Assembly: GCF_004366035.1 (NCBI RefSeq)
Contig: NZ_SOEE01000005.1
Location: 62,001-126,000, forward strand
DNA: 64,000 nt
Source: Cytobacillus oceanisediminis
Lineage (GTDB): Bacteria > Bacillota > Bacilli > Bacillales > Cytobacillaceae
Direction: 5' to 3'
Both the position numbers and the translations under genes were made by a program. Of the stretch, positions 1 through 64,000 are shown in pieces (position 1 is the first letter of the stretch; each line of letters starts with the position of its first letter). The notes beneath the pieces were generated by a model. It was not told the DNA's origin and made no database searches. It saw only the letters and a program-made list of their open reading frames with translations.

Positions 1-572
1 TATTTTTCTGTATGTCGCTTTCCTGTACGGATAACATTCAATAACCCGCTTGGAGTGACAACATCAGTTAAAAACTTTCCTATGGCTTTCTCCTTAGTTG
101 TCATAGCCATCTTTTCTGCAGGAGGATTCATTGAGGTAATCCTTCCCTCCAGATCAATCGAAAGAATCCCATTATGAGCAGAATTAAAAATGGCATCCAT
201 GCGGCCGAGTTCCACCTGAGAAGTTCTGGCATAGGCCGCCATATACTGTTCTTTTGTCAGGAAGCCTGTAATCTGCCTATTCTTATTAAAAATTGGCCAG
301 ATTTCCTGATCATTAAGCTTTAAATTATTTAAATCGTCCATCTCGTTAAGGAAACAAAAGTTAGTCTGATAAATCTCTGATAATACCTTATTTTGATTCA
401 ACAATCCTTCTAATAGATTATGCTCCGTAAAGCATCCCGCTAACTCATCTCTGACGTTATAGACCAGCCCGCCTTTCATATGGGATTCAAGTAAGGTTTT
501 TGCAGCTCTATCGATGTAATCGTTTTCAAAAAATTTAATAGAAGTACGAGTCATCGCATCTTTTACTAACAA
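1..572 (-). CDS. CBS/PAS sigma-54-dependent activator, 5' part only (runs off window)
   Basis: About 190 residues are visible, and the gene continues past the left edge. Residues 1-115 read as a CBS-like pair (MTRTSIKFF..., NVRDELAGCFTEHNLLEGLL). From about residue 130 a PAS domain begins (MDAIFNSAHNGILSIDLEGRITSMN). The same order opens the complete activator at 39601-41385, so I infer a sigma-54 enhancer-binding protein whose AAA+ and Fis-type domains lie outside. The start is TTG at 572, preceded by AGAGGGAG; an in-frame ATG at 554 is the alternative. A strong sigma-54 promoter and GTTGC/GCAAC dyads lie just upstream and point into this gene, suggesting self-activation. The family is sure as far as CBS-PAS goes; the AAA+ part is inferred. 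Confidence 0.75.
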   Translation of the reverse strand, partial: MLVKDAMTRTSIKFFENDYIDRAAKTLLESHMKGGLVYNVRDELAGCFTEHNLLEGLLNQNKVLSEIYQTNFCFLNEMDDLNNLKLNDQEIWPIFNKNRQITGFLTKEQYMAAYARTSQVELGRMDAIFNSAHNGILSIDLEGRITSMNPPAEKMAMTTKEKAIGKFLTDVVTPSGLLNVIRTGKRHTEK

Positions 573-613
573 TTTTCCCGCTCCCTCTGAGTGATTCACT
601 CATAATTTAATAA

Positions 614-630
614 TGCAAGAAGTGTGCCAA
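614..630 (-). promoter_or_regulatory. Sigma-54 (-24/-12) promoter of the CBS/PAS activator
   Basis: Minus strand reads TTGGCACACTTCTTGCA, a full match to the TGGCAC-N5-TTGC consensus, with the -24 GG at 627-628 and the -12 GC at 615-616. The predicted start of transcription is near 603, about 30 bases before the TTG start codon at 572. Confidence 0.88.
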
Positions 631-702
631 CGTTAGAAAATTAATAAAATGCTGATATTTCTCACATTTTGTAATATTTAAACTATATATCTTGTAAAAA
701 AA

Positions 703-825
703 TGTTGCAATACCGCAACAGGTGTTGCGGCAACGCATTAAAGGGTGAAGAAAACTAGTCTCTATAAAGAAGAAGGGGCAATCCTTTTATTATTATCCTT
801 TTTAATATCGTTGCGTTACTGCAAC
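703..825. promoter_or_regulatory. Enhancer-like dyads GTTGC-N6-GCAAC upstream of the sigma-54 promoter
   Basis: Two inverted repeats share spacing: TGTTGC-AATACC-GCAACA at 703-720 and GTTGC-GTTACT-GCAAC at 810-825. A compressed palindrome GTTGC-G-GCAAC lies at 724-734. They sit 75-200 bases upstream of the sigma-54 promoter, the usual place for activator binding sites. The presumed binder is the adjacent activator. Confidence 0.7.
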
Positions 826-849
826 ATATTTGGGCAAGTTCATATAAAA

Positions 850-878
850 TAAGACACCTTTTTATAAAGGTGCCTTTT
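850..878 (-). terminator. Rho-independent terminator of the long catabolic operon
   Basis: On the minus strand a GGCACCTT / AAGGTGTC stem is followed by TTATTTT, 5-30 bases after the stop of the iron alcohol dehydrogenase. It isolates the downstream activator gene. Confidence 0.85.
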
Positions 879-882
879 AAAA

Positions 883-2109
883 CTAGACTCGATTATAAAC
901 ATCTTCCAATTCAGTCTTTGTTAAAGCATTTGGTAAAACTTTTTTATAAATTTGACGAATATCTTCTTTTTCTGCTTTCCGGGGATTATTTGGAATCGTG
1001 CCTAAATCATTCATTGCATCTTTAGATAAGCGATCCACCATTTCATCAGTAAAATCCAGCTTTAGATAACTAAAATCATTTGGAATATCCAGAGCTTTAT
1101 TAAACTCTTTAACTAATGAAGCAAGTTTCCTTGCAGCATTTCTATCATTCTCGAATGTCAGCGAAGGTTCAAAGACCCTTGCAATATTGGCATACTTTTC
1201 ATAGTTAGCTATCAGGTTATGTTCTATAATGTGCGGCAGCAGTATGGCATTCGCAAGTCCATGAGGCACCTGATATAAAGCCGACATCGGATGCGAGCAA
1301 GAATGGACTAATGCAACGCCCGCCATTCCAAAGGATATACCTGCCATTGTACTGGCCAGGTGTATTTGTGCCCTGGCTTCAAGATTATCAGGGTGTGCAT
1401 AGCTTGCCGGCAAATTCCCCTTAATCATTTTGATTGCTTCAAAGGCTAATCCATCTGTTATCGGGTTTGATTTAAGTGATGTATAAGACTCAATGGCATG
1501 TACTAAAGCATCCACACCAGTAGCAGAAACAACATGCCGCGGAAGAGAAGTGGTTAAACTTGGATCGACAAAGGCCGCCTTTGGTGCAAGCATAGGGGAA
1601 GCAATTACGTATTTTCTCCCCTCCTCATGATCAGTGATCACCGAGACCGGAGTTACCTCCGAACCGGTTCCAACCGTAGTAGGAATAGCAATGAGTAAAG
1701 GAATAGCTTTATGGAGGGGCTTTTGACCCCGGCGATAATCCAGGATGTGTCCTTCATGGGCAACTATCGCACTAACAGCTTTTCCGAAGTCCATGGGGCT
1801 TCCTCCCCCTATGGCAAGGATCATTTCGCAGGATTCCTGTTTATATATCTGTGCTCCCTTCATAACAGTCTGAGCATGGGGATTCGGCTCAACCTCAGCA
1901 AACACTGCTGTATCAATGCCGTTCTTATTTAATAATGAGGTAACCTCATCTATTATTCCTGTATTAAGAAGCCCTGGGTCAGTGGCAACAAAAACCTTTG
2001 CTTTTTGAAGGCTTCTTATTGTATCTGGCAGCTTGTGTTTAACACTATTAATGCCATAGACAATTTCTGTTGGTATGGAAAAATTAAAATTTTGCTGACT
2101 CAAATACAT
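883..2109 (-). CDS. Iron-containing (group III) alcohol dehydrogenase
   Basis: This 408-residue protein is full length for the family. The NAD-binding GGGSPMDFGKAV lies at residue 101, and TGSEVTP follows near 148. Putative metal ligands are D200 and H204 (GVDALVHAIE), H269 (LVHS) and H283 (VPHGLANA). Such enzymes interconvert short or functionalised alcohols and aldehydes (1,3-propanediol, lactaldehyde, 4-hydroxybutyrate); the substrate cannot be read from the sequence. It is the last gene of the LacI-controlled island, and GAGGAGAT precedes the ATG. In this setting it may reduce or oxidise an aldehyde intermediate of the pathway. A paralogue lies at 38253-39449 in a different regulon. Confidence 0.93.
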   Translation of the reverse strand: MYLSQQNFNFSIPTEIVYGINSVKHKLPDTIRSLQKAKVFVATDPGLLNTGIIDEVTSLLNKNGIDTAVFAEVEPNPHAQTVMKGAQIYKQESCEMILAIGGGSPMDFGKAVSAIVAHEGHILDYRRGQKPLHKAIPLLIAIPTTVGTGSEVTPVSVITDHEEGRKYVIASPMLAPKAAFVDPSLTTSLPRHVVSATGVDALVHAIESYTSLKSNPITDGLAFEAIKMIKGNLPASYAHPDNLEARAQIHLASTMAGISFGMAGVALVHSCSHPMSALYQVPHGLANAILLPHIIEHNLIANYEKYANIARVFEPSLTFENDRNAARKLASLVKEFNKALDIPNDFSYLKLDFTDEMVDRLSKDAMNDLGTIPNNPRKAEKEDIRQIYKKVLPNALTKTELEDVYNRV

Positions 2110-2166
2110 CTAAATCTCCTCTCTTTCTCCAAATCCAGTTTAGTCCGAAAAAGAAAAGCTGCTTCA

Positions 2167-3075
2167 TTACATAATCTCATTGGTGAGTGTTCCCAAACCG
2201 GTAATTTCAAGTTCCACTACGTCCCCCGGCTGTAGCCAATTCTGAATATCCGTTCCTAATTCCAGGATACAGCCCGTACTAACTGTACCTGAACCAATAA
2301 TATCTCCAGGATAAAGGGCAGCCTCTGAGGATGCCCGCTCAATCATTTGTCCAAATGAGTGATGAATGTCTTTGAAGTTTCCCTTAGATAGCTGCTTTCC
2401 ATTAACTCTTGCTGTCATTTCCAGGTTTAACCTATCTCCATCGCGGTATTTTTCCAGTTCATCCTTTGTCACAATATACGGTCCAATCGATGTAGCAAAG
2501 TCCTTGCCTTTGGCCGGCCCTAATCCCGCCTTCATTTCCTTCATTTGCAGATCCCGTGCAGACCAGTCATTCAAAATGGTGTAACCTGCTATATAATCTT
2601 CAGCTTTTTCAGCACTTATATTTCTGCCTTCTCTGCCAATGATACAAGCAATTTCCAATTCATAATCCAGTTCACTGCATTGGGCTGGGCGCTGGATTTT
2701 CTGATTCGGCCCCGTAATGGCATGGTGATTCGTAAAGTAAAACACCGGAATCTCATACCACTCCGGCACAACACTTTGCTTATTTTTGGCTGCTATAGTC
2801 GCGACATGGCCTTCAAATGCCATAAAATCCCGCACACTTCCAGGGTTCGGCAAGGGCGCTAAAAGTTCAATTTCCTCTAGCTTGTACGTGCCCAAATGAT
2901 CATGGCCAGCAATATGGCTGGCAAGCTCATAGTTCTCTTCAAACTGTTCCAGAAACCCACGTATTGAACCAGGCAGTTTACCCCCGCTTGCCTTTTCCAT
3001 ATCAAAAACTTGTTCTTTCTCTATCCACCCTGATTTAATTGTTCCGTCCTTGTCTTTAAAGGTTATCAGTTTCAA
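2167..3075 (-). CDS. Fumarylacetoacetate hydrolase (FAH) fold protein
   Basis: The protein has about 302 residues. The C-terminal two thirds show the FAH fold signature: DYELEIACIIG with metal-binding acidic residues, GYTILNDWSARDLQ, KGKDFATSIGPYIV and GDIIGSGTVSTGCILELG. Family members cleave acylpyruvates, hydrate 2-oxopent-4-enoates or dehydrate sugar-acid lactones and oxo-acids. I chose TTG at 3075 (MKLITFKDKDG) because AAAGGGTGA lies 5-7 bases before it; the upstream GTG at 3084 would overlap that site. It lies between a 3-hydroxyacid dehydrogenase and an alcohol dehydrogenase, so processing a 3-oxo or 2-oxo acid made in the same operon is plausible. Confidence 0.88.
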   Translation of the reverse strand: MKLITFKDKDGTIKSGWIEKEQVFDMEKASGGKLPGSIRGFLEQFEENYELASHIAGHDHLGTYKLEEIELLAPLPNPGSVRDFMAFEGHVATIAAKNKQSVVPEWYEIPVFYFTNHHAITGPNQKIQRPAQCSELDYELEIACIIGREGRNISAEKAEDYIAGYTILNDWSARDLQMKEMKAGLGPAKGKDFATSIGPYIVTKDELEKYRDGDRLNLEMTARVNGKQLSKGNFKDIHHSFGQMIERASSEAALYPGDIIGSGTVSTGCILELGTDIQNWLQPGDVVELEITGLGTLTNEIM

Positions 3076-3088
3076 GAAAATCACCCTT

Positions 3089-4045
3089 TCATTTAATATG
3101 ATTCATATAGTATTGAGAGGCATTTAGCTGATGAAGCAGCTTCCTATTAAACTGCTTTTTAATTTCCTCCGCTTCATCTTTTCGATAGTTAAAAAAACCT
3201 TCGCCGGATTTTAACCCCAGCTTTCCCTCAGATGTTTTCTCTCTCAGCAGAGGGCTGGAGAATTGCCTATTCTCCATATCTTTCAGCAAGTTATCACCTA
3301 CCGTGCACCATATATCCAATCCGCCCATATCAGCAATCATTAATTGCCCTGTAGTGGCGTATCGGAATGCAGGCCCAAACATTAATGCTTTTTCAATATC
3401 CTCGGGAGATGCAGCTTGCTGCTCCATCAGGGAAAACACCTCTCTTGCCACACTCTGCTGAATCCGATTTGCCACCAGACCAGGAATATTTTTTAATACT
3501 TCTATACATTGTTTACCAATGGACATATGCAAGTTTTTCACATCTTCATACACATCTTTATGGTTATTTCCAAAATTCGAAATTTCTACAAGAGGCATGA
3601 TATGCGCAGGGTTATACCAATGAGTTATCAGGATTCTTTTTCTTCTCATTTCGCTTACCTTTGCCATCATGCTCCCCAAATCCAAGCTTGAAGTGTTGCT
3701 TGCTAAAATGGTCTTTGGAGGGCAATAATCATCTAATTTTTTAAAAAGATCTTGTTTTAGTTCCAGATTCTCAGGGACGGCTTCCACCACAAATTCCCTA
3801 TCTGCTACTGTTTCTTTTAAGCTGGTATAGAAATGGATGCTTTTAAGCGTATTGATTTTATCTTGGATATCTATATTTCCAACTTCCTGTAATAAGTCCA
3901 GCTGCCTATGAATCTCATCTTTAGCACTTTCAACACTTTTCCAATCTGGGTCATATACATTTACATTAAGGCCATAGATTGCAAAGTTAAGGGCAATACT
4001 GTGGCCCATTGTTCCTGCTCCAATAACAGCTATTTTTTGAATCAT
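3089..4045 (-). CDS. 3-hydroxyacyl-CoA dehydrogenase-like NAD oxidoreductase
   Basis: This 318-residue protein has the Rossmann motif GAGTMGHSIA at about residue 8 and the family's VVEAVPENLELKQDLF, ILASNTSSLDL and HWYNPAHIMPLVEI segments. A C-terminal helical domain (GPAFRYATTGQLMIADMGGLDIW) follows. The single-domain, non-fused form with HWYNPAH resembles L-gulonate 3-dehydrogenase, L-carnitine dehydrogenase and related enzymes that act on free 3-hydroxyacids rather than CoA esters. That fits a sugar-acid operon but is inference. ATG at 4045 has AAGGAGA seven bases upstream; the TTG at 4051 has no usable spacing. A related enzyme is encoded at 46370-47311. Confidence 0.88.
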   Translation of the reverse strand: MIQKIAVIGAGTMGHSIALNFAIYGLNVNVYDPDWKSVESAKDEIHRQLDLLQEVGNIDIQDKINTLKSIHFYTSLKETVADREFVVEAVPENLELKQDLFKKLDDYCPPKTILASNTSSLDLGSMMAKVSEMRRKRILITHWYNPAHIMPLVEISNFGNNHKDVYEDVKNLHMSIGKQCIEVLKNIPGLVANRIQQSVAREVFSLMEQQAASPEDIEKALMFGPAFRYATTGQLMIADMGGLDIWCTVGDNLLKDMENRQFSSPLLREKTSEGKLGLKSGEGFFNYRKDEAEEIKKQFNRKLLHQLNASQYYMNHIK

Positions 4046-4118
4046 CGGCAAGTCTCCTTTTACAGATATGATAATTGCCTTTCATTTACACCTTTTTTAC
4101 TAGCGAATGTGCAATAGG

Positions 4119-4151
4119 AAAAACAGCGCTCCAGGAAAAAGCGCTGTTTTC
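4119..4151 (-). terminator. Intra-operon hairpin terminator
   Basis: AAACAGCGCT pairs with AGCGCTGTTT around a short loop, and T-runs follow in both directions. It lies after the tartrate-dehydrogenase-like gene, so expression of the last three genes may be reduced or have its own promoter. Confidence 0.75.
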
Positions 4152-4172
4152 TCTATAGTTCCAAAATGGCTG

Positions 4173-5261
4173 TTATATGGATGACTGGACTTTTGCCATT
4201 TCAGTTAGGATTTCAGCTACACGCGCACCAACTTCTGAAGTGGAAGCAGATCCGCCGAGATCTGGAGTAAGAACCCTTTTCTCTTCCAAAGTCTTTTCGA
4301 TGCAGCTGATCAGATTTTCTCCTATATCGTTAAAGCCGAGAAAATCAAAAAGCTGGCTGGCTGACCAAATGGCGGCCAGCGGGTTGGCTATCCCTTTCCC
4401 TGCGATATCCGGTGCTGAACCATGAATTGGCTCAAACATTGACGGAAACATTCTTTCAGGATTAATATTGGCTCCGGCCGCCAGCCCCATGCCGCCTCCT
4501 AGCGCTGCACCCAAATCTGTTAAAATATCTCCAAATAAATTGGAGGTTACAACAACCTCGAACCTTGCAGGATCCTTAATCATGTACATAGCTGCTGCAT
4601 CAACAAGATAGGAATAGGTCTGAACTTGGGGATATTCCTTGCTTACCTGCTCAAACACTTGATCCCAAAATACCATGGAATAATTAAGTGCATTTCCTTT
4701 ACTTATGCTGGTCAGTGTTTTTCCTGCGTTGGACGCTGTTTCAAAAGCATACCGGATGATGCGCTCCGTACCTTTCCGGGAAAATACCCCTGTCTGTAAA
4801 ACGACTTCTTCAGGTTTGCCTTTAAAAAGCCAATCCCCGGCCCCCGCATACTCACCCTCACTATTCTCACGAATGAATAGCATATCGATGTTTTCTTTAT
4901 TTCCGCCAGTAATGGGACAGGGTGCACCATTTAATAGTGTGATAGGACGAATATTTACATACTGGTCAAATTCCTTCCTGATTTTCAGAAGCAAATCCCA
5001 AAGAGAGATATGATCTGGCACCCCCGGATAGCCGACGGCTCCCAAATAGATTGCATCAAAAGACTTCAACTGTTCAATCCCGTCTTCATCCATCATCTTT
5101 CCATTCTTTAAATAAAATTCACAGCCCCAAGGAAAGTACGTAAATTCGAGCTGCAAACGACCATCCAGCTCTGCCGCCTTTTTCATAATCTTGACGCCTT
5201 CATCGATTACTTCCGGTCCAATTCCGTCACCTGGAATAACCGCTACTTTAAATGTGTCCAA
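4173..5261 (-). CDS. Tartrate/D-malate-type dehydrogenase (isocitrate/isopropylmalate family)
   Basis: At 362 residues it has the beta-decarboxylating dehydrogenase signature: VIPGDGIGPEVI at residue 8, LFIRENSEGEYAG near 127, and the NLFGDILTDLGAALGGGMGLA metal/NAD segment followed by EPIHGSAPDIAGKGIANP. The RENSEGEY form with GYPGVPDHISLWDLLL is typical of the TtuC/DmlA subgroup, which oxidises and may decarboxylate tartrate, D-malate or related 2-hydroxyacids. The start is TTG, with AAAGAG upstream. In this operon it probably handles a C4 or longer hydroxyacid. The exact substrate is unknown. Confidence 0.9.
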   Translation of the reverse strand: MDTFKVAVIPGDGIGPEVIDEGVKIMKKAAELDGRLQLEFTYFPWGCEFYLKNGKMMDEDGIEQLKSFDAIYLGAVGYPGVPDHISLWDLLLKIRKEFDQYVNIRPITLLNGAPCPITGGNKENIDMLFIRENSEGEYAGAGDWLFKGKPEEVVLQTGVFSRKGTERIIRYAFETASNAGKTLTSISKGNALNYSMVFWDQVFEQVSKEYPQVQTYSYLVDAAAMYMIKDPARFEVVVTSNLFGDILTDLGAALGGGMGLAAGANINPERMFPSMFEPIHGSAPDIAGKGIANPLAAIWSASQLFDFLGFNDIGENLISCIEKTLEEKRVLTPDLGGSASTSEVGARVAEILTEMAKVQSSI

Positions 5262-5299
5262 TTTTATCAGCTCTTTCTATTTTTATATGAACCTATTTA

Positions 5300-6727
5300 T
5301 TATTCTTCAAGATTTACAACCACCGTTACAGTTTCCACGAGTTCTTGTATGGCATATGCCGGACCTTCCTTGCCATTTCCGCTTTCTTTCACGCCTCCAT
5401 AAGGCATTTGATCAGTCCTGAAACAGCAGGTATCATTAATGACAACACCCCCTACTTCAAGCATATAAGGAATTTTATAAGATAAACTCAGATCGGAAGT
5501 ATATATTCCAGCCTGCAGGCCATACTTCGAGTCATTCACAAGCTCGATTGCTTCTTCGATTGTTTCGTAATCTGAGACGGTAACGACAGGAGCGAAGACC
5601 TCTTCATCCGAAACTTTCATCCCTTTTCTCACATTTGTAACTACGGTTGGATAAAAAATACTGCCTTCTCGTTTTCCCCCTGTTAAAATGACAGCTCCAT
5701 CCTCTTCAGCTTCCTTCACCCATTGCTCAATCCGCTCCGCTTCCTTCACATTGATCATTGGACCAACATTCGTGTTCGGGTCCAAAGGATCTCCCACCTT
5801 AAGGTGAGAAACTTCCTGTAAAAACTTTTCAAGGAAACGTTCTTTAACAGATTTCTGAACAAAAATCCTCTGAACTGAAATGCATATTTGCCCGGCGTGT
5901 GCAAATGACATTTTTGCAAGCTTGGCTGCAGCCTTATTAATATCCGCATCACTATGAACGATAGTGGCAGAGTTGGAACCCAGCTCTAAGGTTGCTTTTC
6001 TTAACCCGATTGTCTTCTGAATATGTTTGCCTACTCCAGGTGAACCTGTGAATGTATAATGCGCAATCCTTTCATCATTCAGGAGCTGTTCACCGACTGT
6101 GCCCCCGCTTCCTACTACACATTGCAGGTACCCTCTCGGAACTCCCGCTTTCTCGAGCAGTTCACATAGTTTGATAGCAATCGTTGCTGTATCAGATGCC
6201 GGCTTAAGAATAACTGGATTTCCCGCTGCCAAGGCCGGAGCAACTTTATGCGCAACAAGATTCAGCGGGAAGTTAAACGGGGTAATTGCTGCTACAACTC
6301 CCACAGGCTTTTTTACTGTATAAAGGAATCTTCCCTGCACGTTATAATTGGGGATAATTTCTCCTACGAGCTTTTTTGTTTCATCAGCAGCAATTTGGAA
6401 TGTCGATGCTGAACGATTCACTTCTGCTCTTGCATCAGTGATAGGCTTGCCGCCTTCCTTGGCAATAATTTGTGCGAATTCTTCGGCATGACTCAGCAGC
6501 AGCTCTGCCGCACGCATTAAAACCTTATAGCGGTAATCCGGGGTAAATATTGTTTTTTTATGTGCGTATACAGCGGCTGCAATCGCTTGATCCACCAGCT
6601 TTTTATCAGCTATGCCAATCTCTGAAAAGAGCTCTCCGGTATATTTGTTATACACTTTGTGTGTATTTTCCGATTGAATCCACTGTCCATCAATGAATAG
6701 CTTTTCATTTAAAATACTTGTCTGCAT
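5300..6727 (-). CDS. NAD(P)-dependent aldehyde dehydrogenase
   Basis: This 475-residue protein of the ALDH superfamily has the FNFPLNLVAHKVAPALAAGNPVILKPA cofactor region near residue 155. The general-base Glu is in ATLELGSNSATIV (about 245) and the catalytic Cys in HAGQICISVQ (about 280). The C-terminal PYGGVKESGNGKEGP matches lactaldehyde, glycolaldehyde or non-phosphorylating glyceraldehyde-phosphate dehydrogenases. It lies 24 bases after the transketolase subunit gene, so it could oxidise the aldehyde left after two-carbon transfer. ATG is preceded by GGAGAGGT. Family certain, substrate inferred only from context. Confidence 0.93.
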   Translation of the reverse strand: MQTSILNEKLFIDGQWIQSENTHKVYNKYTGELFSEIGIADKKLVDQAIAAAVYAHKKTIFTPDYRYKVLMRAAELLLSHAEEFAQIIAKEGGKPITDARAEVNRSASTFQIAADETKKLVGEIIPNYNVQGRFLYTVKKPVGVVAAITPFNFPLNLVAHKVAPALAAGNPVILKPASDTATIAIKLCELLEKAGVPRGYLQCVVGSGGTVGEQLLNDERIAHYTFTGSPGVGKHIQKTIGLRKATLELGSNSATIVHSDADINKAAAKLAKMSFAHAGQICISVQRIFVQKSVKERFLEKFLQEVSHLKVGDPLDPNTNVGPMINVKEAERIEQWVKEAEEDGAVILTGGKREGSIFYPTVVTNVRKGMKVSDEEVFAPVVTVSDYETIEEAIELVNDSKYGLQAGIYTSDLSLSYKIPYMLEVGGVVINDTCCFRTDQMPYGGVKESGNGKEGPAYAIQELVETVTVVVNLEE

Positions 6728-6750
6728 ATTTTACCTCTCCCATCCTATGG

Positions 6751-7716
6751 TTAAATTGAAGAATTTTTCTTCGTCAATGCCTCTTTGACTCTTTTGACAA
6801 TGTGGCCGGATGAAATTTCGTACTTTTCCAGCAAATCATCATTTTTAGCTGACTCTGAATTTAGATCTTTCACACCCACACGAAGCATAGGAACTGGTTT
6901 CTCTTCTACCAGAACCTCTGCCACTGCACTTCCAAGACCGCCATAAATGCTATGCTCCTCTGCTGTAACGATAACTCCTGTATTTTCTGCTGCTTTAACA
7001 ATTGCTTCTTTATCAAGCGGCTTAATGGTCGGCATATGAATCACTGCCACAGAGATTCCATCAGCTTCTAATTGTTCCGCTGCAGCTAAAGACCTGCTGG
7101 TTTGTGTTCCTGTAGATATGATGGTAATATCTGTTCCTTCTTTTAAATGCACCGCTTTACCAAATTCAAAGTGGTAATCTTCATTAAAAATGATTGGATA
7201 GGGATCACGCGCAAGGCGCATATATACAGGTCCTTCGTATTTATGGGCAAACTCCATCATTCTTCCTACTTCAGTGCTGTCTGCAGGTGCCAGAACAACC
7301 ATATTAGCTAATGAACGAAAAATTGCGATATCCTCCAGGGATTGATGAGTTTTTCCTGTTACCCCTGTCAGCAATCCGCTGTAAGCCCCTATCATTTTTA
7401 CGTCTAATTTTGGCTGAGCAATTTGTACCTGAATTTGATCAATGGCACGTTTAGACAGAAATGCAGCAAAGGTAGCAGCCCATGGCTGTAAACCAGTTGC
7501 AGCAAGTCCAGCAGCCACACTCATCATATTCTGTTCAGCAATGCCCATTTGCAGAAATCTAGAAGGATTCCCTTTTGCAACAGCATCTATTTTGGTTGAG
7601 TTAGCCAGATCTCCATCAATCGCATAAACCTTATCGGACTCCAGAGATAATTTAAGCAGTGTTTCTCCAAAAACGTCCCTCATTGAAACTTGATCTTTAG
7701 AAAGTAAGCTTTTCAT
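6751..7716 (-). CDS. Transketolase, C-terminal subunit (split enzyme)
   Basis: The 321 residues comprise the pyrimidine-binding domain and the C-terminal domain of a transketolase. GDLANSTKIDA and MGIAEQNMMSVAAGLA contain the Glu that activates thiamine diphosphate, and TAEEHSIYGGLGSAVAE is typical of the third domain. It overlaps the N-subunit gene by an ATGA, so the two are translationally coupled and form one enzyme. Split transketolases outside the pentose phosphate locus usually serve a dedicated pathway, such as apulose-phosphate or sulfofructose transketolases. No sugar kinase is encoded in this operon, which makes the acceptor and donor unclear. Confidence 0.93.
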   Translation of the reverse strand: MKSLLSKDQVSMRDVFGETLLKLSLESDKVYAIDGDLANSTKIDAVAKGNPSRFLQMGIAEQNMMSVAAGLAATGLQPWAATFAAFLSKRAIDQIQVQIAQPKLDVKMIGAYSGLLTGVTGKTHQSLEDIAIFRSLANMVVLAPADSTEVGRMMEFAHKYEGPVYMRLARDPYPIIFNEDYHFEFGKAVHLKEGTDITIISTGTQTSRSLAAAEQLEADGISVAVIHMPTIKPLDKEAIVKAAENTGVIVTAEEHSIYGGLGSAVAEVLVEEKPVPMLRVGVKDLNSESAKNDDLLEKYEISSGHIVKRVKEALTKKNSSI

Positions 7717-8570
7717 TTTTGAACCCCCATTTCCAGTTCTTCTGATGCGCTGCTTAACTCTTCAGCTGTCGGAATTCTTGAATGCCATAAATAATCTCCT
7801 TCCATAAACGAAACACCCTTGCCTTTAACCGTGTTGGAGATAATCATAACCGGTTTTCCTGTTACCTCTCTGGCATGACTTAAAGCTTTACTAATCTCTT
7901 GATGGTTATGGCCATCTATCTCAATAACATGCCAGCCAAAAGCTTCCCAACGCTGCTTTGGCTCATTAATCGGAGTTGCTCTCGAAGCTCCTTTACCTTG
8001 CCACCCAAACTGCTGAAGCTTATTAAAGTCGAGAATAACGACCAGATTATCCAATTTATATTTAGAAGCAATATCTGCAGCCTCCCAAACCTGGCCTTCC
8101 TGTGATTCACCATCACCAATCATGCAATATGTGCGGAATTCTTTATTCTGAAGTTTTGCACCCAGGGCCATTCCGACAGCTGCAGAAATCCCTTGGCCAA
8201 GCGAGCCTGTTGACATGTCCAGACCTGGAAGGGTATTCATATCCGGATGAGCCTGCAAGCGGGAATTTAATGAATCGAACGTTTGCAATTCCTCTATCGG
8301 AAAATATCCTCTAAGTGCTAAAACTGCATAGAGTCCAATAGCAGAATGCCCCTTTGATAGGACAAATCGATCTCTCTGTTCATCTGCAGGGTTTTCCGGA
8401 TTTACATTCATTTCATTAAAATACAAATTTACGAGGACATCTGAAGCAGACATTGGCCCTCCTATATGCCCTGCTCCTGCATGATGCACCGTCTGAATAA
8501 TTAGATGTCTTGCTTTAGATGACTTCTCAATTAAATAACTTAATTTTTCTTCGTTTAATGGGGTACTCAT
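7713..8570 (-). CDS. Transketolase, N-terminal (thiamine diphosphate-binding) subunit
   Basis: This 285-residue protein equals the first transketolase domain. It shows HHAGAGHIGGPMSA near residue 26, FVLSKGHSAIGLYA near 70, LPGLDMSTGSLGQGIS near 112, and the ThDP/Mg motif GDGESQEGQVWEA to DFNKLQQFG near 152-190. ATG is preceded by a perfect AAGGAGGATATAA ribosome site. An operator-like AAGCGCTT and a hairpin lie between it and dctM, so it may begin a second transcription unit of the island. Partner: the C-terminal subunit immediately downstream. Confidence 0.94.
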   Translation of the reverse strand: MSTPLNEEKLSYLIEKSSKARHLIIQTVHHAGAGHIGGPMSASDVLVNLYFNEMNVNPENPADEQRDRFVLSKGHSAIGLYAVLALRGYFPIEELQTFDSLNSRLQAHPDMNTLPGLDMSTGSLGQGISAAVGMALGAKLQNKEFRTYCMIGDGESQEGQVWEAADIASKYKLDNLVVILDFNKLQQFGWQGKGASRATPINEPKQRWEAFGWHVIEIDGHNHQEISKALSHAREVTGKPVMIISNTVKGKGVSFMEGDYLWHSRIPTAEELSSASEELEMGVQK

Positions 8571-8601
8571 TTATATCCTCCTTAAGGTTTTGTTCTAATT
8601 T

Positions 8602-8616
8602 AGTTAAGCGCTTTAC
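8602..8616. promoter_or_regulatory. Internal LacI-type operator (TTAAGCGCTTTA)
   Basis: The sequence AGTTAAGCGCTTTAC has its AAGCGCTT core at 8606-8613 and matches the sites at 13946, 14092 and 15298. It lies 36 bases upstream of the transketolase N-subunit start, implying a separately regulated internal promoter. CcpA binding is an alternative reading. Confidence 0.65.
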
Positions 8617-8632
8617 CAAGTGGTGAAAAATG

Positions 8633-8658
8633 AACAAGATAAGGAAACTTATCTTGTT
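8633..8658 (-). terminator. Hairpin terminator after dctM
   Basis: A perfect 11-bp stem, AACAAGATAAG / CTTATCTTGTT, with a GAAA loop. It is followed on the minus strand by a short T-rich stretch and separates the transport half of the operon from the enzyme half. Confidence 0.75.
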
Positions 8659-8718
8659 ATTAAGAACTTAGTTTTTTGTGCCCATCTTTGTTTCATGTCT
8701 CTTAAAAACCGCATTTGC

Positions 8719-9996
8719 CTATTTTATTAGTGATGGCAGCCAGGTAGAAAGCGGCGGAAAAAATGAAATAACAAGCACATCGATAATCAAGATAATTATT
8801 AATGGGATTACTGCTTTTCCAATCCTTACAATTGAAAGTTTTGTAAGCTGGGATACAACAAATAAATCAATCCCTACAGGCGGGGTTACCAATCCAATCG
8901 CTAAATTACAAACCATGATTACTCCAAAATGAACAGGATCTATTCCCAAATTGACTGCAGTACCCAATAATAGAGGAACAAAAATAAGGATTGCAGCTCC
9001 CCCTTCTAAGAACATGCCTGCTACAAACAAAATGATGTTTACAATAATAAGGAAAATATATTTATTTGTAACTACATCTGATATTGAGCTGTATATCATT
9101 CCCGGAACACCATTCATCTCGATGAAAAAGCCAAACAAGCCGGCAGTTCCAATTACTATCATGATAATTGAGCTGCTGATGGCTGATTTCTTTAAGGTAT
9201 CAGCAAGCTGCTGAATAGTAATATCCCGATAAATAAAGAAACCGACAACAAAAGAGTAAACAACTGCAATAACTGATGCTTCTGTCGGAGTAAATACCCC
9301 TGAATAGATGCCTCCCAGCACAATAATAGGCATTAGAAGTGCAAGAAACGATTTCTTAAACGACACGAGGACATCAGGGAAGCTTTTCTTCTCCTCTCCA
9401 ACATAACCGCGACGGTTTGCGATGATATATGCACTGATCAGAAGCGAAAAAGTAATTAATAAGCCCGGAAGGATCCCCGCAATAAAAAGGTCCCCAATAG
9501 AAACTTCCGCAGCGACACCATATAATATCATGGCAATACTTGGCGGAATAATAATCCCTAAAGCACCTGCCACCGCCTGATTGGCCGCAGCATACTCAAT
9601 TTTGTAACCTCTTGCCACCATAGCCGGGATGAGAATAGAACCAATGGCTGCTGTTGTGGCGGCACCTGATCCTGAAATAGCTGCAAAAAACATTGATGTA
9701 ACGATCGCCACCATCGCTAATCCGCCAGTAAAGTGACCCACCAGAGCACTTGCGAAATTAACCAGTCTCTTCGACATGCTTCCTGCGCCCATCAAATTTC
9801 CGGCAAGAATAAAAAACGGGATGGCCATTAATGGAAACGAGTTCATTGAGACAAATATTCTCTGCGGAATTATTTCCAATGGCAAAGTATCATGCATCCA
9901 AACCCCTAATGCCGTAGATAACCCCAATGAGAAGGCGATCGGCACACTTAGAAAGATAAAGATGAATAGAGATATAAAGAAAACAGGCAGCATCAT
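8719..9996 (-). CDS. dctM: TRAP transporter large permease DctM
   Basis: The protein has 425 residues and about 12 hydrophobic segments. It shows typical DctM features: PLMAIPFFILAGNLMGAGSMSKRLV near residue 52, GSGAATTAAIGSILIPAM near 108, IIPPSIAMILYGV near 148, FTPTEASVIAVVYSF near 232 and the C-terminal NLAIGLVTPPVG. It forms the ion-gradient-driven channel of a tripartite transporter for carboxylates or sugar acids. Its start lies one base after the dctQ stop; ATG at 9996 or 9993 is served by AAAGGAGTG. Confidence 0.95.
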   Translation of the reverse strand: MMLPVFFISLFIFIFLSVPIAFSLGLSTALGVWMHDTLPLEIIPQRIFVSMNSFPLMAIPFFILAGNLMGAGSMSKRLVNFASALVGHFTGGLAMVAIVTSMFFAAISGSGAATTAAIGSILIPAMVARGYKIEYAAANQAVAGALGIIIPPSIAMILYGVAAEVSIGDLFIAGILPGLLITFSLLISAYIIANRRGYVGEEKKSFPDVLVSFKKSFLALLMPIIVLGGIYSGVFTPTEASVIAVVYSFVVGFFIYRDITIQQLADTLKKSAISSSIIMIVIGTAGLFGFFIEMNGVPGMIYSSISDVVTNKYIFLIIVNIILFVAGMFLEGGAAILIFVPLLLGTAVNLGIDPVHFGVIMVCNLAIGLVTPPVGIDLFVVSQLTKLSIVRIGKAVIPLIIILIIDVLVISFFPPLSTWLPSLIK

Positions 9997-9997
9997 T

Positions 9998-10489
9998 TCA
10001 CTCCTTTCTTTCTATGAACTCTTCCAAAATACATGTGATGGAGTTCAATAGAAGCAATACGCCTCCCAGCGGCAAAGAAAGGTAGATAAAGAACATTGAT
10101 ATCCCTGTACCAGGAGCAATTTGATTGCCAAAGCTTTGCGCTACCTTCCATCCAAACATGATAATTACTGTATAAAAAAAGATGGAAATGAAATGGACTA
10201 TAACTGTCAGCCATTTCTTGACTCGTCCCCTTAACATTTCCGGTAAGACTTCAACGGATATAAGCTGGTTCTCCCTAAGCGCAAGCGAGGCGCCGATCAT
10301 AATCATAAATATCATTAAAAACCTTGAAAGCTCCTCTGACCAGGCCAAGGAAGAGCCCACTACGTAACGTGCGATAACCTGCCAAAAGATAATAATAGTC
10401 ATAAATGCCATGATAAAAGCCAAAGCATAGCCAAAAAACTTGTTCAGCATATCAATGGTTCGAATATACAATCCGGGAATGCTCTTCAT
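9998..10489 (-). CDS. dctQ: TRAP transporter small permease DctQ
   Basis: This 163-residue membrane protein has four predicted helices. The DctQ signature region is FWQVIARYVVGSSLAWSEELSRFLMIFMIMIGASLALRENQLISVE (residues about 35-80). It links DctP and DctM in the membrane. ATG is preceded by AAGGAGTTGATTAG. A hairpin separates it from dctP, as is common for binding-protein operons in which the binding protein is made in excess. Confidence 0.93.
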   Translation of the reverse strand: MKSIPGLYIRTIDMLNKFFGYALAFIMAFMTIIIFWQVIARYVVGSSLAWSEELSRFLMIFMIMIGASLALRENQLISVEVLPEMLRGRVKKWLTVIVHFISIFFYTVIIMFGWKVAQSFGNQIAPGTGISMFFIYLSLPLGGVLLLLNSITCILEEFIERKE

Positions 10490-10510
10490 CTAATCAACTC
10501 CTTAAATGAA

Positions 10511-10545
10511 GAGGGCAACAAATAATTCAATTCATCATTGCCCTC
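10511..10545 (-). terminator. Attenuating hairpin between dctP and dctQ
   Basis: GAGGGCAA pairs with TTGCCCTC across a 19-base loop. The tail is only partly T-rich, so it probably gives partial termination or 3' end protection of dctP mRNA. Confidence 0.6.
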
Positions 10546-10553
10546 TCAGCAGC

Positions 10554-11576
10554 CTAATAATCCAGATTTTTTACTTTTTCAATGATTTCTTCCCCAATTT
10601 TTGGTGCCCACTTTTCATAGACACCATCGGTTTTCGCTTTAAAGGATTCTTTATCCGGCTCTGTCAGCTCCAATCCCTGATCTTTAAGGAATTTGGCTGC
10701 TTCATTTATTTTATCTTCATTTGCTTGTCTTCCAATTGGTTCTGCATGTGCAGCAGCTTTTAGTACCGCATCCTGCTGATCAGGAGTAAGACCATCAAAA
10801 GTAGTCTTGCTTATAGAAATTGGGCCAGGTGCATACCTGTCTTCCAAAAGGGCAACATGGGTTTGCACCTCAAAAATCTTTGATGTTTGAATGGTTGCTA
10901 AAGAGTTCGAATGACCGTCAATGACTCCCTGCTGCAGCCCTGTAAATACCTCAGTCCATGCCATCGGTGTTGCATCTGCACCATAAGCCTTCCATGCATC
11001 AATTTGCAGCTCATTTTCCTGAACACGCACCTTCAGCCCTTTTACATCTTCAACACTGTTAATGGCTTTATTTGAAGATGTTGCCACAAAACCATTTTCC
11101 ACCCAGCCAAGCACCTTAACATTTGTCTGCTCTTCAAACTTTTGAGCCAGCTCATCTCCAATTTCTCCATCTAATACTGCATGTGCATGCTCTCGATTAT
11201 CGAATAGGAAAGGCAGATCGAACATATTAAATTCCGGAACCCAGTTTCCCATGGGACCCGCAGATTGAATAGCCATATCCAGAGAACCCATTCCCATTAA
11301 TTCAAACACTTCTCTTTCTCCGCCAAGTGCATTATTATAATGTATTTTTACTGTCATTTGATCGTCTGTTAAGTTTTCAAGCTCCTCTTTAAAGGCTTTT
11401 GCTGCTACATCAAATTTTGCTCCCTCTGGCTCAGGAATACTTAATTCCAGTACAGTTTGCTTTCCTTCTGTTGCATCTGCACTAGCAGTTTTCTTTTCTG
11501 ATGATCCCCCTCCGCACCCTGCTAAAGCTAAAGATAAGATCGTTGCCAGTGAAGCCGCTTTCAATGCTTTTTTCAT
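10554..11576 (-). CDS. dctP: TRAP transporter substrate-binding lipoprotein DctP
   Basis: Starting at ATG 11576 (AAAGGGGGATTTAAA upstream) the protein has 340 residues. A lipoprotein signal ending in SLALAGC anchors it outside the membrane. DctP features include GALGGEREVFELMGMGSLDMA, FLFDNREHAHAVLDGE, the ligand-carboxylate region KGLKVRVQENELQIDAWKAYGA, and EVFTGLQQGVIDGHSN. The Arg of LKVRVQ normally pairs with the carboxylate of the ligand, so a sugar acid, keto acid or similar anion is the likely cargo. The longer upstream reading frame lacks a ribosome site and is not used. Confidence 0.94.
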   Translation of the reverse strand: MKKALKAASLATILSLALAGCGGGSSEKKTASADATEGKQTVLELSIPEPEGAKFDVAAKAFKEELENLTDDQMTVKIHYNNALGGEREVFELMGMGSLDMAIQSAGPMGNWVPEFNMFDLPFLFDNREHAHAVLDGEIGDELAQKFEEQTNVKVLGWVENGFVATSSNKAINSVEDVKGLKVRVQENELQIDAWKAYGADATPMAWTEVFTGLQQGVIDGHSNSLATIQTSKIFEVQTHVALLEDRYAPGPISISKTTFDGLTPDQQDAVLKAAAHAEPIGRQANEDKINEAAKFLKDQGLELTEPDKESFKAKTDGVYEKWAPKIGEEIIEKVKNLDY

Positions 11577-11659
11577 TTTAAATCCCCCTTTTTTATTTTT
11601 AGAGCCTTTTGAAGATAGACTCCTCAAAAATAACTCCAATTTCTAAAATCCTTCTTCTA

Positions 11660-12763
11660 TTAATCTTGTAAATGATTGGGATATACCATGACTTTTAAAC
11701 TGCCGCTTCGATTAGTATGAGCCTGGTTCATTGCTTCCTGGATATCTTCCAGCGGATATTTATCTGTGATGATGGGTTTTATCTTGCTGCCGATCGTATC
11801 TAGCAGACTGATGGCTAAGGGGTAGGTATTCGTATAACGATAGACAGAAAAAAGATCTATTTCTTTTTGAAGCATTAATGTGATGTTGAGAGGCACCTCT
11901 TCAATTGCCGGAAATCCGATAACAACAACGGAGCCGCCTCTTTTCGCGGATTCAATTGATGATTGCAATACTTTAGCGTTTCCAGAGGTTTCTATAATCA
12001 TATCAACGCCTAAGCCCGAGGTTATCTCTTCAATGGCAGCATTCAGATCTTCATTTGCAGCGTTAAATATCTTTGTAGCGCCAAATTTTCTGGCTGTTTC
12101 CAGCCTTAATGGCTCGATATCACTGACAATGATCTCTTTTGCACCAAATGCTTTTGCCGCTATCACGGTCATTAAACCAACAGGTCCCATACCTGTAATG
12201 GCTACGGTGGAACCCGGAGTTAAGCCCCCGCGTTTTACGGCATGGATCGATACGGATAATGGCTCTGCAAGAGTTGCATGTTCGTAAGATAAAGAATCGG
12301 GAATTGGAAATAGAAAATCCTCCGGGTGTCTTAAATATTGAACGAAAGCTCCTTTTACCGGCGGTGTAGATAAAAACTGCACGTCGGGACATAGGTTATA
12401 CCTTCCCTCCTTACACCATTCACAGTTCATGCAAGCAACACCCGGTTCCACAGCTACACGATCTCCAACCTTAAATTTTGTTACTTTTTCACCTATAGAC
12501 ACAACGATTCCTGCACACTCATGTCCCTGTACATGCGGGTACTGAACATATCTTTTGCCAATGCGGCCATGAGCAAAATAATGAATATCCGAACCGCATA
12601 CCCCAACGGCCATTAACTTGACCAGTACTTCTTTTCCAGTAACATTAGGGACTCTTTCTTCTTCAACACTAACTTCCAAAGGTCTTTGCAAATAGGCAGA
12701 CTTCATTGTCTCCGGAACAAGAACACTTTCTTTCTCACTAGCTGCTAATTTTGTCTTTGGCAT
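11660..12763 (-). CDS. Zinc-dependent polyol/sorbitol-type dehydrogenase
   Basis: A medium-chain dehydrogenase of 367 residues. The catalytic zinc site includes GVCGSDIHYFAHG and HVQGHECAG. The structural zinc Cys cluster is ACMNCEWCKEGRYNLC, and the coenzyme site is VAITGMGPVGLMTVIAAKAFGA. The arrangement matches xylitol, sorbitol and L-iditol dehydrogenases. An about 19-residue N-terminal extension precedes the usual start (MKSAYLQRP), but AAAGGAGG directly upstream of ATG 12763 supports the longer form. Second gene of the island; it probably oxidises a polyol or aldonate hydroxyl together with the next dehydrogenase. Confidence 0.93.
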   Translation of the reverse strand: MPKTKLAASEKESVLVPETMKSAYLQRPLEVSVEEERVPNVTGKEVLVKLMAVGVCGSDIHYFAHGRIGKRYVQYPHVQGHECAGIVVSIGEKVTKFKVGDRVAVEPGVACMNCEWCKEGRYNLCPDVQFLSTPPVKGAFVQYLRHPEDFLFPIPDSLSYEHATLAEPLSVSIHAVKRGGLTPGSTVAITGMGPVGLMTVIAAKAFGAKEIIVSDIEPLRLETARKFGATKIFNAANEDLNAAIEEITSGLGVDMIIETSGNAKVLQSSIESAKRGGSVVVIGFPAIEEVPLNITLMLQKEIDLFSVYRYTNTYPLAISLLDTIGSKIKPIITDKYPLEDIQEAMNQAHTNRSGSLKVMVYPNHLQD

Positions 12764-12808
12764 CTGGCTTCCTCCTTTCGGAATATATAAATGGCATTTA
12801 AATGAACT

Positions 12809-13843
12809 TTATGAGGAATGGCTTAAAAGCACCTTTCCGCATTGCTTTTGTTCGCATAGATCAAACGCTTCTTTCCATTGTGTCAGCGGAAGCTTATGGG
12901 TAATGATTGGCTGAAGGTTTACTTTCCTTTGTTCTAATACCTGCATGACTCGATTCCACGTTTTCATGGAATGTGCAAGAGAACCAAATAGCTGTATTTG
13001 TTTGTACAAAATAATATCAAAATCCATTGTGATTTCTTTGCCTGCTATGCCAACTTGAATATGCTTGCCCCGTTTTTTTAAAGCTTGAAGGCAGCTATTG
13101 ATTGATGGGGCAGCACCTGCACATTCTACCGTTACATCAGCACCCATACCATTCGTTTCACTCAGCACAATGGTTTGCAAGTCTTCAGCTGTAACATCAA
13201 CGACAACATCCGCTCCGAGTTTTTTGGCGATTTCCAACCTCATTTTATCTGCAGATGTTCCTGCCACAATGACTTTACAGCCTTTTACAGCCAGCAAGGA
13301 CAAACAGATGAGGCCAATAGGACCTGGCCCGGATAATAAAACGGTATCGCCAACTTGGATATTTGTCAGCTCCTCAATGGCCTGAACCGCACAAGCGAGA
13401 GGTTCGGATAATGCCGCCTCCTCAAGACTTACATTGTCAGGAATCTTATAAATCATATCTTCCCGGACTACAGCATATTGCGTAAAGCTGCCATCCACTC
13501 CATGCCCCATTCCCCGGCGATCTGAACAAAACATGTAATATCCTGTTTCGCAGTAATGACAGGTGCCGCATGTAATGGCAGTTGACCCAAGTACCGCTAC
13601 CCGTTCCCCCGATTTCACCTTTGAAATATTTTCTCCTGTATCCGCTACAATTCCGGAGAATTCATGACCTATAATGACAGGCGGATAACTTTTAAAGGTC
13701 TCGTGGTAAATATGTAAATCCGTTCCGCAAATCCCCGTATACTTCACTTCAATTTTCACTTCATTCGGACCCATAGCGGGTTCATCAATGTCTAAAAGGT
13801 CAATATTTCCAACCCCTGGCGCTGTTTTTAGAAGTGCTTTCAT
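12809..13843 (-). CDS. Zinc-dependent alcohol/polyol dehydrogenase
   Basis: A medium-chain dehydrogenase of 344 residues. YTGICGTDLHIYHETF and VIIGHEFSGIV carry the catalytic zinc ligands, ITCGTCHYCETGYYMFC the structural zinc, and VLLSGPGPIGLICLSLLAVKG the nucleotide loop. It is related to threonine, sorbitol and butanediol dehydrogenases. First gene of the operon: ATG is preceded by AAGGAGGAG, and two AAGCGCTT operators lie within 110 bases upstream. A second zinc dehydrogenase follows after 45 bases, so two successive or alternative oxidations of the same imported compound are likely. Confidence 0.93.
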   Translation of the reverse strand: MKALLKTAPGVGNIDLLDIDEPAMGPNEVKIEVKYTGICGTDLHIYHETFKSYPPVIIGHEFSGIVADTGENISKVKSGERVAVLGSTAITCGTCHYCETGYYMFCSDRRGMGHGVDGSFTQYAVVREDMIYKIPDNVSLEEAALSEPLACAVQAIEELTNIQVGDTVLLSGPGPIGLICLSLLAVKGCKVIVAGTSADKMRLEIAKKLGADVVVDVTAEDLQTIVLSETNGMGADVTVECAGAAPSINSCLQALKKRGKHIQVGIAGKEITMDFDIILYKQIQLFGSLAHSMKTWNRVMQVLEQRKVNLQPIITHKLPLTQWKEAFDLCEQKQCGKVLLSHSS

Positions 13844-13863
13844 TGCATTCTCCTCCTTCAGTA

Positions 13864-13879
13864 CAGTAAGCGCTTACCT
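13864..13879. promoter_or_regulatory. LacI-type operator GTAAGCGCTTAC
   Basis: A perfect 12-bp palindrome at 13866-13877, just upstream of the first dehydrogenase start. It is 78 bp centre-to-centre from the next site at 13946-13953, a geometry suited to repression loops. Confidence 0.75.
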
Positions 13880-13941
13880 TTTTTTACAAAAATAAAATCA
13901 AGTGGAAAATCTTCCATTTAATCATTACTTAGGAGTATTTT

Positions 13942-13956
13942 GTTAAAGCGCTTACT
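13942..13956. promoter_or_regulatory. LacI-type operator TTAAAGCGCTTACT
   Basis: The AAGCGCTT core is at 13946-13953. The 14-base site also matches the CcpA cre consensus at 13 of 14 positions, so dual control by the local LacI protein and CcpA is possible. Confidence 0.7.
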
Positions 13957-13988
13957 TTTATTGAAAAAAATAATCTTTTACAAACTGG

Positions 13989-14030
13989 AAGGCCTTTTAA
14001 AATTGAAAAATTGTTTTAAAGGCCCTTTAA
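13989..14030 (-). terminator. Hairpin after the LacI regulator gene
   Basis: AAGGCCTTTTAAAA pairs with TTTTAAAGGCC. Located between the regulator stop (14156) and the operon start; the tail is not strongly T-rich. Confidence 0.55.
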
Positions 14031-14087
14031 TCCTCTGGCGTTCTGGACCAATGTTTTTAATTCACCCTCCTAATTAAAAGAGGATTT

Positions 14088-14103
14088 AGTTAAGCGCTTT
14101 ATC
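14088..14103. promoter_or_regulatory. LacI-type operator TTAAGCGCTTTA
   Basis: AAGCGCTT core at 14092-14099, downstream of the regulator gene and about 145 bp from the operator at 13946. It matches the sites at 8606 and 15298 in its flanks (AGTTAAGCGCTTT). Confidence 0.65.
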
Positions 14104-14155
14104 AAATCGGTGTTGATATTATTTTATTCATAATATTATAAAAAATCAATAACTT

Positions 14156-15190
14156 TTATAAATTTTCTAATTTTTCTTTCAGGTCCTTATTCCTATTTTT
14201 TGCTGTGGAATTTCGGGTGACTAGAGAAGGCAGTAATGTCAAACGCATTTTTTCTTTTTTTTCTCCTTTAATCATCGAAATGATCAAATCCAGCACTTCT
14301 CTTCCCATATGCTGAATTGGCTGGGCAACCGTAGTCAATGGAGGCTCTACAATTGTAGCAATAAGAGTATTATCGAAACCCACAACTGAAATATCATCGG
14401 GCACTCTCATCCCCTGTTCTTTAACAGCCTGGATTGCTCCGATTGCCAATAAATCGTTGCATGCAAAAATAGCTGTTGGCGGATTCTTGCCTTTAAGATA
14501 TTTAGCTGTCATAAATTTTCCAGGTTCAACATGACTAATCCCATTAATATATTCAAATTCCCGGGTAAACTCTAAGTTACTCTCTTCTAAAGCCTGCTTG
14601 AATCCCCGCAGCCTCTCCCTGTTGCTCCAGACATCCCTGGCAATCACACCTATGTTTTGATGGCCAAGTTCTATTAAATGGGAAGCAGCCAAGTAACCGC
14701 CCATGAAATCATCTAATGCAACCGTATTTATTGAAAACATTGGAAGATCACGTGCTACTATCGCTACAGGAACATCTTCTTTTACCAATTCTTCCACTTT
14801 ATTTAAATCTTCAAATCCAGATGCTAAAATGAAGCCATCCACACTTTTTCTTTTTAAAAGAGCAAGATATTTGTTTTCCTTTTCTGTTTGGTAATCAGTA
14901 CTGCAAATAACAAGGTTGTAGCCAAATTCATGTGCACGATCCTCTATGCTTCGTGCAAGTTCGGAGAAAAATGGATTAGCAAGATCCGGAATCAGGAGGC
15001 CGATTGTCTTTGTCTGCTTTCCCATTAATGCAGAAGCCATCATATTGGGCTGATAATCCAGCTGTTTCATGACCTCTAGTACTTTTCTTTTTGTTTTTTC
15101 TCCAATTCTTCCGGTATTATTAATAACTTTAGAAACGGTAGCAATTGAGACATTCGCTTCTTTTGCAACGTCATATATGGTTACTTTCAT
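14156..15190 (-). CDS. LacI-family transcriptional repressor of the TRAP/polyol island
   Basis: This 344-residue regulator starts with the LacI helix-turn-helix and hinge helix ([22 protein letters not shown], then [14 protein letters not shown]). A periplasmic-binding-like effector domain follows ([51 protein letters not shown]). ATG is preceded by AAGGAGAGAG. It lies directly upstream of, and in the same orientation as, the catabolic genes. AAGCGCTT operators flank both its own promoter and theirs, so I infer autoregulated repression relieved by the imported substrate or a metabolite of it. Confidence 0.94.
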
Positions 15191-15266
15191 GTTCTCTCTC
15201 CTTGTTCAATCTTAGCTGATTTCATTTGTGTCTCAGATAATAGTTTTTAGCCTGCTTCTAATATTA

Positions 15267-15297
15267 AAATGCATTTTAGTTTAAATGCATTTTAGTT
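15267..15297. repeat. Tandem 15-bp direct repeat before the LacI gene
   Basis: AAATGCATTTTAGTT occurs twice with a 16-bp period (15267-15281 and 15283-15297). The second copy runs straight into the operator at 15298. Confidence 0.85.
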
Positions 15298-15309
15298 AAG
15301 CGCTTTCTT
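15294..15309. promoter_or_regulatory. LacI-type operator in the regulator's own promoter region
   Basis: TTAAGCGCTTTC has its AAGCGCTT core at 15298-15305, 108 bp upstream of the LacI start codon. It implies autoregulation. Confidence 0.68.
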
Positions 15310-15419
15310 TACCTTTTATTATTATTAATCAATTTTCCAAATATATCAATAGGTTATGAATATATTTTTGAATTTTCACAAAATGATTCATCTTACCAAA
15401 TAATTTCGACCGACAAATA

Positions 15420-15457
15420 AAAAAAAAGGATTCCACCCGAAAGTGAAATCCTTTTTG
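15420..15457 (-). terminator. Terminator of the ula-type PTS operon
   Basis: On the minus strand AAAAAGGATTTCAC pairs with GTGGAATCCTTTTT and is followed by more T residues, 12-48 bases after the IIC stop. Confidence 0.88.
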
Positions 15458-15467
15458 ATAAAGCATT

Positions 15468-16730
15468 TTAAGAAAACAATTTAATCAAAAAGCTCAATAA
15501 AATCCCCACTACCCCGAAGTCCGAGTCTCCAAAAGTAGTTCCTTCAAACCCTAGTGATCCCAGAACCGGAAGCAATAAAGCCGGAAGGAATGAGATTAAT
15601 AGACCGTTTGCAAATGAACCGATCATCGCTCCTCGTCTGCCCCCAGTCGCATTTCCGAATACCCCTGCCGCTGCACCTGTGAAGAAGTGCGGAATCAGAC
15701 CCGGCACAATTATTTTCAGGCCGAATAATGGAAGAAGGAACATGGAAAGCAAACCAGCTACAAAGCTGAATAGGAATCCGATAATAACTGCATTTGGAGC
15801 AAAAGGGAACACTGCCGGACAATCAAGGGCAGGCTTCGCATCTTTTACCACTTTATCAGCGATCCCTTTAAAAGCTGGCACGATTTCCGCAATCAGCATC
15901 CGTACACCGGCAAGGACCACATATACACCAGCTGCAAACGTAATGGCCTGCATGAGCGAGAATACAAGGAAGTTAACTCCGCCGCTCAATTCAGATTCTA
16001 CATAGCCTTTTCCGGCAATTGGCGCCACAACCAGGAAGAGAATCGTCATTGTCAAAGACATCGCAACAGATGTATCGCGCAGGAACCCAAGTGATTTAGG
16101 CACTTTGATATCCTCTGTTGATTTGGATTTATCCCCTACACGCTTTCCAATAAAGCCGGAAACAAAGTAGCCGAAAGATCCAAAGTGACCCACAGCGATG
16201 CTGTCATTGCCAGTGATTTCGCGCACATATGGCTGGACAAGCGCAGGCATGAATACCATTAATAATCCTAGAATAATAGACCCGATAATGATCAGCGGAA
16301 GCCCTGTCACTCCGCCGGTTGCAAATACAGCTGAGATCAGGCAGGCCATGAATAAAGTATGATGGCCGGTAAGGAAAATATATTTAAACGGTGTAAAACG
16401 GGCAATTATAATGTTCATGACCATCCCGAAAAGCATGATCATCGCCGTTTCTTTCCCAAATGTCTGCTGGGCAATCGCTACGATGGCCTCGTTGTTCGGA
16501 ATAACCCCCTGGATATGAAAAGCCTTTTCAAACATTTTCCCGAAAATATCAAGTGAGCCTATTAAAATGCTTGCTCCTCCATTAAGGATGAGAAAGCCCA
16601 TGATCGTTTTAAGCGTACCTGATATGACATCGGCAATTCCTTTCTTCTGCAGAAGCAAGCCAAACAAGGCGAATAATCCAACCAGGATGGCGGGCGTGCC
16701 CAATATATCATTCATGATGAAATCAAACAT
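15468..16730 (-). CDS. ulaA: Ascorbate-type PTS permease, EIIC component
   Basis: A membrane protein of 420 residues belonging to the UlaA/SgaT family. It has about 11 helices and family segments GTPAILVGLFALFGLLLQKK, MLFGMVMNIIIARFTPFKYIFLTGHHTLFMACL, VGHFGSFGYFVSGFIGK and PGLIPHFFTGAAAGVFGNATGGRRGA. It transports and, with IIB, phosphorylates L-ascorbate or a related sugar acid. ATG is preceded by AAAGGAGGGG. No UlaD/E/F-type catabolic genes are in the window, so the product must be processed elsewhere or the substrate differs. Confidence 0.93.
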   Translation of the reverse strand: MFDFIMNDILGTPAILVGLFALFGLLLQKKGIADVISGTLKTIMGFLILNGGASILIGSLDIFGKMFEKAFHIQGVIPNNEAIVAIAQQTFGKETAMIMLFGMVMNIIIARFTPFKYIFLTGHHTLFMACLISAVFATGGVTGLPLIIIGSIILGLLMVFMPALVQPYVREITGNDSIAVGHFGSFGYFVSGFIGKRVGDKSKSTEDIKVPKSLGFLRDTSVAMSLTMTILFLVVAPIAGKGYVESELSGGVNFLVFSLMQAITFAAGVYVVLAGVRMLIAEIVPAFKGIADKVVKDAKPALDCPAVFPFAPNAVIIGFLFSFVAGLLSMFLLPLFGLKIIVPGLIPHFFTGAAAGVFGNATGGRRGAMIGSFANGLLISFLPALLLPVLGSLGFEGTTFGDSDFGVVGILLSFLIKLFS

Positions 16731-16816
16731 GTTTACCCCTCCTTTTTTAATCCTCTGTATCTATCTTTCATCTAACTGGTTTTCAGGTTATACTGTATTT
16801 GTTCTTTTTATTTTTC

Positions 16817-16847
16817 AGCGGGCGAGTCTATCGCCTGCTCTTTTTTT
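16817..16847 (+). other. Strong stem-loop between IIB and IIC genes
   Basis: AGCGGGCGA-gtcta-TCGCCTGCT. The T-run follows on the plus strand only, so for the minus-strand operon it is a structured spacer rather than a classical terminator. It could stop antisense transcription or stabilise the IIB message. Confidence 0.6.
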
Positions 16848-16852
16848 CTCTA

Positions 16853-17122
16853 TTATGATAAATGGGATTCCAATGCTGCTTTTAGCTCGTTCTGATCAAG
16901 GATGTTTGTCAAACCAATGATCGTTCTTGTTCCGTCATCCAAAGTGGAAATCAGGTCTTTAGACCCCAGGTAGATATCCGCTTTTTCAGATTTAGCCGTT
17001 GTTAAATCAGTATGTGAAACATCTGCTTCCACTCCCAGTTGGCTTAAAACTGTTTTCACGTTCATTTCTACGATAAAGCTGCTTCCAAGTCCGTTGCCGC
17101 ATACTACTAGAATTTTTTTCAT
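16853..17122 (-). CDS. ulaB: Ascorbate-type PTS, EIIB component
   Basis: An 89-residue cytoplasmic protein beginning KKILVVCGNGLGSSFIVEMNVKTVL, the phosphorylatable Cys8 loop of UlaB/SgaB-type IIB proteins. It carries phosphate from an EIIA domain to the imported sugar acid. ATG is preceded by AAGGAGG, 14 bases after the regulator stop. No separate EIIA gene is nearby; the only EIIA domain is at the C-terminus of the regulator just upstream. Confidence 0.92.
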   Translation of the reverse strand: MKKILVVCGNGLGSSFIVEMNVKTVLSQLGVEADVSHTDLTTAKSEKADIYLGSKDLISTLDDGTRTIIGLTNILDQNELKAALESHLS

Positions 17123-17135
17123 TTTAATTTCCTCC

Positions 17136-19253
17136 TTAGTCTTGTGAATATTGATTAATAATTTCTAATACGTCAGCTTCTGTATCAGCATTCTGGAGCT
17201 TTTCTAGGTTATCACTGTCAGACAGCATTTTAGACAGCTGGGATAATGCTTTTAAATGTGTCTCATTATCAATGGCTGCGAGCACAAAGAATAATCTTAC
17301 CTGATGCTCCGGCTTTTCCGAAAAAGCACAGCTTTCCTTTAATTGCAGAAAGCTCATTCCCAGCTTGTTCACGCCAGCTTCAGGGCGGGCATGAGGAAGG
17401 GCAATTCCAGGTGCGATCACGATATATGGTCCCATTTCATTCACGTTTTCAATCATGGCATCAATGTAATGCTGGCTGATGGACTGATCGGCCAACAGCG
17501 GCTGTGACGCCATTTGCAGTGCTTCCTGCCAGCTTGCAGCCGAATCTGCAAATTGAATTTTATCGGCGGTTAGAACTTCATTTAACATTGGCTTTTGATC
17601 CACCTCACTTTTTGCATCTTTATTTGATTGATAGTAGGCTTTCAGTTCCTGGACCAACATGCTTTCGTCTTTTATATCTGCATGCTTCCGGATAATGTCC
17701 ATCAATGCGTCTATGTTTTCTGATTTCGGCCTTTTTTCTGATGCCTGAACCTGCTTAAGAAGAGATTCCTTCTCTGACGGGTTAAGAATCGGATTTACAA
17801 TAAACACAGGTACGTTTTTCCGGGATACTGGCGTGGTCGAAATGACAAAATCCAAATCAGCCAGGGACGCTTTCTCATATTCACGGACGGTGTATACATT
17901 CGCCACATCTACAAACGGCATGAGATCTTCAATTTGTTTCTGAAGGATTCGGGACGTGCCTATTCCGCTGGCACACACCACAGCCGCTTTTTTGCGGGCT
18001 TCCACCCTGACGCCTTCTTTATCAATCCAGCCTCCAAAGTGCATCGCAATATAGGCCGCTTCATCATCAGATACTTTTTTGCCAAGCACGTATTCAAAAT
18101 GATGAACCACTTTTTTGGTTAGAATAAACAGATCCTGATAAGACTCCTGTACAGATTTGGATAATGGGTTCTCCAGTTCTATCCCATATTTGATTCGGAA
18201 ATAAGCCGGCTTTAAATGAATCAATAAATTCCGTTCAAGCTCCTTCCGATTTTGAAAAAATACGCACGCATATTTTTGAAAATCATCGACCATTCTTACC
18301 GCCATTGATTTGAGGATATCAAGATCCTGGTTTTCCAGCTCATGTGTATCATAGTCGCTTATTTTCGCACCTAACAGGTAGGTTGTAAGATAGCAGGCTT
18401 CATCATCGGGAACCTCAAGCTGGAAACCGCTTTCAATTTTCCGGCAAATAAATCGAGCAGCGGTGTACTCTTTTGTTTCTTTAATGACCTGTTTTTCAAC
18501 AGGATCCATCTTGATGTATTTTTCCTGGTTAAACCTTTTGATGAGCATAAATATATGGGCACTTAGCGTCTCCATTACTTCATCTGTGTAATGAACACCA
18601 GAATAGGATTCACTTTCGTTCAGAATCTCATAGATTGCTTCTAAATCAGTACGCTGAAACATTTCAGGTGACAGTCCAGGCGCGTCCTGGATGGTTAACT
18701 GAACTTCGGATATTAAATCATTCCAGCCGCGGTTGGTTAAAACCTGTGATAGGCAGTAAATCAGCATTTTCCGCTTATCCTGCTCCTCACCGGCAATATA
18801 GTAGCCCGAAGGTTTATGGAAATTCAACTGAACCCGAAACTGGTTAAGCTGCTTTTTTAATTCCTTAATGTCTGCCAGAAGCGTACTCCTGCTGACACCC
18901 AGCTTATCCATCAAATCCTGCAGATAAATGGTTTTCTCGCGGGTCAGGATGAGGATGGCAGTCCAGGCCATTCTTTCTTTTCGTGAAAACTCATAACTGG
19001 CAGCTTTATCAAACGAATGTAACCTCTGTTTAATCTGCTGCTTTTCTTCTTCATCGAGATAAAATCCAGCAGCACGGACATATTTCAGCTCATCTAACCC
19101 CTGGTCTTTCAGCCAGCTATTAATTTTTTCAACATCATAATAAACGGTCCGCTTGGAAATTTGTAATTCTTCCATAAGCTCCTGCGGAGAAACATGTGTA
19201 GGCGCATGGACCATTTTCGTCAAAATCGTCATGCAGCGCTGGTCAAGAATCAT
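17136..19253 (-). CDS. PRD-containing PTS regulator with EIIB and EIIA domains
   Basis: A 705-residue BglG/MtlR/UlaR-class activator. Two N-terminal helix-turn-helix domains (MILDQRCMTILTKMV..., EKTIYLQDLMDKLGVSRSTL) are followed by two PRDs (about 190-410, with conserved DDEACYLTTYLLGAKI and SDDEAAYIAMHFGGW). A EIIB-like domain (AAVVCASGIGTSRIL, about 430) and a mannitol/fructose-type EIIA domain (IVIAPGIALPHARPEAG, about 605) complete it. Phosphorylation at these sites normally reports substrate and HPr/EIIB status. Because EIIA is otherwise missing, this domain may also feed IIB. First gene of the operon; ATG preceded by AAAGGAGGG and a 12-bp palindrome. Confidence 0.92.
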   Translation of the reverse strand: MILDQRCMTILTKMVHAPTHVSPQELMEELQISKRTVYYDVEKINSWLKDQGLDELKYVRAAGFYLDEEEKQQIKQRLHSFDKAASYEFSRKERMAWTAILILTREKTIYLQDLMDKLGVSRSTLLADIKELKKQLNQFRVQLNFHKPSGYYIAGEEQDKRKMLIYCLSQVLTNRGWNDLISEVQLTIQDAPGLSPEMFQRTDLEAIYEILNESESYSGVHYTDEVMETLSAHIFMLIKRFNQEKYIKMDPVEKQVIKETKEYTAARFICRKIESGFQLEVPDDEACYLTTYLLGAKISDYDTHELENQDLDILKSMAVRMVDDFQKYACVFFQNRKELERNLLIHLKPAYFRIKYGIELENPLSKSVQESYQDLFILTKKVVHHFEYVLGKKVSDDEAAYIAMHFGGWIDKEGVRVEARKKAAVVCASGIGTSRILQKQIEDLMPFVDVANVYTVREYEKASLADLDFVISTTPVSRKNVPVFIVNPILNPSEKESLLKQVQASEKRPKSENIDALMDIIRKHADIKDESMLVQELKAYYQSNKDAKSEVDQKPMLNEVLTADKIQFADSAASWQEALQMASQPLLADQSISQHYIDAMIENVNEMGPYIVIAPGIALPHARPEAGVNKLGMSFLQLKESCAFSEKPEHQVRLFFVLAAIDNETHLKALSQLSKMLSDSDNLEKLQNADTEADVLEIINQYSQD

Positions 19254-19254
19254 C

Positions 19255-19266
19255 GGGAGCGCTCCC
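19255..19266. promoter_or_regulatory. Palindrome GGGAGCGCTCCC between RBS and start of the PTS regulator
   Basis: A perfect 12-bp palindrome that begins inside the AAAGGAGGGAG ribosome site and ends two bases before the ATG. In mRNA it could fold only poorly on itself but could dimerise or act as a DNA operator. Function unknown. Confidence 0.5.
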
Positions 19267-19429
19267 TCCTTTAACTGATTCTAAATTAGTAAGTTTGCAA
19301 AATGCCAGACTCTAAATTCATCGAATTGTCTGCTTACTACGTATTATACTCCTGTATTACACAAATTGAAGTCCGAATTCTGTAAAGGGGTTTTTGCAAG
19401 GGTTGGACTCATAGATGATCAGAGGGAAT

Positions 19430-19458
19430 AAAAAAAACTTCCTGATTGAATAGGAAGT
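19430..19458 (-). terminator. Terminator of the 190-residue membrane-anchored protein gene
   Basis: ACTTCCT-attcaatc-AGGAAGT followed on the minus strand by eight T residues. Confidence 0.85.
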
Positions 19459-19469
19459 GGAGGATATGC

Positions 19470-20042
19470 TTATTCATTTCCCTTAATAATGTGGCCTTCT
19501 GCATCATAAACTGTGACCTCAACCGGCAATTTAATTTCGTCTTTCTCGAAAACAGCATACCAAACCCACAAGTTATCCCGAACAAAAAAGCGGGATGGCT
19601 GGATATTGCCTTCACTGTTAATCACGATCGTCTTCGCATCATCCTCAGCAAATCCATATATGATGGCAAAATCCTTCTCAGACTTATTATCTGCCCGCCA
19701 GTCGATGGCTCCCCTATCTCCTTTTTCCTCGCTGAACCCCTGGAAATCCATCATGGGATATATGAACTTCTTAAATTCTGTAAATTCCTGATTAGTCAGG
19801 ACAGGGATAATTCCCGAATTGGTTTCTGCAAAAACCAAGCGTGAATGGGGGTCAAACATAAGAATTCCCTGGCAGTCTTCACCAAATTGTTCTGATACTC
19901 TTTCGCAGATGCCCTTTTCAAGGGAAACATCAGGGATAACAGGCTTTACAGGTCCTGCGGCACGTGAAGCCAAAAAATAAATAACACCGAATATTAATCC
20001 TAAGCTGAGTACTGCCAGTAAACTTTTTTTAATCTCACTCAC
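19470..20042 (-). CDS. Uncharacterised membrane-anchored extracytoplasmic protein
   Basis: 190 residues. One N-terminal helix (LLAVLSLGLIFGVIYFLA, about 8-25) has a KK just before it, so the remainder should lie outside the membrane. I recognise no domain in the rest. It contains two Cys (ICERVSEQFGEDCQG) that could form a disulphide. GTG at 20042 directly abuts GAGGAG with almost no spacing; an ATT start nine bases on (IKKSLLAVL) would be better placed, so the start is uncertain. It stands alone between two terminators. Function unknown. Confidence 0.7.
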   Translation of the reverse strand: MSEIKKSLLAVLSLGLIFGVIYFLASRAAGPVKPVIPDVSLEKGICERVSEQFGEDCQGILMFDPHSRLVFAETNSGIIPVLTNQEFTEFKKFIYPMMDFQGFSEEKGDRGAIDWRADNKSEKDFAIIYGFAEDDAKTIVINSEGNIQPSRFFVRDNLWVWYAVFEKDEIKLPVEVTVYDAEGHIIKGNE

Positions 20043-20092
20043 CTCCTCTAATTCTTATCATATTATATTTTTCAAGAAATAAAAGATAAATA

Positions 20093-20130
20093 GAAAAAGC
20101 GAACCCCGCATATGTCCAGCGAGGTTCGCG
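20093..20130 (-). terminator. Terminator of the lyase/ABC operon
   Basis: GCGAACC and GGTTCGC pair around a 17-base loop, followed on the minus strand by TTTTT. It lies just after the lyase stop at 20137. Confidence 0.85.
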
Positions 20131-20136
20131 TTCAAA

Positions 20137-21627
20137 TTAAAACTTAAAATTTATCAATTTCTCCCGCTTCTCCTTAAGCCCTCTCACAGTCCCCTCATAG
20201 CTGAGCAGATCTCCTGTGAGGATTTCATTTCGATCCTTGATCATTCTCGAGACCTCATCCGGATTCGGTCCTCCCTGTAGGCTGCGGATCTGTACAAAGT
20301 ATTCCGGAGAAATGATTTTCTTCCACTCTTCCTCTGACAGAGAAACAGGAACATATCCCCGGATGACTTCATTTACATCCTCCACTTTCCAGTCGCATAG
20401 CTCTTTCTGGTCTTTCACCGTTTGTTTCGAAATATAACTGGCAATGGAGTGGGCCTTCCGAAATGGGATGCTATAGTCTCTTGCCAGGGTGTCGGCCAGT
20501 TCGGTGATCGTGATGCACGACTTTTTGGCCATCTCTTTTGCATGGTCTTTATTGACTTTTAAAGTGGCAATCACGGCGTACATCAGCTTTAATACCCGAT
20601 TGGCATTTGTAAAAGCTCGATACAGATGAGGCTGCAGATCATCCTCTGTATCAACGATATCCCCAAAGGGCGTATTATGAACCATGTTCATGGCTGCATA
20701 TGCTTCACCGTAGGCGCTACTGGCAATGGACCTGGAGTGCTCAATCGAAACCGGGTTCCGTTTTTGAGGCATAATGCTGCTTACCTGCACGTAAGGATCC
20801 GCCACCTGGAAGGTGCCAAACTCTCTTGTTACATGCTGAAGGAAATCCTGTATCCACCGGCCGGTATTCACCATACAAGTCATCAGAGCCGATGAGGTCT
20901 CCAGCAGGTAATCTGCTCCCGCAATCGAGTCATAGGAGTTTTCAATAATTCCTTCAAATCCCAATAAGTCACGGGTGCGGTCCCTGCAGATTGGGAAGCC
21001 TGTCGTCGTAAGGGCGGCTGCGCCGAGCGAGGATTTGTTAACAGTTTTATAGGCAGCCCATAGCCGTTTGATATCCCTTTGAAGGACATCATAAACAGCC
21101 AGCAGATAATGACCTAAAGTGGTCGGCTGGGCCGGCTGTGTATGGGTATAGCCGGTCATATAGGTCTCTTTATGCTCTTCAGCCTGCTCCAGCAATGCCT
21201 CACTAAGCTGATAAGCACTTCCAAGGAGCTGCAGCAGATGCTCTCTTAGGACCAGCCTGTACATCGCAATCCCCATATCATTCCGGCTCCGGGCAATATG
21301 GATTTTCCCAGCCAGTTCATCACCGATTTCTTCTCCAATTTTTGCTTCCATCATAAAGAAGAGATCTTCAAATTGAGGCTGATAGGATAAGGAACGGGTG
21401 TCTGACATGGCCACTTTATTAATGCCTTCGAGCATGGTCTTTGCTTCTCCTTCTGGGATAATCCCTTTTTCCGCCAGCATGATCACATGTGCCCGATGAA
21501 TATCGAACATGACATGGAACAGATAGTCCCGCTGGTCATTAAAAACAGGCATCAGCAGTTCTTCTGCATAGGTTTTGCCGGGAAAGGCATGGCCTTCATT
21601 TTTAATAAACTCTTCTAATTTGCTCAT
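20137..21627 (-). CDS. Argininosuccinate-lyase-like enzyme (aspartase/fumarase superfamily)
   Basis: This 496-residue protein has the superfamily C2/C3 signatures: HIARSRNDMGIAMYRL (about 108), TGYTHTQPAQPTTLGHYL (about 157) and the flexible Ser loop VSSIMPQKRNPVSIEH (about 283). These catalyse C-N elimination giving fumarate from an N-succinyl-type substrate. It ends an operon with an ABC importer and is controlled with a secreted deacetylase, not with arginine genes. I therefore think it degrades an imported aspartate- or succinate-conjugated compound, for example like EDDS lyase, rather than making arginine. ATG follows AAAAAGGAG. Confidence 0.85.
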   Translation of the reverse strand: MSKLEEFIKNEGHAFPGKTYAEELLMPVFNDQRDYLFHVMFDIHRAHVIMLAEKGIIPEGEAKTMLEGINKVAMSDTRSLSYQPQFEDLFFMMEAKIGEEIGDELAGKIHIARSRNDMGIAMYRLVLREHLLQLLGSAYQLSEALLEQAEEHKETYMTGYTHTQPAQPTTLGHYLLAVYDVLQRDIKRLWAAYKTVNKSSLGAAALTTTGFPICRDRTRDLLGFEGIIENSYDSIAGADYLLETSSALMTCMVNTGRWIQDFLQHVTREFGTFQVADPYVQVSSIMPQKRNPVSIEHSRSIASSAYGEAYAAMNMVHNTPFGDIVDTEDDLQPHLYRAFTNANRVLKLMYAVIATLKVNKDHAKEMAKKSCITITELADTLARDYSIPFRKAHSIASYISKQTVKDQKELCDWKVEDVNEVIRGYVPVSLSEEEWKKIISPEYFVQIRSLQGGPNPDEVSRMIKDRNEILTGDLLSYEGTVRGLKEKREKLINFKF

Positions 21628-21642
21628 CTTTTCAACTCCTTT

Positions 21643-23334
21643 TTAAGACAATGATTTTTCAGCCTTAACTCCAAAAAACTTGTTTGATATGAACAGAACC
21701 AGTGCGATTAAAGTAATCTGAATCATCCCGTAAGCTGCCGCCTGGCCCATATTGAACATTCTCAGCTGATTCATAATCTCGATGGAAATAGGGCGGTTTG
21801 AAAGGGTATACAGCAATACCGAAGTCGGAAATTCACCGACTGACTCCACAAATGCCAGTAATGTCCCTGATAAAACCCCTGGCATAATAATCGGAAGGAT
21901 TACTTTTCTGAACGTATAAAACCACTTTGCCCCAAGGCTTCTTGAGGCTTCTTCTATAGAATCATCCAATTGCTCCAATACAGCATTGGTGGATCTGACG
22001 ACTAATGGAATATGGCGGATAAAATAGGCCAGAGGCAAAATCCAGAATGTGCCGACGAGAATGTTGCCAAATGAGAAGATGGTTGGCTCATTAAAAGCAA
22101 AAATCAAATTCATCCCGATAACGGTAGCCGGCAAAGCCCATGGAATCATAACTAAAATATCCACAAAGCTTTTTCCGACAAATTTCCGTTTAACGAGTAC
22201 ATAGGATGCCAATACTCCAAAGACCAGATTTCCTGCTGTAGCGATAACTGACAGGAGCAGGCTATTTTTCAATGGCTTGAATATGTTCGGATCCTGGAAC
22301 AATAAACGATAATTTTCAAAATTAAATACCGATGGATAGGTCTGCCACGTCCAGGTTCCGTCCGGTACGAGCGATAGAAGGAGAATCGTGAAATGCGGAA
22401 GAAGCAGAATGATGACTCCCACGATTCCTGTAAAGACCAGTATCCACTTCAAAACAGGATTATTGACTTCACTGCGATGGGCCCCAATCCCTTTAGATGC
22501 CATCCGGTAATCCTTGCGGTTTTGATACCAGCGCATAAACAGCAGGAAGCTGATCGATACAACCGATAAAATCACCGATTGTGTGGCGGCCACTTCCATA
22601 TCGCCATTAATTTTCGAAAAATAAATCTGCAGACTCAGCACCCTGAAACCGCCTGCCAGCAGAAACGGCGCACTGAAGGAAGCCATCGATATCATAAACA
22701 CCAATAATGACGCGGCTACAATAGCTGGTGTTAATAATGGAAAGGTTACCTTCCAGAATACTTTAAAACGGTTGGCCCCCAGATTGTATGCAGCTTCTTC
22801 AAGAGATGGATCAATTTTATTAATGGCTGATGAAACGGTCATATAAAAATACACATACATAGTATATGCGTGGACAATCAAAATGCCTGAAATACCGCCT
22901 ATTTTGAATGGCACTTCATCCAGCCCGAATAGGTCTTTAATGGCATTGGGAATCAACCCGGTTTCCCCATACAGGAACATGAACGCCATTACCCCTACCA
23001 GTGATGGGAGGACAATCGGCATGATGGCAGCCGATGCAAAGAAGCCTCTGCCCGGAAAATCATACCGGTTGAAAATGAATGCCAGCGGGATGCCAATCAG
23101 CGCACTGACCAGGACACTTAATACCGAAATATATACAGAATTCCACAGAGCTTCCAGATTGGTCTTGGATTCCTGGGTAAAGAAGTCACTGTAATTCCCG
23201 AATGTCATGCTGCCTTCTTTTTGAAGACTCTCCATTATGGTCCGTAAAGAGGGGTATAGAACATAAGCTATGAGAACCAGCAGGACCGGAATAAGGAGGA
23301 GCAGAGTCAGCCTTGTATCCCGATTCTTAATCAT
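21643..23334 (-). CDS. ABC importer, fused double permease (iron/2-aminoethylphosphonate type)
   Basis: 563 residues with about 12 helices made of two homologous halves. Each half ends with an EAA loop (EEAAYNLGANRFKVFWKVTFP near 185 and EEASRSLGAKWFYTFRKVILP near 450), where the ATPase docks. This FbpB-like fusion is usual for Fe(III), thiamine, phosphonate and polyamine-like systems. Its start codon overlaps the ATPase stop (ATGA), so it is translationally coupled to it. The substrate is unlikely to be iron alone, given the lyase that follows. Confidence 0.92.
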   Translation of the reverse strand: MIKNRDTRLTLLLLIPVLLVLIAYVLYPSLRTIMESLQKEGSMTFGNYSDFFTQESKTNLEALWNSVYISVLSVLVSALIGIPLAFIFNRYDFPGRGFFASAAIMPIVLPSLVGVMAFMFLYGETGLIPNAIKDLFGLDEVPFKIGGISGILIVHAYTMYVYFYMTVSSAINKIDPSLEEAAYNLGANRFKVFWKVTFPLLTPAIVAASLLVFMISMASFSAPFLLAGGFRVLSLQIYFSKINGDMEVAATQSVILSVVSISFLLFMRWYQNRKDYRMASKGIGAHRSEVNNPVLKWILVFTGIVGVIILLLPHFTILLLSLVPDGTWTWQTYPSVFNFENYRLLFQDPNIFKPLKNSLLLSVIATAGNLVFGVLASYVLVKRKFVGKSFVDILVMIPWALPATVIGMNLIFAFNEPTIFSFGNILVGTFWILPLAYFIRHIPLVVRSTNAVLEQLDDSIEEASRSLGAKWFYTFRKVILPIIMPGVLSGTLLAFVESVGEFPTSVLLYTLSNRPISIEIMNQLRMFNMGQAAAYGMIQITLIALVLFISNKFFGVKAEKSLS

Positions 23335-24437
23335 GATGCATCACCAGTCACCACAGGAATGATCCGCATCTGCTCTTCAGGCAATTCCACCCAAATCTCA
23401 GCACCCGCCTGCAGGTTTCTGGATAAGCCGCTATTCAGGGCATTCACCTGGAGCTTAAGGCCAGCAGCCCTGACCACAACATTGATGAGGGAGCCAAAGA
23501 AATGGACTTCCTCCACCATTCCTTTGAAGGTATTTTTCCCCTCCGGCTCTTTTTCCAGTATTTTAATAGATTCAGGACGAATGGATAATGCCAGGTTCCC
23601 TTTGTTTTCCTGATTATAATTAAATGGGGCATTTCGTACGGAAAGCTCACTTGCACTTTCACCGTTCTTCACTTGTACAAGAATGTTTTCATCTTCTATC
23701 CTGCTGATCTTCACAGGCAGCAGATTGATTTCTCCGATAAACCCCGCTACGAAATCATTGGCTGGTTCATTATAGATTTCAGAGGGTGTTCCCACCTGGT
23801 GGCAGACCCCAAAGTTAAATACCGCAATCCGATCGCTCATGGATAGAGCTTCTGCCTGGTCATGGGTAACATAAATGGTGGTGATATTATAATCTTTTTG
23901 CAATCTCAGTATTTCGTTTCTCATTTCATCTCGCAGCTTGGCATCCAGGTTGCTGAGTGGCTCATCCAGGAGCAAAATCTCCGGTTCAATCACCAATGCC
24001 CTTGCCAGCGCGACACGCTGCTGCTGACCTCCGCTTAACTGGCTCACCTGACGATCGGCGTATTGCTCAAGCCTCACTTTTTGCAATACATCCTTGACTT
24101 TTATATTGAGCTCCTTGGAGCCAAGTTTTCTAACCCTTAATCCAAAAGCGACATTCTCAAACACCGTCATGTGAGGAAAAAGGGCATAGTTTTGGAAAAC
24201 CATGCCCGTATTTCTCTTTTCAGGAGGTACACGCGTCATATCCTTATCGCCGAAACGGACAACACCTTTAGTAGGATAATAGAATCCAGCAATCATCCGA
24301 AGTGTGGTGGTCTTGCCGCATCCACTTGGTCCAAGGAAGGTAAAGAATTCCCCATCCTTTATATCCAGATTTAAATGATCGACTGCAATAACCTTTCCAA
24401 AGGCTTTTTGGACATTATCTATGTTTATGGACGCCAT
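23331..24437 (-). CDS. ABC importer ATPase (PotA/FbpC type)
   Basis: The 368 residues include Walker A GPSGCGKTT (about 36), Q-loop VFQNYALFPHMTV, signature LSGGQQQRVALARAL (about 135), Walker B EILLLDEPLSNLDA and H-loop VTHDQAEALSMSDRI. A C-terminal TOBE-like domain (about 240-365, including LALSIRPESIKIL) is the regulatory or substrate-sensing part. Partners are the fused permease downstream and the binding protein upstream. GGAAGTG lies upstream of ATG; the ribosome site is modest. Confidence 0.94.
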   Translation of the reverse strand: MASINIDNVQKAFGKVIAVDHLNLDIKDGEFFTFLGPSGCGKTTTLRMIAGFYYPTKGVVRFGDKDMTRVPPEKRNTGMVFQNYALFPHMTVFENVAFGLRVRKLGSKELNIKVKDVLQKVRLEQYADRQVSQLSGGQQQRVALARALVIEPEILLLDEPLSNLDAKLRDEMRNEILRLQKDYNITTIYVTHDQAEALSMSDRIAVFNFGVCHQVGTPSEIYNEPANDFVAGFIGEINLLPVKISRIEDENILVQVKNGESASELSVRNAPFNYNQENKGNLALSIRPESIKILEKEPEGKNTFKGMVEEVHFFGSLINVVVRAAGLKLQVNALNSGLSRNLQAGAEIWVELPEEQMRIIPVVTGDAS

Positions 24438-24451
24438 ACCTATTACACTTC

Positions 24452-25546
24452 CTATTCTTTAATTTCTTTTTCTCCGCTCTTAATGTTCTCATCCCAATAC
24501 TTCATCCAGCTGTCGCTGTTCTCCTGGAATACCTTCCAGTCGATATCCATGCTCTTAATCTCTGTATCTGTAATCCATTCAGGCAGTCCTTCTACGTCAT
24601 CCCTTGTTGGAATGCGGTAAAATTCATCTGCAAGGATTTTGGCCGCTTCAGGCGTGTTGACAAATTCATAGAATGCTTCAGCCGCCTTCGGATGCGGAGC
24701 ATCATTCACAACAGCAATTCCTTCTGTCAGGACTGGTGTTCCGCTTTCCGGAATGATGAATTCAAATGGATAATTTTTATTTTCTTTTAACATGACAACG
24801 TCAGGCATTGCCCAGACAGATAGCTTTCCTTCTCCTTTGGCCACCTTGTTGTACATCATTTCAGGATTTGCTGCGTATTCTTTCGTGTTGGCATCCAATT
24901 TTTCAAGCCATTCGTAACCGGCCGCTGTATCGTTTGAGTCTTTATAGTCGCGGTAAATCATCGCTGAAAAAATCGTTCTCATCGTCCCGGATGCGAGCGG
25001 GTAGCGGATGATGATTTCATCCTTCCATTTCGGATCCAGCAGCTCATCCCAGTCTTTAGGCGCTTCATCTTCTGATAATTCTTTGCTGTTATACATAATG
25101 ACTTCCGGTGTTTGGCTTGTTCCGGACCAGTGCCACTCAGGATCATAGAAGCCTTCTGCCAGGCTTCCGGAATAGGAAGGCTCATATGGCTTTAACAGTC
25201 CTTCATCCTTTGCCTGATCGAAGTTTACAGATGGTGCTCCCCACCAGACATCAGCCTGTGGATTGTTTTTCTCGGAGCGGATCCGGTCCAGGATTTCCTG
25301 TGATCCCATATCAAGCCATTCCACATCAATCTGATATTTTTCCTCGAATTGCTGTTCAAACTTTGATAGAATATCCTTTCCATGCGGTGAATAGATAACT
25401 ACCTTTTCTTCCAGCTTATTCTCTTTCTCTCCCTGCTCATTCTCAGAGCTTGAGCTGGATCCCTTTTCAGAACTGCAAGCTGAAAGCATTAGTGCAGCCG
25501 AAATGGATAAAGTGGTTAAAATTGATGCCCTTTTCTTATTTTTCAT
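24452..25546 (-). CDS. ABC substrate-binding lipoprotein (family 1, FbpA/TbpA-like)
   Basis: From ATG 25546 (GAGGGGGATTTTTCA upstream) the protein has 364 residues. The lipoprotein signal ends in LMLSACSS, followed by a Ser/Glu-rich linker (SEKGSSSSSENEQGEKEN). The mature part has the small-ligand binding fold: VVIYSPHGKDILSKFEQQFEEKY, DVWWGAPSVNFDQAKDEGLL, PVLTEGIAVVNDAPHPKAAEAFYEFV. Similar proteins bind Fe3+, thiamine, spermidine or aminoethylphosphonate. The upstream in-frame codons (to 25636) overlap the ROK gene and are not likely translated. Confidence 0.92.
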   Translation of the reverse strand: MKNKKRASILTTLSISAALMLSACSSEKGSSSSSENEQGEKENKLEEKVVIYSPHGKDILSKFEQQFEEKYQIDVEWLDMGSQEILDRIRSEKNNPQADVWWGAPSVNFDQAKDEGLLKPYEPSYSGSLAEGFYDPEWHWSGTSQTPEVIMYNSKELSEDEAPKDWDELLDPKWKDEIIIRYPLASGTMRTIFSAMIYRDYKDSNDTAAGYEWLEKLDANTKEYAANPEMMYNKVAKGEGKLSVWAMPDVVMLKENKNYPFEFIIPESGTPVLTEGIAVVNDAPHPKAAEAFYEFVNTPEAAKILADEFYRIPTRDDVEGLPEWITDTEIKSMDIDWKVFQENSDSWMKYWDENIKSGEKEIKE

Positions 25547-25562
25547 TGAAAAATCCCCCTCA

Positions 25563-26774
25563 TTAAGAAAATTTGATAATACTTTCATGCTCCCGCAAAA
25601 AAAGTGAAACAGCACCCAGGACTCCCGCATTATCACCTAATCTTGAAGTCTTCAATTCCACTGAACTGGGAAGATAGTGATTTACGATCCTGTCCAATTT
25701 AGGCAAAATGTAATCAGATGATTTTAGAACACCACCTCCTAAAATAATGACTTCAGGATTCAATAAGCTCGCGGCATTAATGATTCCATAGGCCAGATGT
25801 TCAATGGCTTCTTCAATGACCGCAATGGCTATTGTGTCGCCTTTTTTCGCAAGGGCAAATGCCATTTCCCCCGGCAGTTCTCCCTTTATTGCCTGAGAGT
25901 AGGCAGGGTGGTCCGGATCCTGCTGAATGGCTTCCGTCAGTTTTTTTCCGATTGATTTTCCGCCAGCGACGCTTTCCAAATAGCCGTAGCGGTGAAAGAT
26001 TGGCTTAAAGTCTTTTTTCATATCTGTTTTATCCGTCACCATATAGCCCATCTCGCCAGCAGCATTTGAATACCCGCGGTACAGCTGATTATTGATAATA
26101 ATCCCGCTTCCAATGCCTGTTCCGACCGCCATAAACAGAACATTCTGTTTATTTTTTGCGTTTCCGAGCCATTGCTCCCCCAGTGCTCCAACATTCACAT
26201 CATTGTCCACATGAACCGGGAAAGAGAAGTATTTGCTTGCCTCCGCTAAGAACGGGTATCGAATCCAGTTGAGGCTTGGTGCTTCCAACACGACTCCGCT
26301 GGATGTTTGTGTAATCCCCGGTACCCCTGCTCCCATTCCCAGTACCTGATCCAATGGGATTTGGCATTCATCAAGCATAATATGGACTTCTTTGGCGATT
26401 TGTTTTAAAAGCCCTGATTCTAAAAATTGACAGGTTGAAAAACTGCTGGAATGGACGATGTTGCCCCCGAGATCGCTAACGACTGTCTTTACTTTGGTGC
26501 CGCCGATATCTGTTCCGATTACATAAGCCGCTTTTTCGTTAAAATAAAGATGTATCGGTCTCCTTCCGCCTTGTGAAGAAGATTCTCCTATTCCCTTTTC
26601 ATACACCCACTTTTCCCCTATCAATTCATCTACCAGCAAAGAAACAGTCGGCTTGCTTATGGAAATCTTCGCAGCAATCTCGGCCCTTGAAGTCGGTGAA
26701 TTTTCCTGAATCCATTGAAGTACTCTCTTTTTATTGATTGATTTCATTTGCATAGGTGTCCCATTAAAATTCAT
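25563..26774 (-). CDS. ROK-family transcriptional repressor
   Basis: About 403 residues. An N-terminal winged helix (INKKRVLQWIQENSPTSRAEIAAKISISKPTVSLLVDEL) precedes the ROK sugar-kinase-like domain (VIGTDIGGTKVKTVVSDLGG, VDNDVNVGALGEQWLG, GTGIGSGIIINNQLYRG). The usual ROK zinc motif with its Cys cluster and GH is absent: the region reads GEMGYMVTDKTDMKKDF. It may therefore sense its ligand without zinc. A TTAGTAA-ATA-TTACTAA palindrome lies in its own promoter and a similar one before the PIG-L gene. Start is ATG 26774 or GTG 26777; the ribosome site is weak. Confidence 0.9.
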   Translation of the reverse strand: MNFNGTPMQMKSINKKRVLQWIQENSPTSRAEIAAKISISKPTVSLLVDELIGEKWVYEKGIGESSSQGGRRPIHLYFNEKAAYVIGTDIGGTKVKTVVSDLGGNIVHSSSFSTCQFLESGLLKQIAKEVHIMLDECQIPLDQVLGMGAGVPGITQTSSGVVLEAPSLNWIRYPFLAEASKYFSFPVHVDNDVNVGALGEQWLGNAKNKQNVLFMAVGTGIGSGIIINNQLYRGYSNAAGEMGYMVTDKTDMKKDFKPIFHRYGYLESVAGGKSIGKKLTEAIQQDPDHPAYSQAIKGELPGEMAFALAKKGDTIAIAVIEEAIEHLAYGIINAASLLNPEVIILGGGVLKSSDYILPKLDRIVNHYLPSSVELKTSRLGDNAGVLGAVSLFLREHESIIKFS

Positions 26775-26799
26775 CACATCACGGCCTTAATTGATTTGG

Positions 26800-26816
26800 T
26801 TAGTAAATATTACTAA
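26800..26816. promoter_or_regulatory. ROK repressor operator (TTAGTAA-N3-TTACTAA)
   Basis: A perfect 7-3-7 palindrome, TTAGTAAATATTACTAA, 23-40 bases upstream of the ROK/ABC/lyase operon start. Position and symmetry suit autorepression. Confidence 0.75.
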
Positions 26817-26991
26817 TTAACCTCAATATAACCTACCTGGTAATCGTTTACAACCCATTATTTTTAATTTTATGATAATTGTGATTGTTTCTATGACTAA
26901 AGGAGGATTTTAATATAATTAATTTTTAGAATATTGAATTATTAACAGATTTCCCCTATTATGAGTTTTATTAGGCGGGTAGTAGCTGGTA

Positions 26992-27014
26992 GTTAGTTAG
27001 GATGTTTAACTAAC
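26992..27014. promoter_or_regulatory. Second ROK-like operator (GTTAGTTA-N7-TAACTAAC)
   Basis: A perfect 8-7-8 palindrome, 72 bp upstream of the PIG-L start codon. It shares GTTAGT/ACTAAC half-sites with the site at 26800, which joins the divergent operon and the PIG-L gene in one regulon. Confidence 0.68.
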
Positions 27015-27085
27015 CTGCTTTAGACCTATGATGAAAGGAGTGTAAGAGGAGCGTTGTTAAACCATTTTGAAAGGGGTTACACAAA

Positions 27086-29593
27086 TTGAAAAAAATCTTT
27101 GTTTATTTTTTGTCCTTAGCGTTAATTCTCTCCCTGCTGCCTCTCAGCGGAAGTGCCCAGTCAGAAGAGCATGACCCCGACCTATGGAGTGCAGTGAAAC
27201 CGCTGGACACTACAGTCAGCTTTTTGAATACAGGGGCACATCCTGACGATGAGCGCAGTGACTTTCTTGCTTACCTATCAAGAGGACTTGGTGTTAAAAC
27301 CTCAAGCCTGATTGCCAACCGCGGCGAGGGCGGCCAGAATGAAATCGGGCAGGAGCTCGGGAACGGCCTTGGAATTATCCGCTCCCGCGAAATGATTGAA
27401 GCAGCGAAAATCACCGGTGTTAAAGCCTACCATTTAAGTGAAACAACCTCTGATACCATCTATGATTTCGGCTTTTCCAAAACAAAGGATGAAACTTTAA
27501 GCCACTGGGGCAAGGACCTTACTTATGAAAGATTAATTCGTTTCATTCGTACTTACCAGCCGGATATTGTCATGCCATCCTTCAGAGACTCGGATACCCA
27601 GCACGGACACCACCGCACAATGACCATTCTCAGCCAGGAAGCCTTCAAAGATGCAGCAGATCCTAACATTTTTCCTGAACAATTAAAAGAGGGATTATCC
27701 GTCTGGCAGACTAAAAAGTTCTATTTGCCGGCAGATAGTAAAGATACAGCAGATACATCGATTGAAATAGGCATGTTTGATCCTGTCTACGGCATGTCCT
27801 ATCCGCAAATCGGCGAGGAATCACGCTATATGCACAAAAGCCAGGGAATGGGCAATGACATCCCTGTTGCGCCAAGACAAACGCATCTGGAATTAGTGGA
27901 TAGTGCGGTTGAAACAAATGGCAGCCATGATCTTTTTGCCGGTATCCCATATGATTTTAACGAATGGGCTAAAACGCTCCCTAAGAAAGAAAAAGCATTG
28001 CAGGTGCACTTTACAAAATTCCAGAAAAGCCTGGATAGGATTATCTCCAGCTATCCTAGCCATAGCCAGGTATTCAGCAAAACGCAGCAAGCATTAAAAG
28101 AAGCAGACCGGTTAGTAAAGAAAACGGAGAAATCCAAGCTTGATTCCCAACTGAAATCTGATCTTCTTCATAAGCTTGAAGTGAAAAAAGAACAGCTGCT
28201 GAATGTAAGCCTGGTATCCTCCGACCTTGAGATTAATGCACAGGCGGAGACCAATATCCTGACAAAAGGGCAGAAAACGGCTGTTACTGTCACCTTAACG
28301 AATAATGGCAGTCAGAAGCTGAAGAAAGCTGACGTTGAACTGACCACTCCTGAGGGCTGGAAGGTTTCTAATAAGTCCAAGGCCGCTGACCTTGCACCGG
28401 GTAAAACGGCTAAAGTTACTTTTAAGATCCAAGTTCCAGCTGATGCAGCGTATTATCACGCATACGAAACCCCTGCCATACAGGCAAAGGTCAGCTATGA
28501 ATCTGCCGGTGCAAAGACAGTGACTGTCTCTGAACTGAATGGCACCATTGCCGTTCTGCCGGACGTTGGCCTTACCCTTTCCCCTGAAGATCTGGTTATT
28601 AATACCGCTGATGTTCAGGAAGAAGTGCCTGTCAATGTAAAAGTGAAAAATTACCGTGAAGGAGCTGCACAGGCTTCCGTATCCTTAAATGTTCCGGAAG
28701 GATGGTCAGTAAGCCCGAAAAACGCTGAAGTTAACTTCGGATCTTCATTGGAGGAAAAAGAGGTTACCTTTACACTGAGCCCGCCTGCGGATATTCAGGA
28801 AGGTGACTTTAAACTATCCGCCGAGGCAATCGTAAATGGAAAGACCTTTGATTCAACAGTTCAAGAAATTCAATATGACCATATCGGAACATTTTATTAC
28901 CTGTATCCAGCCAAGGTCAATGGGGTCGCCTTTGAATTGCTGGCACCAGAAGGCTTAAAGGTCGGCTACATTGAAAGCGGTTTTGATAAAGTGGCAGATT
29001 ACTTGTCCAATGCAGGACTTGATGTGACGAAGCTTACTGAGACCGATCTTGCTTCAGGAGACTTAAGCCAATACGATACAATCGTTGTTGGTATCCGTGC
29101 CTACCTGTCACGTGAAGACTTAACAGCAAATAATGAACGTTTAAAAGAATACGTCGCAAATGGCGGGCATATGGTGGTTCAGTACCATAAGCCGAACGAT
29201 GGCTGGGTGACGGAAGACACCGCGCCATACCCGCTGACTATCGGAAACCCATCCATCAGGTGGAGGGTAACAGATGAAAATGCACCTGTTACCGTTCTTC
29301 AGCCTGAATCGCCGCTCTTCAACTATCCAAATAATATTACAGAGGACGATTGGGCCAACTGGATTCAGGAAAGAGGATTATACTACCCAATGCAGTGGGA
29401 TGACCGCTTTGAAACCTTTGTGCGCATGGGGGATCCAAACGAGGAGCCATTTGATGGCGGAATTCTCATGGCCGACTACGGAGAAGGTACCTACCTTTAT
29501 ACCAACCTGGTATTCTATCGCCAGATTCAAGGCCAAGTTCCGGGAGGCTACCGCATTTTCACGAACTTGATCAGCTACGGGCAAAATGAATAA
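27086..29593 (+). CDS. Secreted PIG-L/LmbE deacetylase with NEW3 and GATase-like domains
   Basis: 835 residues, TTG start with AAAGGGG upstream, and a cleavable signal peptide ending near SGSAQS. Residues about 40-300 form a PIG-L N-deacetylase with zinc motif AHPDDE (H52, D54, D55) and the distal HGHH (173-176). Two NEW3/CARDB-like beta domains follow (about 385-490 and 500-600; VELTTPEGWKV and LNVPEGWSVSP). A class-I-GATase/ThuA-like C-terminal part ends it (YDTIVVGIRAYLSREDL, NGGHMVVQYHKP). PIG-L enzymes remove acetyl groups from amino sugars or amines. Its ROK-like operator ties it to the ABC importer, so it may process the substrate outside the cell before uptake. Confidence 0.9.
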   Translation: MKKIFVYFLSLALILSLLPLSGSAQSEEHDPDLWSAVKPLDTTVSFLNTGAHPDDERSDFLAYLSRGLGVKTSSLIANRGEGGQNEIGQELGNGLGIIRSREMIEAAKITGVKAYHLSETTSDTIYDFGFSKTKDETLSHWGKDLTYERLIRFIRTYQPDIVMPSFRDSDTQHGHHRTMTILSQEAFKDAADPNIFPEQLKEGLSVWQTKKFYLPADSKDTADTSIEIGMFDPVYGMSYPQIGEESRYMHKSQGMGNDIPVAPRQTHLELVDSAVETNGSHDLFAGIPYDFNEWAKTLPKKEKALQVHFTKFQKSLDRIISSYPSHSQVFSKTQQALKEADRLVKKTEKSKLDSQLKSDLLHKLEVKKEQLLNVSLVSSDLEINAQAETNILTKGQKTAVTVTLTNNGSQKLKKADVELTTPEGWKVSNKSKAADLAPGKTAKVTFKIQVPADAAYYHAYETPAIQAKVSYESAGAKTVTVSELNGTIAVLPDVGLTLSPEDLVINTADVQEEVPVNVKVKNYREGAAQASVSLNVPEGWSVSPKNAEVNFGSSLEEKEVTFTLSPPADIQEGDFKLSAEAIVNGKTFDSTVQEIQYDHIGTFYYLYPAKVNGVAFELLAPEGLKVGYIESGFDKVADYLSNAGLDVTKLTETDLASGDLSQYDTIVVGIRAYLSREDLTANNERLKEYVANGGHMVVQYHKPNDGWVTEDTAPYPLTIGNPSIRWRVTDENAPVTVLQPESPLFNYPNNITEDDWANWIQERGLYYPMQWDDRFETFVRMGDPNEEPFDGGILMADYGEGTYLYTNLVFYRQIQGQVPGGYRIFTNLISYGQNE

Positions 29594-29602
29594 CTTATAA
29601 GG

Positions 29603-29630
29603 GGCAGCTGCGTATGCGGCTGTCTTTTTT
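29603..29630 (+). terminator. Terminator of the PIG-L gene
   Basis: GGCAGCTGC-gtat-GCGGCTGTC with G-T wobbles, followed by TTTTTT. Confidence 0.85.
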
Positions 29631-29703
29631 AATGCCCATGTGATTCAACTCACATCATTTATTTTCCATGTATTGTAAGATATAACTGAGGAGAGGTGCC
29701 ATT

Positions 29704-29919
29704 ATGGAAAAGAACTGGTCTGCTTCCCTGGAGCATGGTGAGTATGTAAATAACATGGAGCTGCTGATCAATGATGCTATGCCAGCTGTCAGCCAGACGG
29801 CAAAGGGATACTATGTCAATATCGTCACACCGGCTATAATGGGAAATCCAGATGACTACTTAACAGATGTTTTAGTATTGCACTTCGGAAATAAAGTGGA
29901 TGCGGAGGGTATGGTCTGA
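29704..29919 (+). CDS. Small conserved protein, C-terminally shortened paralogue
   Basis: 71 residues, with ATG preceded by GAGGAGAGGTG. It aligns over its whole length with the 79-residue protein at 31264-31503 (MEKNW.SLEHG, LLINDAM.AVSQTAKGYYVNIVTPA). At the end a net 24-nt deletion removes eight codons, including the QCGCGG cysteine motif. The neighbouring gene that follows the intact copy is also absent here. I do not recognise a function; it looks like a decaying duplicate, still an open frame. Confidence 0.75.
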   Translation: MEKNWSASLEHGEYVNNMELLINDAMPAVSQTAKGYYVNIVTPAIMGNPDDYLTDVLVLHFGNKVDAEGMV

Positions 29920-29923
29920 GGGT

Positions 29924-29950
29924 GGGACATGGGACCTGTCCCCTCGTCCC
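29924..29950. repeat. GGGAC/GTCCC palindromic element
   Basis: GGGACATGGGACCTGTCCCC followed by TCGTCCC, alternating GGGAC and GTCCC blocks. The same kind of element is at 47528-47555, and in both places a TGCAAATAG array follows on the same strand. Confidence 0.7.
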
Positions 29951-29964
29951 TTCCATGAATGTGG

Positions 29965-30165
29965 ACTTTGCAAATTGAGTGTGAAAGCTGCAAATAGCAA
30001 GGGTCGTATTGCAAATAGCAGACTACTTTCTGCTAATAAAAATAGGAATTTGCATATAGCAGCCTACTTTCTGCTAATAAAATATTCGGGAAACAACCAT
30101 TGTCTAACACTTGCATATAGAGTTGGATAATATGCAAATAGAGCACAAAAACCTGCAAATAAACT
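29965..30165 (+). repeat. Phased repeat array A (TGCAAATAG, 20-21 bp period)
   Basis: Core copies start at 29969, 29989, 30010, 30031, 30051, 30072, 30112, 30133 and 30154. Spacings are 20, 21, 21, 20, 21, 40, 21, 21. Variants include TGCATATAG and TGCTAATAA. Spacers are not conserved. The stretch lies between the shortened small gene and the NERD gene, and holds no convincing gene. Confidence 0.85.
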
Positions 30166-30234
30166 CCAATATAAAAAAATAAATTAAGATTTACTATCGA
30201 AAATAACTTATTATCATAGAAAGGAGAGACATAC

Positions 30235-31200
30235 TTGATTATTAAAAGCCTGAAAGTCCCCGAAATTAACCTACAGCTTGAAGCGTTGTTAAGAAGAACG
30301 CCCGAACAGCATCCCGCGCGAGAAAAAATGACCTCAGATTTTAAAATGAGAAGCGCTGGCTTTAAGGGAGAAGAAAGATTATTTTATTACTTAAGCTTTC
30401 TAGATCCTAAAAAATATTGGATTTTTCATAACCTGCGGCTATCAAGCGGAACACACTTTTTCCAGATCGATGCATTGCTGATAACTACGAACTTCGCACT
30501 CATTTTAGAAGTGAAAAATTGGACTGGAACTTTGATTTTCGACCCTCATTTTCAGCAGCTCCTCCGCATTCACAATGACAAAGAGGAAGGGTTTCACGAC
30601 CCCATTTCACAAGCCCGACATCAGACGAATCAGTTTAGAACGTGGCTCGATTTTAATGGATTTCCCGGGATTCCTGTAGAATTCTTAGTTGTGATCAGCC
30701 ATCCTTCCACCATTATTAAAACCGATAAAGATCCACTGAGTATATCTAACAAAGTTCTACACTCCCATCATCTTTTATACAGAATTAATGAGATTGAAAA
30801 TAAGTACCCTCAAGAAAAAACTGACCCTAAAGAGATACGGAAGCTGTGCCGAACTTTGTTAAAAAAACATAATCCTTCACAATCCGAGGTTCTCGAGCAC
30901 TTCAATGTCTCAGCTGAGGAAGTTCTCACTGGTGTTAGCTGTCCTAAATGCACTTCCCTTCCGATGATTTTCCATTGGGGGAAATGGCACTGCCCAATGT
31001 GTTTGTTTTCCTCCCCCCTGGCACATGAAGATGCTATCCAAGACTACTTCCGGCTTATTAAGCCGTCAATTACCAACTGGGAATTTCGCTTATTCACCCA
31101 TATACCCTCCCCCTATACGGCTTCAAGATTACTCTCCAGGATGAACCTTTCGTTTAAAAGAAATAAAAGACACCGAATTTACGAAAAATCCCCTGAATAG
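30235..31200 (+). CDS. NERD-domain (nuclease-related) protein with zinc ribbon
   Basis: 321 residues, TTG start preceded by AAGGAGAG. The NERD domain is at about 38-150: GFKGEERLFYYLSFL, FQIDALLITTNFALILEVKNWTG with the D-E-K triad of restriction-endonuclease-like folds, then ARHQTNQFRTWL. A C-terminal four-Cys ribbon (CPKCTSLPMIFHWGKWHCPMC, about 240) suggests nucleic-acid contact. NERD proteins are thought to process DNA, but their biological role is poorly known. It sits between two copies of a small paralogue with no evident operon partner. Confidence 0.88.
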   Translation: MIIKSLKVPEINLQLEALLRRTPEQHPAREKMTSDFKMRSAGFKGEERLFYYLSFLDPKKYWIFHNLRLSSGTHFFQIDALLITTNFALILEVKNWTGTLIFDPHFQQLLRIHNDKEEGFHDPISQARHQTNQFRTWLDFNGFPGIPVEFLVVISHPSTIIKTDKDPLSISNKVLHSHHLLYRINEIENKYPQEKTDPKEIRKLCRTLLKKHNPSQSEVLEHFNVSAEEVLTGVSCPKCTSLPMIFHWGKWHCPMCLFSSPLAHEDAIQDYFRLIKPSITNWEFRLFTHIPSPYTASRLLSRMNLSFKRNKRHRIYEKSPE

Positions 31201-31263
31201 TGATTAACTGCACAAATATTTCTAATAAATTATTTTATAATCAGGCTGAATTGAGGTGCTAAT

Positions 31264-31503
31264 ATGGAAAAGAACTGGTCTATTTCACTTGAGCATGGTA
31301 ATTACGCTAGTGATTTGGAGCTTCTGATCAACGATGCGATGGCGGCAGTAAGCCAGACAGCTAAAGGATATTATGTCAATATAGTCACACCAGCTGAGTT
31401 AGGTAATCCCGATAACTATCTAACTGAAGCGCTGCTCATATACTTCGGAAATAAAGTAGACACTCAATTTATCGATCAATGCGGATGCGGGGGTATGTTT
31501 TGA
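31264..31503 (+). CDS. Small conserved protein with C-terminal CGCGG motif
   Basis: 79 residues, ATG preceded by TTGAGGTG. A compact alpha/beta-looking sequence ends in FIDQCGCGGMF, whose two Cys could bind a metal. It is the intact paralogue of 29704-29919. It is followed after four bases by the 91-residue gene, so the two are probably co-translated. Family function not recognised. Confidence 0.8.
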   Translation: MEKNWSISLEHGNYASDLELLINDAMAAVSQTAKGYYVNIVTPAELGNPDNYLTEALLIYFGNKVDTQFIDQCGCGGMF

Positions 31504-31507
31504 GGGT

Positions 31508-31783
31508 ATGGAAGAACATATGAGGGACCTGATGATTTTGTGTGATTATAAGAACAGGCATGTCATTTTGAATTATTATTATGAAGAGGAGCTTATTGAT
31601 CGGGATGGAATCAGCTTTAATGAGATTTACGTCCACGAGGGGACGATTTATTTTATCAAAAACAGAAAGCGGATCGTAACCATCAACTCGAAGAAGTATC
31701 GTAATATATTGATAGGCGAGGATTTTCAAAATTACTATATTATGCGGAGAGATAAGAATCGTCTTGATATCTATTTTCCTTAA
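31508..31783 (+). CDS. Hypothetical 91-residue protein
   Basis: A basic, Tyr-rich protein (ILNYYYEEELIDRDG, NSKKYRNILIGEDFQNYYIMRRDKNRLDIYF) with no membrane segment and no motif I recognise. ATG 31508 almost touches the previous stop; ATG 31520 (MRDLMILC) is an alternative start. It is likely coupled to the upstream CGCGG protein. A terminator follows within 10 bases. Confidence 0.65.
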   Translation: MEEHMRDLMILCDYKNRHVILNYYYEEELIDRDGISFNEIYVHEGTIYFIKNRKRIVTINSKKYRNILIGEDFQNYYIMRRDKNRLDIYFP

Positions 31784-31787
31784 ACAG

Positions 31788-31827
31788 AGCAGCGAAAGCG
31801 CTGGATACGCTTTTGCAGCTTTTTTTA
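31788..31827 (+). terminator. Terminator of the two-gene small-protein operon
   Basis: AGCAGCGAAAGCG and CGCTTTTGCAGCT form an imperfect stem followed by seven T residues. Confidence 0.8.
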
Positions 31828-31843
31828 TTTGGGAGGAATATAT

Positions 31844-32201
31844 CTATTTGCAGGAAGCCTGAATCTACTTGCGAGTTCCCAGTTCTTTTTGCAAAATCTA
31901 AGATTCTATTTGCAATTTGATAATCCTAGACTGATCCCCGATCTATTGCTGCTCGTCTATTTGCAGGTAGCAGCCTGGTATTTGCATTTTTCCAGTTCTA
32001 TTTGCAGAATACTCCGGTTTATTTTCAGAATCCCCGGTTCTATTTGCAAATCAACTAAACGAGCCGTTTCCCGTTCTTATGCAGTTCATCTATATGCAGA
32101 ATCCAACTAACTATTTGTAAATTACCTATTCTATTTGCAGAATTTCCAGCCCTATTTGCAGGGTTAAGAGTCTATTTGTATGTTTCCGTGCTCTTTTTGC
32201 A
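31844..32201 (-). repeat. Phased repeat array B (CTATTTGCA, 20-21 bp period)
   Basis: The longest array. CTATTTGCA-like cores start at 31844, 31865, 31885, 31906, 31957, 31978, 31998, 32019, 32040, 32090, 32111, 32131, 32152, 32172 and 32193. Within each run the steps are only 20 or 21. It fills the space between two convergent terminators and contains no credible gene. Confidence 0.9.
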
Positions 32202-32230
32202 GGGGTCACATTCTGAACCCGCGGCCACAT

Positions 32231-32260
32231 AAAAACAGACCCGCCAAACCGGCGGGTCCT
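32231..32260 (-). terminator. Terminator of the dCache chemoreceptor gene
   Basis: GACCCGCC-ggttt-GGCGGGTC followed on the minus strand by TGTTTTT. Confidence 0.9.
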
Positions 32261-32265
32261 TCTAT

Positions 32266-34263
32266 TTAATTCACTTTAAACTTCTTAATAGAATCCAGCA
32301 GCTCCTCCGCCATTCCCGAAAGCGAAGCAGCAGATGCCGCAATTTCTTCCATGGACGCGAGCTGCTCTTCTGTAGCAGCGGATACATCCTGGCTTTCGGC
32401 TGTGGTGACAGCGGCAATTTCTTCGATTGCGCTTACGAGTTCTACCACCTGGTCGGCACCTTCGGCCATGTCCTTGATGGATGAGGAAACTTCCGCGATC
32501 TGGCCCGAAACGGTGTCGGCAAATTGCTGGATGTGGCTGAAAGCATCTCCGGCATTGTTAACCAGGTCAATTCCTTTTTCCACTTCAGCTGTTCCTTTTT
32601 CCATTGAAGTGATGGCCTTGCTTGTGTCCGTTTGGATCGTTGATATCAGTTCGCGGATGCTTTCCGTCGATTTCGATGATTGTTCCGCCAGCTTGCGGAC
32701 TTCATCGGCTACAACGGCGAAGCCTCTTCCGTGCTCACCTGCCCTTGCTGCTTCTATCGCTGCGTTCAGTGCGAGCAGATTCGTCTGGTCTGCAATTTCA
32801 GAAATGACATTGACAATCTGGCCAATTTCCTCCGAACGCTTCCCTAGAGTATGGACAATTGAGCCTAGTTCAGAGACTGTTAGATTAATATTTTTCATCT
32901 GGTTTGTTGAAAGGTCGATCGCTTCATTTCCTTTTACAACCACTTCATTTGTTTCATTAGCTGTTTGGGCAACGACATTTGTGTTGAGCATGATTCTCTG
33001 AATGCGGCCGGACATCTCCTTTACGACAGAAGTGCTTTCTTTCACCTTTTCCGTCTGCTGCTCAGTAGCTGTCGCTACTTCCTGGATGGAGTTGGCCACC
33101 TGCTCTGTTGCCATGTTATTCTGTTCGGAGCTCGCCGTCAGCTGTTCCGATGACGAAGCAAGGTGAACCGCTTTTTCACCTACCTGGTTGATTAATTGCT
33201 GAAGCGAGGCGACCATCTTATTGAAGCTGATGCCCAGTTTGCTGATTTCATCGTTATTTTTAACATCAAATTTCTGGGTCAGGTCTCCCTGGCTGACTTT
33301 ATCTGTTGCGGTAATCAGCTGATTGAGCGGGCGTGTAATCGAACGGACAATAAAATATGAAATAAGTGCACCTATAAGTACGAAAATGGCTATGAATATA
33401 ATTGTCGATACTAGGATAGGCTCTACGGCTGATGTTACTTCTTCCAGATTCATTGTGCCAAGCACCTTCATCCCTGTCAGCCCATTGGTGGTAAAGTGCA
33501 TTTCTATCTTTTCGCCATCAAGAGTGTATTCTACCTGCCCTTTTTCCTTTTCCAGGACTTCCGGCAGCCAGCTTCCCTCTGCCTGTGCGCCTGGCTTCTC
33601 CTGCGGGTGAACTAAAAAGCTTCCCTCCGCACTTAAGATAGCGGGATATCCTTCCTTCCCAATCTTAATGTTATTGGATAGCTCACTTAGAGCAGAGAGA
33701 CTTAAATCAATCCCGATAACACCAGAGCTGTCACCGAGCTTTTGGGCTACTGTGATTAGGATATTTCCGCTTACAGCATCAACATATGGCTCTGTGATGA
33801 AGGCTTTTCCCTTTGCCTCCATGGCTCCCTGATACCAGGGGCGTGTGGTTGCATCAAAGTCAGCCGGCAAATCTGCACGCGGATAAATGACTAAATCGCC
33901 ATTTTCAGAGCCTGCATAAATGGCGACTGCCTCCGGATTCAGCTCTTTATATTGACTAAAGGCTTTATTCGTCTCCTCTAATTCTTCCGCAGTATAGAAA
34001 TCCTTCTTTATCCGTTTTGAAAAATAATTCGTATCTTCCATTTTTGTTTTAATAAAGTCCATGATAAATTGGTCAAGGATTTTTACATTGTCATCCGCAC
34101 TCATTTCAATCTGGCTTGTTATCTCATCTTGAGCCTTTTGATAGGAAATGTATCCAATTGAAGTGGATGGGATTAATAGAATAATAATAAATGAGAGCAA
34201 TAATTTCTTTCTAATCGTAAATGAAAACAGTGACCCTTTTTCTTTCTGTTTTTTCTTTTTCAT
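32266..34263 (-). CDS. Transmembrane methyl-accepting chemotaxis protein (dCache)
   Basis: 665 residues. A basic N-terminus and helix ([22 protein letters not shown]) lead to an extracellular double-Cache sensor (about 40-280, with [37 protein letters not shown] and GVIGIDLSL). The second helix, [22 protein letters not shown], is followed by HAMP (about 305-358) and the signalling domain with its hairpin tip [51 protein letters not shown]. The Cache domain has the WYxxA and FxDP-like regions known for small ligands such as amino or organic acids. ATG is preceded by AAAGGGG. Confidence 0.95.
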
Positions 34264-34283
34264 AATTGACCCCTTTAGAAAAC

Positions 34284-35240
34284 TTAGTAATTTACCGCCT
34301 TAACCTGCGAGATGGCCCCTTCCAGCTTCTCGTCAACGACCCGCGCATCGTCAATATGCCTCTGGATCAGCTCGTTTACTTGATCGAAAACAGACTTCGT
34401 TTCCGAAATCTCATCGGCCACCTCCTGGGAATATCCCTTCTGAGCATTTATCATTTCAATCACTTCACTGACTTCTGTTTCAACTGTGTGGATAAGGCTT
34501 GTGATCGAATCAATTTTGCTGGTAGTTTGGCCGCTGAGGGACATGCCATCTTTAATTAATTCGGTGCTCGCCACTGTTGAGTTCAGTGTTGCTTCAATAT
34601 CGTCCTGAATATTTTTTGTCAGGGAACTGATATTAGCCGTGCTCGTTGCTGTGCTTTCAGCCAGTTTGCGGACCTCATCCGCAACGACAGCAAATCCTTT
34701 GCCCTGCTCGCCTGCCCGTGCCGCTTCGATGGATGCATTCAATGCCAATAGATTGGTTTGCTCTGCGATATCTTTAATGACCTGAACAATCATCTCAATT
34801 TCCTTTGACCTTTTGCTCAGCGCCTCCATCTTCTGTGAATTCACTTCTAATTGCTCACCCAGCTGCTTAATCAGCTGTTCAGACTTGCTGACGGACCCGC
34901 GGCCTTCCTCCGAGCTTTTTACCATCTCTTTTGCAGACTGGATCAGATTCCCCCCTTTATCCGATAGAGAGAGGCTGTTTGTAAAAGTAGCTTCACTATG
35001 TCTTTTTACGTTTTCAAAACCGTCTTTAATTTTCAAAACCAAATCTCCCAGCATGTAATGCTGTCCATTGACAATCTCATGCTGGCTTACCGTATTCGTC
35101 AAATCTTCATTAAAAGAATGAATCAGTGTCTGATAATATTTTTCCCGGCGCTGAAATTCTTCTTCAGCAGCCTGAATTTTTGATTCCAGTTTCCGCTTTT
35201 CTTCCTCCAGCTGCTTTAACTTTCCTTTTCCGAACATCAT
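34284..35240 (-). CDS. Cytoplasmic chemoreceptor-like protein
   Basis: About 318 residues, no membrane helix. Residues 1-45 form a charged coiled coil ([31 protein letters not shown]). A short linker region (about 50-90, [21 protein letters not shown]) leads to the conserved MCP signalling tip [47 protein letters not shown]. It lacks a recognisable sensor domain, so it may sense through partners or coiled-coil contacts. The start is ATG 35240 or 35237 after GGGGAG; the ATG at 35252 overlaps that site. It lies 20 bases upstream of the membrane receptor gene in the same direction. Confidence 0.9.
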
Positions 35241-35345
35241 TGATCTCCCCATCTCATATATACTCCTTTATTATATCGACAGAAAACGTGAAATTTTGTG
35301 ACCTTTTGCACTCTTTTTTTTAAATATATGGGTCTATGTAATTAA

Positions 35346-35376
35346 CAAAAAGAGACACCCGCATTTGCAGGTGCCT
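35346..35376 (-). terminator. Terminator of the sigma-54 hydroxyacid operon
   Basis: GGCACCTGCAAATGCGGGTGTC stem with wobble pairs, then TCTTTTTG on the minus strand. Confidence 0.82.
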
Positions 35377-35390
35377 CATCTCTCTTATTT

Positions 35391-36848
35391 TTACCAGCGC
35401 GCAGTCAGCATCTTTCTCCTCGTATAGAATTCCACACCATCTGTTCCGTTTGCGTGAAGGTCTCCATAGAATGAGTTTTTCCAGCCGGAGAATGGGAAAA
35501 AGGCCATTGGTGCCGGTACGCCGATGTTGACGCCGAGCATACCCACTTCAATGTTTTCTCTGAAGTAGCGGACGCTGCTTCCATTTTGAGTAAATAAGCA
35601 TGCGCCGTTACCAAAGTCGGATTTGTTGGTAAGCTCGATTGCTTCTTCCAGGCTCTTTACACGTACGATAGATAAAACTGGTGCGAAAATTTCTTCTTTC
35701 CAGATCTTCATGGATGGTTTTACATTGTCAAAGATCGTTGGTCCAATGAAATAGCCGTTTTCTTGGTATGCCTCGTCTTTACGGCCATCGCGTACAAGAG
35801 AAGCTCCTTCTTTTTCGCCAATTTCAATATAATTGCTTGTACGCTCTTTGTTTTCCTGGCGGATAACTGGTCCTAAGAAGACATCTTCATCCAATCCGTT
35901 TCCAATGGTCAGCTGGTTTGCCTGCTCATTCAGTTTCTCAACAAGCTCGTCAGCAACGGAATCTACAGCTACAACAACAGAGCAGGCCATGCATCTTTCA
36001 CCCGCTGATCCGTAAGCGGCAGCAATAATTTCTTTAACTGCGCCATTGAGATCTGCATCCGGCATGACAATGGAGTGGTTCTTTGCTCCAGCTAGCGCCT
36101 GTACGCGTTTGCCGTTCGCTGTTGCAGATTTGTAGATATACTCGGCAACAGGCTGGGAGCCAACGAAAGAAATCGCCGGTACATCTTTATGATCAATCAG
36201 GCTGTTTACTACATCATGGGCACCGTGAACAATGTTGAATACCCCAGCCGGCAGGCCAGCTTCTGTGAACAGCTCTGCCAGGCGATTAGCCAGGATTGGC
36301 GTTCTTTCAGACGGCTTTAAGACGAATGTGTTGCCGCAGGCAATCGCAAGCGGGAACATCCAGCAAGGAACCATCATCGGGAAGTTGAAAGGCGTGATGC
36401 CGCCGATGACGCCAACCGGGTAGCGGTACATGCCCGATTCTATATTAGTCGCAATGTCAGGAAGCTGCTTTCCCATCATAAGAGATGGCGCGCCTGCAGC
36501 AAATTCTACACATTCAATTCCGCGCTGAACCTCACCGTATGCTTCTTTAAAGTTTTTGCCGTTTTCCTGTGTAATCAGCTTTGCCAGTTCGTCCCAGTTA
36601 TCTACTAACAGCTGCTGATATTTAAATAGTACTCTGGCTCTTTTTGGCACCGGCGTTTTGCTCCAGGTTTTAAACGCTTCTTTCGCAGCCTGAACAGCTT
36701 TATCGACATCTTCACGGGTGGAAATCGGTGTGCGTGCAAGCTCCTCGCCCGTTGCAGGGTTTGGCACCACTTCGAATTTTTCCGTGTTTGCATCCACCCA
36801 TTCTCCATTGATAAAGTTCTTTAATACCTTTGTTGTTGTCGCTGTCAT
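35391..36848 (-). CDS. mmsA: CoA-acylating (methyl)malonate-semialdehyde dehydrogenase
   Basis: 485 residues. The catalytic Cys lies in [14 protein letters not shown] (about 284). The position that is ELGGK in ordinary aldehyde dehydrogenases reads [15 protein letters not shown], lacking the general-base Glu, as in MmsA/IolA enzymes that make acetyl-CoA or propionyl-CoA. Also [33 protein letters not shown] and the C-terminal [28 protein letters not shown] are diagnostic. It closes the sigma-54 operon behind a GntP permease and an iron alcohol dehydrogenase, so oxidation of 3-hydroxypropionate or 3-hydroxyisobutyrate to acyl-CoA is a coherent role. ATG follows AAAGGGG. Confidence 0.94.
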
Positions 36849-36884
36849 GAGTAAAATCCCCTTTCAAAATTGAAGTCAATTATT

Positions 36885-38237
36885 TTAAAAAATTGAATAT
36901 AAAATCACAGCCAGGAATAATACAGCCGTTGGCATTGCTACACTCAGGATAAAAATTGGCCAGTAGGAGCGCTTATGGGTTTCACCGCAGATGGCCCGGA
37001 TCGTCGTGACCACATAGCCATTATGCGGAAGTGAATCCAGTCCGCCCGAAGCAAGTGCAGAAATCCTGTGCATCGCGCCAGGATCCAGGCCTTGGGCCAT
37101 ATACATAGGCGCCAGAATCGGAAGGGCAATCCCCAAACCGCCTGAAGCCGAACCTGTAATCCCGCAAATCAGCGTAACGGCTATAGCCAGTCCCATTAAG
37201 GGAGGTCCCGGAATATTGACCAGAGCATCGACGAATGTATCAAAGGCAGCAACCTGGGCGGCAACACTTCCGAAACCCACGACCGCACACGTATTAGCCG
37301 CGGCGACTAAAGCATCCTGGGCACCCTTTGCCAAAGCCTCCCAAAATCCAACCAGGTATTTAATCATCAATACACAAGCTAAAATGATTCCGCTGGTCAG
37401 GGAAATTAAAGCAGCAGCCGTTGACGAGGTAAAGTTGGCGGCTGTGTTTAAAATGGCAATAACGGAAGCCAGCGGCAATATCGCCATCAATACATGCGGG
37501 AAGTCCTTCCCTGCAGGAGCGGCATCAGGTCTTTGCATGGACAGCTCCGCTTCCAGGGCAGCCGCCGACTCATTTGCAGCACTGGACGGCTGATTCGGCA
37601 AAGAAAATACCTCTCCATTTTGAACCGCTTTTTTCACCATTCGGCTTAGTAAAATACCGCCTGTTATCATGATGATTAATGCCATTAACACTCCAATGAT
37701 TCCGCCAGCAGTCGGCTTCGTTCCGAAAAACTCAGTTGGAATCAGGTTTTGGATTTCCGGTGAGCCCGGTGCTGTCATCGTAAACGAAATCGAACCGAAC
37801 ACCAAAGCGGCCGGGATAAAGCGATGCGGCAGATTAGCCACTTTAAACAAGGAAACAGCAATTGGGTACACTGCAAAGCCTACGACAAACAAGCTGACAC
37901 CACCATATGTCATAATTGCCGCTGCTGCCACGACAGCAAATACAGCTCTGGATGGGCCCAGTGTATCCTTAACCCAATTCGCAATACTGTCGGCCGCCTT
38001 GGTTACCTGCATAATTTTTCCGAAAACTGCCCCAAGCAGGAAGATTAGGAACCAAGAGTAAAAATAATTTGTAAAGCCTGTCATATAATGCTCTGTCAGG
38101 GCAGTCTCAAGGTTAAGTCCTCCTGTAAGAGCAACCACAACGGCGCTGATGATGGCGGCAATAATTATATTTACGCCTTTCATTGTTAAATACATTAATA
38201 GAATCAATGAAGCGATTAACCCCAGCATTCCAAGCAT
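36885..38237 (-). CDS. GntP-family hydroxyacid permease
   Basis: 450 residues with about 12 membrane segments. The N-terminal LIASLILLMYLTMKGVNIIIAAIISA, central YGGVSLFVVGFAVYPIAVSLFK and FTMTAPGSPEIQNLIPTEFFGT, and C-terminal SGGLDSLPHNGYVVTTIRAICGETHK are shared with the permease at 41695-43005. Members of this proton-symporter family import gluconate, glycerate or 3-hydroxybutyrate. ATG is preceded by AGGGGGA, 15 bases after the alcohol dehydrogenase stop. It most likely imports the hydroxyacid oxidised by its two neighbours. Confidence 0.92.
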   Translation of the reverse strand: MLGMLGLIASLILLMYLTMKGVNIIIAAIISAVVVALTGGLNLETALTEHYMTGFTNYFYSWFLIFLLGAVFGKIMQVTKAADSIANWVKDTLGPSRAVFAVVAAAAIMTYGGVSLFVVGFAVYPIAVSLFKVANLPHRFIPAALVFGSISFTMTAPGSPEIQNLIPTEFFGTKPTAGGIIGVLMALIIMITGGILLSRMVKKAVQNGEVFSLPNQPSSAANESAAALEAELSMQRPDAAPAGKDFPHVLMAILPLASVIAILNTAANFTSSTAAALISLTSGIILACVLMIKYLVGFWEALAKGAQDALVAAANTCAVVGFGSVAAQVAAFDTFVDALVNIPGPPLMGLAIAVTLICGITGSASGGLGIALPILAPMYMAQGLDPGAMHRISALASGGLDSLPHNGYVVTTIRAICGETHKRSYWPIFILSVAMPTAVLFLAVILYSIF

Positions 38238-38252
38238 CTGATTGTCCCCCTG

Positions 38253-39449
38253 TTACACTTTTTCAGTTTCAGAGGAAAACTGATATTCATAGCAAACATG
38301 GTATAGCTCTTCCAGCTCGCTCTGAGTCGGGACTCTTGGGTTGTTGCCAGGACTGCCGCTGTCAATCGCATCTGTTGCCATTTTTGCTACAGCAGCTTTA
38401 AAAGCCTCTTCGCTAATTCCCCATCCTCTTAAGTTAGGAATATTTAATTTCAAACACAAATTCTTAACAGATTGAACAGCGATCTCAGCTGCTTCTTCTC
38501 TGGTAAGGCTTTCATCATCCGGCTGAAAAATTCGTCCGATGTGCGCTAAGCGGTCTACACATGCTTCCTGGCTGAATTCCAATACGGCTGGCAAAAGCAT
38601 GGCATTCGAGATTCCATGCGGCACGTGAAACAAAGCCCCGATCGGGCGGCTCATTCCGTGCACAAGACATACGGATGCGTTTGAGAACGCCATTCCCGCC
38701 TGGAGAGAGCCAAGACTCATCGCCTCACGGGCATCGACGTTTTCCCCCTCATTGTAAGCGGTTAAAATATTATCCACGATCAGTTTCATAGCTGATACCG
38801 CCATTGTATCGGTCATCGGATGTGCTTTTTTGGACAGATATGCTTCAATGGCATGGCTTAATGCATCGACCCCTGTTGCAGATGTAACATTCTTCGGTGA
38901 GGATATCGTGAGCAAAGGATCCACAATCGCTACACTCGGCATGAAGGCAGGCTGCTTAATCATCATTTTTACATCATTGGATGAGTTCGTAATGACTGTT
39001 ACATCTGTTGCCTCTGAGCCTGTCCCAGCTGTCGTCGGAATGGCAATGTGAGGTACAGGGGCATTCTGGGCAAGTTTCCTTCCTCCCATATAATCGCCGA
39101 TATAGCCGCCATTCGTTGCGAGAACGGCGATGGCCTTCGCCGTATCAATACAGCTGCCGCCTCCTACTGAGATGACCATGTCGCATTGCTCTTTTTGAAA
39201 ATGCACCAATGCTTCTGCCACATATTCATCAGTTGGTTCAGATGCTACCCCAAGGTATACCTCGCTTTTTACTCCGGCTTCCTGAAGAAAGGTTCTGCAT
39301 TCGCTTACATAACCAAGCTGATCCATTATTTTGTCACTGATTATTAATGCTTTTTTCCCTCTAAGCGCCGCTTCAGCACCAACTTTTTCGGAAGATCCCC
39401 TTCCATAAAAGATCGCTTCCGGCACACGGAAAACTGCTGGTTTCTCCAT
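38253..39449 (-). CDS. Iron-containing alcohol dehydrogenase (hydroxyacid type)
   Basis: 398 residues. The nucleotide site is VISVGGGSCIDTAKAIAV, followed by TTAGTGSEATDVTVI. Metal ligands lie in GVDALSHAIEAY and LVHGMSRPIGALFHVPHGISNA. ATG 39449 (MEKPAVFRV) is chosen because GGGGTGG lies eight bases upstream; the GTG at 39461 overlaps it. First gene of the sigma-54 operon: the promoter is at 39488-39504, and the predicted message starts near 39477. With MmsA and GntP it should oxidise a 3- or 4-hydroxyacid to its semialdehyde. Confidence 0.93.
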   Translation of the reverse strand: MEKPAVFRVPEAIFYGRGSSEKVGAEAALRGKKALIISDKIMDQLGYVSECRTFLQEAGVKSEVYLGVASEPTDEYVAEALVHFQKEQCDMVISVGGGSCIDTAKAIAVLATNGGYIGDYMGGRKLAQNAPVPHIAIPTTAGTGSEATDVTVITNSSNDVKMMIKQPAFMPSVAIVDPLLTISSPKNVTSATGVDALSHAIEAYLSKKAHPMTDTMAVSAMKLIVDNILTAYNEGENVDAREAMSLGSLQAGMAFSNASVCLVHGMSRPIGALFHVPHGISNAMLLPAVLEFSQEACVDRLAHIGRIFQPDDESLTREEAAEIAVQSVKNLCLKLNIPNLRGWGISEEAFKAAVAKMATDAIDSGSPGNNPRVPTQSELEELYHVCYEYQFSSETEKV

Positions 39450-39487
39450 TGAACATTCCACCCCTTTTGCTTCGTTACTGCTATACT

Positions 39488-39504
39488 TGCAAGGAGTGTG
39501 CCAA
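39488..39504 (-). promoter_or_regulatory. Sigma-54 promoter of the alcohol dehydrogenase/GntP/mmsA operon
   Basis: Minus strand TTGGCACACTCCTTGCA, with the -24 GG at 39501-39502 and the -12 GC at 39489-39490. Only one base differs from the promoter at 614-630. Confidence 0.92.
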
Positions 39505-39545
39505 CTATGAAACCCAGTAAAGACAGTGTTTTATTTCTGCCAAAC

Positions 39546-39594
39546 TGTAGCTGCTACACTACAACTGTAGATATCTTGTAGTGAAACCACTACA
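39546..39594. promoter_or_regulatory. Enhancer-like dyads TGTAG/CTACA for the CBS-PAS activator
   Basis: TGTAG-CTG-CTACA at 39546-39558, CTACA-AC-TGTAG at 39559-39570 and TGTAGTG-AAAC-CACTACA at 39577-39594. They lie 45-90 bases upstream of the -24 element and directly after the activator stop codon. Confidence 0.78.
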
Positions 39595-39600
39595 CTTCAT

Positions 39601-41385
39601 TCACGTTATTCCATGCTTCTTCAGCTTTTGATAGAGGGTTGTCCGATGTATCCCCAGTAAATCAGCAGCCTTCGATTTATTCCCGCCCGCATTTCTTAAG
39701 GCATCAAGAATCAATTCTGATTCTCTTTGATTTCCCAGAAACCTGACTTCTTCTATGGATCCGACAGCTAACGAGGGTTCTTTCCCTTCTTTAGTAATAG
39801 GTTCAGACCTTTTAATCATCTCCGGCAAATGGTGATAGTCAATGACCTTCCCATCCACCAGGGTAACCAGCTGCTCCACCGTATTGACCATCTCGCGAAT
39901 ATTTCCCCTCCATGGATGCCGTACAAATGCATTCACCGCTTCAGTGGTGAAGATTTTCCCGTGTACCTGATACCTCTCACAAATCTCTCTCAGATAATGG
40001 ATCAGCAGGACAGGGATATCCTTTTTCCGTTCGCGCAGCGGCGGGATGTGAAGCTGGATAATGTTCAGCCGGTAGTATAAATCCTCCCGGAACTCCCCTG
40101 TTTCGATCATTTGCATAAGGTCACGGTTCGTCGCTGCGATTACTCTGACATTGATTTGATACTTCTTTACACCGCCGACACGTTCGGCTTCTTTTTCCTG
40201 CAGAACCCGCAGCAGTTTGGTCTGCATGACAAGCGGCATCTCCCCGATTTCATCGAGAAAAATAGTACCGTTGTCTGCCAGTTCGAATTTTCCGGGCTTG
40301 CCGCCCTTTTTCGCGCCAGTGAATGCACCTTCTTCATAGCCGAACAATTCGGATTCGAATAAGTGCTCTGGAATCGCCCCGCAGTTCACACTGATGAACG
40401 GTCCGGTCGAAAAGGGGCTGAGATGGTGGATGCTTTTTGCAAACATCTCTTTTCCCGTCCCGCTTTCACCCGTAATCAGAACAGTTGCCGCAGTCCTTGC
40501 CGCCTTCCGTGCCAGCCGCTTTACATCTGCGATGCCTTCGCTTGTCCCAATGATCTGATCAATCGTAATCCGGCTATCGCTTTCCTTTTTCTTTGTGAAA
40601 AGATCCGGCCTAGCCGTTTGATTTTCCTGCAGCTTTTCATAGATTTTATAAACCTCCGAGACCCCTTCAAAAATCAGCATTCCTATTGCCCCGACAATCT
40701 TGCCTTCTTTCCTGAGCGGAATCCGGTGCACCACCATGTCATGCCCCTGGATGTTCTGGAGAACCCCGCGTTCCGCTATTCCGGTCTTTACTGTCTCATG
40801 AAGATGAGTATTATCAATTACCTCTGTCACATGCCTGCCAATCGCATCCTCCCGGTTAATTCCGGTAAAACGGCTGTACGCTTCATTAAATTCCTGCAGG
40901 ATGCCATTTTCATCAACAACCGCTATTCCCTCATAGGCACTTTCCAAAATCGCGCCAAGGGCACCATCTGCATTTTGCTTTTGCCTCAGTTTATGCAGGT
41001 ATTTGGAGAGCCCGTCAAGGATATCCCTGGTTGTCAGGATGCCCAGAAAATTGCCATTTTCACCAATGACAGGTAGATGATCATATGGAAGGGATAAAAC
41101 ATCAAGGATCGAATCATCTGGCCGGACAGCAGCCAGATTCGATTTAGGAATACTGCCAATTAATGCGTCCCCCGAATTGCCCTGGGCAAAGTAGTTAAGC
41201 AGCTTTCTTGATGTAATCATACCGATTAACCCATTTTTCTCATTCAGTACCGGCAGACTTTCCAGGTGAAGATCCACCATCATTTTTGCTGCTTCACCCA
41301 GTGTTTGACCCGGCTGAATACAAAAAGGGCTGGGTGTCATCCAGTTTTTCACATAAAGAAGCTCATCAATATGTAATTTCGGCAA
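39601..41385 (-). CDS. CBS-PAS-AAA+-Fis sigma-54-dependent activator
   Basis: 594 residues. A CBS pair (about 10-130: VKNWMTPSPFCIQPGQTLGEAAKMM, LPVIGENGNFLGILTTRDIL) is followed by PAS (about 140-240: ILESAYEGIAVVDENGILQEFNEAYSRFTGI). The AAA+ domain has Walker A GESGTGKE (about 303), the sigma-54 contact loop GAFTGA and Walker B GTIFLDEIGEMP. The Fis-type helix-turn-helix is NKSAADLLGIHRTTLYQKLKKH. TTG start with AAGGAGGGATCC. The CBS pair suggests sensing of a nucleotide or CoA-like ligand. It lies directly upstream of its presumed target operon and dyads. Confidence 0.95.
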   Translation of the reverse strand: MPKLHIDELLYVKNWMTPSPFCIQPGQTLGEAAKMMVDLHLESLPVLNEKNGLIGMITSRKLLNYFAQGNSGDALIGSIPKSNLAAVRPDDSILDVLSLPYDHLPVIGENGNFLGILTTRDILDGLSKYLHKLRQKQNADGALGAILESAYEGIAVVDENGILQEFNEAYSRFTGINREDAIGRHVTEVIDNTHLHETVKTGIAERGVLQNIQGHDMVVHRIPLRKEGKIVGAIGMLIFEGVSEVYKIYEKLQENQTARPDLFTKKKESDSRITIDQIIGTSEGIADVKRLARKAARTAATVLITGESGTGKEMFAKSIHHLSPFSTGPFISVNCGAIPEHLFESELFGYEEGAFTGAKKGGKPGKFELADNGTIFLDEIGEMPLVMQTKLLRVLQEKEAERVGGVKKYQINVRVIAATNRDLMQMIETGEFREDLYYRLNIIQLHIPPLRERKKDIPVLLIHYLREICERYQVHGKIFTTEAVNAFVRHPWRGNIREMVNTVEQLVTLVDGKVIDYHHLPEMIKRSEPITKEGKEPSLAVGSIEEVRFLGNQRESELILDALRNAGGNKSKAADLLGIHRTTLYQKLKKHGIT

Positions 41386-41505
41386 AAAGGATCCCTCCTT
41401 CTATCATAATTTTCTAAATTATAGCACTTTTAGAACAAATAAAGAGGATAGGTCAATTGCGAACTACTCAGGAGAGTTGCTTTCTGTATTGGCGATTGTG
41501 AACTT

Positions 41506-41632
41506 TGCAAATAAAAGCGGGTAACCTGCAATTAAAGATGTTAATTTTGCAAATAGACTGTTAGAACCTGCAAATAAATGGCCAATGCTGCAAATAAAGG
41601 TGGGATTCTTGCAAATAGACCACTGCACATAG
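41506..41632 (+). repeat. Phased repeat array C (TGCAAATA, 20-21 bp period)
   Basis: Cores start at 41506, 41527, 41548, 41569, 41589 and 41610 (steps 21, 21, 21, 20, 21). A weaker TGCACATAG is at 41624. The rest of the 41386-41694 gap holds only the terminator that follows. Confidence 0.85.
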
Positions 41633-41644
41633 CGGGATACTATA

Positions 41645-41680
41645 TAAAGAAAGACAGAGAGCCTAAACCCCTCTGTCTTT
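41645..41680 (-). terminator. Terminator of the second GntP permease gene
   Basis: AAAGACAGAG pairs with CTCTGTCTTT, followed on the minus strand by CTTTATA. Confidence 0.85.
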
Positions 41681-41694
41681 CCGCTAAAGCCTTT

Positions 41695-43005
41695 TTAGAA
41701 AATGGAGAATAAAATGACCGCTAAAATCACACCAAGTATCGGAACAATTACTGTCAATGCACCAAATGCCGGATAGGCATCCTTATGCGATTCACCGCAG
41801 ATTGCACGGATGGTTGTCACAACGTAACCGCCATGCGGCAAGGAATCAATCGACCCGGATGATATCGCCACGACCCGATGGAGTTCACTTGCATTGACCC
41901 CCATATCCAGATAATGCGGAGCAAGCAGCGGCAGTGCGATGGATTGGCCACCTGAAGCAGATCCGGTCAGACCTGCAATGACAGCAACAGCCAGAGCCCC
42001 GCCGATTAAAGGGCTTCCCGGAATGCTTGTCATGGCATCAACTGCACTTGCAAAGGCAGGTGTTGCTTTAGCCACACCGCCAAAGCCGACAACCGCGGAT
42101 GTATTGGCAATGGCAATCAATGCGCCAATCGTTCCTTCAGACACCGCTCCCCATACATTCGTAAAATACTTTTGGTTAAGAAAATAGGTTGCAAAGCAGC
42201 CGCTCAATAACGCGATAATCAGGGCCGACTGTGCCAAGAAATCATGGAAAATAAACGAAATCACAAGGACGACCAAGAGCGGGACCATACTTAACACCGG
42301 GCTTGGCAGGTTTTCGCGCATCAAAGCAGAATCCGTTTCTCTTGCCTCAAATCTTTCTCCATTGCGGATGGCCTTGTTAATCATTTTCTTCAGCCACCAG
42401 TATCCAAATGCCATCATAAAGACAGCAACAATAAAGCTGACTTCCCAGGCAGCATATGGAGAAGTTCCCAGGAATTCAATCGGAATCCAGTTTTGGATTT
42501 CCGGTGAACCCGCAGACGTCATGGTAAATGTAGTCGAACCGAAGGCAAGAGCCGCCGGTATGAACCTTCTTGGCAGGTTGGCTTCCTTAAATAGGCTCAA
42601 GGCCATTGGATAGACGGAGAATGCAACAACAAACAGACTTACACCGCCATAGGTTAAGACCGCACAGGCAATGACAACAGCCAACGCTGCCCGTTTCATG
42701 CCAATCTTACCGATAATCCATTTGGAAACACTGTCTGCTGCCCCACTATCCTCCATTAGTTTTCCAAAAATGGCACCGAATAAGAACATTAAATACCAGG
42801 ATGTTATAAACCCGGCAAATCCGTTCATATAGTTCGTTAGAAAATTGACTTCACCCTCGCCTGCCAGCTGAGGAAAAATCGGTATTCCACTGAATATTGC
42901 AACAATAAATGCAGCAAGAGGGGCAGCAAGCAGCAGGTTCATTCCTCTCATCGTCAAATAGATGAGAAGCCCAATCCCCCCAAGCAATCCAATCATACTT
43001 AGCAT
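41695..43005 (-). CDS. GntP-family permease, second copy
   Basis: 436 residues, about 12 helices, clearly paralogous to 36885-38237 (YGGVSLFVVAFSVYPMALSLFKEANLPRRFIPAALAFGS, MTSAGSPEIQNWIPIEFLGTS, SGSIDSLPHGGYVVTTIRAICGESHK). ATG follows AGGAGGATCTT. Last gene of the LacI-controlled cluster that also contains a HisD-like, an SDR and a 3-hydroxyacid dehydrogenase, so the cargo is presumably the polyhydroxy or sulfonated acid those enzymes oxidise. A MITE-like repeat separates it from the LacI gene. Confidence 0.92.
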   Translation of the reverse strand: MLSMIGLLGGIGLLIYLTMRGMNLLLAAPLAAFIVAIFSGIPIFPQLAGEGEVNFLTNYMNGFAGFITSWYLMFLFGAIFGKLMEDSGAADSVSKWIIGKIGMKRAALAVVIACAVLTYGGVSLFVVAFSVYPMALSLFKEANLPRRFIPAALAFGSTTFTMTSAGSPEIQNWIPIEFLGTSPYAAWEVSFIVAVFMMAFGYWWLKKMINKAIRNGERFEARETDSALMRENLPSPVLSMVPLLVVLVISFIFHDFLAQSALIIALLSGCFATYFLNQKYFTNVWGAVSEGTIGALIAIANTSAVVGFGGVAKATPAFASAVDAMTSIPGSPLIGGALAVAVIAGLTGSASGGQSIALPLLAPHYLDMGVNASELHRVVAISSGSIDSLPHGGYVVTTIRAICGESHKDAYPAFGALTVIVPILGVILAVILFSIF

Positions 43006-43020
43006 AAGATCCTCCTATCA

Positions 43021-43143
43021 GAAAAGCGCAAGGCGCCCGCCTATCGGCGACAAGCATAAGACAAGCCGGCTGAAAAAGTTGTTCTTTAACCTTTTGGACG
43101 GATTAGCTTATGATCTCGAGCCGATGGCGCCTGGAGCTAGACA
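43021..43143. repeat. MITE/REP-like intergenic element
   Basis: About 120 bp with imperfect inverted arms: GCGCAAGGCGCCCGCC...GACAAGCATAAG on the left, GCTTATG...GCCGATGGCGCCTGG on the right. The wording (GAAAAGCGCAAGGCGCC, GCGCCTGGAGCTAGAC) matches, from memory, a repeat found in many copies between genes of Bacillus species. Non-autonomous, no coding capacity. Confidence 0.72.
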
Positions 43144-43169
43144 TTTATCGAACTTCAAAGATGTAAAAT

Positions 43170-43186
43170 TGGGTTTACTAAAACCC
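43170..43186. terminator. Short hairpin after the LacI gene
   Basis: GGGTTT-acta-AAACCC just after the LacI stop; no clear T-run on the minus strand, so termination is uncertain. Confidence 0.45.
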
Positions 43187-43200
43187 CTGCCTTCTCTCCA

Positions 43201-44205
43201 TCACCTTCTGTCCGCTACTGATCCTCTTTCCACCAAATGCCCTTCTATTCTTTGAATTTCAGGGGCGTCTGTATCCCCATTAATGTGCTTCAAAAGAAGG
43301 TTAATCGAATAATCGACCATTTCATCAACCGGCTGATGCCAGGTGGTTAATTCATAGGATGACCAATCCGACATAGCCACATTGTCAAAGCCTATGACCG
43401 AAATATCCTCAGGGATTCTGATACCCTGTTTCTTCAGATAATCCATTGCACCAAAAGCGGATATATCATTTGCACAGAAGATAGCATCTATCTTTTTATC
43501 CTGTTCCAGCAGCTTTTCCGCTGCTGCAAATCCTCCATCATACGAATAAAGGCCGTTTTCCGTTAAAAAGGAAGAGATGCCGTGTTCCTTCAAAGCTTCC
43601 TGGAACCCATTTTTCCGATCCACTGTTGTTGATGTATTCATCGGTCCGGAGATAAAGGCGGGATTTTCATGTCCTTTTTCTATCAAGTAGTGCCCTATCC
43701 TTTTGCCGGCAGCAAAGTTATCGCATACAACAGCACTGCTTAAGGAATCGTTCACATATCGGTTAAACAGGACGACCGAGATGCCATTGCGGGTAAACTT
43801 CTGTACAGTCGAAGAGGTCAAAAGCGCATCTGTGATGATGGCTCCCTCCACGCTGTACTCAATTAAATGGCTCACTTCATCCTCTTGGATCTCGTTATTC
43901 TGGGAGTTGATAAACATTACCTTGTACCCCTTTTCAGCCAGTCTGCTATAAAACTTATCGAGGATTTCCGGATAAAAAGGGTTCTGGATATTCCGCATGA
44001 CAATCCCAATGATGCGGGACTGATTCGTGATCAGGCCGCGGGCAATAGCATTCGGCTGATATCCCAGCTGCTCAGCAGCCTCCAGAATAAGCTTTTTCTT
44101 TTTTGATGAGATACTTGAATTTTCACTAAAAGCCCTGGACACGCTCGATTGCGAAACGCCTGCCAGCCGAGCGACATCCATGGCTGTCACTTTTTTATTT
44201 TTCAA
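43201..44205 (-). CDS. LacI-family repressor of the HisD-like/GntP cluster
   Basis: 334 residues. The DNA-binding part is TAMDVARLAGVSQSSVSRAFSENSS with hinge LGYQPNAIARGL. The effector domain has IIGIVMRNIQNPFYPEILDKFYS, AIFCANDISAFGAMDYLKKQG and ISVIGFDNV. TTG start preceded by AGGAGGAA. It lies between permease and dehydrogenase genes in one direction. TTGAATACGTATTCAA palindromes at 47343 and 45566 are the likely operators. Confidence 0.93.
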   Translation of the reverse strand: MKNKKVTAMDVARLAGVSQSSVSRAFSENSSISSKKKKLILEAAEQLGYQPNAIARGLITNQSRIIGIVMRNIQNPFYPEILDKFYSRLAEKGYKVMFINSQNNEIQEDEVSHLIEYSVEGAIITDALLTSSTVQKFTRNGISVVLFNRYVNDSLSSAVVCDNFAAGKRIGHYLIEKGHENPAFISGPMNTSTTVDRKNGFQEALKEHGISSFLTENGLYSYDGGFAAAEKLLEQDKKIDAIFCANDISAFGAMDYLKKQGIRIPEDISVIGFDNVAMSDWSSYELTTWHQPVDEMVDYSINLLLKHINGDTDAPEIQRIEGHLVERGSVADRR

Positions 44206-44256
44206 CGCATGTTCCTCCTGCCTGAATCTAGACAGAGAAATTATAACAGATTTTGC

Positions 44257-45540
44257 TTACTTCACGAGGCTGCCATATCGCTTCACACGAAGGTCAGCTT
44301 GTGCCTGATGTCCTTTAAAGCCTTCAAGGTCGCATAAACGGGATGCATATTCACCGATCTTTGCACTTGCTTCAGCTGTTGTTCTCTGGTAAGTACACGT
44401 TTTCAGGAATTTTCCAACCCATAGTCCGCCAGTGTAGCGTGCTGCCTTTTTGGTAGGAAGCGTATGGTTTGTGCCAATGACCTTATCCCCGTAAGCAACG
44501 TTCGTTTCCGGCCCAAGGAAAAGCGCTCCATAGTTTGTCATGTTTTCAAGGAAGTAGTTTGGATCCTCAGTTAAAACCTCCACATGCTCATAAGCCAATT
44601 TATCCGCTTCCACTACGGCTTCTTCCAGGCTGTCAACAAGAATGATAGAACCGTAATCTTCCCATGCCGCGCCTGCAACATCTGCTGTTGGAAGTGTTTC
44701 AAGCTGGCGTTCAATTTCTGCCACTGTTTCGTTCGCCAGTTTCTCTGAAGTTGTAATCAGGCATGCCGGAGAGTTAGGTCCATGCTCAGCCTGTCCTAAT
44801 AAATCCGTTGCAATTATTTCAGCATCTGATGTTTCATCCGCAATGACAAGAACCTCAGTTGGTCCTGCAAACAGGTCGATTCCCACTCTGCCGTATAATT
44901 GACGCTTTGCTTCCGCAACAAATGCATTACCAGGTCCAACCAGCATATCAACCGGTTCGATAGTTTCTGTTCCGATTGCCATTGCACCCATCGCCTGGAT
45001 TCCGCCAAGAAGGTAAATCTCATCAGCGCCAGCAAGATGCATCGCGGCTACGGTTGCGGAAGGAATTTCCCCTTTAATCGGAGGTGTACACGCAATTACG
45101 CGCTTAACGTCTGCCACTTTCGCGGTCAAAACACTCATGTGGGAGGAAGCAACCATCGGGTAGCGTCCGCCGGGAATATAACATCCTACACTGTTGACCG
45201 GAATGTTTTTATGGCCAAGGAAAACTCCAGGCAATGTTTCTACTTCAATATCCTGTAATGCTGCTTTCTGGTGCTCGGCAAAATTGCGGATTTGCTCCTG
45301 AGCAAATTTGATATCATTGATCGTTTGTTCAGGTACAGATGCAACAATCTCCTGAATTTGCTCATCACTTAATCTGAATTGTTCCGGTGACCATTTATCA
45401 AACTGCTCAGAAAGCTTGCGGACCTCTGCATCGCCGTTCTCTTCAATATTTTTAAGAACCGCGCTTACCGCTTCCCTTACTTTTACGTCTGCTTCCTGTA
45501 CTTCTTGATCATTTTTTCCCTGTTTTAAGAAAGTTGCCAT
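44257..45540 (-). CDS. HisD-like dehydrogenase (sulfopropanediol 3-dehydrogenase/HpsN type)
   Basis: 427 residues of the histidinol dehydrogenase family. Zinc and catalytic residues appear conserved: Q and H in [11 protein letters not shown] (about 252), EH in [10 protein letters not shown] in [15 protein letters not shown] in [15 protein letters not shown]. It is not near histidine genes; it lies with an SDR, a 3-hydroxyacid dehydrogenase and a GntP permease. In such settings homologues oxidise a terminal alcohol to a carboxylate in two steps, as HpsN does for 2,3-dihydroxypropane-1-sulfonate. The actual substrate here is inference. ATG follows GGAGTGATATCAA. Confidence 0.88.
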
Positions 45541-45565
45541 TTGATATCACTCCAGGTTTTTTATT

Positions 45566-45581
45566 TTGAATACGTATGCAA
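45566..45581. promoter_or_regulatory. LacI-type operator, near-palindrome TTGAATACGTATGCAA
   Basis: It differs by one base from the perfect site at 47343-47358. Located between the SDR stop and the HisD-like start, so it may control an internal promoter. Confidence 0.65.
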
Positions 45582-45595
45582 AAATCTGTAAAAAA

Positions 45596-46357
45596 TTAAA
45601 TGGCTGTCCATCCGCCATCTACTTTTATCGTATCGCCTGTAATAAACTTTGATAGATTGGAAGAAAGGAATAGTGTGGCAGCTGAGACATCCCCGGCATC
45701 CGCAAGTTTTCCAAGCGGAATCCTGCTGTAGACTTCCTTTTCGAATTCCTTATCTTCGAACATTTTCGAAGTCAGCTCTGTTTCAATAAAGGTTGGAGCC
45801 ACTGCGTTTACATTAATGCCATGGGAGGCCCACTCCACCGCGAGTGCTTTCGTCAGCTGCACCATGCCGCCTTTGCTGGCACAATAAGCCGCCCGTTTGA
45901 AATAGCCGACAAACGCCATCTGGGAAGCAATGTTGACAATCTTGCCGGATTGATTTGGGATCATATATTCGGCTGCTTTCTGGCTGCAGAAGAAGGCTGC
46001 CTTCAAATTGGTATCAAGCGTCAGGTCCCAGTCCTCTTCCGTCACTTCCATGGCAGGCTTGGCCCGGTTTATTCCCGCGTTATTGACCAGCACATCGAGA
46101 GTACCCATATAATCTACGGCCTTTTCTGTCATTCTTTGAATCTCTGAAACATTGTTCAAATCAGCGGAAACATAGAAGCTGCTGCGATTGAATTTTCTCA
46201 GTTCTACGGCTGTCTGCTGCAGAGCCTCTTCATTTCTCCCCACGATCACAACCTTCGCTCCGTTTTTGGCAAAGGAAAGGGCGATATCCCTTCCGATTCC
46301 TTTGCTTCCGCCCGTCACAAGCACCGATTTATTCTCCAGATCAGGAAAGTTCTTCAT
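45596..46357 (-). CDS. Short-chain dehydrogenase/reductase (SDR)
   Basis: 253 residues of a classical SDR: TGGSKGIGRDIALSFAKNGAKVV (about 15), NNAGINRAKP, catalytic Ser/Tyr/Lys in IVNIASQMAFVGYFKRAAYCASKGGM, and a C-terminal ITGDTIKVDGGW. Oxidises secondary alcohols of sugars, polyols or acids with NAD(P). ATG is preceded by GGAGGAATGGT, 12 bases after the upstream dehydrogenase. Its pairing with a HisD-like enzyme resembles sulfopropanediol and sugar-acid pathways, where the SDR epimerises or oxidises C2. Confidence 0.92.
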   Translation of the reverse strand: MKNFPDLENKSVLVTGGSKGIGRDIALSFAKNGAKVVIVGRNEEALQQTAVELRKFNRSSFYVSADLNNVSEIQRMTEKAVDYMGTLDVLVNNAGINRAKPAMEVTEEDWDLTLDTNLKAAFFCSQKAAEYMIPNQSGKIVNIASQMAFVGYFKRAAYCASKGGMVQLTKALAVEWASHGINVNAVAPTFIETELTSKMFEDKEFEKEVYSRIPLGKLADAGDVSAATLFLSSNLSKFITGDTIKVDGGWTAI

Positions 46358-46369
46358 ACCATTCCTCCA

Positions 46370-47311
46370 TCAGATTAATTGGATTCCCAGATCCTTTTTC
46401 AAAAAGCGGATCAGCTCAGCTTCCCTCTTCTGGTTGTACTGTTTGGAAAAAGCCTCATCCCACTTGTAGTAGCCTTCACCCGATTTATCGCCGAGCTTCT
46501 GGTCTTCTACAAGCCTCTTTAAAATCGGCAGGGATTCCTCAGCACTGGATAAATGCTGGAACAGATAATCAGAGATGGCCGAGAAGACATCCAGTCCGCC
46601 CATATCGGCCGTCATCAATGGGCCTGAAACCGGCAGCCTGCGTCCAATGCCGTAAGTTACTGCGTCATCAATATCTTCTTTGCTCGCGATGCCTTCCTCC
46701 AGTAGATATTGGGCTTCACGGAAGAGTGCATATTGAAGGCGATTGCCGACAAAACCGGGAATCTCTTTTTTCACTTCAATCGGCTTTTTCTTCATTTCCT
46801 TTAAAAGCTGAAAGGATCTTTCCACAGCTTCATCGCCAGTCTTCTCACCTCGTACGACCTCTACGAGAGGAATCAGATGAGCCGGGTTCCAGAAGTGTGT
46901 CACCACTGTCCGTTCCGGATATACTGTCTCAGAAGCAATCTCCGTTGGACTGAGGCCGGAAGTATTGCTGGCCAGAATGACATCGGGAGAACAAAGAGCG
47001 TCAAGACGCTTAAATAAGTCAATCTTTAATTGAATGTTTTCCGGTACAGCTTCAATTACAAAAGTAGCATCTGTGACCGCTTCTTCAACAGATACGGTCA
47101 TTTTAATATTTTCCTGAATTTGGGCAGCTTCCGAATCGGATAAAATACCGTTGTCGAGCATAACATCAAGCTTTTTCAGCATATTGGACCAGCCCTGTTT
47201 CAAGTCGGTGTCACTGATGCCCTGCATTTTCACACTCAGTCCGGCCCAGGCCGCATTAAGCGCAATGGAATGGCCCATCGTGCCGCACCCAAGTACAGCT
47301 ATTCTCTCCAT
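46370..47311 (-). CDS. 3-hydroxyacyl-CoA dehydrogenase-like NAD oxidoreductase, second copy
   Basis: 313 residues. GCGTMGHSIALNAAWAG at residue 8, FVIEAVPENIQLKIDLFKRL, ILASNTSGLSPTEIA and THFWNPAHLIPLVEVVRG. Like 3089-4045, it is a free-standing form with the FWNPAHLIPLVE segment of 3-hydroxyacid or carnitine/gulonate dehydrogenases. First gene of the cluster: a perfect LacI-type palindrome lies 32 bases upstream. GGTGAGCGA precedes ATG. It presumably oxidises the 3-hydroxyl of the substrate brought in by the GntP protein. Confidence 0.88.
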   Translation of the reverse strand: MERIAVLGCGTMGHSIALNAAWAGLSVKMQGISDTDLKQGWSNMLKKLDVMLDNGILSDSEAAQIQENIKMTVSVEEAVTDATFVIEAVPENIQLKIDLFKRLDALCSPDVILASNTSGLSPTEIASETVYPERTVVTHFWNPAHLIPLVEVVRGEKTGDEAVERSFQLLKEMKKKPIEVKKEIPGFVGNRLQYALFREAQYLLEEGIASKEDIDDAVTYGIGRRLPVSGPLMTADMGGLDVFSAISDYLFQHLSSAEESLPILKRLVEDQKLGDKSGEGYYKWDEAFSKQYNQKREAELIRFLKKDLGIQLI

Positions 47312-47342
47312 TCGCTCACCAGCTTTCTGAAATTTCTACCTT

Positions 47343-47358
47343 TTGAATACGTATTCAA
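47343..47358. promoter_or_regulatory. LacI-type operator TTGAATACGTATTCAA
   Basis: A perfect 16-bp palindrome 32 bases before the first gene of the cluster. A cre-like TGTAAGCGCTGTAA follows at 47366-47379, which could add catabolite control. Confidence 0.78.
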
Positions 47359-47461
47359 TATACTATGTAAGCGCTGTAATTTCAAGTTAAATTACTAAAT
47401 TATGAAATTATTTTGTGCTTCTCTCATCCGGGAATGCAGTGTTTGCAGGGGTTTTCCTGGT

Positions 47462-47481
47462 TCAATCAAACGTTTGATTGA
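47462..47481. promoter_or_regulatory. Perfect 20-bp palindrome of unknown regulator
   Basis: TCAATCAAACGTTTGATTGA, centred 160 bases upstream of the dehydrogenase cluster. The form resembles TetR-type operators, but no such regulator gene is in the window. Confidence 0.6.
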
Positions 47482-47527
47482 TTTTAACAAAATGACTGAG
47501 AGATCAATCCCTGCCAGGCCGCTGCTT

Positions 47528-47555
47528 GGGGGACAGGTTGACTGTCCCTTGTCCC
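47528..47555. repeat. GGGAC/GTCCC palindromic element, second copy
   Basis: GGGGGACAGGTTGACTGTCC followed by CTTGTCCC, the same construction as 29924-29950, again followed by a TGCAAATAG array. Confidence 0.7.
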
Positions 47556-47569
47556 GTGAATTTGAACAT

Positions 47570-47683
47570 TACTAATAGAAACGGGAAAATTGTAAATAGA
47601 AAAGCTCATTTTGCAAATAGATTGCTTGAATCTGCATATAGAATGACCAAACCTGCATATAGAGGGGAGAATTCCGCAAATAG
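47570..47683 (+). repeat. Phased repeat array D (TGCAAATAG, 21 bp period)
   Basis: Cores start at 47570, 47591, 47612, 47633, 47654 and 47675, each exactly 21 bp apart. Variants are TACTAATAG, TGTAAATAG, TGCAAATAG, TGCATATAG (twice) and CGCAAATAG. Confidence 0.87.
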
Positions 47684-47704
47684 GCCGGTTCGCACGGCTG
47701 CTTT

Positions 47705-47742
47705 TATAAAAAAAAGACAGAGAGCTTGATCCCCCCGTCTTC
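47705..47742 (-). terminator. Terminator of the M42 peptidase gene
   Basis: AAGACGGGGGGA-tcaag-CTCTCTGTCTT held together by several G-T pairs, followed on the minus strand by eight T residues. Confidence 0.75.
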
Positions 47743-47752
47743 TCTTATATGA

Positions 47753-48820
47753 TTAAGTATCTAAAAACGTCTTACCCTTCAGCTGATCCAATGTCACAAC
47801 AAAGTCGTGCAGCAGTTTGTAGGAGTTCTCCATATCATCCAAGTCGACTACTTCAATAGGAGTATGAGTATAACGGGATGGGATTGAGATAACACCCGTT
47901 GTGACACCTTTATTTGTCATATGTATAGCTCCGGCATCCGTTCCGATTCCCATGAAGACTTCATGCTGATAGGGAATATTCCCTTCTGCCGCCACTTTTT
48001 CGAGGTGCTGAGTGACAAGCGGATGGGCAATCAGTGATTTATCAGCGATTTTGATGCAAGGGCCGTTGCCAAGGCTTCTCGTGCCTGTCATCAGGACATC
48101 AAATGTATCGCTGGTTGGCGTTGTATCAAGTGCCAGCGCAAAGTCAGGATCTACGGCAGCAGATACAACGGAAGCCCCTCTCAATCCAACTTCCTCTTGA
48201 ACAGTAAATGCCCCGTAGATGTCGCCATGCTGTGCCTCATTTCCTCCGATGTTTTGAAGTAAGCGGATCAGCAGTGCGCAGCCTGCCCGGTCGTCCAAAG
48301 CTTTCCCAACTACGCGGTTATTTCCTATTTTCTTGAACTCTGTGCCATAGCTGATCGGCTGTCCAACTTTGATTCCCATTTCCACGGCTTCTTCTGCTGT
48401 GCGGGCTCCGATATCAATATAAAGATCACGATGGCTGGATATGCGCTTTGGATCATCCCATTTTACATAGTGGGCTGAAATGGTTCCAATCACTCCATCT
48501 ACCGTGCCTTTTTCAGAACGGATCCTAACTGGCAATGATGTGAGAATACGGTCATCGAATCCGCCTAGTTTTTCAAATCGAATTAACCCATTGTCTTCAA
48601 TTTTTTTTACAATAAACCCAATTTCATCGGTGTGGGCTGCAATGACTAAAGAAGGAAAATCCGGGTTATTCCCTTTCTTTTTCACAATCAGGTTTCCTAC
48701 CGGATCGACGTGGTATTCATCCACATAATCCTTCACTTCATTTAAGATAAATCTTTGAACATCCTGTTCAAAACCGCTGGGACCCACAATATCGCACAGG
48801 TCTTTCAATAATTCATACAC
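47753..48820 (-). CDS. M42-family metalloaminopeptidase
   Basis: 355 residues. Motifs of the two-zinc M42 peptidases: AAHTDEIGFIVKKI (first metal His/Asp, about 67), ALDDRAGCALLIRLL (bridging Asp, about 178), QEEVGLRGA (catalytic Glu, about 212), ALDTTPTSD and SRYTHTPIEVVDLDD (about 322). These cytoplasmic tetrahedral-assembly enzymes trim peptides from the N-terminus. GTG start with GGGAGGG upstream. Its gene is separated from the binding-protein gene by that gene's terminator, so the two are probably distinct units, though peptide use links them. Confidence 0.93.
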   Translation of the reverse strand: MYELLKDLCDIVGPSGFEQDVQRFILNEVKDYVDEYHVDPVGNLIVKKKGNNPDFPSLVIAAHTDEIGFIVKKIEDNGLIRFEKLGGFDDRILTSLPVRIRSEKGTVDGVIGTISAHYVKWDDPKRISSHRDLYIDIGARTAEEAVEMGIKVGQPISYGTEFKKIGNNRVVGKALDDRAGCALLIRLLQNIGGNEAQHGDIYGAFTVQEEVGLRGASVVSAAVDPDFALALDTTPTSDTFDVLMTGTRSLGNGPCIKIADKSLIAHPLVTQHLEKVAAEGNIPYQHEVFMGIGTDAGAIHMTNKGVTTGVISIPSRYTHTPIEVVDLDDMENSYKLLHDFVVTLDQLKGKTFLDT

Positions 48821-48844
48821 AGTGGAACCCTCCCTTTTATTTGA

Positions 48845-48877
48845 AAAGAAATCCCCCGCTTTTTGCAGGGGCTTCTT
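48845..48877 (-). terminator. Terminator of the peptide-binding lipoprotein gene
   Basis: On the minus strand GAAGCCCCTGC-aaaaa-GCGGGGGATTTC followed by TTTTC. Confidence 0.85.
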
Positions 48878-48881
48878 CCTG

Positions 48882-50498
48882 TTAATTCGTCAGGTAAACC
48901 TTCGTAAAATCATCATCCTCCATTGGGTGTGCACTGAATCCCTGGACATAGCCCGCCATTGCGATTGGCGGTGTTGTATGCGCAAGAGTCACCCATGGGG
49001 CATCCTTGTGGAAAATTTCCTGAGCCTGCTCGTAAAGCTTTGCACGTTCGTCCTGATCAAATGTTACACGGGCATCCTGCAAAAGCTTAGTAAATTCTTC
49101 ATTTTCATAAAACGCACGGTTGCTGGCAGGTTTATCAGTATTCGTTGCACTCAGGTTCGGGAATAGGAAGTTATCCGGATCAGCCATAACGCCTGTCCAT
49201 CCGTATAATCCCATTGGGTGTTCCCCGTTTCCTGACTTTTGAAGGTACGTTGCCCATTCATAGGTAACGATTTCCGCTTCAATGCCAATTTTCTTCAAAT
49301 CAGCCTGAATGGCTTCCGCCACTTTCATTGGCTGAGGCATATATGGTCTTGGGTTGCTCATTGCCCAAAGCTCGGTTTTGAATCCATCTGGATATCCTGC
49401 TTCTTCCAAAAGCTTTTTCGCTTCTTCCACATTGAACTTGTAATCTTCAACGCTGTCATTATATCCCCAAAGTACAGATGGGAATGGGTTCTTCGCTACC
49501 TCGGCATAGCCATTATAGAAAGCATCCACAATGGCCTGTTTATCAATAGCCATATTTACTGCCTGACGTACTTTTACATCATCGAAAGGTGCCATTTGTG
49601 TATTGAGAACCATGTAGCCAATGTTAAAGCTTGGGCGCTTTACAAGACTAAGCTGTGAATCGGCTTCTATAGTTGTTGCATCATCGGGGTTTAAGCCATC
49701 GATGATATCCACTTCACCAGCTTGAAGTGCAGTCAGACGTGAAGAATTGTCAGGGATAACCCTGAATATCAGCTCATCCAGATATGGCCCTTCTCCTGCA
49801 TAATTTTTATTTTTCTTCAGTACAATTTTGTCATTGTGTTTCCAGCTATCAAATACAAAAGGACCTGTCCCGACTGGATTTTCATAGAACTTGTCACCAT
49901 GCTTTTCGATTGCGGCCGGGCTTGCAATTCCAAACATAGGAATAGCTAAGTAGCTGATAAATGGAGCTGTCTTTTCAGTTAATTTAAACTCAACTGTTGA
50001 TTCATCTACTGCTTTTACATACTCGATCTTATGGTTTGGATCGCCTTTAAAGCCCCCATATAAGAACGGATAGTATGGAAAATCCCCTTTATGGTAGGGG
50101 TTTTCTGGATCCATCCACCGGTCGAAGTTAAACACGACTGCATCTGCATTAAAATCTGTTCCATCCTGGAACTTAATGCCCTTTTTAAGGGTGATGGTCC
50201 AGGTCAGACCATCATCAGAGACTTCGTGAGATTCCGCTAAGCCTGGCTGGACTTCAAGATTTTCATCATATACAAACAAAGTTTCAAAGATATTGCTTGT
50301 TACACGAATAGATTCTCCGTCCGTAACATTGATTGGGTCCAGCCCAATAGCGTCAGCACCGCGTGCATAAATTAATGAACCTCCCTCTTTTGGTTCACTG
50401 CTGTTGCCTGATGCTTCTTCACTGCTGCCGGAACATGCTGAAAGCAGCAATGAAAGAATCAGTAAAATGCTTAATGCTAGTGAAGATTTGCCTTTCAT
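48882..50498 (-). CDS. Family 5 ABC solute-binding lipoprotein (peptide/glutathione type), orphan
   Basis: 538 residues with a lipoprotein signal ending in SLLLSACSGSS. Family features: GGSLIYARGADAIGLDPINVTDGES, SDDGLTWTITLKKGIKFQDGTDFNADAVVFNFDRWMDP, NPVGTGPFVFDSW and MAIDKQAIVDAFYNG. Binds peptides, glutathione or nickel-type ligands and delivers them to a permease. No permease or ATPase genes are adjacent, so it must share a transporter encoded elsewhere. ATG follows AAGGGGG. A perfect cre box lies about 210 bases upstream, suggesting CcpA control. Confidence 0.93.
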   Translation of the reverse strand: MKGKSSLALSILLILSLLLSACSGSSEEASGNSSEPKEGGSLIYARGADAIGLDPINVTDGESIRVTSNIFETLFVYDENLEVQPGLAESHEVSDDGLTWTITLKKGIKFQDGTDFNADAVVFNFDRWMDPENPYHKGDFPYYPFLYGGFKGDPNHKIEYVKAVDESTVEFKLTEKTAPFISYLAIPMFGIASPAAIEKHGDKFYENPVGTGPFVFDSWKHNDKIVLKKNKNYAGEGPYLDELIFRVIPDNSSRLTALQAGEVDIIDGLNPDDATTIEADSQLSLVKRPSFNIGYMVLNTQMAPFDDVKVRQAVNMAIDKQAIVDAFYNGYAEVAKNPFPSVLWGYNDSVEDYKFNVEEAKKLLEEAGYPDGFKTELWAMSNPRPYMPQPMKVAEAIQADLKKIGIEAEIVTYEWATYLQKSGNGEHPMGLYGWTGVMADPDNFLFPNLSATNTDKPASNRAFYENEEFTKLLQDARVTFDQDERAKLYEQAQEIFHKDAPWVTLAHTTPPIAMAGYVQGFSAHPMEDDDFTKVYLTN

Positions 50499-50706
50499 CG
50501 ATATTTTCCCCCTTGTGTTTTTTATGTAAGCGGAGCTGAAAAATCAGATGCCGCTATTTCCAATAGTAAAATGACTGATTAAATTTTATATTTGGATTTT
50601 TCGTATTTTTTAATAAAAATTAGTATATCTTAGATTAACGAAATATTCTACTATATTTTTATAGTCGAAATATATATGATCGGGATTTATTCTTTATTAC
50701 TCTGTT

Positions 50707-50720
50707 TGTAAACGTTTACA
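50707..50720. promoter_or_regulatory. CcpA cre box TGTAAACGTTTACA
   Basis: A full match to TGWAARCGYTWNCW and a perfect palindrome. It lies in the AT-rich 354-base gap upstream of the peptide-binding lipoprotein. The rest of this gap shows only AT-rich sequence and a short CTATA/TATAG repeat. Confidence 0.75.
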
Positions 50721-50810
50721 TTCTTTTCTTGTGTTTTATAAACATTTTTTTAACGTTTAATAGTTATAGAAAACTATCATTTTAAAAATATATTTTCATT
50801 TCTTCTTAAT

Positions 50811-50846
50811 ATAAAAGACTGACCCAGTCAGCCTGAGCCAGTCTTC
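50811..50846 (-). terminator. Terminator of the codBA operon
   Basis: AAGACTG...CAGTCTT stem with inner pairing, followed on the minus strand by TTATATT. Confidence 0.82.
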
Positions 50847-50852
50847 TATCTA

Positions 50853-52118
50853 TCATTTATGAAAGTTCACTTTCTCTTTTATCTCCCCAAACATCACAGA
50901 TGTCTCGCTGGGTTTCGTTTCAGCAATTACTTTTCCATTTCTTATGGAATACCTGACAGCTGCCTGTCTCCTGATCGCTTCATACTCATTTTCCGCATCA
51001 AGAATGATCAGGTTGGCCGGTTTGCCAGCTTCAATTCCATATTTCTCTTCAATATTTAATGTCTTAGCACTATTATTTGTAATCAGGTCCAAGGAGTTAA
51101 CAATTTGCTCATAGCCCATCAGCTGTGACACATGGATGCCCATGTGGAGCACCTGCAGCATATTGCCGGTACCAAGCGGATACCATGGATCGAAGATATC
51201 GTCATGGCCGAAGCTTACGTTAAGCCCTGCTTCAAGCAATTCTTTTACTCTTGTAATCCCTCTGCGCTTTGGATACGTATCAAAGCGCCCCTGAAGATGG
51301 ATATTTACGAGCGGGTTGGCGACAAAATTAATGTTTGATAGCTTTAACAGTCTGAATAGCTTGTAGGTATAAGCATCATTATACGAGCCCATTGCCGTTG
51401 TATGACTGGCTGTTACCCGGCTGCCCAATCCGCGTTCATAAGCTTCCGCAGCCACTACTTCCACAAAGCGTGACTGTTCATCATCGATTTCATCACAATG
51501 GATATCTACCAGGCGGTCATATTTTTCTGCAAGATCAAAGGCAGTTTTCATTGAAGAAACGCCATACTCCCTTGTGAACTCGAAATGAGGAATGCCCCCT
51601 ACGACATCAGCGCCCATTTTCAGTGCTTCCTCCATGAGCTCGGCGCCGCTTGGATAAGAATTGATTCCCTCCTGCGGGAAGGCGACAAGCTGGAGGTCCA
51701 CAAAGTCAGACATTTCTTCTTTTACTTCTAAAAGCGCTTTTAAAGCAGTCAGAGTGGGATCTGTTACATCCACATGGGTGCGGACATGCTGAATCCCCTG
51801 GGCAATCTGCCATTTCAATGCTGTTTTCGCCCGTGTTTTTACATCGTCATGTGTAAGGGTTTCTTTTCTTTGTGCCCATCTTTGAATGCCTTCAAATAAT
51901 GTTCCGCTCTTGTTCCATTCAGGCTCTCCGGCTGTCAGGGTTGTATCCAGATGAATATGGGGCTCGATAAATGGTGCCGAAACCAGGGATCCTGCAGCAT
52001 CAAGAATTTCACGGCCTGATTCCACTTCCCCTTGTGATAAGCTATGAATCTTTCCGTCTTGTATCGCTATATTCCATAGGCCTTCCCGGTCTCTTAGTTT
52101 TGCATTTTTAATAATCAC
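50853..52118 (-). CDS. codA: Cytosine deaminase
   Basis: 421 residues of the amidohydrolase superfamily. Metal and catalytic motifs: PHIHLDTTL (about 57), [12 protein letters not shown] (about 212, including the catalytic Glu), SHTTAM (about 243) and [14 protein letters not shown] (about 311), the last highly typical of cytosine deaminases. It converts cytosine to uracil and ammonia for pyrimidine salvage. The GTG start overlaps the end of codB, so it is translationally coupled. Related isoguanine or creatinine deaminases are less likely because of the codB partner and PyrR leader. Confidence 0.93.
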
Positions 52119-53376
52119 TTCTTAATTCCCCTTCCCTGACTGTCTTCTTACCTTGTAAAGCAGCAGCCAATTTTGATACTAAAACAAATGTTACGGCTGA
52201 TCCCAACAGCGAGTTGATTGGCGGGATTCCCGGCACAAAATTTGCCGCAGCCACGCCGGCTGCCCATGCAAGGATGGCGATCCAGTTAACAGCCTTAAAC
52301 TTCATATCTGCAAACTTCTTATACTCTCCGCGATTCACAATAAAGTAATCTGCTAAGATGATAGCCCCTATGGACGGCAGCGTCGATCCCAGAACCGTCA
52401 GGAACCCGACAAAGTTGTTGTACAGCCACATGGCTGCAATCGTTCCGATAATCCCGTTGAAGATGACAACCTTTCCTTTTCGGATCTTTAAAATGCTTGC
52501 AAACCCTAAGCCTGATGCATATAAAGCGTTATCGTTCGTTGTCCAGATATTTAAACCAAGAACCAGAATCGCCGGGAAAATCAGCTGTTGGATGAACATG
52601 ACTTCTGAAATATCAGATTGCCCTGTTGCGATTGCACCAATTGCACCGAAGAGGAACATGATAGAGTTTCCAATGAAGAAGGCGATGACAGTTGATACTA
52701 CTGCTGAACGCTTTGTATTTGAGAATCGCGCAAAGTCCGGAGTCAGCGTGCCCGCACTGATAAACGAACCTACGCAAATCGTTAAGGCCGCTGCAAGACT
52801 AGTAGCCTCTGTTGGCTGATATTGCATAAGTCCTTCCAGGCCGCCTGCTGTTTCTGTTGCTTTAAAAACCGAGAAGCTTCCTAGAATAGTGATTAAAGGG
52901 ACAGCTACGAAGCTCAGGATTGCCAGCGCCTTCATGCCGAAGAAGGCTGTGCCTGTCATCAGCAGACCTGCTGCTGCAATCAGGAGATACGCATCAAGTC
53001 CTGTTACTTTCTGAACCGGCAGCGCAAACATCGCTACCCCAACGCCAAACCACCCAACCTGAGTCGCAGCCAGCAAAAAGGATGATAGGTAAGATCCTTT
53101 TTCACCGAAGGCATAGCGGGTAAGCAGGTGCGTTGATAAGCCTGTTTTTGCGGCAATATAAGCAAGGGCTCCTGTGTAAGCACCTAAAATCAAGTTGCCT
53201 GCGAGAACGATTCCTATAAATTGAATGAACGTTAATCCTGTTCCAAGCGTTCCGCCTGACCACATGCTGGCTGAGAAGAAGGTCAGGCCGAGCATCACCA
53301 CAAGCATTTTCCAAAAACCGTTGCGATGCCCCTGGGGTACCGCCTCTAACGAAAAATCCAAATCTATTTTTTTCAT
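52108..53376 (-). CDS. codB: Cytosine permease (NCS1 family)
   Basis: 422 residues from ATG 53376 (GGAGGAATTGGT upstream), 12 helices. NCS1 features: [70 protein letters not shown] and [18 protein letters not shown]. It imports cytosine by proton or sodium symport. The open frame runs another 52 codons upstream, but that is the PyrR-binding leader and attenuator, not protein. Operon partner is codA, overlapping by 11 bases. Confidence 0.93.
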
Positions 53377-53444
53377 ACCAATTCCTCCATTCATTTTTTT
53401 GGACTGGTACCGAAGGATTTTCGATAGTAAGTGGATGGAAAAAG

Positions 53445-53485
53445 AAAAAGGCTTCTCGCCGTTTTCCGACAAGAAGCCTTTTTTC
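53445..53485 (-). terminator. Attenuator terminator in the codB leader
   Basis: AAGGCTTCT pairs with AGAAGCCTT (inner GTCGGAAAACGGC), followed on the minus strand by a T-rich run. It lies between the PyrR site and the codB ribosome site. Confidence 0.88.
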
Positions 53486-53540
53486 TGCATGAATAACCCC
53501 TGGGCAGGCTGCACCTCACCCATTGGCATCATACTTCCGC

Positions 53541-53572
53541 TGTCCTTGTCAGCCTCACGGGACTGATTTAAA
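53541..53572 (-). promoter_or_regulatory. PyrR-binding loop (anti-antiterminator) of codBA
   Basis: Minus strand TCAGTCCCGTGAGGCTGACA followed by AGGACA, matching the pyr consensus CAGUCC-NGNGAGGCUG-NNAAGG. UMP-loaded PyrR would stabilise it and favour the downstream terminator, shutting off cytosine salvage when pyrimidines are plentiful. Confidence 0.88.
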
Positions 53573-53596
53573 GGTACCAGTATTTAATTGTTTATT

Positions 53597-53625
53597 ATTA
53601 TTTCAGAAATATAGGAACCTGTCAA
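53597..53625 (-). promoter_or_regulatory. Sigma-A promoter of codBA
   Basis: Minus strand TTGACA (53620-53625), 17-base spacer, AATAAT (53597-53602). Transcription would start just before the PyrR loop. Confidence 0.75.
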
Positions 53626-53650
53626 CTGTAAATTACCGGTCAGCGCTCAT

Positions 53651-53680
53651 AAAATAAAGGTGCTGACCCTGTCAGCACCC
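53651..53680 (-). terminator. Terminator of the secreted esterase gene
   Basis: GGTGCTGAC-agg-GTCAGCACC followed on the minus strand by TTTATTTTAT. Confidence 0.9.
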
Positions 53681-53685
53681 TCATC

Positions 53686-54570
53686 TTACTTTTGTACAAA
53701 TTGATACATGTACTCCATCGCCTCAGGCAAGGATTCTCTCCATACTTTCCATTCATGGTCGCCATCTACCACTCTAAACTCAACCAGCTCAGGCTGGTGC
53801 TCTCTTAGATTCTGGTAAAGACCAGCAGCATGGTAAGCGATATCAAATGTATCATGGTCTCCGGAGTTGATGTATAAAGGAACCTTAATACCCTTTTGCT
53901 TGTAGGCATCGATATATTGTGTATAGTTCAATTCAGCCCATTTCTCAGGGTCAAACTGACCATCCTTTTGGAAGGTGGGGTGCGTTCTTCCTGATGAATG
54001 GCTTGGAGGCTCAGGTACATAAACCGCAGGGCTTAAAGCTGCTCCTGCAGCAAACATTTCAGGATATTTTAAAACAAAGTTAACGGTTCCATAACCACCG
54101 GCTGATAGACCCGCAACCAGCCGGCCTTCTTTTTCCTCAATCGTTCTCCAGGTTTCATCAATATGAGGGATCAAGTCATTCATGAATGCAGTTTCAGCTG
54201 CTTCATTATATCCATTGACCCACCAGCTTTTGCTGCCCGGCATAACGATAATAGATGGCGGGATGACTCCCTTAGCGATCAGCTTATCAGCTGTTTCTTT
54301 TACATTTCCGCTTTCAACCCAGTTATGTTCATTTCCGCCGGAGCCATGCAGAAGATAAAGAACAGGGTACTCCTTGCCGGAGGTTTTATATTCGGACGGC
54401 AAATAGATATTGTAATTATAGTCACGTCCAAGCGTTTCTGAACTGAAGCTTTGGTGGATGATTTGGCTGTTGCTCGACTTTGGAGGTGTTATATTATCCG
54501 CGAAAGAAAGACTAGGAATCAACATGGCTAATAATAAAACGAAAATAAACAATGTTTTTCTTTTAAACAT
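53686..54570 (-). CDS. Secreted alpha/beta-hydrolase of the esterase D / enterochelin-esterase type
   Basis: 294 residues with a signal peptide (TLFIFVLLLAMLIPSLSFA). The fold shows GRDYNYNIYLPSEY, PVLYLLHGSGGNEHNWVE (oxyanion region), nucleophile elbow GLSAGGYGTVNF (about 155) and the C-terminal VDGDHEWKVWRE with the catalytic His (about 273). Likely an extracellular carboxylesterase, possibly on acetylated polysaccharide, siderophore or lipid esters. ATG follows AAGGAGG. It is a single-gene unit flanked by a terminator and a long intergenic region. Confidence 0.88.
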   Translation of the reverse strand: MFKRKTLFIFVLLLAMLIPSLSFADNITPPKSSNSQIIHQSFSSETLGRDYNYNIYLPSEYKTSGKEYPVLYLLHGSGGNEHNWVESGNVKETADKLIAKGVIPPSIIVMPGSKSWWVNGYNEAAETAFMNDLIPHIDETWRTIEEKEGRLVAGLSAGGYGTVNFVLKYPEMFAAGAALSPAVYVPEPPSHSSGRTHPTFQKDGQFDPEKWAELNYTQYIDAYKQKGIKVPLYINSGDHDTFDIAYHAAGLYQNLREHQPELVEFRVVDGDHEWKVWRESLPEAMEYMYQFVQK

Positions 54571-54612
54571 GGTTATGCCTCCTTAAAAAACTTTCGAATT
54601 TTCACTGCAAAA

Positions 54613-54755
54613 CGATGAAATTGATAAAATCCTCTATAGAGGTTCATTGTTAAGAGATTCGGCTGATAAAATCCAAGGTTCACCGTGAGATGAATAGAAG
54701 GCTGATGTGACGCGAACTGACCGATAAACCTAACAAAGTGACCGATGAATCCACT
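54613..54755 (-). repeat. Possible second phased repeat family (TTTATC / TTCATC core)
   Basis: On the plus strand GATAAA/GATGAA cores begin at 54623, 54664, 54704, 54723 and 54744. Steps are 41, 40, 19 and 21, near multiples of 20.5, with TGATAAAATCC and GACCGAT flanks shared by pairs. The remaining part of this 645-base gap (54756-55106) shows nothing clear beyond AT-rich sequence. Confidence 0.5.
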
Positions 54756-55106
54756 TACAAACAATCTTGATTTTCTGAACAAACAAGCCAGCCGCAAATA
54801 ATATGCCTAATAAAAACGATTTGTCTTCATCCACCACCTTACTTTTTGATTATTCAAAATAAATCGAATATTGGATACAATATTCTTTATTCTCTTTTTT
54901 CACTCTTCAACCTTTTAAAAAGGGGAAAATAAGTAAGAATAATCAGGGGAAATCAAGACTTATAGTCCTTTAGAACGAGGTTCCAGCATCTTTGACAAGG
55001 GGGCTAGCTGATTTATTAATAAAGGCAGAAAATTCGACATAGTCTTCTTAAATTTCCCAGGAAAAGATTGTGTTCTCCAAGGTTTTACAGCAAAGGAAAT
55101 AAGTCA

Positions 55107-55150
55107 ACAAAAAACAGAGCTAGCCGCCCTAAGACGTTTGCTCTGTTTTC
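55107..55150 (-). terminator. Terminator of the sigma-54 amide/ureide operon
   Basis: AAAACAGAGC pairs with GCTCTGTTTT over a 19-base partly paired loop, followed on the minus strand by TTTTG. Confidence 0.82.
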
Positions 55151-55215
55151 ATGCTACGAGTCAAATCACCCATTGCAGCTTTTTAAAATGTGAAAGAAGT
55201 AAATTTACCTGGTAC

Positions 55216-56646
55216 TTAATTTATTTTCTGCCCCAGTGCTATGTCAGGGCGTCTTCTCCCGTACCCTGTAGCCTGTTCGAAGGCACGGCCGATTCTTAGG
55301 ACCTCAAAGTCAGCTCTGTGCGGTCCGACAATTTGCAGACCAATCGGGATGCCTGCTGCAGTAAATCCGCTCGGGATGGAGACAGATGGGTTACCTGCTG
55401 CGGAAATGTAATAGCAGGACCTCATCCAGTCAATGTAATTTTCCATCTTCACTCCATCGATTTCTGTTGGATATTCAATATTCACATCAAATGCCGTAAC
55501 CTGGCTCACTGGGAGGATCAGAGCATCATATTGTTTAAAAAATTCACTCATACGGTTATATAAAAGCGCCCGGAGCCGCTCGGCACGTCCCACTTCCGGA
55601 CCACTCAGGCTTCTGCCCTTTTCAATATTCCAGATGACACTCGGTTTAATCATTTCCCGGAATCGGTCAAAGATTTCGGAATAAGAAAGCTCGAACTCCC
55701 ATGCTCGGAGCACCTGGAAAACTTCGTCTGCTTCCTTTAAATCCGGGCATGCTTCATCCACTATGCAACCTAGGCCCTCAAAGACTTTTACCTGTTCTTC
55801 AAGGTTGCTTCTTACCTCCGGATCGGTTGGAAGAAGGCCTCCAAAATCAGCAGAATAAGCAATGCGCAGGCCCTTTATATCAGACTGAGCCTGCTTAAGA
55901 AACCTGGAGCCTGGCTCCTCAATGGCAAGTGGGGACCGGCCATCAGGTCCGGCAATTACGGAGAGCATAAAAAGAGCGTCATCTACATTGCGTGTTATCG
56001 GGCCCTGCACAGCCAGAGGCGAGTAGAGCGCCGTTCTGGAAAATGGAATACGCCCTGGGGAGGGCCTCAGCCCAACCACATTGTTAAAGCAGGCAGGATT
56101 TCGCAAGGATCCTCCCATATCACTTCCATCCGCAAAAGGGATCATTCCGCTTGCCACTGCAGCCGCTGCTCCCCCGCTGCTGCCGCCTGCTGTTTTGCTT
56201 AGATCATAAGGGTTTCTGGTAGAGCCAAACAGCTCATTGAAGGTATGAGAGCCTGCTGCAAATTCCGGAACATTTGTTTTTCCAATCACGATGGCTCCTG
56301 CTTTTCGCAGCCTTTCAACAATCAGGTCATCCGCACTTGGATAATGGTCCCGGAAAATCAAGGATCCGCTTGTTGCGGGAAAACCAACAGCATTGTGAGT
56401 ATCCTTAATAGCGATCGGGAGTCCGTGGAAAGGGCCGGACGGCTTGCCTGCATCAAGGATTTTATCCGCCTTATCTGCTTCCTTTAGCGCCAATTCCTCA
56501 TTAAGAGACACGATTGCATTTACCTTCGGATTTACCCGCTGAATTTGTGCCAGGTGTGCTTCCATCACTTCCCGGACGGATAAATCCCGGTCTTGAATCA
56601 TCCTGGCAAGATCACGCGCAGAATTAAAACAAAGATCTTTCTCCAT
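55216..56646 (-). CDS. Amidase (amidase-signature family)
   Basis: 476 residues. The Ser-cisSer-Lys site is visible: Lys in LPIAIKDTHNAVGFPATSGS (about 81), Ser in KTAGGSSGGAAAAVASGMIPFADGSDMGGSLRNPA (about 155-180). Such enzymes hydrolyse amides, including allophanate, N-carbamoyl compounds, indoleacetamide or peptide amides. It ends the sigma-54 operon behind two membrane proteins and two M20 hydrolases, so it probably releases ammonia from the last amide. GGGGAGCGG precedes ATG. Confidence 0.92.
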   Translation of the reverse strand: MEKDLCFNSARDLARMIQDRDLSVREVMEAHLAQIQRVNPKVNAIVSLNEELALKEADKADKILDAGKPSGPFHGLPIAIKDTHNAVGFPATSGSLIFRDHYPSADDLIVERLRKAGAIVIGKTNVPEFAAGSHTFNELFGSTRNPYDLSKTAGGSSGGAAAAVASGMIPFADGSDMGGSLRNPACFNNVVGLRPSPGRIPFSRTALYSPLAVQGPITRNVDDALFMLSVIAGPDGRSPLAIEEPGSRFLKQAQSDIKGLRIAYSADFGGLLPTDPEVRSNLEEQVKVFEGLGCIVDEACPDLKEADEVFQVLRAWEFELSYSEIFDRFREMIKPSVIWNIEKGRSLSGPEVGRAERLRALLYNRMSEFFKQYDALILPVSQVTAFDVNIEYPTEIDGVKMENYIDWMRSCYYISAAGNPSVSIPSGFTAAGIPIGLQIVGPHRADFEVLRIGRAFEQATGYGRRRPDIALGQKIN

Positions 56647-56731
56647 ATCAATAACCGCTCCCCAATATTCATATTTGACTCAGAAAATCCCTCTCCAATC
56701 CTTAATCGAAGGGGATTACAGCTGTGAAAGC

Positions 56732-57445
56732 TTACTCCGGCACACCGCTTTTTGATTTTTCAATAAAGAGAACGACAATAATGGTAATGGCTACACAAAG
56801 AACGATTTTGATCAAGCTGAAAATCGGCGCAAACAGCACAGCCATACCGATTACGAAAGCAACCAATCCATACAGAGGCTTTTTAAGGGCGAATTGCCCT
56901 AAAACCCCTCCGTAAATTGCAGGCAGAATAAATTGAAGGGCATTTTGAACGGATTGCGGGATGATAGTCAGGATATACGAACCGCTTAACACAACCGCGA
57001 TGATAATGACAATGTTTGTTAAGGAAGCGACAGCAATTCCCAGCGTACCAGCAACCTCTGCTTTTTTTGTACCGGGCTCTGCTCCTATCGACTCCTGAGC
57101 GGCAGCTGAACACGGAAGGCACATATTGGCGATATTACCGGTCAAAAACGCAATATAGGTTCCGGATTTCCCAAGCACCGGATAATAAGTAATGGGCTCG
57201 AGAAACCACATGATCCCGATAAAGGCTGCATATCCGATCAATCCCCCTGCAATGGCTCCCCAGCCTGGATGGTAGCCCAGTATGAATGAAAAATAGATCG
57301 GCGGCACCAATGACATTACAATCAGCATCCAAAGAGTGGTTTGCCCCCAAAAATCGGCCTTGCCATGGAATCCCTGCATGCTCATGGTTGTTTCTCTTAC
57401 TTCAAACTTCGCTTCCGTTACTCCAGCTTTCGTCGGTACTGACAT
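56732..57445 (-). CDS. Uncharacterised membrane protein, partner of the DUF5058-type protein
   Basis: 237 residues with about six helices (LWMLIVMSLVPPIYFSFILGY, AIAGGLIGYAAFIGIMWFL, IVIIIAVVLSGSYILTI, LVAFVIGMAVLFAPIFSLIKIVLCVAITIIVVLF). The middle contains MCLPCSAAAQESIGAEPGTKKAEVAGTLGIAVAS, a small-residue-rich stretch fit for a transport path. It has the same length as, and lies 15 bases after, the next membrane gene. I infer a heteromeric transporter of two halves for the amide or amino-acid conjugate cleaved by the operon's hydrolases. ATG follows AAAGGGG. Confidence 0.82.
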   Translation of the reverse strand: MSVPTKAGVTEAKFEVRETTMSMQGFHGKADFWGQTTLWMLIVMSLVPPIYFSFILGYHPGWGAIAGGLIGYAAFIGIMWFLEPITYYPVLGKSGTYIAFLTGNIANMCLPCSAAAQESIGAEPGTKKAEVAGTLGIAVASLTNIVIIIAVVLSGSYILTIIPQSVQNALQFILPAIYGGVLGQFALKKPLYGLVAFVIGMAVLFAPIFSLIKIVLCVAITIIVVLFIEKSKSGVPE

Positions 57446-57460
57446 AGTACATCCCCTTTC

Positions 57461-58168
57461 CTAAATAAGTGTTGTCAGATAGCTGATAGTCAATGCGATG
57501 ACAAGTGAAATGCCCAGCGCCCATTCCTGCAGCCAGCGAATTTCCCGTTTTTTTGCAAATGTAAGAATAACCATCATCGATACACCTGCAGCTATGGCAG
57601 CAACCGTCTCACTATACCCCTTCACCATTTGCTGACTGGCAAGGTAAGCAAATGCTCCGAGCATTGCAGCTGTCGACACGATGGTCATCATTTTGGCATT
57701 TGTGCTGACAATTTTCTTTTCCACTTTCCCCAGAGATTTTGTCGCAAGAGCAGTAAAAATCAGCCAGCCTGTCCCCCCAAGGCACATGGTCCAAACAACA
57801 GTCGTAAATGCCTCCAAACCAAAATTAGGGGAATTCAGTTCTACACCATATGCATTTGCCCCAATACCAGCTGCGGTCAATTCAGTTGCAGCTGAGCCTA
57901 TGATTCCTATCCTCATCAATGTGAACGGACCGCCAAGGACGGCAATAAGAGAGATAATGACCACTGCAATTCCAAAAGAAGGTCCTAAACTGCTGATAAA
58001 GCCTGTTCTCAAAGCCCTTTTTGTTTCATCCTTTGTCATACCGATGTTTGGGGCTGTCTGGGAAGCGATCCGGATGAAAATCAGAGCCTGAAAAATAACA
58101 ATAGCTACAACTATGCCGGCAAAAAGCCATACCGGAGTGCTATTGGCAAACCTTAAAACATCATCCAT
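57461..58168 (-). CDS. DUF5058-type membrane protein, putative transporter half
   Basis: About 235 residues and six or seven helices (VWLFAGIVVAIVIFQALIFI, FISSLGPSFGIAVVIISLIAVLGGPF, WTMCLGGTGWLIFTAL). GSAATELTAAGIGANAYGVELNSPNFG stands out. From memory it resembles the DUF5058 family, which sits beside M20 peptidases. It has no recognised ATPase or binding protein. The second ATG at 58168 is eight bases from AGGAGG, whereas the ATG at 58174 is only two bases from it. Confidence 0.78.
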   Translation of the reverse strand: MDDVLRFANSTPVWLFAGIVVAIVIFQALIFIRIASQTAPNIGMTKDETKRALRTGFISSLGPSFGIAVVIISLIAVLGGPFTLMRIGIIGSAATELTAAGIGANAYGVELNSPNFGLEAFTTVVWTMCLGGTGWLIFTALATKSLGKVEKKIVSTNAKMMTIVSTAAMLGAFAYLASQQMVKGYSETVAAIAAGVSMMVILTFAKKREIRWLQEWALGISLVIALTISYLTTLI

Positions 58169-58188
58169 ATCCATGACCTCCTATTTTT

Positions 58189-59403
58189 TCAATTAGACTG
58201 AACTTTAGCAGGCTTGCGTTCAGCAGCGGCTTCATCAGACAGATAATCGAACACTGCGGAAATAAACACTTTCCCAATATCAATCATGGAACGTTCATCC
58301 ACATCAAAGCGTGGATGGTGATGCGGAAATTCCTCAATTCCTTCTGAATTTCCTCCAACAAAGAAGAAGGTTCCGGGAACCTTTTGCAGATAATATGCAA
58401 AATCCTCCATGCCCATTTGCGCCGGCATGTGAATGACATTTTCTTCGCCCACAATCTTTCCGGCCAGCCTTTCAATCCTTTTTGTTTCATCGGGATGATT
58501 TTTTACAGCCGGATAGCCTCTGACATATTCATACTTGGCGGTTGCCCCTACAGCCTTACAGGTCGAGTGGGCCATTTCCCCAATCAGGCTTTCAATCATG
58601 CTGCGGACATCTTCATCAAACGTCCGGACTGTTCCGGTAATCCTGGCTTTGTCTGGAATGACATTAAACCCGGTGCCGCTGTTAAAAGCAGCTACAGACA
58701 CGACTGCTGTTTTCACAGGATCCACCTTCCTTGCCACAACCTGCTGAAGATTTGAAATGAGCTGGCTTCCTGCTGCAATTGGATCAACAGTCAAATGCGG
58801 CGTCGCAGCATGTCCGCCCTTTCCAAATATATTAATCTCAAAGGTATCTCCCGCTGCCATGGCATCGCCTTCCCTTACTCCGATCGTGCCTGTCCGATTC
58901 GTGGACCAGACGTGAGCGCCATAGATGACGTCAGCTCCATCAAGACAACCGTCTTCAATCATCGACTTCGCTCCGCCTGGAATCACTTCTTCAGCAAATT
59001 GGTGAATAAACAGGACATTTCCTTCAAGCTGATCTTTCACTTCTGATAATATTTTGGCCACACCCAGGAGAGCTGCGGTATGAACATCATGTCCGCAAGC
59101 ATGCATAACCCCAGGAATTCGGGATTTGTATTCCACTTCGTTTTCTTCCTGAATCGGAAGAGCATCAAAATCCGCACGCAATGCAACCGTCTTCCCAGGC
59201 TTACCGCCCTTCAATAATCCTGTTACCCCTCTGCCGCCAACGTTCCTTTTCACTTCCAATCCCAAATTTTCAAGAAAGCATGCCACTTTCTCAGGAGTAT
59301 TCACCTCATGATGGGACAGCTCCGGATACATGTGAAGATCCCTTCTAAAACTCACCATCTCCGGATAAATCTCCTGTAATCTTTCAAAAAGCTTTTCTGA
59401 CAT
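58189..59403 (-). CDS. M20 amidohydrolase (hippurate/N-acyl-amino-acid hydrolase type)
   Basis: 404 residues. YPEMVSFRRDLHMYPELSHHE, ALRADFDALPIQEENEVEYKS, VMHACGHDVHTAALLG with the metal-binding CGHD (about 100), QFAEEVIPGGAKSMIEDG with catalytic Glu, GKGGHAATPHLTVDPI of the dimerisation domain, and MGMEDFAYYLQKVPGTFFFVG. It cleaves N-acyl groups from amino acids or similar amides. ATG 59403 (MSEKLFERL) is nine bases after AAGGGG; the ATG at 59412 overlaps that site. Second gene of the sigma-54 operon. Confidence 0.93.
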   Translation of the reverse strand: MSEKLFERLQEIYPEMVSFRRDLHMYPELSHHEVNTPEKVACFLENLGLEVKRNVGGRGVTGLLKGGKPGKTVALRADFDALPIQEENEVEYKSRIPGVMHACGHDVHTAALLGVAKILSEVKDQLEGNVLFIHQFAEEVIPGGAKSMIEDGCLDGADVIYGAHVWSTNRTGTIGVREGDAMAAGDTFEINIFGKGGHAATPHLTVDPIAAGSQLISNLQQVVARKVDPVKTAVVSVAAFNSGTGFNVIPDKARITGTVRTFDEDVRSMIESLIGEMAHSTCKAVGATAKYEYVRGYPAVKNHPDETKRIERLAGKIVGEENVIHMPAQMGMEDFAYYLQKVPGTFFFVGGNSEGIEEFPHHHPRFDVDERSMIDIGKVFISAVFDYLSDEAAAERKPAKVQSN

Positions 59404-59484
59404 TTTTTTCATCCCCTTAATAATATTTAATATTACAAATTATCTGTAAAATAAAAAACGTAAAAAGAGAGAAAAGCAGGCATT

Positions 59485-60741
59485 CTAGATCTTCTGCTTT
59501 TCCGTTTTTTTGCATGCCAGCTTTCTCACGACATTCAGCAATAAATCACAGCCTGCCTTAATGTCTTTTTCACTTGTATACTCCTCAGGGCAATGGCTTT
59601 TTCCTCCCTTGCTCGGTATAAAAATCATACCTATATCAGTCAATCCGCTTAACATTGCAGTATCATGTACAGCACCGCTATTCAGCTTTAAATGATCAAA
59701 TCCCTTCTCGATTGCCGTTTCCTCAATCTTTTCAATAAGCCGGGAAGAAAGCTCAACTGTGCTGGATTTGCCAACCAGCTCGATCGTGCTTTTTAACGAG
59801 AACTCATCAGACACCTCTTCTACCTTTTGGGCAAGCTTCCCGGAAACAATCTTAACTCCCTTAGCTTCAACATCTCTGATATCTACATAGAATTCGACTT
59901 TTTGAGGAATCACGTTTGGAATATTTGGCCTGCACTCTATTTTCCCGACTGTCGCCACTGTTGATGGCAATGCATCATATTTAGCCATTTTTCGAACTTG
60001 GGAGATGATTTCAGCTGCACCAGCCAATGGGTCTGATCTTAAGTCCATTGGAGTGGTCCCTGCATGATTCGAATCTCCCTCAATTGTCACCTTATACGTT
60101 CTCATACCGGCAATAGCCTGGACAATTCCAATTGATTTTTGCTGGCTTTCGAGTATTTGCCCCTGTTCGATATGCAGCTCAATCATGGCGTCTATTTCCC
60201 CTCTTTGGAGAATATCTCTTTCTGCCTGATCAATTTCAAGGCCAAAATCTTTAGCTGTTTCGTAAACAGATTTTCCCTCTGAATTCTTGATTGCCTTTAA
60301 TTCTTCCAAATTATATTTTCCGGCAAACACTTTACTGCCAAGCATGGTTATGCCGAAATTGGAGCCTTCTTCTTCTGCGAAGCTTACCAATTCAATTGGC
60401 TGCTGCAATTCTGCCTTCTCTTCTTTTAATACTCTTATAATTTCCAGTGCTGCTAATACACCCGTTAACCCGTCATATTTCCCTCCATTTTTCACCGTAT
60501 CGTGATGGGAACCAATCATAATGGAAGGCCTATTCAGTTCTTTTCCGTATGTAGCCCTGATATTTCCGATGGCATCAACCTTTATGTCCATCCCCAGCTC
60601 CACCATGCGGGCAAAAAGATATTCTCTGACTCTACGATCCTCTTTACTGTACGAGAATCTCGTACAGCCATTGCCCGGCGTGCTGGTAAAGCCTATTATG
60701 TTTTCAAAATCGTTCATCACCCGGCTGAGATTAATCTCCAA
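59485..60741 (-). CDS. Zn-dependent N-carbamoyl-amino-acid / allantoate amidohydrolase family (M20)
   Basis: 418 residues of the hydantoinase/carbamoylase branch. IMIGSHHDTVKNGGKYDGLTGVLAALE (about 77), VSFAEEEGSNFGITMLGS (about 124), MIELHIEQGQILESQQKSIGIVQAIAGM (about 190), GDSNHAGTTPMDLRSDPLAGA (about 228) and GAVHDTAMLSGL (about 355). It hydrolyses ureido bonds (N-carbamoyl amino acids, ureidopropionate, allantoate) to give ammonia and CO2. TTG start with GGGGGAG. First gene behind the sigma-54 promoter at 60844-60859; the 55-base 5' leader between them shows nothing special. Confidence 0.93.
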   Translation of the reverse strand: MEINLSRVMNDFENIIGFTSTPGNGCTRFSYSKEDRRVREYLFARMVELGMDIKVDAIGNIRATYGKELNRPSIMIGSHHDTVKNGGKYDGLTGVLAALEIIRVLKEEKAELQQPIELVSFAEEEGSNFGITMLGSKVFAGKYNLEELKAIKNSEGKSVYETAKDFGLEIDQAERDILQRGEIDAMIELHIEQGQILESQQKSIGIVQAIAGMRTYKVTIEGDSNHAGTTPMDLRSDPLAGAAEIISQVRKMAKYDALPSTVATVGKIECRPNIPNVIPQKVEFYVDIRDVEAKGVKIVSGKLAQKVEEVSDEFSLKSTIELVGKSSTVELSSRLIEKIEETAIEKGFDHLKLNSGAVHDTAMLSGLTDIGMIFIPSKGGKSHCPEEYTSEKDIKAGCDLLLNVVRKLACKKTEKQKI

Positions 60742-60843
60742 CCAAACTCCCCCTTTTTATTAAAATGGTTTTTACCCTGGCATTGCTCATGATGCCAATG
60801 GTATAATTTTTAGAAAATTAAAAATGGTTATTTAACTTCATCT

Positions 60844-60860
60844 TGCAAGAAGCGTGCCAG
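60844..60860 (-). promoter_or_regulatory. Sigma-54 promoter of the amide/ureide operon
   Basis: Minus strand CTGGCACGCTTCTTGCA, with the -24 GG at 60857-60858 and the -12 GC at 60845-60846. Predicted start near 60833. Confidence 0.9.
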
Positions 60861-60909
60861 CTTCATTCCATTGATTATCACTGTGTTTATAGGTCTGTCC
60901 TATTATTTG

Positions 60910-60950
60910 TGATGAAAAAAGTCATCAAGTGCTGATGAATTTGGTCATCA
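60910..60950. promoter_or_regulatory. Paired enhancer dyads TGATGA-N6-TCATCA
   Basis: Two identical-format palindromes at 60910-60927 and 60933-60950, 23 bp centre to centre. They lie about 50-90 bases upstream of the -24 element and just before the divergent activator gene. Confidence 0.85.
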
Positions 60951-60973
60951 ACCGAAATGAAGCGGGGGTTTTT

Positions 60974-62362
60974 ATGAAGAGAAATCAGCTGGAAACATAT
61001 AAGCAAGCCTTTGAAGATTTAAATTTTATACTGGACATTACCCATAGCGCGATCACCATTACCAATGGAGAAGGGATATTTACGAGACTCAGCAAATCCT
61101 GTGAAAGAATTTTTGGCGTACCGGAATCTGAACTCATTGGAAAAAACGCCTTTTTACTTGAAAAACAAGGGTTTTTCAGCACATCGGTAACCTGTGAAGT
61201 GATCCGCAAGCAAAGAAGGGTCACGATCATACAGAAAACAGCTGCCAATAAAACGGTCCTGGTAACCGGCACTCCCTTCTTTAATAAGGACAAAAAAATC
61301 GAAAAGATTATCAATATATCTAAAGACATCACAGAAACCAATAAGCTGGCATCGGACCTAAAAAGGCTTCAGGCAGAACATGAGTGGCTGAAACAGGAAT
61401 TAATGAAGCGTACCCGGATGGAGCGCGGCAAGGTTGCCTCTGAAAGCCCAGGCATGAAAAATATCATTGAGCTTGTTCATCATATCTCCAATATGGACGC
61501 AACCGTTTTGTTATTGGGAGAAACCGGTGTCGGCAAAGGATATATGGCTAATATGATCCACTCTGTCAGCAATCGCAAGGACCGGCCCTTTATCTCCATC
61601 AATTGCGGGGCCATACCTGAAAACCTGCTCGAATCAGAGCTCTTTGGTTATGAAAAGGGGGCGTTCACAGGTGCGCTAAAGGATGGGAAAAAAGGGCTGT
61701 TTGAAACTGCCGGCAGCGGCACCATTTTCCTGGATGAAATCGGGGACATGCCTGTGAGCCTGCAGGTGAAGCTTCTGCATGTTCTGGATGACCGTACTGT
61801 AAGAAGAATCGGGGGAACGGCATCATTTAAAGTAGACTGCAGAATCATTGCAGCCACCAATAAGAATATTAAAGAGCTGGTGAGGGCCGGCCAATTCCGG
61901 GAGGACCTCTTTTACAGGCTGAACGTTGTACCCATTACGATCCCTTCATTAAGAGAACGTAAGGAAGACCTGCTTTTCCTCGCCAATATGTTCCTTGACA
62001 GCATGAATAATAAATATAAGATGAAAAAGACCTTTTCCGAAGAAGCCATCAGGGCGCTATATGATTACAACTACCCCGGGAATATTAGAGAACTGCAAAA
62101 TATGATTGAAAGACTGGTCATTAACACTCTCGGGGATACGATCGAAGCCGAAAAAATCCGCGAAATGACCGAAGCCTCAAGTCCCAACATCCAAAGCGAA
62201 GAAATCACCCCCCTGAAGGAAGCCGTGGAGCAATTAGAAAGGAACATGCTATTAACCGCTTTCCAAAAGTATAAAACCACCAGAAGAGTGGCCGAAGCCT
62301 TAAAGATTGACCAATCGACGGTTGTAAAAAAGGCCAAGAAACTGAAAGTGCATGAACGATAG
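60974..62362 (+). CDS. PAS-AAA+-HTH sigma-54-dependent activator
   Basis: 462 residues from ATG 60974 (GCGGGGG upstream). The frame extends to 60929, but that part overlaps the operator dyads. A PAS domain (about 10-125: FILDITHSAITITNGEGIFTRLSKSCERIFGV) is followed by AAA+ with Walker A GETGVGKGYMA, sigma-54 loop GAFTGA, Walker B GTIFLDEIGDMP and sensor RLNVVPITIPSLRERKEDL. The C-terminal HTH is TTRRVAEALKIDQSTVVKKAKKL. It is of the RocR/PrdR type. The divergent position and the TGATGA dyads make it the activator of the amide/ureide operon. Confidence 0.95.
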   Translation: MKRNQLETYKQAFEDLNFILDITHSAITITNGEGIFTRLSKSCERIFGVPESELIGKNAFLLEKQGFFSTSVTCEVIRKQRRVTIIQKTAANKTVLVTGTPFFNKDKKIEKIINISKDITETNKLASDLKRLQAEHEWLKQELMKRTRMERGKVASESPGMKNIIELVHHISNMDATVLLLGETGVGKGYMANMIHSVSNRKDRPFISINCGAIPENLLESELFGYEKGAFTGALKDGKKGLFETAGSGTIFLDEIGDMPVSLQVKLLHVLDDRTVRRIGGTASFKVDCRIIAATNKNIKELVRAGQFREDLFYRLNVVPITIPSLRERKEDLLFLANMFLDSMNNKYKMKKTFSEEAIRALYDYNYPGNIRELQNMIERLVINTLGDTIEAEKIREMTEASSPNIQSEEITPLKEAVEQLERNMLLTAFQKYKTTRRVAEALKIDQSTVVKKAKKLKVHER

Positions 62363-62394
62363 AGTCTCGGGCATTAATTGTTTTGGATGCACAC

Positions 62395-62427
62395 AAAAGG
62401 CCGGCTCAATTGAAACCGGCCCTTTTG
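62395..62427. terminator. Bidirectional terminator between convergent genes
   Basis: AAAAGGCCGG pairs with CCGGCCCTTTT, giving T-runs on both strands between the activator and the STAS-like gene. Confidence 0.88.
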
Positions 62428-62487
62428 ACATTTCCTTATTTCATTTCCGGATTGCAAAGGGAATCCATCAAATGTAAGGATAACTCC

Positions 62488-62844
62488 TCACTCTTTAATC
62501 CAAGTCCATGCTTCCTCAAGCTGATGGCCTTCAAAGTATTCAACTTTAATGCCAGGCAGGTAGTCTGTAAGCTTCGATACAGTTCCTATCCAGTCTTTGT
62601 CACTGACAACAGCGAATTTATTAAACTGTTTCCATCTTTTTATATCAAATTCCATTCCTTCCGTGGCACCTTGGAAAGTGGTTCCGTCTACATCAGTCAT
62701 AATGGCCAGAATATTGAACTTCTGGTCATCTTTAAAATTTTCTCCCACGTATTGATCCAGCTTTTCAGCATCTTCCGTGGTTGCATTGCCATTAAAAGCG
62801 ATGGCGATAGTAGAAGGAGAGCGGGATTCTATGAATTGAAGCAT
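62488..62844 (-). CDS. SpoIIAA-like (STAS/SEC14-type) protein
   Basis: About 118 residues. IAIAFNGNATTEDAEKLDQYV, KFNILAIMTDVDGTTFQGATEGMEFDIKRWKQFNKFAVVSDKDWIGTVSKL and the acidic C-terminus match the SpoIIAA-like family, a CRAL-TRIO/STAS-related lipid- or partner-binding fold. Role unknown; likely cytoplasmic. ATG 62844 is eight bases after GGAGG; the ATG at 62850 is only two bases away. Single-gene unit. Confidence 0.85.
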   Translation of the reverse strand: MLQFIESRSPSTIAIAFNGNATTEDAEKLDQYVGENFKDDQKFNILAIMTDVDGTTFQGATEGMEFDIKRWKQFNKFAVVSDKDWIGTVSKLTDYLPGIKVEYFEGHQLEEAWTWIKE

Positions 62845-62938
62845 ATTCATTACCTCCAGGTTGTTTTTATTGAGGTAATTTCCCGATTCATAGGAATGAA
62901 AAACTATCGGTGCGGAGTTTTTTATTGGAAATAGGGTA

Positions 62939-63050
62939 CTATTTGCAGGTTTTTGCTCTCTATTTGCAAGACTGTTATTCTATTTGCAGAATTGAATACT
63001 TTATTTGCAAGATTTGCCTTCTATTTGCAGATTGGAAAACTCTATTTGCA
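62939..63050 (-). repeat. Phased repeat array E (CTATTTGCA, alternating 21/20 bp)
   Basis: Cores start at 62939, 62960, 62980, 63001, 63021 and 63042 (steps 21, 20, 21, 20, 21). Five of the six are exact CTATTTGCA and one is TTATTTGCA. Confidence 0.92.
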
Positions 63051-63073
63051 GCGTTCACAATTCGGTTCTTTTC

Positions 63074-63105
63074 AAATAAAAATAGAACCAGCCTCGCCGG
63101 TTCTA
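63074..63105 (-). terminator. Terminator of the desaturase-like gene
   Basis: AGAACCGGC / GCTGGTTCT-type stem followed on the minus strand by ATTTTTATTTG, directly after the stop codon. Confidence 0.82.
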
Positions 63106-63109
63106 CAAA

Positions 63110-64000
63110 TTATTTCTTGCTGTAAAACCGATCCCTTACCCTTTTTAAGCGAGCATGATACTTTAGGATATCAAGTCTTGCTTTCTCTGCTTCCGGTGCA
63201 ATCGGTCTCAGCTTTTCTATTTCCCAATACTCTATAATGACATCCAGGACCTGATCAAAATATTCAAGCGGGCCATAATTGGCCTCTTTTGCGATGATAG
63301 CCATCCGATCTTCAAAGTCCGGCATGACAGCACCAGGCATTTTAAAGTTCATGATGACATTCCCCAGGTAGTAGCAATAATTAGGTTCTAATTGCAGATG
63401 ATATTTAATAACGTCCCTGTAAAAAGTATAATGCAGAGTCTCATCTTTGGCCAAACGCCTCAGCATGCTGGACAAATCCTTATCATGAGGCCCTGCCACC
63501 TTTGCCACATTATAGTAAAATACCATGGTGGCCAGTTCCTGCATGGAGGTATAAACCATCGTTTCAAATGGCGTATGGAAATCAGGATTCCAGCCATTTT
63601 CCACTGTTTGCTTATGAAGCTGGTGAAGTCTGCCCGGATGGACATTACGCGTGATTAATAGATAGGTTTCAAGCAGATTGGAGTGCTGATCCTCTTCCGC
63701 TGTCCAGGTATGCACAAATTCCTTAATGACTGTCAATGAACCTTTAAATGTCTGGTCCAAATAAGAGGTGAACCATGGAAGATTCACTTCTGTTAAAAGC
63801 GCTGTCTCCACAGCCGTAATGACGGACTCCGGAAGTGTCACCTGACTCTCATCCCAGGGAACACGGCGGAAATCCTGCGCTTTATCCCATGGGAGAAATT
63901 CGTGATAACCCCAGTCTATTTTTTCAGCACGTTTTTTATGCTCTTCATACAATTCCCTTACCTTAGGCTCAAGACGAAAATCGAGATGATTTGTTAACAA
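63110..64000 (-). CDS. Acyl-ACP desaturase-like diiron protein, possibly 5'-truncated by the window
   Basis: 296 residues are visible up to the right edge; the frame begins with TTG at the last base and the true start may lie outside. Ferritin-like helices carry diiron ligands: E in LLTEVNLPWFTSYL, EEDQH (about 103), E in SMQELATMVFYYN and DETLH (about 190). This is the pattern of soluble acyl-ACP desaturases (plant type, mycobacterial DesA). It probably inserts a double bond into, or hydroxylates, an acyl chain. Ferredoxin partners are not in the window. Confidence 0.85.
   Translation of the reverse strand: MLTNHLDFRLEPKVRELYEEHKKRAEKIDWGYHEFLPWDKAQDFRRVPWDESQVTLPESVITAVETALLTEVNLPWFTSYLDQTFKGSLTVIKEFVHTWTAEEDQHSNLLETYLLITRNVHPGRLHQLHKQTVENGWNPDFHTPFETMVYTSMQELATMVFYYNVAKVAGPHDKDLSSMLRRLAKDETLHYTFYRDVIKYHLQLEPNYCYYLGNVIMNFKMPGAVMPDFEDRMAIIAKEANYGPLEYFDQVLDVIIEYWEIEKLRPIAPEAEKARLDILKYHARLKRVRDRFYSKK

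Follow-up and report, generated by a model that had tools for sequence, protein, structure and literature searches.

Five arrays in the window

Five intergenic gaps of the window, the 64,000-nucleotide stretch of Cytobacillus oceanisediminis DNA analysed here, contain arrays of a 9-bp core, CTATTTGCA, which reads TGCAAATAG on the opposite strand. The longest, array B (31844..32201, plus strand), consists of blocks of 4+5+6 readable CTATTTGCA-type cores, 15 in all, and is followed by the tail GGGGTCACATTC (32202..32213, plus strand), a variant of nnGTTCACAnTTC. A terminator-like hairpin with a T tract (31788..31828, plus strand; by eye) lies between a 91-aa ORF (31508-31783, plus strand) and the 5' side of this array, and the tail is faced by the terminator-like hairpin (32227..32260, minus strand; by eye) of a methyl-accepting chemotaxis gene (32266-34263, minus strand). 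Array A (minus strand; cores 29969-30162, or 29957..30162 with its tail AAGTCCACATTC) has 9 readable cores, arranged 3+6, with a PIG-L/NEW3 gene on one side and a NERD gene on the other; its tail is 363 bp from the gene end it faces. The remaining three have six cores each. Array C (minus strand; cores 41506-41618, 41493..41618 with the tail AAGTTCACAATC) lies behind a GntP-type permease gene, and array D (minus strand; cores 47570-47683, the last being CTATTAGTA, 47558..47683 with the tail ATGTTCAAATTC) behind an M42 peptidase gene. Array E (plus strand; cores 62939-63050, 62939..63063 with the tail GCGTTCACAATTC) faces the 3' end of a fatty-acid desaturase gene, whose terminator hairpin (63084..63104, minus strand; locus L225, position counted) is found between the stop codon and the tail. 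Against R1, a sequence-only model made from 42 six-unit elements, arrays C, D and E score 86.2, 80.7 and 88.8 bits, and the last six-core block of array B (G000:C5:94084-94214) scores 79.6 bits.

The initial annotation had reported a common core in five unlinked gaps, and all five arrays are where it placed them, with 9, 15, 6, 6 and 6 readable cores from A to E. Its orientations also hold (TGCAAATAG on the plus strand in A, C and D, on the minus strand in B and E), as do the steps that it gave for array B, namely 21,20,21, a gap of 51, 21,20,21,21, a gap of 50, and 21,20,21,20,21. Single cores with at most one mismatch number 62 in the window, against a mean of 26.18 and a maximum of 41 in 100 shuffles; same-strand core pairs at a lag of 20 or 21, again with at most one mismatch, number 24, and 0 in each of 40 dinucleotide shuffles. 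The spacers had been described as not conserved, and those of the window are indeed alike no more than composition predicts, with a mean identity (of 11) of 3.73 within arrays and 3.92 between them, where 4.05 is expected. The sole copy-like spacer pair inside one window array is in array A.

No shared function is apparent among the ten genes flanking the five arrays. The 91-aa ORF beside array B and a 183-aa ORF (62383-62934, plus strand) beside array E have no Pfam or NCBIfam match. With Rfam at gathering scores, the window gives only a PyrR-binding RNA element (RF00515; 53443-53578, minus strand), at the 5' end of an ORF at 52108-53532 (minus strand).

Architecture of the elements

Other genomes bear out the regular step. 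In 80 stretches from other genomes, exact cores peak at 21, 41, 61-62, 82, 103, 123, 143 and so on up to 288 bp, and their spacing gives a step of 20.57 bp. The annotated step of 20 or 21 bp, with a mean of about 20.6, thus holds for the window blocks and for these stretches; it is not universal, since genome means range from about 20.0 to 21.0. The peak at 288 bp has the width of independent 20/21 steps, so that no long-range phase locking is seen. These 80 stretches (L009-L088) come from the 87 found, L089-L095 being left out, and include 10 from records of other taxa, which are kept in the spacing and block counts and dropped from the counts of gene placement; one of those dropped is L052, whose genome is placed in the genus of the window.

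Chaining the cores of the 80 stretches and the window yields 98 arrays composed of 179 blocks, the commonest block having six cores (62/179 blocks, and 31 of the 63 single-block arrays). Six cores and a 3' tail make up the natural unit; the tail, nnGTTCACAnTTC, follows the sixth core and is clear in most elements, not in all. Within the element the units alternate: when one element is taken from each of 17 site groups (out of the 31 that contain a six-core block), G follows the core in 37/51 odd units versus 15/51 even units (p = 2.5e-5), a G/A alternation. The fifth step is 21 in 17/17, and steps two and four are 20 in 7/17 each. From the first to the sixth core the mean distance is 103.8 bp, or ten turns at 10.4 bp. 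AT-rich unit positions (2-6, 9 and 12-13) alternate with GC-rich ones, and the AT content along the unit has higher power near 10.3 bp than near 20.6 bp, a periodicity compatible with wrapping.

Many of the longer arrays are tandem duplications of six-core-type blocks, often with a linker, and the arrays of Cytobacillus firmus and Mesobacillus carry higher-order tandem duplications. The earlier statement that the arrays are not simple duplications is therefore right for the window and too general for the relatives: the long C. firmus arrays grew by duplication, and spacers that are copies of one another, absent in the window, do occur in some relatives such as this species. In G040 (L184-L191), TTATTTGCAA and TATTTTTGCAA-like units alternate, giving a 40-bp superperiod, and one array of this genome has 78 chained cores.

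The arrays are non-coding. They have mixed 20/21 steps and lie in intergenic gaps, and the ORFs inside them are spurious; such ORFs appear in 41/88 arrays in plain gene calls, and the flanking genes were called with codon scoring.

Occurrence and core variants in relatives

Exact core pairs are present in 12/31 genomes, all 12 in the genus of the window, and a reversed control pattern gave none. A three-core pattern matches mainly Cytobacillus firmus, C. oceanisediminis, Cytobacillus sp., Mesobacillus maritimus and Bacillus sp. NTK034, with further matches in a record titled Paenibacillus and single stretches in unrelated taxa. Two of the titles concerned are Pseudomonas sp. ISL-84 (L052) and Paenibacillus sp. 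FSL R5-0490 (L009 and other NZ_MRTQ01 loci); L052 and L009 match G013 and G044, both placed in the genus of the window, and the record titles look wrong. A viral pattern scan returned 20 contigs with one or two core pairs each. A plasmid or phage origin was rejected, array E having no blastn match in plasmids or phages. The R1 model extends the distribution to 32/36 genus genomes (E <= 0.01; no match in G017, G033, G034 and G038) and to 89/151 family genomes in 17/25 genera (E <= 1e-4), although, being built from CTATTTGCA arrays, it favours TATTNGC-like cores in other genomes.

In these other genomes the step stays at about 20-21 bp, often with five or six units, and the core differs. Variants across the relatives include TATTAGC, TATTCGC and TATTTTC; by genome, the cores read are CTATTAGCCG in G098, CTATTTTCA in G116, TTATTCGCGAA in G069, TTATTCGCAAA in G076, TTACTTGC in G101, CTATTTGCC in G107 and G123, and TTATTTGCGA in G035, G049, G088, G135, G144 and G150. 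Eight genomes (G069, G076, G088, G098, G106, G107, G116 and G123) have two unlinked arrays with a common variant; G073 is the exception, with two core variants within one genome. Since unlinked arrays mostly share their variant despite unrelated spacers, copying of units does not explain the sharing. The commonest chain length in the relatives is six (19/79), followed by five (12/79), overlapping chains included. The reading of core variants covered 67 loci, of which 9 had no flanking genes called and 13 no readable chain; among the latter are six of the window genome's nine weak R1 matches.

Selection on the cores and turnover of the elements

Across four chosen orthologous groups of Cytobacillus relatives, pairwise divergence is 0.041 in the cores (198 columns) and 0.237 in the spacers (212 columns; p = 3.7e-16), with 0.173 and 0.166 in the flanks in the same type of comparison. 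Group members were chosen by hand (6/8 in group 13; 5/6 in group 18, where L213 of the window genome was left out; 3/7 in E; and 4/10 array-bearing loci at the C site), and three of the four came from searches with exact cores and may for that reason be biased to conserved ones. At the C site, found through the permease gene, the core diverges by 0.056 and the spacer by 0.208 (p = 0.0018). At the E site, found through the desaturase gene alone and represented by 4 of its 12 arrays, the values are 0.080 and 0.267 (p = 4.4e-5), and the flank, at 0.076, is conserved as much as the cores. The conserved part of the array is the specific 9-bp core, and these comparisons make it a well-supported conclusion that the cores are under selection while the spacers drift.

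Whole elements come and go at a given site. The desaturase gene of the E site is present in 21/36 genus genomes, where it is followed by an array in 12, a contracted array in 1, an empty site in 7 (G006, G009, G005, G013, G002, G004 and G010) and unrelated sequence in 1 (G007). Among the 16 orthologs read at the C site, 10 have arrays, G045 has two core-like units and 5 have none. The G045 arrays are cut to one core-like unit at the E site (L240) and two at the C site (L256) with the outer flanks kept, the single unit of the E site also retaining its tail, a contraction as by recombination between units. By eye, no clear target duplication is found at the E and C sites. Whole elements are missing from close relatives, so that no array is essential by itself.

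Other sequences also occupy these gaps. In L257, L258 and L261, 3' of the permease gene, the array is replaced by another, partly GC-rich, inverted-repeat-like sequence, alike in L257 and L258. In several relatives (L227-L238) an A/T inverted repeat (like TTTTATTGGAAA and TTTCCAATAAAA) stands on both sides of the E array, with a counterpart in the window at 62913-62938 and 63064-63083; it may represent either the ends of the element or two facing terminators.

Placement relative to genes and to the chromosome

Both flanking genes were called in 24 site groups; in 21 of these the tail-side gene is oriented towards the array. The arrangement is co-directional in the common sense in 16 groups, co-directional in the other sense in 2, convergent in 5 and divergent in 1. 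Each group takes the majority call of its members; in group 12, 2/5 members (both L024 arrays) are divergent, and group 0, the array A site, is divergent in L009 and L064. The same tendency is seen at 34/44 further loci (P = 1.9e-4; 3 divergent), 20 from the genus and 24 from eight other genera, and at 18/24 of those from other genera only. These 44 were typed by hand with one chain per locus, L288 being dropped for its overlap with L224. Under this common rule TGCAAATAG reads on the sense strand of the gene ending beside the array; in the window, arrays C and D are oriented the other way round.

A hairpin with a T tract separates the stop codon from the array in 15/19 tail-side and 7/7 5'-side cases (one member per group, gaps <250 bp), compared with 17/200 random 90-mers; this control is random DNA and not other gene ends, so that the count establishes a position behind terminators and no special link to them.

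Replication polarity was rejected as the orientation rule, as it performs no better than gene polarity in G001 and G012: TGCAAATAG is co-oriented with replication at 16/23 sites in G001 (one strand-ambiguous site left out) and at 11/18 in G012 (11/19 with one omitted site).

The strong sites (at least 60 bits) are concentrated, 10/15 in G001 and 6/6 in G012 falling inside 250 kb, and 0/5000 Monte Carlo trials were as dense in either genome. When weak sites are included, the densest 250 kb holds 10/23 in G001, with no trial as dense, and 6/18 in G012 (P = 0.01). The weaker R1 matches are dispersed, and part of them are unreadable as arrays. The dense segment of G001 lies about 290-530 kb left of oriC (located from parS-like sites), and sites occur on both strands within the cluster. 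In G073 and G107, of other genera, the listed array positions look spread by eye.

Possible function of the elements

The phase, the modal unit number, the tail, the core conservation, the core variants, the 3' placement and the polarity of the elements are established here; a binding protein, wrapping and a barrier role are inferences from them. Selection for a multivalent DNA-binding protein, as suggested in the initial annotation, is well supported by the conserved cores, the drifting spacers and the core variant common to unlinked arrays, and we regard it as likely that the arrays are a binding array for a sequence-specific protein. A termination-related role, also raised there, is unproven and fits the placement, at gene 3' ends, behind terminators and polar; a nucleoid role is possible. 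For DNA curvature, likewise named there, the relevant observations are that conservation falls on a specific 9-bp core and that AT content along the unit has its higher power near 10.3 bp. On balance we lean towards the arrays being cis-acting sites for a putative cooperative DNA-binding protein, possibly serving as a post-terminator transcription barrier. Such a sequence-specific protein would bind cooperatively along one DNA face, usually at six (in other genera often five) 9-bp sites that are two turns apart and span about ten turns. One oligomer could bridge or perhaps wrap the element, and the resulting polar barrier would halt RNA polymerase reading past the terminator, insulating the neighbouring gene. 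Because the element is polar and lies behind terminators, a barrier to readthrough seems preferable to a purely architectural role; taken on its own, the barrier behind the terminator is a tentative and somewhat doubtful proposal.

Wider readings and rivals differ in how much of this they would explain. A bolder version of the binding hypothesis, rather unlikely in our view, is a family-wide polar, nucleosome-sized nucleoprotein element in which six phased sites would be wrapped by one oligomer of a new protein, its specificity drifting between species and the arrays of a genome changing core together; if true, bacteria would have an equivalent of the terminator-site arrays that follow eukaryotic rDNA. 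Similarly unlikely, with an appreciable minority chance, is chromosome architecture, where a nucleoid, segregation or domain-forming protein would load or anchor at the arrays and the gene-end placement would reflect avoidance of promoters and coding DNA. The density of strong sites within 250 kb in G001 and G012, the location of the G001 segment relative to oriC, and an element length that suits wrapping, with AT content power near 10.3 bp, all speak for it. Nevertheless, a protein of this kind would not need polarity relative to genes, the strands are mixed within the cluster, and the clustering weakens in G012 once weak sites are counted and seems absent by eye from G073 and G107. The presence or absence of whole elements at the E site, together with the internal profile and tail common to unrelated sites, could also be read as the trace of small mobile or dispersed intergenic elements inserting as six-unit wholes behind terminators, with a transposition or recombination enzyme recognising the repeat; polar insertion near terminators would account for the orientation. 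We judge this improbable: neither target duplication nor constant ends beyond the tail are seen by eye, array E is without a match in plasmids or phages, and long vertical retention with core conservation exceeds what insertion explains.

A function at the RNA level, with repeats in read-through or antisense RNA binding a protein or pairing with other RNAs, would suit arrays that adjoin transcribed gene ends in sense orientation, and small RNAs have been proposed for 20-21-nt repeats in the part of PMC8161180 available to us. Yet most of the cases examined have a terminator separating the stop codon from the array, nothing about RNA would call for a spacing near two DNA turns, and 0/19 predicted RNA pairs of the arrays show compensatory change. 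Of eight single-strand folds, that of L061 is unusually stable (z = -4.05) and the other seven range from -1.84 to 0.49; conserved RNA structure was rejected on these data as the main explanation, and we hold an RNA function to be quite improbable. Very improbable indeed is the view that the arrays are neutral tandem repeats whose regularity is maintained by slippage and unequal recombination. The higher-order duplications of C. firmus and Mesobacillus and the G045 arrays cut to one or two units are what such processes would leave, but they explain neither the conservation of cores and not of spacers, the unrelated spacers of the window, nor the mode at six units. Should a protein indeed wrap arrays behind terminators, they would add a new layer to the organisation of bacterial transcription units or chromosomes, and would offer a natural case of protein-site co-evolution.

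Comparison with known systems

In the literature searched, subscription papers being mostly outside its scope, we found no description of a six-unit post-terminator element. Plasmid centromeres of the ParR/parC type and plasmid iterons are ~20-bp tandem direct repeats bound in phase by one protein. The present arrays differ from them in having many chromosomal copies behind genes, and no par or rep gene is among the ten genes flanking the window arrays. The repeated, polar terminator boxes of rDNA are a parallel in placement, and to our knowledge no bacterial roadblock terminator of this six-site geometry has been described. In yeast, Reb1 roadblock terminator sites are protein sites that follow genes and are regarded as a backup for termination, according to the part of PMC10310618 accessible to us. 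The gene-end placement is matched here, and a stop of RNA polymerase by a bound protein would be the putative counterpart; Reb1 and rDNA roadblock systems are eukaryotic, unlike the present arrays.

Bacterial systems with similar geometry are also informative. LytTR-family sites, as presented in the accessible part of PMC6193735, consist of two 9-bp direct repeats 11-13 bp apart, hence a 20-22-bp step, usually as a pair ~10 bp upstream of the promoter -35. To that extent the geometry is matched by the 9-bp cores and 11-12 bp spacers on one DNA face described here. In contrast, the LytTR sequences given there (e.g., ACCACTTAT) are by eye unlike CTATTTGCA/TATTNGC and its variants, and their placement is unmatched by up to six sites at gene 3' ends (promoters unmapped). 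RemA targets, in the portion of PMC8481266 available, are poorly conserved AT-rich direct repeats over ~107-159 bp, and the protein is a ring-shaped oligomer thought to wrap DNA, with protected sites every 10 bp; on that description they differ from arrays stepping by 20-21 bp. RemA is encoded in 16/16 genomes searched, with 65-72/72 residues identical to that of G000, the window genome, and is identical over 72 residues in 8/15 others, among them G076, G107 and G123, whose cores are different. We therefore rejected RemA as the source of the core variants, given its near or full identity between genomes with different cores. RemB is more variable than RemA (9/14 loci read). Beggiatoaceae genomes have many sets of intergenic TAACTGA direct repeats, with two to six copies of one short motif; from what can be seen of PMC4679880, these lie mostly just upstream of start codons, with a translational role proposed, whereas the arrays here lie behind genes.

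The closest precedent is provided by Subirana and Messeguer (2021; PMC8161180), who, in the part of their paper available to us, report non-coding, constant-size 20-21-nt tandem repeats in Bacillus, their function given as unknown, in which variable repeats have a short common signal and several arrays occur per genome, and for which a polymerising protein was proposed. Judged from that part, arrays of the window type fit in size, short common signal and non-coding nature, and belong with this descriptive class. The tables seen there list oceanisediminis only with 52-54-nt families, and a TATTCGCGG core would be compatible with the signal TCGCGG of Bacillus weihaiensis, which is a lead. The accessible text does not contain the six-unit polar architecture, the 3' placement or the core-versus-spacer selection. 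To the same extent, the present arrays differ by their modal six units, polar tail, alternating units and apparent core selection, and by their position in orthologous gaps of several species, behind terminators and with polarity. As to species specificity, core variants differ between genomes, and sites and cores are common to several Cytobacillus species. Two-turn constant-size repeats are found in many bacteria with no function reported, and one class of them has now become a defined object: its element length and polarity are given, as are the bases that appear to be under selection and the preferred position with respect to genes, and its core variants are usable as matched baits.
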